This document shows, one piece after another, positions 1 through 26,431 of a stretch of DNA of 26,431 nt (position 1 is the first letter of the stretch; each line of letters begins with the position of its first letter). The position numbers and the translations under genes were made by a program. Location of the stretch: contig JAMYWO010000440.1 of the NCBI GenBank assembly GCA_024220525.1, forward strand, positions 1-26,431, in the 5' to 3' direction. The DNA comes from Cochliopodium minus (taxonomy: Eukaryota; Discosea; Himatismenida; Cochliopodiidae). The notes beneath the pieces are model-generated. The model saw nothing but the letters and a program-made list of their open reading frames with translations. It was not told the DNA's origin and made no database searches.

Positions 1-503
1 ATTTAATGAACAAGTTTGTTTTGTTTTTGAATTAATCTTATGTTGGTTGTTCTGTTTTTGGTTTGTTAATAATGTTTTTTATCAAAGTTCTTCTTTACAA
101 AAAATAATATAGTTTTGTTTTATTTTATTTTATTTTTAATTTTGTTTTGTTGGAGTTCTGGTCTTATTTTTCAATTTGTTTTTTTAAAAAGGTTTATTAA
201 TAAAATATTTTTAATTCATTTTTTTTTTCATATTTAATCAATGTTGGAGTCTTTGTAGCTCAGTGGAAGAACACTATTTCTTTTTGTTCAACATGGCATG
301 GGTCTGATAAATAAACAACACAGTGTTATATATAGACTGATCTATTTTTGCACTTGATTTTTTTATGTTTCAAAATTCAAAGATCAAAAAAGGGGAGATA
401 TTTATACAAGTGTTTGAAAAAATTGCCCCAAAAATATGAATCTTTTGCAAAAGAACTCAACTCATAAATAATATTTCATATTTTTAAATTAAATTTCTGA
501 AGT
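1..503. other. Left-edge non-coding stretch
   Basis: I see no supported gene here. The first 240 bases are rich in T and G (runs of TTTTG type) and may be a UTR or intron of a gene outside the window. At 256-266 the sequence TAGCTCAGTGG matches the internal A-box/D-arm of tRNA genes, but no convincing T-arm or closing acceptor stem follows. The remainder up to 503 is AT-rich and should contain the 3' UTR of the minus-strand BPI-like gene. Confidence 0.5.
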
Positions 504-2793
504 TTAATTTTTTCCCAATTGTTTGTTTGCTTGAGTTTTCCCAGAACCAAGATATTGAACGTTTGTAGTTAAAGCCAGATAGTCTTGTCCATAAGTAAGA
601 GTTGGAGAAACCAATTCAATGTTGTCGACCAAAGGTAATTGGAATCCAGCTTCAAGTTCTTTGTTTACTAGAGGCAAGATACCTTTTTTAAAAAATTATA
701 AATTTATAAAAAAAATGAAATTTCAATTTTTTTACCATAAATCAATAATTGGACAACATCATTTGTATTAGAGACAGAAAAGTTTCCAATATTTGAATTG
801 TAAAGACTGATGCTCGCAGAAATGAAAGAAAGTTCTCCATAAACTGAAGTTTTGTTCAAAGTAGCTTTTCCTCCCAAATTTACATTACTTTTAAATTTTA
901 TTTACTTTATAAAATTAAAAATATTTTTTAAAAAAAAAATACACTTGTAATGTGAAAGCATAGACAGGAGCATTATTAACAAGCACATAAGTGTCCACTT
1001 GAGTCAAAGCATTAATATACGCACCAGAAGTATTGAAAAAACAAGTAGGCATGGAAACCACTGAACAGTTTAATTGCATCAAGAGATTAGGGTATTTGGT
1101 GTAGAGAGGAGGGATAATGTCAGAAAAATAGGAGGTGTTTAGTTTTATAGGAGATGAGCTGGGGACCATTTCTGGAGTTACTAATATTTTCAACTATTTT
1201 TATAATTATTTTTTTTTATAAAAAAAAATAATAATTCAAAAGTATTACCTGACCAGCCTTTTTAAAAATTAAATTAGTAAATTTAAATAAATAATTTTTT
1301 TTTACAAGAAATTCTGCATTCCCAGCAGATGTAATTGTGTAATCACTTTTTTAAAAAAAATTTAAAATTTTTTTAAAAATAAAAAAAATATATAAACCTA
1401 ATAATGACTTGAACCATATCGTTGTTGTTCAATAAATCAGGTAGATAAGGAACATTTCCAGGAGTAGGAACAGGATTTACTATTGCAAAAAACTCACCAA
1501 GCATATCCACTGTGAAATAAGTTCCCGCAAACCTAGGACTGTCAACCAACATATAATCCAAATAAGAACAGCATCCTTTTCAAATTTTTTTATTTTTTAT
1601 TTAAATTGTTGAAAAAAAAAAAATTTTTTTACCAATGTTTTGCTTTACTGGTAAGCTTGAGATCGCTTTGTTAGCATTTGTATTAATAGAAGTAATGATG
1701 CTGGTTGACATTGATGTTTGAATTGCAGTTTTGAAGTCTCCGTCAAATAATCTAATTAAATAAAATTAACAAAAAGGAAACAAAACACCATTTTCTTATA
1801 CCCTAAAATCAAATTGTAGAACCTATTTAAAAAATAAAAAATAAAAAAATTTAAACTTTTTTTTTTTCATTTAAATATTGTACCATGAAGCTCCTCCATG
1901 TAACTCGCTATTATTTTAATCTGTATTTAATATTTTTTTAATTTAAAAAAAAAATAATATCACATGTTAAAGCTTCCAATGTTTATTGTTGCACTTTCAG
2001 CATTCAAGTGAACATATCCATTGTTGTTGGTGATTGCAATTTGAACTACAATATCTGTTTGAGTACAGTATATGTCCTTTAAAAAAAAAAAAGTGATTAA
2101 ATTGGGCTTTTGTTAATTCTGAAAACTTACACCAGTTCCTGAATCGCTGGCAAACCCTATTTTAATAATTTATCATTTAATAAAAATAAAAAATTCAAAC
2201 AAAAAATTTCTTACAAACACTATAATGCCAATCGAATCCGACATGAAATTGAACTTTAAAATATTTGATATTAAATTATTATTTTCAAGATATATTTGGA
2301 ATTTTTTGTAAAATACCATTTGTTAATGTTAATTGCAATCCAGTATTCAAGATTGGAGTGATGGTAAATGATGGTATCTGCAATTGATTTAATACAATAC
2401 TTGTCAAATCATAGGTTACAGTTCCGACATCTGTATTTAATTTCAAAAAAAATTTGAATAATGTATCCCAAATACAATTAGAATTGGATTACCTATATTC
2501 TCCTTCCCAGACACTATTTTATGTTAAAATATTAAAATATAAAATATAATTTTATTTACTGCTTGGAATATCGACGGTTGCCAAATCTTGTAAAACAAAT
2601 TTGAGTCCAACTAATTTTCCAAATAAAATCATGTTAAATTCGTTTGAAATTTTAAATTTTATTCTTTTGTTTTAGGACCTTGTGTTGCATAATTCAAAGC
2701 ACTTTGGGTCAATGTAGTTTTTACTCCAGGATATACACAAAGGGATGAATGAAATAAGCAAAAGGTGATCACTAAAAGCAAAATATACTTCAT
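504..2793 (-). CDS. Secreted BPI/LBP-family lipid-binding protein (16 exons)
   Basis: This encodes a 483-aa protein of the bactericidal permeability-increasing/LPS-binding family, which binds bacterial lipids in two barrel domains. Exons, in transcription order: 2793-2679, 2610-2560, 2513-2493, 2430-2317, 2253-2215, 2156-2131, 2076-1964, 1907-1884, 1822-1802, 1751-1633, 1575-1398, 1345-1306, 1257-1249, 1193-943, 887-736, 682-504. All phases close. A hydrophobic signal peptide (about residues 1-20) is followed by PGVKTTLTQSALNYATQ, the family's N-terminal signature. Later matches are HGGASWFYN, IIPPLYTKYPN in the second barrel, and the C-terminal GFQLPLVDNIELVSP. Introns are only 46-68 nt, and one exon is 9 nt. 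A cysteine sits where the first disulfide cysteine of mammalian BPI lies (DIYCTQTD), but I see no partner in the expected following helix, so that disulfide may be absent. Family assignment is strong. An antibacterial or prey-sensing role is inference. Confidence 0.93.
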
Positions 2794-3019
2794 TTTTTTT
2801 ATTTTTTATTTTCAATTCTGATATCTAAACGATGAGATCAATTCTTTCAGATCAATTGTTTATCATATTGGGTTCAATTTAAAGATTAAGTTGTATGATA
2901 GTCAAAATTACATAAAGAAAATTCAGTTAATATTTTAATTTCAGTGTTAATTCGAAGAAAAATAACTCAATCATTCTATTCTTAGTATATACCAAAACTG
3001 AATTAAATAAAAATGGAAA
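2794..3019. promoter_or_regulatory. Divergent promoter region, BPI-like / kinase-like genes
   Basis: This 226-bp spacer separates two divergently transcribed starts, so it should hold both promoters. AGATCAATT occurs twice in direct orientation (2835-2843 and 2850-2858, 15-bp period), about 40-65 bp upstream of the BPI-like start codon. That is the only non-low-complexity repeat I see. Promoter function is inferred from position. Confidence 0.4.
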
Positions 3020-4614
3020 ATGATCACAATAAAAATAAAAAAAATGAAAGAATATAACAAGCCTATTGTTGATTTTGATATATATGTGAAGAGCAATACT
3101 TCAAAGACCATCAAATGTAAGAAATGTGGCTTGATAATGGATTCATTTGGAAAATTATATTCACATGAATCGATTTGCCAAGATGGGGAGAAGAAAGAAG
3201 ATACAATTACAAACAAAAAGGTGGATAATGAGCAAACTGAAGAGATGAAATTTAAATTAAAGAAAAAGATCGAATCAGAGATAGATTTGCACGTGAAAAA
3301 CAAACAATTATCAGGATCAAGTATCTTTGATACTAAATTGACAGCCAATATCTATGATTTGGATTGGAATACAATAAAGGGTAATAAAATAAAAAAAAAG
3401 AGTTTGAACAAGATTGAAATTTATTCTTTTAATTTATGCAGATTACAAATATGCGGGAGGAAGTATGTTTAATATCACAATTATATTTCTTTTTATAATC
3501 TGAATATATTTTGATAGGTGATGGGATCTTCTTGGCCACTTTGAATAATGGAAAAGTAATTCTCAAAGGAAGCTCCAATCCTGCATGTGAATTATTTGCA
3601 AATAAATTGGCAAGACATTTTAATATACCTGTGCCAGATATGAGGGTAAAACAAATTTTTTTCAATTCTAAATTCCTCATTATATAAAATCATTATAATT
3701 TTCTCAAGGTTATAGATTATACAAAAACAGAATGGCCTATAGTAAAATCAACTTTGATCAATCAAGCCAAGAAAAGTGGCAATGATCTTGATAGAATTTT
3801 GATGGAGAAAAAATTCAACAGGGCAACATTGTTGGTGATGGAATACGTATCAGGTGTGGATCTACTTCATCTCAGTCCAAGTAGAGCATCTGAGATTTTC
3901 CAAACAAAAGAGGGGATCGAAAATCTTAAGAATATTGGAAAACTGATCGTTTTAGACTTTTTGTTGAATAATTGGGATCGTTTACCTATCATTTGGGACA
4001 ATGAAGGAAATTTTAGAAATGTCATGTTTCAAGAAAATGGAGGAGTTGTTGGAATAGATAATGTAAAATTTTTATACTTACAATTTGTTCTCTTCATTTT
4101 ATTTAAATTGTTAAAAATATTGTTTTTAGGGAGTATGTTGTATTAAAGAAGTAATTTCAAACAAACAAAATCCCAACTACAACAGATATTTCCTAAATGT
4201 TTCCAATTTCATCGAGCAACTTTGTGATTCTCCAACCATCGAGATTCCACATCTCAAAAATTCTAGAGAAATTTTAGTAATGAGCGGAAGCGCAGATTTA
4301 ACAGAGGAAGGAAATATCTGGATTCAATATGGTATTAAAACAAAAAATAATTGAAAATAAATTTTAATTTCAATCATTTAAAAGGAATACTTTTGACCCT
4401 CTCTCAGTTTTTTGAAACCAAAAAAGAAGAAATATCTGATATTAAAGATGAAGTAATAAAGTCTATAGGTGATGATTGGAATGATCTTTGGAAGATAGAT
4501 TCTTCAAAGATAGAAGTTGATTTTATCTTCAAAGTAGTAACAATATTCCAAAACAAGAGAGAAAAAATTGAAAAAGCGACAGTTATTTTCCAAAACAAAT
4601 TTAATACAAAATAA
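3020..4614 (+). CDS. Actin-fragmin-kinase-like protein kinase with N-terminal C2HC zinc finger
   Basis: The protein is 431 aa, from exons 3020-3380, 3442-3462 (21 nt), 3518-3645, 3709-4062, 4130-4331 and 4385-4614. An alternative start at 3044 removes eight residues. Residues 33-53 form C-x2-C-x12-H-x3-C (C33, C36, H49, C53), a zinc-finger pattern. From about residue 128 the sequence follows the actin-fragmin kinase catalytic fold (PF09192 type): GGSDGIFLATLNNGKVILKG (glycine-rich strand plus ATP-site lysine), LLVMEYVSG (hinge), LDFLLNNWDRLPIIWDNEG (catalytic loop, N257/D260), and GIDN (D287, metal-binding equivalent). In Physarum this family phosphorylates actin in the actin-fragmin complex, but the substrate here is unknown. 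The kelch repeats of Physarum AFK are absent. The C-terminus is uncertain: an open segment at 4675-4728 could be spliced on from a donor at 4582, giving 438 aa. The gene is divergent from the BPI-like gene and convergent with the kinase at 4927. Confidence 0.85.
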
Positions 4615-4926
4615 TGTTTATAAAGTTTAGATTTTTAATAAAAGAGTTTATTTTGAATTTCTCTACTTTTACAGATCTCCACAAGATTAATTGAGAAAGA
4701 AGGATATCTTCCAAGACACGACGAGTAGAATCTCAACATCAAGGTGAACGATTATGAAATACCAAGAAAAGCTGATAGGAAAAAAAAAATTAAAATAATA
4801 GTTAAAATTCTTTGGAAAGAGTTGTTGAAAAATTTTTTACAAACCAAAAAAATCATTTTTTATTTACCAACATTTTGTTCACAACAAAATATAACAAAAA
4901 AAATTAAACTAAATACACTATGAAAC
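4615..4926. other. Convergent intergenic region with possible extra 3' exon
   Basis: This lies between the stop of the actin-fragmin-kinase-like gene and the stop of the riboside-kinase-like gene. An acceptor-like TTTTACAG at 4667-4674 is followed by 18 open codons ending in TAG at 4726-4728, with coding-like composition (STRLIEKEGYLPRHDE). The rest is A-rich and probably carries both 3' UTRs and poly(A) signals. Confidence 0.4.
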
Positions 4927-5765
4927 TCAAAGTTTGCTGAGATTACAATTGAAATAGTCAAACTCTCTGTCCTTTCTTTCGTTTTCCAAGAAGCCAATTT
5001 GTAAGAGATTGTTCAATATTCCATCAAAATGGTCCTGGAAAGAGAAGGACATGTCGATGAGATTAAAATTCTTTTGTTGGACAATACTTCTGCTTGGATA
5101 TCCAAAATTCAAGTAACAGGGCAATGGATGAAGCTAAAAATAACAAAAATATAGTTCAAAAAAAAAAATTTTTTTTAAATTTCATTTTCTTTACTTTCCA
5201 ATACTCTTGAAATTCTTTCAATGTGCATATATTCTGATATTTCCTCTTCCATTTTCTTTCGCAAATGTAATCCATGATGGGAAGATCTTCTTGAGGCTTG
5301 ATATCGAAAAAATAGATCAGATCAAACAAATTATAAACATCTGAGCAGCTCCACAACAAAAACCCCTCCACTATCAATATGCCTCTTCCTTCTTTCTCTT
5401 TTAAGATTAATTCTTTCTTCCTTATCTCTTCGATGAATTTTTCGAAATTTATTGATTGAGGTGAATTTGTATCATAGATCTTATTCTTCATTGATTCAGG
5501 GTATTTATCAACTATATTTTTATCCATTAATATTTGCCTTTTTAAAAATAATATTTAATTTTCTCCTATTTTTCAAATATTTTTTTTACCCATCACCTTC
5601 TTTGAAATATTTATCCTGATGAACCAATTCTGAATTTACTGTATTCTCATTATTAAAGTATTCATTCAATTTGGATGCCAATGTGCTCTTTCCAGATGCT
5701 GTGATACCTCCTATTCCCAAGATTATCACTCTTTTCCATTTAATTTCATCAATTGAATTAAACAT
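4927..5765 (-). CDS. Nicotinamide riboside kinase-like P-loop kinase with PTS1 (SKL)
   Basis: The protein is 241 aa from three exons (5765-5590, 5537-5195, 5133-4927) with introns of 52 and 61 nt. The Walker A loop GGITASGKST lies at residues 19-28. VHQDKYFK matches the QDxFFK-type motif of nicotinamide riboside kinases. YDTNSPQSINFEKF matches their DxPxAiD segment, and ILIVEGFLLW their (I/L)xEGFLLF strand. NRKs phosphorylate nicotinamide riboside to NMN in NAD salvage. Uridine kinases share the fold, but the EGFLL motif and the short length favour NRK. The reading frame ends in SKL before TGA, the canonical type 1 peroxisomal targeting signal. A PEX5-like PTS1 receptor is encoded at 10821-12896. 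Family assignment is good; exact substrate and peroxisomal location are inferred. Confidence 0.85.
4930..4938 (-). other. PTS1 tripeptide SKL codons at the NRK-like C-terminus
   Basis: The last three codons of the riboside-kinase-like gene read AGC AAA CTT, then TGA. They encode Ser-Lys-Leu, the textbook PTS1 recognised by PEX5. The preceding residue is Leu, which is compatible with import. Confidence 0.8.
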
Positions 5766-6086
5766 TCAATCAATAATAGATGAATTTTGAATCTTTCTTT
5801 TATTTTTTATTTTTATTATTTTTATTTTAATTCTATTTCAAAAAAAGCAAAATATAATGTTGAGTCATTTCAGTGTTCTATATTCATTCTTTCTTTGAGC
5901 TAAAATGAGCTTTGTTTTTATAAAATACTTTCAAATTTAACTGATATAAAATTATTAAAATTTGCCATCTTCAACAACATGATTTATATTGACTGACTTG
6001 ATTTTGAATCCTTTTAAACTTGAAGAATGAATATAATAATTTCAGCATCTCAAAAATAAATAAAAATTCGATCGAATTCTGAACAG
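5766..6086. promoter_or_regulatory. Divergent promoter region, NRK-like / CLU genes
   Basis: This 321-bp spacer lies between divergent start codons. A perfect 14-bp palindrome, AATTCGATCGAATT, sits at 6065-6078, eight bases upstream of the CLU start at 6087. CpG-containing palindromes stand out in such AT-rich DNA, so it is a candidate transcription-factor site. Nothing else beyond AT-rich sequence is visible. Confidence 0.4.
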
Positions 6087-9000
6087 ATGTCCAATTTATT
6101 GAGCTATCCAAAGCTTATAGGATGTTCTTTATCTATTTCCAAATCTCTCCCAAGATATTCTCTTCAAGGAATAAATACAATAAAGCAAGAAAATGCAGAA
6201 AATGAATACATAGAAGAGTACAATGATTTGTTTTATAATATAGAGAAAGATATTAATAAATATCTTGAAGAGAATCCAAAATCGGTGGAAGATATGGCAG
6301 AATTTTTCACTTCTGAATCTAATATTGAAATAGAGACGAGATTGACTGATATATTGTCGAGATCCAAGAAAGGGATTAAATTAATAAAAGAGAATGTGAA
6401 TATAGATCAAATTGAAAATGAGGATACTTCAATATGCGAATATAAACAAGTTGAAGAAGAAAAAAGTAAACTTTTTCAGAATTATAATTTTAAAATATGA
6501 AATTTCATTCAATATATTCTTTAAAGATGAAGATGGTACTTCATATGAGTCATATATAAACTATTATGCAGAAGATCAATCAAGAGATGATGATTCATAC
6601 GATGTGGAAAAGAATGATATTGGGGGATATACAAATCAAGAAGATGAATCAAATGAAGATATCAAAAAAGTAACCAAAATGAATTCAATGGAAAAATATG
6701 GTATAAAAATTCTCTAAAAGTAAATATTAAAAGTATTAATTCACATAGTGAGAGGGTATAATAACCATGAAGAAGCAGATATATTTGACAAAATTGAATC
6801 TCATGAAGGAGGATACATAACTCAGTCTAATACGGAAGATGACTCACCAACATCCGGAAGTAACTCCAAAAAGAAAACAAAATCAAAAATGAAAATAAAT
6901 GTGAAATACAAAGAAGACATCGAAGAAAAGTACAAAGAAAATTCTTTTTTCACTTCATCTGGAAATGACTTTAAACAATCTTTCCAAAAAGTTTTGGACA
7001 AGAGCACGGTTGTCCCACAAAGATTTAATGAACCATTGAGTGTGTTTCATGAATGTATGAACGAACTTAGAAATAAATCCATCAAACATGAACAAAAAAC
7101 AGAAATTTATAGCAAAATATCCAAAATTTCAAACGCATTTCTACAAGATGCTTCTCATTATGGAAAAACTATCATCAGAGGTAAATATTATATTTTTTTT
7201 TTCTAAATATTTTTGATTATTTTTTATTCAGAAATGGGTGTTCCACTTGAAGAAAAAACAATTAAACCTATTAATAAGGGAGGAGTATTGGGAGGACAGA
7301 AGTGTATATTTTTTTTGAGAATTTCTTTTTAATCTAACAAAATTTTCATTAAATAATGAAGATGTTGTTGGGAACATTTTGTTCAAATTTGCAATAGACA
7401 AAAATGGAATGTTCAATGATGATAATTCAGCAAAGAAAGTAGCAGGTCATGAAATAAAATCTTTATCACAAATAATATCCCTAGGTATAGAAGGATTGAG
7501 GTAATTTAATCTCAAAGTTTTCTTCAACAAAGAGTTTAAATTTTAAAATTTTATGACAAGGTATCCTTTGATGTGTTTGATAGATTATTTAGGATACAGA
7601 CTCATAGCAATGAGTGTGCTACCAATATCAGGAGGAGAGAAATCAACACTTGTTTATGGGTATGAAAAAATTAACATGGAAATAAAATAAAGTTATTTTT
7701 TTTAGAACACAAGATGGAGGGGTTACTTACAATTTCAGCGATCCAGTAGCAAATGAGATGGCAGAGACGATAGGAACGAAATTGAACCTTAAGAAACATC
7801 AGCTCAATTATTCCGATACGTATTCAATCTTCACTCCTGCTGATTTGGAAATTCATTTTGGAACAGATGGAAATTATTACATTCTCGATTTTTCTCGTTT
7901 GTTTCCATGTGACTCTTTAACCAAAAATATCAAAGGATCGATTTTCTTCAGGTGTTTAATTTTTAAATGTTTTATTTTATTGACTTTTTATTTTTTTTTA
8001 TAGGATGTTTCGCCCTGAATTTGTTACCAAGTACGATCATCCTCTTTGTAAAATTTATTCCTTTTTTCTAAAGTTGATACTAATCAATTTTTTAAAAGGC
8101 CCTGATTCTTTTTCTGGGTTTTTGTTAAAGGAAGAACTTTCCGTTTGCAACAAAGAAATAAAAATAGCCCACAAATTTCTCCTTCAACACATCACAAATT
8201 TCTCATCGCAACTTTCAAAAGAACCTATTCCAACAAGTATCCCAGAAGAAGATAGAAATATTAAAATATCCAAATATCTAATTGACAACATCCACGAAAG
8301 AGGAATTAACGTAAAAAAAATTTTTATAATTAAAAAAAATATAAACTATTTTTTTTAGGTGAGATACATTGGAATGATTAGGTCAAATTGTAAGAGTGAA
8401 AGTTGGTCAAAGTTCCTTTTAGTTGAAGTAAAAAAAAAAAATATTTTCGATTTAAACACTCGATTTTTATTTTCAATTTTTTTTTTAGTTGGCAGGAAGA
8501 GTAATTAAAACCGAAGCAAATGAATTTTTGAGAAAAGAGCTTTCCAAGAAGAAAACAGACTATGGATTGGACAAGACTGTCAACCAAATCGTCCAATATC
8601 TAAACCTTGTTCTTGGACAAAGCAAGCAATCAGAGGAACACTGGCAAAAAATAATTTTTACGAAAATAAGGAATTATTTCGGAGAATTTCTTTTAGAAAA
8701 CGAAAAAGAAAATTTTTTAAAAGAAAAATTCCACCATGATTCAAACAAAACGAAAAGTTCTGAAATTTTCTGGTTCAAATCTTTTGTTTTGGACAGCACT
8801 AATTACAGCTTTTTCGAAGAGGATACTATCATTTTTCTTTACAAATATCTCACAGACAAGTTGCATGTTGAGTGGACTTATTCTTGTTGGGATTCTTTCT
8901 CTAAACAATCTTCTTTGTTCAAAGTACCAGAACCCTTCCGTAAAAATTTTTTTTTCATTTCTAATATTTTAAAATATATTTGATTGATTAAATTGAATAA

Positions 9001-10798
9001 TTTTTTAAAATTTTTAATATAGATCCATCAGATGTTGTTGATTTGAACCTTGGAGTGAAACACTTGTACATCTCGGAGTTCAGCTCTGGGAAAATAAAGC
9101 AACAAAGAGCCTTTACTTCAGAAAGAGAAATGGAGTTTCTGTTGCACACTCAATGCGTTAATTCTTTTTCTTCTGCGTTAAGTGGAAATCCAGGGAATGT
9201 AAAAATATTAAGAAATTTAGGTAATTTAAATTATTTAAATTTTTATTATAATTATTTTTAATTTAAATAAATAAGGAGAAATAATTTTTATTCATATTTA
9301 TTTATTTATTTTTATTTTTATTTTTATTTTTAATATAATCATTTTTTTTTTTTTATTTTTACAAGCAACATCTCACCAGTTTAAAGAAAGCCACTCTGAA
9401 GCGTTGATGTATTTTAATAGAGCTTTGGAGAGAAATCCGGAGAGCCACACCACTACCTTTAAATACGCTGTATTTTTGGACAAAAGGCTTTCTTTCAGCA
9501 AAGCAGAACACTTTTATCTCAAATCTCTCAAATTAAATCCTTTGAAATACAAATCTTTGTGTACATATGGTGATTGGGTAAAACAAAAAATTAATTTAAA
9601 AATCTGTCTTAAATCAATTTAAAATATTTTCATAAAAAAATTAACAAAAATAAATTGATAAAAAATTTAAATTTAATTAAAATTAAATTTTGATATTTTA
9701 TTTTTTGAGAATAGTTGCTTTTAAGGGAAAAATTTGATCAATCTTCTTTTCTGTTAAACATGGCTGTCAAATTCAATCCTTACCGCTTCGAAGCATACAA
9801 CAACCTGGGATGTCTGCATTTCATCAAAAAGGAGTTTAATATTTCTAAAAACCACTTCAAAACAACTCTCCAAAAGATTAAACAAACAAAAATGAAATAT
9901 TTAAAGATTGGGAAAGTCAATAAAGATTTGGAAAGATCCTTGTCTATAATTTATGATAATCTGTCACTGGTTTATTCCTTCCTTGAAAATAAGACCAAAA
10001 GTTTACACTTTTGTTCTCTTGTTTCTCATAAGAAGGAGACGAGCAAGTATTGGCTTGTTTCTGAGAGCGGGGCCAAATTAAATGAAATCAAAATGATCAT
10101 TGGTCCAAAAAAATCTTGGTAAAATTGACAAAAAAATATTAAAATAAAATAAAAAATAAAATAAAATAAATTTTTAAAATAAAATAAAAAAATAAAAATA
10201 AAAAAAAAAAATAAAATTTAAATTTAAAAATAATAAAAATGAATAAAATTTTTTTGATAGGCAATTAAAACAAGCTCCGTTCAATATCAAAGATTTTCAA
10301 TCTCCTTCTCTCAAGGAAATGGTGAAGCAAAAAGTGATCAGTGCTCACAAAGTCATCAAGGGAGACTGTATTTTAGAATTGACATACATACAAGTTTTTG
10401 AAGAAAATGATCTTGGAACCCCTTTGATAGAATTGAGTGGGTTTGCTTTCAAAGACTATGGAGAACAAAATTTTTTAAATAAGTTTATGGGAAAGAAAGT
10501 CAAAGTAGGTGTTTATGTTGGTAAAAATTTTTTTTTTCTCTAAGAATGTTAACTTTTTAAACAAAAAAAAATAAAAAAAGCTTTTTTCAAATCATTGACT
10601 TTGACATCCCACATTTATGAAGGATCTATCCAAGGATATGTGGGTCCAAAATCTAAAGAAAAGGGTACGGGATGGGAACCTATTGTCTATGTAGAATCTG
10701 TAAATACTCCGATGAACGAACTGAGAGAATATAAACACTTGATAAACTATAGAAGACAACCATATCTCAAAATAGCATTTGAACATATGAATGATTAA
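6087..10798 (+). CDS. CLU domain-TPR protein with C-terminal Ham1/ITPase-like domain
   Basis: The protein is 1202 aa from 16 exons: 6087-6465, 6527-6700, 6749-7180, 7232-7303, 7362-7500, 7561-7659, 7706-7951, 8004-8047, 8099-8310, 8359-8427, 8489-8939, 9023-9220, 9366-9577, 9715-10118, 10261-10520, 10581-10798. Residues 1-350 are acidic and unfamiliar. About 352-790 is the CLU (clustered mitochondria) domain: GNILFKFAIDKNGMF, AGHEIKSL, TLVYGTQDGGVTYNF, ADLEIHFGTDGNYYILDFSR, FRPEFV, ERGINVRYIGM, DLNLGVKHL. About 800-1010 holds TPR helices (ALMYFNRALERNPES, AVKFNPYRFEAYNNLGCLHF). About 1050-1195 aligns with the RdgB/Ham1 fold: MVKQKVISAHKVIKGDCILE, FLNKFMGKKVKVGVYVAFFK, IYEGSIQGYVGPK, GTGWEPIVYV, NYRRQPYLK. 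The family's catalytic VEDTGL and SHR positions read LELTYI and NYR, so catalysis is doubtful. CLU proteins bind mRNAs for mitochondrial proteins and control mitochondrial distribution. The standard CLU N-terminal domain is not evident. Confidence 0.88.
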
Positions 10799-10820
10799 AA
10801 AAAGAATTTATTTTTTATTT

Positions 10821-12896
10821 TTAATTTAAGAAAAACTTTAAAATTTCGTTTTGAGAAACGAACACTTTTTTGGATCTCACAAACATCACAAATTCATCAA
10901 TTTTTTTGTGGGAGATTAAACTGTCATCAACCAATGATTTCATCATCCTCCCCAAAATTACAGAAGGAAAAGAATAAAGTGAATTTTTGACACTTGAGAA
11001 GAATCTGAGCAAATAAAGCATGAGTAAAGAATTGACCTTTATTTTAAAAAATTAAAAATTAATTTGAATTACAAAAAAAAAAAATTTCACCAAAATATTT
11101 TTTTGCTTCAAAAAATTCATTTTTAAAAGTTCTTCCAATAAATCAAAACGTTTGCTATCAAACAAATTCAAAATTTGTTCTTGGTTAGGGTGATTGTAAG
11201 TAGAATATGAGAGAGTGTTTCTCAAGCTGGAAGAGTTAGGGCTGAGATAGGAAGCTTCCAAAATTTTGAAAATGGCTTTGTCCATTTTTCTTAAACCTCC
11301 AAGTGATATTGCCAAGTTATTAGTTGCTCTAATATACAATGGCCTCTCTAAATATTGAAAAAAATAAAAAAATCAAAAAATAAAAAATAAAAATAAAATA
11401 AAAAATAAAAAATAATAAAAATCAAAAAAACAAAAATGAAATAAACATGAAATAAAAAAAGTTTTTAAAAGATTGACAAAAAAATTTACCTTTCAAAGCA
11501 ATATTCAAGTATTCCATAGCTTCATCATACCTGCCAAGTAAGAATTATGATTGTTTATAAAAATTGAGAAACTTTTATTAAGGTTTACTTCATTAAATTG
11601 GCATAAATCGCTCCAATCTTATTACACAAATGAGGATCATTAGGTTTGTACAAGAGTGCTGAAATTTTAAAGAATAATTATTTAATTTTTAATTTTATTA
11701 TCTTTTATTTTATTAATTTTTTCATTTATAAATTTTTATTTACCCTTTTTAAAACAATCAACACTGTCCTCTGTGGACTTTTTACAAAAAAGGTTGTACA
11801 ATGCAGAAAAGATGTGGAAATGCATATCTTTGTATTCTGCAGGGATGTCACTCATAAAGCTGAAATATCTTTCTAACTTTTCTTGTCCTAATTAAAAAAG
11901 GGTCAAATTGAAATTGATAACAAAAATAAATGAAGATAAATAAATATAATAAATAAATTTAAATGAAATGAATAAATTGAAAAAGAAAAAAAAAAAAAAA
12001 AAAACATCTCAATGGGAAATTTTATGATAGAACAAGAAAAATTTAAAAAAATTTTAAATTCTTTTTAAAAACAAAAGAAAAATATATTACCAGAAAATTG
12101 GGAATAAGTGTCTTTTATCATGGGAGGAAAACAAGAATGTTGTTCAACCCAAAAAATGAGCTCGTCTATTGCCTTTTCGTCTTGATTTTCGTTGTAGTAG
12201 CTCACTGACAAGTCTAATCTAGAGTTGGTTTTTGGATTCAATTCTATTGCCTTTCTAAAAGCATTAATTGCACCAAGATCATCATCTCCTAAAAAAAAAA
12301 CATCAAATAATTAAACTTTAAAAAACTAAGAAATGTTTTTACCGTCCTATTTTTTTTTTATCTTTAATTTTTTAAATTTTAATCATTTTTGTTTTACTTG
12401 GAATGATTTCCCTAAGAAATGATAGTACTGTTCTACTTTGGGTGACTTGTTTATTGCAACCAAAAAACATTCTTGGGAGTTTTTTATCAAACCATCTTCC
12501 ATATATTGCAATCCAAATTTGAATGCGGTTCTTAAATTTAAAAAAATAAAAAATATAAAAATATGAAAATATAAAAAATTTTTTTCGTTTAATTTTTTAT
12601 ACTTACTCATGATCTAGATGGCTATACTTTATTTTCTCAAATTCCTCTCGATTTAGAATTATCTTATTGGTTGATTTACAATTATAGATATTGAGGTTGT
12701 TTATATCAAAATCTTTTCCTTCAAAGTCATCATCAATATCATAATTCTGATAATTATTGTTTCCTATGAACATTTGATCGAACTCTTGGTTGTAATTATT
12801 TTCTAAATTCTCGAGGTTATCTTGAAAATTCTCAAAATCATAAGATCTTTTTAATAGGCTATTGTAATCTTCGTTGGGATCATTGTTATTAGACAT
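10821..12896 (-). CDS. PEX5: PEX5-like peroxisomal targeting signal receptor (TPR)
   Basis: The predicted protein is 450 aa from nine exons: 12896-12607, 12530-12398, 12346-12343 (4 nt), 12288-12091, 11887-11744, 11658-11589, 11530-11490, 11347-11091, 11036-10821. From about residue 90 it follows the PEX5 TPR array: LDHETAFKFGLQYMEDG, GAINAFRKAIELNPKT, LDLSVSYYNENQDEKAIDEL, DSVDCFKKAL, LCNKIGAIYANL, YIRATNNLAISLGGL, then the C-terminal helical bundle. Asparagines that contact the PTS1 backbone in known PEX5 structures appear kept (SYYNE, CNKIGAIYAN, TNNLAIS). The N-terminus is only about 90 residues, Asn/Asp-rich, with no tryptophan and no cysteine near residue 11, unlike typical PEX5 with WxxxF/Y motifs and an export cysteine. 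The last exon adds about 71 residues beyond the usual end; without that splice the frame reads a poly-T tract and stops at 11052. Its stop is 22 bp from the CLU stop. Confidence 0.85.
12343..12346 (-). other. 4-nt microexon (GACG) in the PEX5-like gene
   Basis: Exon 2 ends in phase 0 (CAA at 12398) and the exon starting at 12288 needs one preceding base, so they cannot be joined directly without an early stop. Between them, on the minus strand, AATAG|GACG|GTAAAA offers an acceptor, four bases and a donor. Including it restores the frame (Gln-Asp-Gly-Asp-Asp-Asp). It also leaves 11 residues between the conserved LG and AI, the same as I recall for animal PEX5. Confidence 0.75.
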
Positions 12897-13632
12897 TTTT
12901 TTTTATTTTTTCAAATTTTGAATTTTCTAATGAAGGATAAAATAGTCAATAAAAAATGTTTAAGCTATATTTTTATTTTTGAAAATTTGAAATCTTTTAT
13001 TGGGAATGACAACCATTCCATTATTATTCTTTATATTGATTATAAATAGTAGATGATACATCTATTGATCTTTAAAGTAAATAAAATATTGAATATCATT
13101 CTTCATAAAATTAATCTTGTTCAATCCAAATAAACAATAATTGTAATTTATGTTTTTCAATACATAAATTTTGAATGATTGGCTGTATAAATTTTTTGGG
13201 ATCATTGTTCAAACAAATATCTTTATTGGATATTTTGGATGTAAATAAAGTTCTTTAAATTCAAAGATCCAATGTTTCTACATTCCATAAAATTCATAAA
13301 TAGAATAGCGTTAATAAAATACAGATTAGATGTTTCATAATCTTCAGCCTTTATTTAAAATGATTGTCTGAATAAATTTTTGGGATGAAAACAATTGACA
13401 TTTCTTTATTGGAAAGGGAATATTTTTATAATTTTGATGCATTTTGATTTTTTTAACTGATTACCGTTGATAAAGTTGTTTGAAAATTCAAATCAAAATT
13501 AAAGAATCAAAATTTGTTGTAATGGAGACTGGACTATTTGAAAATTTGAATCTTCTATCTTTATTTTTTTCATTCAATAAATTAAATAAAAAAAAAAATT
13601 GTTGGTTATTAATATCGTTATAAATAGAATTA
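12897..13632. promoter_or_regulatory. Divergent intergenic region PEX5 / RPB2 with degenerate repeats
   Basis: This 736-bp spacer between divergent starts is the largest in the window. A diverged block of about 65-70 bp occurs twice in direct orientation: near 13174-13240 and 13359-13428, 185 bp apart. Both copies start AATGATTG, then carry ATAAATTTTT(T)GGGAT, and about 45-47 bp in carry CTTTATTGGA. A third TTTATTGG lies at 12997-13004. ATTGG is the reverse complement of CCAAT, so repeated CCAAT-type sites are possible. Neither copy keeps a long reading frame. Confidence 0.45.
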
Positions 13633-16600
13633 ATGGATATGCAGAATGATTTAGGAGATACTTTGTTTGAAAATAATGATAATATAGATGATGATGAAAA
13701 CTTTGAAGAAGAAATGAATGATGAAAATTTTGAGGATAATCAACAACAAGGTAAACAAAATTAAATCTTCTGCAAATATTTCCCAAAAATAAATAAAAAT
13801 ATTTCATTTTTACGACATTTATACACCTAATAATTTATTATAAATCATTATCAAAATATAAATCAAAAAAAAAACCTTTATATTATTTAATATGTCAAAG
13901 ATATGAATGATGACAATGATATTGAGCAAGAAGATACATGGATTGTTATCAATGCATATTTCAAAACAAAGGGTTTGGTCAGACAGCAGTTGGATTCTTT
14001 CAATTCTTTCATTAATGATACCATTCAGGAAATTGTAGATGATTCAGGTGAGATAGAAATCAAACCAAAAACACACAAAGGATTAAATGGCGAAGTAGTA
14101 AAACATTACGTCAAATTCAGACAAACATATCTATCCAAGCCAGATACAAAAGAAGAAGAAAGTAAAATATTTCGAATTAATAAGAAAATAACATTATAAA
14201 ACAATTTAATAGAAGAAATCTCAAAAATATACTCTCAATACAATTATCCATTCAATATCTATCTACAAATAAACAAATCTTAACCATTATTATCATAGTT
14301 AATTAATTTTAAAGATAAATAATAAGAAAATTTAAAAAAATGATACAATAATACAACATATAAAAACCATAAAATAGTTAAATATGTTAAATTTGAAAGA
14401 AATAAAGTATGATATGCTCGATTTAGAAATTTTATTAACTTTTTTCATTCATTCAATAGCTAAATCGGAGATTTTATATCCTAATGCTGCAAGAACTCGT
14501 GGATTGACATATTCTTCTCCATTGAGAATAGATATCGATACTATCACTCATCGTGTAAGAGATAATCAGTATGAACCAAAAGAGGCTACCCAAAAATCCT
14601 TTTTCGGTAGAATTCCTATCATGGTTCGTTCACAATATTGTCAATTGAGTGATTGTGAAGATAAAGATTTGACAGCATTCAAAGAATGTCCATATGATCA
14701 AGGTAATTACAAATAATAAACATATTATTGACAAATATTGTAATAAAACATTTCATAAGAAAGTATATTCAATTTGATTAAAATGAAATTAACCTTTATT
14801 ATTAATCTTTAACCTATTTTTACTTAAAGGTGGTTATTTCATTATCAATGGTAGTGAGAAAGTGTTGATTGCTCAAGAAAAGATGAGTAACAACAATGTG
14901 TATGTATTTAAGAAAGTGAAAGATCCCAACTTTTCATATGTAGCAGAAGTCAGATCATGTACAGAAACAGGAAGCAAGCCAACAAGTACCTTGTATGTAA
15001 AATTAGTCAACAACACAAAAGAAAAGAAGGACAAAGCAGGAACAATACAAACAGAAATTCCTACATTGGGATCGATAGTGCCTGCCATCATCGTCTTTCG
15101 TGCTTTGGGGTTTTTGAGTGACAAAAAGATTTTGGAACACATTTTGTATAATTTCGATGACACAGAGATGGTTGAGCTTTTGAGACCTTCACTCGAGGAA
15201 GCTTTTTTCATCAATGACGAAAGACTCGCGCTTGATTTTTTGGCAAAGAGAACAAAGCTACAAGGAGAAGACAAGGAAAAGAGAATAAGACATGCCAAAG
15301 AAATTCTCCGCAGTGATTTCTTGCCTCACATTGGTATGAAGGAGTCTTGCGAAACCAAAAAAGCTTATTTCTTTGGATACATCATACACAAACTCTTGAA
15401 GACTGCTTTGGGAAGAAGACAGGTGGACGACAGAGATCACTATGGTAACAAAAGACTCGATTTGGCAGGTCCTCTTCTTGGAAACTTGTTCAGACAGTTG
15501 TTTGCCAAAGTGAAAAAGAGTGCAAAGGACATTTTAGAAAAAAGCGCCAACAAAGGAAAAGATTTGGATATCGAAACAGCTATCAAAGATAACATCATCA
15601 CAAGTGGTCTTAAATATGCATTGGCTACTGGTAATTGGACTTCAGACAGGCAACAAGGGTCCAAAGCCGGTGTCGCTCAAGTTTTGAGTAGATTGACTTT
15701 CGGTTCTACTTTGTCTCATTTGAGAAGATTGAACGCTCCTTTGCCTAGAGAAGGTAAATTGGCTGCACCCAGACAGTTACACAATACCCATTGGGGTATG
15801 GTTTGCCCAGCAGAAACACCAGAAGGAGCAGCTTGTGGTTTGATGAAAAATCTTGCTTTGATGGTAAAAAAAAAAAATGTTTTTTAAAAGAAATCTTCCT
15901 TAAATTTCTTTATTATTAGACATACATTTCTGTCGGATCAAGTTCAGAATCTGTCATCAATTTATTGGAATACTGGGGAACAGAAGCTCTCGACGAGATT
16001 TCCCCTGTGGACGTCTCAGGTGCCTACAAAGTCATCGTGAACGGTGCTTGGATCGGCATCCACAAAAACCCCAAACAACTCGTCGAAGTGTTGAAAGAGT
16101 TTAGAGCTAAGGGTGCCATCTCCTACGAAGTCTCCATCATGAGGGATATCACAGAGAAAGAGCTCAGAATTTATACAGATCCAGGTAGAACATGCAGACC
16201 TTTGTTCATTGTACAAAACCAGAAGCTTGCCATCAAGGACAATCACATCAAGGAGATCCAGAATGACCGTCTCAAGTGGGAGGATCTCGTACTCAATAGG
16301 TACGTCGAGTTCTTGGATACTATTGAGGAAGAGACTGCGATGATTGCCATGATGATTGAAGATCTCAAAGAAAACAACATTACAACATATACACATTGTG
16401 AAATTCACCCCTCTATGATTTTAGGTAATTTAATTTTTTTGGTTTTACTATTTTATTTTTTTTAATTAATTTATTTTCATTTTTCTTTACTTTTTTTAAT
16501 TTTGACTTAATTTTTAATTTATTTAGGTATTTGTGCTTCTATCATTCCTTTCCCTGATCACAACCAGTCTCCGAGAAACACTTACCAATCTGCGATGGGT

Positions 16601-18621
16601 AAACAGGCAATGGGTATCTATATCACCAACTTCCAATACAGAATGGATACCCTGGCCTTCGTCTTGTACTACCCTCAAGAGCCTTTAGTCGTCACCAAAC
16701 CAATGGACTACTTGCATTTCACCAAGTTGCCTGCAGGTATCAATGCAGTTGTAGCTATTAGTTGTTATTCAGGATATAACCAGGAAGATTCTGTCATTAT
16801 GAACCAGTCTTCAATTGATAGAGGTAAAGTTTTCAATTATTTATTTATTTTTATTTATTTATTTTACATGATTTTTGATTCATTTTTGTTTAACTTTTAA
16901 AATTTTTGTCTTTAGGTCTTTTCAGATCCATTTTTTACAGAACATACAAAGAAATCTTGGAAGATGGAGAAGAGTTTGAAAAGCCAAACAAAGATATCAC
17001 TGTAGGAATGCACGTAGGGAGCTACGACAAACTCGAAGACGATGGTTTAATCGCTCCAGGAACAAGGTTAAAAAAATAATTCAAAAAAAAACTTTTTTAA
17101 TTTTCTTAAAAATAATTTTTGATCATTTTAATTTTTAATTCTAAATAATTTATTCAAAATTTATTTTCTTGTAAATTATTTTATCGTTTTTAATTTTTAA
17201 ATAATTATTTTAATGTTCTTTAAAAATTTTTTAATTAACTTTTTTTTTGAAACAGAGTATCAGGAGATGATTTTATTGTTGGAAAAACATGTGTGAACAC
17301 ACCTACTTCAGAAGACGACCCTAGAGCCAAAAAGTACACGAGAAGAGACAGAAGTGCCCACTTGAGAAGAACCGAGACAGGTATCATCGACCAAGTGATC
17401 ATCACCACCAATGGTGACAACAAAAAGATGACCAAGATCAAAGTGAGATCTATCAGAGTTCCTCAAATTGGAGATAAGTTTTCTTCTCGTCACGGTCAAA
17501 AAGGTAATTTTATTTTTTTTATTAAATTATTTCTTAATAAAGTTTAATATTTTTTATTTTTATTTTTTATTTTTCATTTAATTCATTTAATTTATTTATT
17601 TTTTAATTTTTATTTTTACATTTTATTTTTAATTATTTTAATTTTTATTTATTTTTCTCATAGGTACTTGTGGAATGGCTTATAGAGCCGAGGATATGCC
17701 CTTCACCTTTGAAGGTATCAACCCTGACATCATCGTAAACCCTCACGCTATTCCCTCCCGTATGACCATCGGACAGTTGATTGGTAAATAAAATAAAAAT
17801 AAAAAATAAAAAATTAAAATTATTTTTACAAAAAAAATAAAAAAATATTATTACAATAAAAAAATAATAAAAATTATTATTAATACTTTTAAATTTAGAA
17901 TGTTTGCTTGGAAAAATCGCTACAAGAACAGGATCTAAGGGAGAGGCAACTGCTTTCAAAAAGGCGCCAGTGGATGAGTTGTGTAAGAACTTGCATCACG
18001 TAGGTTACCAAAGACACGGTAACGAAGTTTTGTGTAATGGTCACAACGGTCGTCCTTTGATTGCTCAGCTGTTCATTGGTCCTACTTATTACCAAAGATT
18101 GAAACACATGGTGTTTGACAAAATTCACTCTAGGTAAAAACAAAAATAAATATTTATAATTATTTCAAAATTTTTTCTTTTATTTAAATTTTTATTTTTT
18201 TATTTATTTCTTATTTAAAATTTTTTTTCAAATTTTAATTTTATTTTTTGTTTATTTCAAATTTTTTTTCAACAGAGCTCGTGGACCAACCCAAATGTTG
18301 ACTAGACAGCCACTCGAAGGTAGATCCAAAGATGGAGGTCTTCGTTTCGGAGAAATGGAACGTGATTGCATGATCTCTCACGGCGCCTCCCAATTTCTCA
18401 AAGAAAGAACTTTTGATCAATCCGATTACTACTCCGTACACGTTTGTGAGTCTTGTGGTCTCATTGCTATTGCAAAGGAGAAAGATATGTCCTTTTCTTG
18501 TACAAGTTGTAAGGTCAGTACAATCTCTCAGATTGAGATTCCTTATGCTTGCAAGCTTTTGTTCCAAGAATTGCTTTCTATGGGCATTTCTCCTAGATTG
18601 TTCACTGAGAAATCTTTTTGA
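13633..18621 (+). CDS. RPB2: RNA polymerase II second-largest subunit RPB2
   Basis: The protein is 1185 aa, close to the 1174-1224 aa of animal and yeast RPB2. The 11 exons are 13633-13750, 13901-14161, 14460-14702, 14830-15863, 15920-16424, 16527-16823, 16916-17066, 17256-17503, 17664-17783, 17899-18133, 18276-18621. Pol II rather than I or III is indicated by the start [20 protein letters not shown] and near-colinear alignment with yeast Rpb2. Key segments are [86 protein letters not shown] (acidic pair of the active centre), [14 protein letters not shown] (active-site lysines), [14 protein letters not shown], and [22 protein letters not shown]-terminal zinc site uses C1128, C1131, C1146 and C1149. 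Introns run 56-298 nt. The 298-nt intron (14162-14459) hides no missing exon, because the flanking protein is the same length as in yeast. Confidence 0.97.
14162..14459 (+). other. Long RPB2 intron 2
   Basis: This 298-nt GT-AG intron lies in RPB2 (donor GTAAAATA, acceptor TTCAATAG). It contains an ATG-initiated open stretch from 14384 in frame with the next exon. That stretch could be mistaken for the start of a separate gene, but it has no counterpart in RPB2 proteins. Confidence 0.75.
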
Positions 18622-19095
18622 TCAAAAAAAAAAAAAAATATTTTTAATAAATTATTTAAAATACTTTTTTTTTTTGAATTATAGATCCACTTAGCTTTTG
18701 AGGAATTAAATTTTTACGGAGGAATTATGAAAGAGGGATTAAAGTTCAAACGATCCGCAATTAGTTAATCTTTTCGGACTTGCTAACAAACCAAATAAAA
18801 TCATTGTTTAATTCTCGAATTAGATTAAAGCTTTTGTCGAATTCTTTTTATTTATTTATTTTTATATTTTCCCGCTTTTTAAAAAATTAAATAATAATAA
18901 TAATTTGAGAAATTTAACACAAAAAAGGTTTTTTATATTAGTTCAAATAAAATATTTTGAGAAATATATCTTTAATACAAATCCTTTTATTTGACAATTA
19001 TTAATTTCTTTCTTGATAGGAAATTTAAATTTTTTTTTTAAAAAGTGAAAAATCTTTCGTCTAAAATAATTGAAAGGAGGAGATTTTTTATTATT
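18622..19095. other. Convergent intergenic region RPB2 / SAM-like gene
   Basis: This spacer should contain two facing 3' UTRs. After a 60-base A/T tract, an acceptor-like TTATAG (18679-18684) precedes 27 open codons ending at TAA 18766-18768. I find no donor able to link it to RPB2, whose end already matches the family. The rest is AT-rich low-complexity sequence with no gene visible. Confidence 0.45.
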
Positions 19096-19461
19096 TCAAT
19101 AATAAGGCCTTTCATTATCCTTCATCTTTTGACCTGCATGTTTTTTGAAGAGATAGATTTGAGAATATAGTTCCATGAGGCCATTAACAATCTCGGATGC
19201 GAACATAAATTCCTCATTGAGCATCTTGATTCCTTCCTCGTTAGACATCAAAGTAATGAAACACTTCCCATCGATATTCTCCTTGACAAAAGCAGATGCT
19301 GCTACGATAAAGCCTTTGTTCAAAAGATAGGTAGATAATTGGGATGTATTCAAGCTCTCTAAATCTAAAACAGTGTAATTTGTCTTAAAAAATAATTTTC
19401 TCAACAACTTTTTCTCCAACTTGTCTTTATTCTTCCTATTCTCGTTTCTCTTCTTTCTCAT
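19096..19461 (-). CDS. Small SAM-domain-like protein
   Basis: This is an intronless 121-aa reading frame. Residues 1-26 are very basic (RKKRNENRKNKDKLEKK), suggesting nucleic-acid contact or a nuclear signal. From about residue 36 the pattern resembles a SAM domain: LNTSQLSTYLLNKGF (first helix), ENIDGKCFITLMSNEEG (the IDG-x-LL-L loop typical of SAM domains), then LNEEF and a long C-terminal helix EIVNGLMELYSQIYLFKKH. The usual SAM tryptophan is missing. I do not recognise the gene. It is head-to-head with the helicase gene (578 bp between starts) and tail-to-tail with RPB2. The amphipathic helices and composition unlike the surrounding AT-rich spacer support it being real. Confidence 0.6.
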   Translation of the reverse strand: MRKKRNENRKNKDKLEKKLLRKLFFKTNYTVLDLESLNTSQLSTYLLNKGFIVAASAFVKENIDGKCFITLMSNEEGIKMLNEEFMFASEIVNGLMELYSQIYLFKKHAGQKMKDNERPYY

Positions 19462-20039
19462 TCAAAAATTAAAATTCTATTTATACCGTATTTGCCTTTA
19501 TTTTTTAAAAAAAAGAATCCTTTTTGGATATCAAATAAGCTACAGGGCAATTTTCTTTTTTTTTTATTTAATTTTTAAACTTTTTTATCAACATGTTTTT
19601 TGTTAGCAAAAAGATAAATAAAAAAAATAAAAAAGATTGAGATGAATATAATTTTAAAAAAGATCATAAATTCTATGTAAATTTCAAAATAAAAAATGAA
19701 AATGAAAAATTATTAAATTTTAAAAAAAAAAGATTTGAAAGAAAAAGATTTTTAAATGGGTACCTACAATACTTGTTAGAAATAAATCTAATTAGTTTTA
19801 TTTTTCTTTGTGTCTTGGATTTCTTGAAAGGATATAGATTTCTTGAACAGAAATTTACCATTATTAAATCCGAAAACAAAGTTAATGTTAAAGTTTAACA
19901 GTTTTCTTTTTAAGATTTTGAAATTTAAAGTAAAAATGTAAACAAAATTATAAAAAAAATAAAAAAAAATTTTCACAGAAAAATAATTATTTTAATTTGA
20001 AAGAGGAAAATAATTGGAAAAAAATAAAAAATAGAAGGA
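19462..20039. promoter_or_regulatory. Divergent spacer, SAM-like / DHX37-like genes
   Basis: This 578-bp stretch is almost pure A/T and should contain both promoters. GATTTCTTGAA is directly repeated at 19818-19828 and 19837-19847 (19-bp period). Short minus-strand open frames at 19673-19976 have low-complexity composition and no recognisable domain, so I do not call a gene. Confidence 0.4.
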
Positions 20040-23000
20040 ATGGATTTAATCAGTGATGAATTGAGAAAGAATTTTGCATTATCATCCAACAAGTAAAAAA
20101 TCAATATCAGTTATATAAAAAATAATACATATAATCACATATAAACAGATATAATGAAGAGGATGATAAAAATGAATATATGATCTCCATTAAGAAGAAG
20201 AAAATCAAAAAGCCAAGCTCCATCAAGCAAAAGGAACAAAAGCCCAAGGATAGAGTGAGAAAGCAATCGAGAATTGAGAAGGAGGTAGAGGAGAAGAAGC
20301 TTCCAAGAATGACCCGTAAGAAAAGGAGAAGAGTGGAGGTATTGCAGAATAATGAAAAGAAGAAAAAAGAAAGAGAAGCTCTCTTCGAAAAATTGAAGTA
20401 AAAAAAATTTTTTTTCCGATATTTTTATCAAATGAAGAATAATACTGATTTATTTTAATCTCAAACGAATATAATCGCATTATTAAATTAAATTGAAAGG
20501 AATCTAATTTAGAAAAAAATTATGTACCATATTATTTGAAGATTTTGAGATCAATCAAAATTTTGTGAACAGTATTAATCCTTTATCGAACAAAACAATT
20601 TAAATAAAGAAATATTAATCCTCAAAAATAAACCATAATTAAAAAATAACGAATGATATGTATATAAGAAAAAATAACTTTTATTTGAATTTCATTTATT
20701 TTATAAACCTTTTTAATATCCTCTTTTAAAAAATTTGAAGAGAACATCAACTCAAAGAAGGACAATATAAATTAATGAGTTCAGTGAAGGAAATAGGACA
20801 AAAGAAAACAAAGAAAGAGTTGCTAGAGCTCGAAAAGATCCGACCAAAAGAACTTCAAACTCCTCAAACAGTACAAAACAACAACAATGATTCAAACCCA
20901 GGAACACAACAACCACAAAACACCGAAAATAAGTTGTCATTCGTCACTTCAGATACTAAAGTGGATTTATCAACGGGAAATTCAGATAAAAAGCCAATTG
21001 TGAAGATTACAAAAAAGAAAAAGAGAAAAAGAAAAAATTATGACGTCACTTTCCAAAACAACCCTTTGAGTAACCCTAAAAGCAAACTTCTCATTTATAA
21101 AGATGATGAGGAAAGCTCTTATGAAGAAGTCAAGCCAGAGAGGAAGTTTGTGAACAAGAAGGAGAAGGATACCATCACGAGAAAGGAATTCACGAAAATT
21201 CAGGTGGAAAACTTAAAGTTGAAGAAGAAAAAGAATGTGGACGAAAGCAGTGATGATAATGGAGGCGAGGGTGATGCTGGAGATGACAGTGATATTGAAG
21301 TTGTCGTAAATGATGATTCTGGGGATGATTCTGATGAAGAGAAGAAACCCCAAAAAAAAGAGCAAAAAGTTGTGAATAAAAACAAAGGAAGCAACAATCA
21401 TAAGGAACTGTTGGAAAATTGGCAAGGTGACGACAGCGATGACGAAAAAATGAAAGATGAAGAAGAAGATGACAGTGATGATGAAAGTGATGAAAGCGAA
21501 GATAAAAGTGGAGAAGAACTTTTTGCAAACAGAAAAAATTCCAAAAAAGTTACTTCAGAAACTAAAAAAGAAGATAATGAAAATGAATATGATAACGAAG
21601 AAAACAAAGAAGAAAACGTTGATGAGAATAATGTGGATGACAGTAATCAAGACAGTGAAAAAGATGATGAAGAAGATGACATCAGCGATAGCGAGGACTC
21701 TGAATCCAAGACTTTCTCTGAGGACAGCATCTATTTGATGGACGTTCCTATCTTGCCTACCAGCGAGAACCCTGTTGAGCTCACTTACAAGAAGACTTAT
21801 GTCGAGGTGAAGAGGCCTAAAGATGTTGTTGATTCGCGTAAGATGCTTCCCATCATTAGTGAGGAGTCTCGTATTTTGGAGACCATTGAAGAGAATGACA
21901 TCATCATTATTTGTGGAGAAACTGGTAGTGGTAATATTTTTTTCATATTTTTTTCATATTTCTTATTAATTTTTTGTGATTTGTTATTCTTATTTTTATT
22001 TTTTATTTATTTAAATTTTTGTTATAAATCAATTATTTTTTTTTATATTTTTAAAAGGTAAAACTACACAAGTTCCTCAATTTCTTTATGAAACTGGATA
22101 TACAAAGAAAATTGTTAATAAGCAAAGTGGCTCAACTTCCTTGATAGGAATCACACAACCAAGAAGAGTCGCCGCAATCTCAATGGCTGGTAAAAATTCA
22201 ATTTAAAATTTATTATTTGAATTTATTTCGGTTTATTTTTTCAAAGTTTCGACATATTTTAAAGTTTATTTTGATTTTTAATTTTAAAATTTATAATTTT
22301 AATTTTTTCAGTTTATTTTTAAACTTTGTTTTCATTTTTTTTTAAATTTTTATTTTTAAATTTTATTTGATTTTTAAATTTTTGAATTTATTTCGGTTTA
22401 TTTTTTAAACTTTGTTTAGATTTTTTAAAATTTTTATTTTAAAAATTTATTTGATTTTTAAATTTTAAATTTTATAATTTTAATTATTTCAGTTTATTTT
22501 TAAACTTTGTTTTGATTGTTCTTTAATTTTTTTTTTAAATTTTATTTGATTTTTTTAAATTTTAATTTATTTGAATTTATTTCGGTTTATTTAAAATTTG
22601 TTTTGATTTTTTTTTTAAATTTTAAATTTTTTTTTAGAACGTGTTTCTTATGAACTTGGAATAGACGAAGAAGACAAAAAGGAAAACAAAAAATACGAGG
22701 ATTATTCTATAAAGAGAGTGGCATACCAAATCAGATACGATGCCAACGTGGGACAGAAAACGGAGATAAAGTTCATGACGGACGGTGTTTTGTTGAAGGA
22801 AATTCAAACGGACTTTCTCCTCAGAAAATACAGCGTCATTGTCATTGATGAAGCCCATGAAAGAACTATTAACACTGATATTTTGATTGGGTTGTTGTCA
22901 AGAATTGTTCCATTTAGATGTAATAAAATTTATCAATTTATTTTTATTTTTCAATCTATTGATTTTTTTTTTGTCATTTTAATTTTAATTTTTTATTTCA

Positions 23001-26000
23001 ATTTTCATTTTTATTTTTATTTTATTCCAGATTTTTTATTATGTTCTATTGAGTATCTAATTTTAATCTTACTTTTTCAAATTTTATTATTTTATTATTT
23101 CTTAATGGCTTTTCTTTGTTATTATTTTATTATTTTATTTTTGTTTTTGTTTTTATTAATTTTTATTTTGTTTTTGTTTTTGTTTTATATTTTTATTTTT
23201 ATTTTTATTTTAATCTAAAATTTCCATTCCATGTTTTATCAGAAAATAATGCTTCCAATTTCATCTTAAATGATTTTATATAAAAAAAAAAATCTTACAT
23301 TTTATTTTCTTAGCCAAATTGAGCAAAGAGAATCCAGAAAACATTCTTCCATTGAAACTAATCATCATGTCTGCAACTTTGAGAGTCTCAGACTTTACAT
23401 CCAACCAAAAGTTATTCCCCACACCTCCTCCCGTCATCAAAGTAGAAAGCAGACAGTTTCCTGTCACCATACACTTCAACAAAGTCACCAACGAAGACTA
23501 CGTAGAGGAGGCTTACAAGAAAGTCAAAAAAATTCATAACAATCTTCCTCCTGGTGGTATACTAATATTTTTGACAGGTAAAAAAATTTCTACAATAAAA
23601 AATTTCAACAAAAAAATTTTCAAAAATAAAAATAAAAATAAAAATAAAAAAATTTAAAAATAAAAATTAATTTTTAATTTCTATGACAACATTTTTAATT
23701 TTTTATTATATTCTAATAAAATCATTTTTAAAAATAAAAAAAAAAATTAAATTTTGATAAAAAATTTATATTAAAATCAAATATTAAATAAACATTTTAA
23801 AATATTTTAAAAACTTTAAATCAACAAAAAACAATAAAAAGATTTTAAAAAATAAACAAAAATTATTTCATCTTTTTTATTGTACAGGTAAACAAGAAAT
23901 CATAGCTCTTTGCAAGCAGCTCCAAGAGGAATTCCCACTCAACAAAGACTCTGAGAAAAGCTTAAAACAAGGGATGCACGTGCTGAGTCTCTACTCCAGT
24001 CTCACCCAGGACTTACAAATGAAAGTCTTTGAAAACCCTCCTCCAGGAAATAGGTAAACAAAAAAATAATATTTTTTTATTATTTTTGTTTTAAAACAAT
24101 AATTTTTAAATTAATATTATAATTTTTTTTTTAATAATTTTTTTTAATATTTTTTTTTAAAATTATATTTTTAAAATTAATTTTTGATTTTATTTTATTT
24201 CCATAAATTTTTATATTGAACAGGCTTATTGTTGTCGCCACTAACATTGCGGAGACATCCCTCACCATCCCAAACATAAGTTATGTGGTTGACTGTGGCA
24301 AGTCTAAGCAAAAAGTTTGGATGGCTGACAAAAACTTGTCCACTTTTGAAGTCAAGTGGATTTCCAAAGCGTCTGCTGATCAAAGGTAAAATAAAAACAA
24401 ATTAAAAAAATAAAAAACAAAATAAAAAATAAAAAATAAAAATAAATAAAAATATAATAACAAAAAATATAAAAATAATAAAAAAATGAAAAAATGAAAA
24501 AAAATTTAAAAATAAAAATGATTTAAAAAAAAACAATAAAAATGAAAAAAAAAAATTAAAAAAAAAATATTTAAAATGTTAAAATGAAAATAAAAAAATA
24601 AAATAAAAAATTTAAATAAATTTATTAATAAACTAACTTTTTTTTAGATCAGGAAGAGCTGGTAGAGTGGGTCCTGGACATTGCTACAGATTGTACTCTT
24701 CTGCTGTTTTCCAGAACGACCTTGAAGATCATGCGCGTCCTGAAATTCTCATAACTCCGATTGAAGGTAAAACCTACTTTCTATTTCTAAAAATAAAATA
24801 AAAAATAACTAATAATATAAAATAAAATTATAAATTAAGATTAAAAATAAAAAATAAAATAAAGAACAAATTAAAATATTTAAATATGAAAATCAAAAAC
24901 TTTTGAAAAAAAGTAGATTAAAAAATAAAATGATAATAAAACAAAAGAACAAATAAAACAATTTTAAAAATAAAATAAAAATAAAATAAAACAAAATAAA
25001 AAAATAAAATAAAAGAATTTTAAAAATAAAATAAAATATTTTTTTTCATTCAAGACATTGTTCTTCAAATGAAATGCATGAGCATTGACAAAATCCAAAA
25101 CTTTCCATTTCCTACACCCCCATCATTAGACGCAATAGAAAGGGCTCTCAAAACTCTCACCTACCTCGGTGCCCTCCTCAAAACGGAGGTTCTAGGAGTG
25201 AAGGGGAACACTGTCATCAAACACAAAGTCACCCAGTTGGGGCATGAGCTCTCCACCTTCCCTGTTGCTCCTCGTTATGGAAAAATGTTGTTGTTGGCTA
25301 AAAAAGAAAACATTTTGGGTACATTTCTTTTTTTTTTATTAATTTATTCTTTTATTATTATTATTAATTAATTTATTTTATTTATTTTTTACTTTTATAA
25401 ATTATTTTATTTATTTTTTACTTTTATATTCACTTTTTTTTTTATTTTTAATTTTATTTAAAAATATCTTTTAATTAAAAATTTATTAAAATATTTTTAA
25501 TTTTTCATTATTTTTTAACCCACTAACAAAATTTTCTCGGTTTTTTTTTATTTTTATTTAATTTCATTTTATTTTTATTAATTTTTGATTTTTTTTTTTT
25601 GGCTTTAGTTAAAATATTTGAATATTTTTTATTTTTCATTATTTTTTTGAAAAAGATTAATTTATTTATCTTGTTTTATTTTTAATTTATTTTTAAAATA
25701 TTGATTTCATTTCATTTTTATTTTAAAATGTTGATTTTGATTTTTTATTAATTTTAAAGTTTAATTTAAATTAAATCTTATTTCATTTTTAATAAATTTA
25801 ATTAAATAAGATTTAAATATTTTTAATTTATTTAATTTCATTTGTCAGGATACATTGTCGCAATCGTTGCGGGATTGTCAGTCCAACACTCTCCATTCAT
25901 AGAAAAGTTCGAAGAAGAAGTAGAAATAAAAAAGGAATACGAGAACGAAAACAACGAAAAGGTTTCATTCACTAAGAAGGCTCAGGAAGAGGAGGACAGA

Positions 26001-26083
26001 AGAAAGGAGAAGGCTCGTATTCAGAAGAGAAGAAAGTATTTGTTGGAAATGAAAAAGAAGTGGGGAGGAGACGAGAGTGATTT
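20040..26083 (+). CDS. DHX37: DHX37/Dhr1-type DEAH-box RNA helicase (3' end outside window)
   Basis: The coding exons are 20040-20092, 20149-20397, 20741-21930, 22058-22189, 22638-22919, 23314-23577, 23888-24053, 24224-24385, 24648-24766, 25055-25318, 25849-26083, giving about 1038 residues before the window ends. The first two exons supply the DHX37 N-terminal motif (TRKKRRR then [12 protein letters not shown]), and exon 3 continues in frame with [19 protein letters not shown]. Residues about 265-425 are Asp/Ser/Glu-rich. Helicase motifs: [14 protein letters not shown] (I, about 491-504), [10 protein letters not shown] (Ia), DEAHER (II, 612-617), MSATLR (III), [11 protein letters not shown] (V), [20 protein letters not shown] (VI), then NFPFPTPPS and [13 protein letters not shown] in the winged-helix/ratchet region. 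Dhr1/DHX37 releases U3 snoRNA during 18S rRNA maturation. At 26083 the frame meets a GTAAACA donor where family members continue (C-terminal OB-fold), so the stop at 26085 is most likely intronic. Confidence 0.9.
20398..20740 (+). other. Long intron 2 of the DHX37-like gene
   Basis: This 343-nt intron has donor GTAAAAAAAA and acceptor TTTGAAG. Without it, the upstream exons would read as a separate 103-aa basic protein and the helicase would appear to start at the ATG at 20775. The family match across the junction (KL-x-E-x-Q...L...LG) favours one gene. Confidence 0.7.
22190..22637 (+). repeat. Intron with five-copy degenerate tandem repeat
   Basis: This T-rich intron contains five diverged copies of a unit of about 80-96 bp. 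The anchor (C/A)GGTTTATTT or CAGTTTATTT has its GTTTA at 22231, 22311, 22396, 22492 and 22585. In most copies it is followed by TTTAAA(C)TTTGTTT and GATTTTT. Three copies begin GAATTTATTTCGG. Confidence 0.65.
22920..23313 (+). other. T-rich intron of the DHX37-like gene
   Basis: This 394-nt intron (donor GTAATAAA, acceptor TTTCTTAG) is dominated by TTTTTA/TTTTTG runs on the sense strand. It stays open from the preceding exon for about 100 codons by chance of poly-Phe/Ile/Leu composition, which mimics a membrane protein. I see no gene in it. Confidence 0.7.
23578..23887 (+). other. A-rich intron of the DHX37-like gene
   Basis: This 310-nt intron is rich in AAAAAT repeats on the sense strand, opposite in skew to the preceding T-rich introns. 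The donor is GTAAAAAA and the acceptor TTGTACAG. No gene or structured RNA is visible. Confidence 0.7.
25319..25848 (+). other. Longest intron (530 nt), T-rich
   Basis: The donor is GTACATTT and the acceptor TTTGTCAG. It interrupts the winged-helix/ratchet part of the helicase. The sequence is mostly T with TTTATTTTT-type repetition. I see no coding segment or RNA gene in it. Confidence 0.7.
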
Positions 26084-26431
26084 GTAAACAAAAAAAATTT
26101 TGATTCATTTTTTTGATTTTTTATTTTTTATTTTTTATTTTTCAATTTTTATTTTTTATTTTTCAATTTATATTATTTTTATTATTTTTATTATTTTTAT
26201 TTTTTTTTTTTTATAATTTTTCATTTTTTCATTTTTTCATTTTTCACAATTTTATCCCTATTATTTTTTTATTTTATTTTATATTTATTTATTTTTTATT
26301 ATTTTAATTTATTTTTTATTTTTTATTTTTTATTTTATATTTATTTATTTTTTATTATTTTATTTTATTTTTTATTTTTTATTTTTTATTTTTTATTTTT
26401 TATTTTTTATTTTTTATTTTTTATTTTTTAT
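26084..26431 (+). repeat. Low-complexity tail with (ATTTTTT)n microsatellite, probable intron
   Basis: The tail begins with a GTAAACA donor following the last visible helicase exon. ATATTTATTTATTTTTTATT and its following six bases occur at 26281-26306 and again at 26337-26362, a 56-bp duplication. From about 26370 to the window end there is a heptamer array of ATTTTTT units, cut off by the edge. Confidence 0.7.

Follow-up and report, generated by a model that had tools for sequence, protein, structure and literature searches.

A gene of the amoeba Cochliopodium minus encodes a CLU-TPR protein that runs on into a C-terminal Ham1/ITPase-fold domain. CLU-TPR scaffolds are proteins that act on mitochondria and on mitochondrial messages. 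At the level of predicted genes and proteins, this fusion is shown to be real and to belong to a family of three. The Ham1 domain keeps part of the base-recognition site and may sense damaged purine nucleotides, not destroy them. The gene lies in the window, i.e. the whole stretch of 26,431 nucleotides analysed, which lies on contig C429 of the genome as searched (44.65 Mb, 598 contigs). Canonical CLU1/CLUH proteins normally end after the TPRs. The window protein resembles canonical CLU1/CluA/CLUH in having a CLU domain, an eIF3_p135-like stretch and TPRs, and differs from it, including from the gene on contig C338 that is taken as the canonical one here, in the addition of Ham1 after the TPRs. 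The CLU-TPR-Ham1 architecture was not found in an open-licence subset of the full-text literature, where the partial matches were, by their listings, a proteomics study and a paper on GSKIP, though database entries or other papers may hold it; searches on CLU-domain expansion or Naegleria gave no CLU-domain paper among the matches listed.

Hand splicing gives a single forward-strand frame (6087-10798) of 1202 codons plus stop, in 16 exons, with GT..AG borders at 15 of 15 introns. The first-pass annotation, which was made from the DNA letters, had likewise proposed 16 phase-consistent exons in one frame, and its borders at 10118/10261 and 10520/10581 coincide with those of the hand-spliced model. 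Its reading of CLU, TPR and Ham1-fold parts in one gene is borne out by Pfam matches to all three and by the same order in a paralogue on contig C11; the Ham1 domain, which it began at aa ~1045, starts earlier, near aa 1020 (nt 10045, exon 14). A codon-based gene finder, for which this gene and some non-coding DNA served as the training set, recovered all 16 exons and added two spurious ones at the 5' end. With other penalties it merged the gene with its neighbours and shortened exon 16, and because gene ends are unreliable under such settings, it is a weak check of the gene model.

Table. Features of the window, with the parts of the CLU-TPR-Ham1 gene set among its neighbours
Feature	Position	Strand	Basis
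LBP/BPI/CETP family lipid-binding protein gene	~2742-561	-	C-terminal domain E 1.8e-42
Actin-fragmin-kinase-type catalytic domain gene, upstream	3272-4581 (part scanned)	+	PF09192, E 5.7e-40
Small nucleoside-kinase-like gene (PRK/uridine kinase family)	5711-4966	-	E 3.2e-5
CLU-TPR-Ham1 gene, whole coding region, exons 1-8	6087-6465, 6527-6700, 6749-7180, 7232-7303, 7362-7500, 7561-7659, 7706-7951, 8004-8047	+	Hand splicing
CLU-TPR-Ham1 gene, whole coding region, exons 9-16	8099-8310, 8359-8427, 8489-8939, 9023-9220, 9366-9577, 9715-10118, 10261-10520, 10581-10798	+	Hand splicing
Acidic N-terminus of low complexity, with GGY at aa 159 and again at aa 205	6087..7080	+	Translation
CLU domain, aa 296-501	7081..7913	+	PF13236, 185.8 bits, cut-off 24, E 1.4e-54
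eIF3_p135-like stretch, aa 588-680	8275..8662	+	PF12807, 26.3 bits, cut-off 22, E 8.9e-6
TPR region, aa 833-966	9202..9885	+	TPR_1 and TPR_17 (Pfam)
Exon 14: TPR sequence (aa 923-946) and start of Ham1-like domain, intron-free between	9715..10118	+	Splicing, Pfam
Ham1/ITPase-fold domain, aa 1020-1202, exons 14-16, catalytic Asp replaced by Leu	10045..10798	+	PF01725, TIGR00042, residue map
Convergent neighbour of the CLU gene, encoding a TPR protein	~12800-11112	-	TPRs (profile scan)
RNA polymerase second-largest-subunit-like gene (presumed)	13930-18483	+	Translation
DEAH-helicase-like gene (presumed)	~20.3-26.1 kb	+	Translation

Within the window protein, TPR matches above cut-off (TPR_1, 37 bits, cut-off 27.8, best stretch aa 833-864; TPR_17, 30.6 bits, cut-off 24.4, best stretch aa 923-946) end at aa 946, the region being extended to aa 966 by weaker TPR models. 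The Ham1p_like alignment starts at about aa 1022 and exon 14 ends at aa 1043; because TPR sequence and Ham1 start both sit in this exon, the junction between them is independent of the intron calls. No PDB sequence match to the CLU region was found up to E 10. Among the neighbouring genes, the convergent TPR protein gene looks like that of the peroxisomal receptor PEX5, and the names given to the RNA polymerase- and DEAH-helicase-like genes are presumptive.

Ham1 is absent from the Pfam listing for the whole 1202-aa chain (E up to 10). When the C-terminal 190 aa were searched alone, Pfam gave Ham1p_like (PF01725) above its cut-off (28.1 bits, cut-off 22.5, E 2.2e-6), over profile positions 2-178 of 186. 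The domains of the two further copies described below, each alone, also exceed the cut-off (31.9 bits for that on C11 and 40.3 for that on C191), and all three domains belong to the Pfam Ham1p_like fold family. For TIGR00042, the window domain has an E of 5.2e-6, yet its 26 bits fall far below the equivalog cut-off of 145.35. When the domains of the three copies and the HAM1 proteins 2e5x, 1b78 and 4bnq were compared profile to profile, the match had a probability of 96.1 over 164 columns. Against the PDB, the window domain alone matches the pyrophosphatase 4bnq best (E 0.0016) and the bacterial protein KomB second (E 0.033); a profile of the three copies has KomB top (E 9.8e-9, 38.6 bits), followed by the ITPases 8ji1 (33.3 bits) and 4f95 (32.7 bits), i.e. 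a lead of ~5 bits over the next matches.

Searching the genome with the whole window protein gave 51 matches, including a collinear set on the minus strand of C11 that spans CLU, TPR and Ham1. In the C11 model these parts form a single chain (1083 aa), truncated at its 5' end by the locus. Its Pfam matches to CLU (E 4.6e-48), to TPRs and to Ham1p_like (E 7.7e-6, 26.4 bits) are all above cut-off. A 500-base intron limit splits this gene and a longer limit joins it with spurious last exons added, and the chain combines the joined exons from the longer limit with the last exon from the 500-base run. The count of 19 introns in the model is too high because two exons near the N-terminus, of 7 and 1 bases, are surely wrong. 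Identity between the window and C11 proteins is 33.6% across 128 aligned residues of aa 1-260, 66.1% (162/245) in the CLU part, 50.8% (133/262) in the middle, 45.7% (106/232) in the TPRs and 44.5% (81/182) in Ham1. One third of the window introns (5/15), one of them inside Ham1, are common to the C11 model, within one column and in phase. Since Ham1 and TPR parts are equally diverged and intron positions are shared, the fusion most likely predates the duplication that gave rise to the window and C11 genes.

The third copy, on C191, is in pieces. One piece, of 348 aa, has a TPR-like exon that is the counterpart of window exon 14, followed by Ham1 exons; its TPR models (E 1.4e-4 and weaker) are all below their cut-offs, and its Ham1 scores 33.5 bits in the chain. 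The Ham1 end occupies C191:68.3-70.2 kb, and C191:45.9-48 kb holds a CLU/TPR part. These pieces are 22 kb apart and in the wrong order, and the break between them corresponds to window intron 13; in addition, half of a CLU gene is cut short by the start of contig C356 (C356:1-3000). The C191 pieces and C356 may represent a single gene that the assembly has divided, and the arrangement on C191 would stem either from misassembly of low-complexity introns or from rearrangement. A genome search with the C191 domain found these three genes alone below E 0.2, with a further match on C387 at E 0.238. In a tree of 11 rows the three CLU-Ham1 domains form one clade with 100/100 support, on a branch of 2.07 changes per column.

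The genome as a whole is rich in CLU domains, with 119 HMM matches in ~62 clusters (e.g. on C338, C74, C84, C115, C17 and C65), a cluster being defined here as matches on the same contig and strand within 2.2 kb; none of 14 prokaryote control genomes has a CLU match. The best CLU match in the genome, on C338, falls outside the subfamily of the window gene, with which it has 29% identity over aa 336-520. Ham1 was not found at the scanned ends of two CLU genes outside the subfamily (C74 and C338). In C338 the C-terminal part comprises eIF3_p135 and TPRs with no Ham1, and the frame stops ~80 codons past the TPR part, the last 32 codons, checked by eye, containing no Ham1 motif. Genome-wide Ham1 searches located none near other CLU clusters; C115 holds both Ham1 and CLU, ~25 kb apart. 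Two consecutive CLU-like stretches at C115:49-56 kb on the minus strand (L039) could be a tandem or a double-CLU gene. The acidic N-termini of several CLU paralogues (L041, L044) have repeated GGY or GYxx[IVL] motifs, e.g. GGYKPI, GYAPI, GYKQI and GYMVI, and the N-terminus of the window protein has GGYTNQ and GGYITQ. Given the 34 SH2 matches in the genome, these motifs might be phosphotyrosine docking sites.

Residues of the Ham1 domains were mapped in an alignment of 11 sequences, the C115 protein left out, by human ITPA numbering, and are given in the order window/C11/C191. The catalytic Asp, D72, is replaced in every copy (L/L/T), and N16 (S/T/S), K89 (E/E/Q), S176 (N/N/N) and H177 (Y/F/F) are altered in all three as well. 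By contrast, K19, K56, E71, W151 and R178 are kept in all three, and the E44 (D/E/D) and D152 (E/D/D) positions are acidic throughout. Elsewhere, T14 reads S/T/T, K172 reads K/K/R and F149 reads T/F/F, the Thr being that of the window copy. At the SHR signature (S176-H177-R178) the copies read NYR, NFR and NFR. Two motifs singled out in the first-pass annotation fall within this map, with GTGWEPI aligning with human F149-G-W151-D152 and NYRR with human S176-H177-R178. A role on the triphosphate side is presumed for K89 and N16. In human ITPA, Glu44, Asp72, Arg178 and F149 are reported as crucial for catalysis and discrimination (PMC9016069); R178 is described as a base contact within the SHR signature, and exclusion of GTP is ascribed to F149 (PMC5075207). 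The Asp is the catalytic residue of the Maf/ITPase fold, and in related Maf enzymes its change to Ala abolishes activity (PMC3899018).

The CLU-Ham1 copies thus resemble ITPase/HAM1/RdgB proteins in fold family, as judged by profile, and in having the equivalents of W151, R178, K19 and K56. They differ in their fusion to CLU-TPR and in the absence of the catalytic Asp, of a complete SHR signature and of the G-[LF]-P-G loop; the window domain, moreover, falls under the TIGR00042 equivalog cut-off. Two other Ham1 proteins of the genome, encoded separately on C490 (73.2 bits) and C115, have the EDTSL motif and read SSR and SAR, respectively, at the SHR position. Loss of the SHR His in the CLU-Ham1 copies therefore carries little weight, since both of these proteins lack it too, and the signature discriminates poorly in this genome. 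K56 is not universal, being Ala in C490 and Gly in PH1917 and MJ0226. The SSR and SAR readings are located at L043 2208-2188 and L040 3177-3197, with EDTSL kept in both proteins; the predicted Ham1 of C490 (L043 minus strand, 2729-152) runs into a long C-terminal extension, either a fusion or a misprediction. With no catalytic Asp left in any of the three copies, the hydrolase role for which the first-pass annotation had allowed is unlikely, and on this ground the reading as an active ITPase was rejected; the sensor role that it also named may hold. The CLU-Ham1 domain is most probably not a pyrophosphatase of known mechanism.

A further comparison is with KomB of the bacterial Kongming defence system, in which binding of dITP to KomB turns on KomC, leading to NAD+ depletion by KomC (review PMC12948488). 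In the literature consulted, no Ham1-fold protein other than KomB is described as sensing nucleotides. The KomB-like sequences compared here were 8zsg, 9v0g, which we infer from its sequence to be a KomB, and three plasmid copies out of 114 matching plasmid records. In all five the catalytic Asp is replaced (H/H/H/H/Q), and the four that reach far enough have SMR instead of SHR. From these sequences a working definition of our own was drawn, i.e. catalytic Asp replaced with base-pocket Trp and Arg kept, and the CLU-Ham1 copies share this combination. The likeness to KomB thus includes the Ham1 fold, replacement of both the catalytic Asp and the SHR His, and KomB being the best PDB match of the CLU-Ham1 family profile, by a small margin. 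The differences are that KomB is a stand-alone bacterial protein with its gene beside SIR2, as opposed to a fused domain, and that it retains N16 and S176, which are changed in the CLU-Ham1 copies. KomB is closer to HAM1 enzymes such as PH1917 and 1b78 (92 bits), with 2e5x, 1v7r, 9v0g and 1b78 at ~92 bits each. The 11-row tree, the deep branches of which are poorly supported, does not place the CLU-Ham1 clade with KomB, and membership of a KomB clade was not adopted for want of such a grouping. Any parallel with KomB would be functional only.

With the C191 domain, 32 plasmid records were matched at E up to 1, 29 of them from Pantoea, the best E among the 20 listed being 8e-5. Of these best 20 of 32, five recur in the 40 rows that were listed with KomB as query, and the one overlapping region opened has a KomB-like gene beside SIR2; this ranking is biased because the collection consists of plasmids, which probably hold few chromosomal HAM1 genes. 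An alignment of the three domains gave 210 pattern-matching stretches in viral contigs and 588 in prokaryote genome contigs, none of which was confirmed as a relative, and one match in phages (E 0.3). With the PADLOC library of 2023, two of the three domains were searched, one giving no match and the other one weak methyltransferase match (E 0.033). KomB itself, by tblastn, matches 95 Pantoea plasmid records, of which one region was opened. SIR2 adjoins KomB in both annotated regions opened and adenosine deaminase is present in one of the two: the Vibrio copy is flanked by genes for adenosine deaminase and SIR2, and a Pantoea vagans plasmid (L047 3375-4726) has a KomB-SIR2 pair without the adenosine deaminase KomA alongside. 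A Novosphingobium humi plasmid (L049 ~3500-4016) has a KomB-like frame with Gln, not His, at the position of the lost Asp; no features are annotated around it in the record. A KomA-type adenosine deaminase had no match on the window's contig. Adenosine-deaminase-like and RNA-deaminase-like genes are present in the C. minus genome, so that inosine sources exist, which weakly supports a nucleotide-receptor role.

The reading preferred here, tentatively and at somewhat less than even confidence, is that of a CLU-TPR scaffold with a C-terminal Ham1 fold turned into a non-hydrolysing purine-nucleotide receptor. In its favour are the retention of W151, R178, K19, K56 and an acidic E44 position in copies that have all lost the catalytic Asp, the top place of KomB, which has lost this Asp too, among PDB matches of the family profile, and the presence in the genome of separate Ham1 proteins with EDTSL. 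Several observations count against such a receptor: with Thr in place of F149 the pocket of the window copy is imperfectly kept; a domain without N16 and K89 may fail to bind nucleotide at all; the lead of KomB in the family profile is ~5 bits, in a tree without a KomB grouping; the window domain alone has the pyrophosphatase 4bnq as its best PDB match; KomB itself is nearer to HAM1 enzymes; and the contig of the window has no KomA-type match. Nearly as likely is that the domain is a structural pseudoenzyme without nucleotide binding, serving as a dimerisation or protein-binding end-piece. Alteration of N16, D72, K89 and H177 in every copy fits this, as does the description of ITPase as a homodimer (PMC5075207), and the long branch to the clade is as expected on release from nucleotide constraint. 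Retention of W151, R178, K19, K56 and an acidic residue at E44 in all three would be unexpected had binding been abandoned, albeit the needs of the fold alone might account for some of these residues.

It is improbable that the domain is an active but altered nucleotide pyrophosphatase, using another general base or substrate. The Ham1 fold family consists mostly of enzymes, E71 and the acidic E44 position are kept, and the missing SHR His proves nothing, given its absence from the other Ham1 proteins of the genome; against this stand the replacement of D72 by L, L and T, with the equivalent Asp to Ala change abolishing Maf activity (PMC3899018), the score of 26 bits where the ITPase equivalog cut-off is 145.35, and the presence in the genome of separate Ham1 proteins with the Asp motif. 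Least probable, and discarded on the strength of the C11 paralogue and the shared exon 14, is that two neighbouring genes have been read as one. Introns 14 (142 nt) and 15 (60 nt) are predicted and the automatic finder sets gene ends unreliably here, but TPR sequence and Ham1 start lie within one exon, C11 repeats the order in a single chain with five introns in common, and in the C191 piece, too, TPR-like sequence leads into Ham1.

For the preferred receptor reading, a mechanism can be proposed in which the Ham1 domain would bind, with no hydrolysis, one of the non-canonical purine nucleotides, be it ITP, XTP or a deoxy form. Binding would then alter the CLU-TPR scaffold, much as KomB, once bound to dITP, activates its Kongming partner, and the output of the activated CLU-TPR part might, by analogy with CLU proteins, be related to RNA, ribosomes or mitochondria. 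A further-reaching proposal, which on present evidence is less likely than not, is that of a eukaryotic non-canonical purine receptor for which (d)ITP/XTP arising from deamination, stress or infection would switch a mitochondria/translation scaffold, as an independent counterpart of the KomB principle.

That CLU fusions exist in an amoeba follows from Dictyostelium CldA, which carries an extra signalling domain (PMC3085826); CldA is like the window protein in being a CLU-domain protein with such an addition, and differs in that the addition is SH2 and not Ham1. In a genome with ~62 CLU clusters, CLU would appear to serve as a scaffold of modular use. Proteins of the ITPase fold, for their part, are known for the most part as enzymes of housecleaning. 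The present family keeps part of the binding pocket, has the catalytic residue replaced in every copy found and is fused to CLU-TPR; such a eukaryotic gene family would be a candidate for nucleotide-quality sensing.
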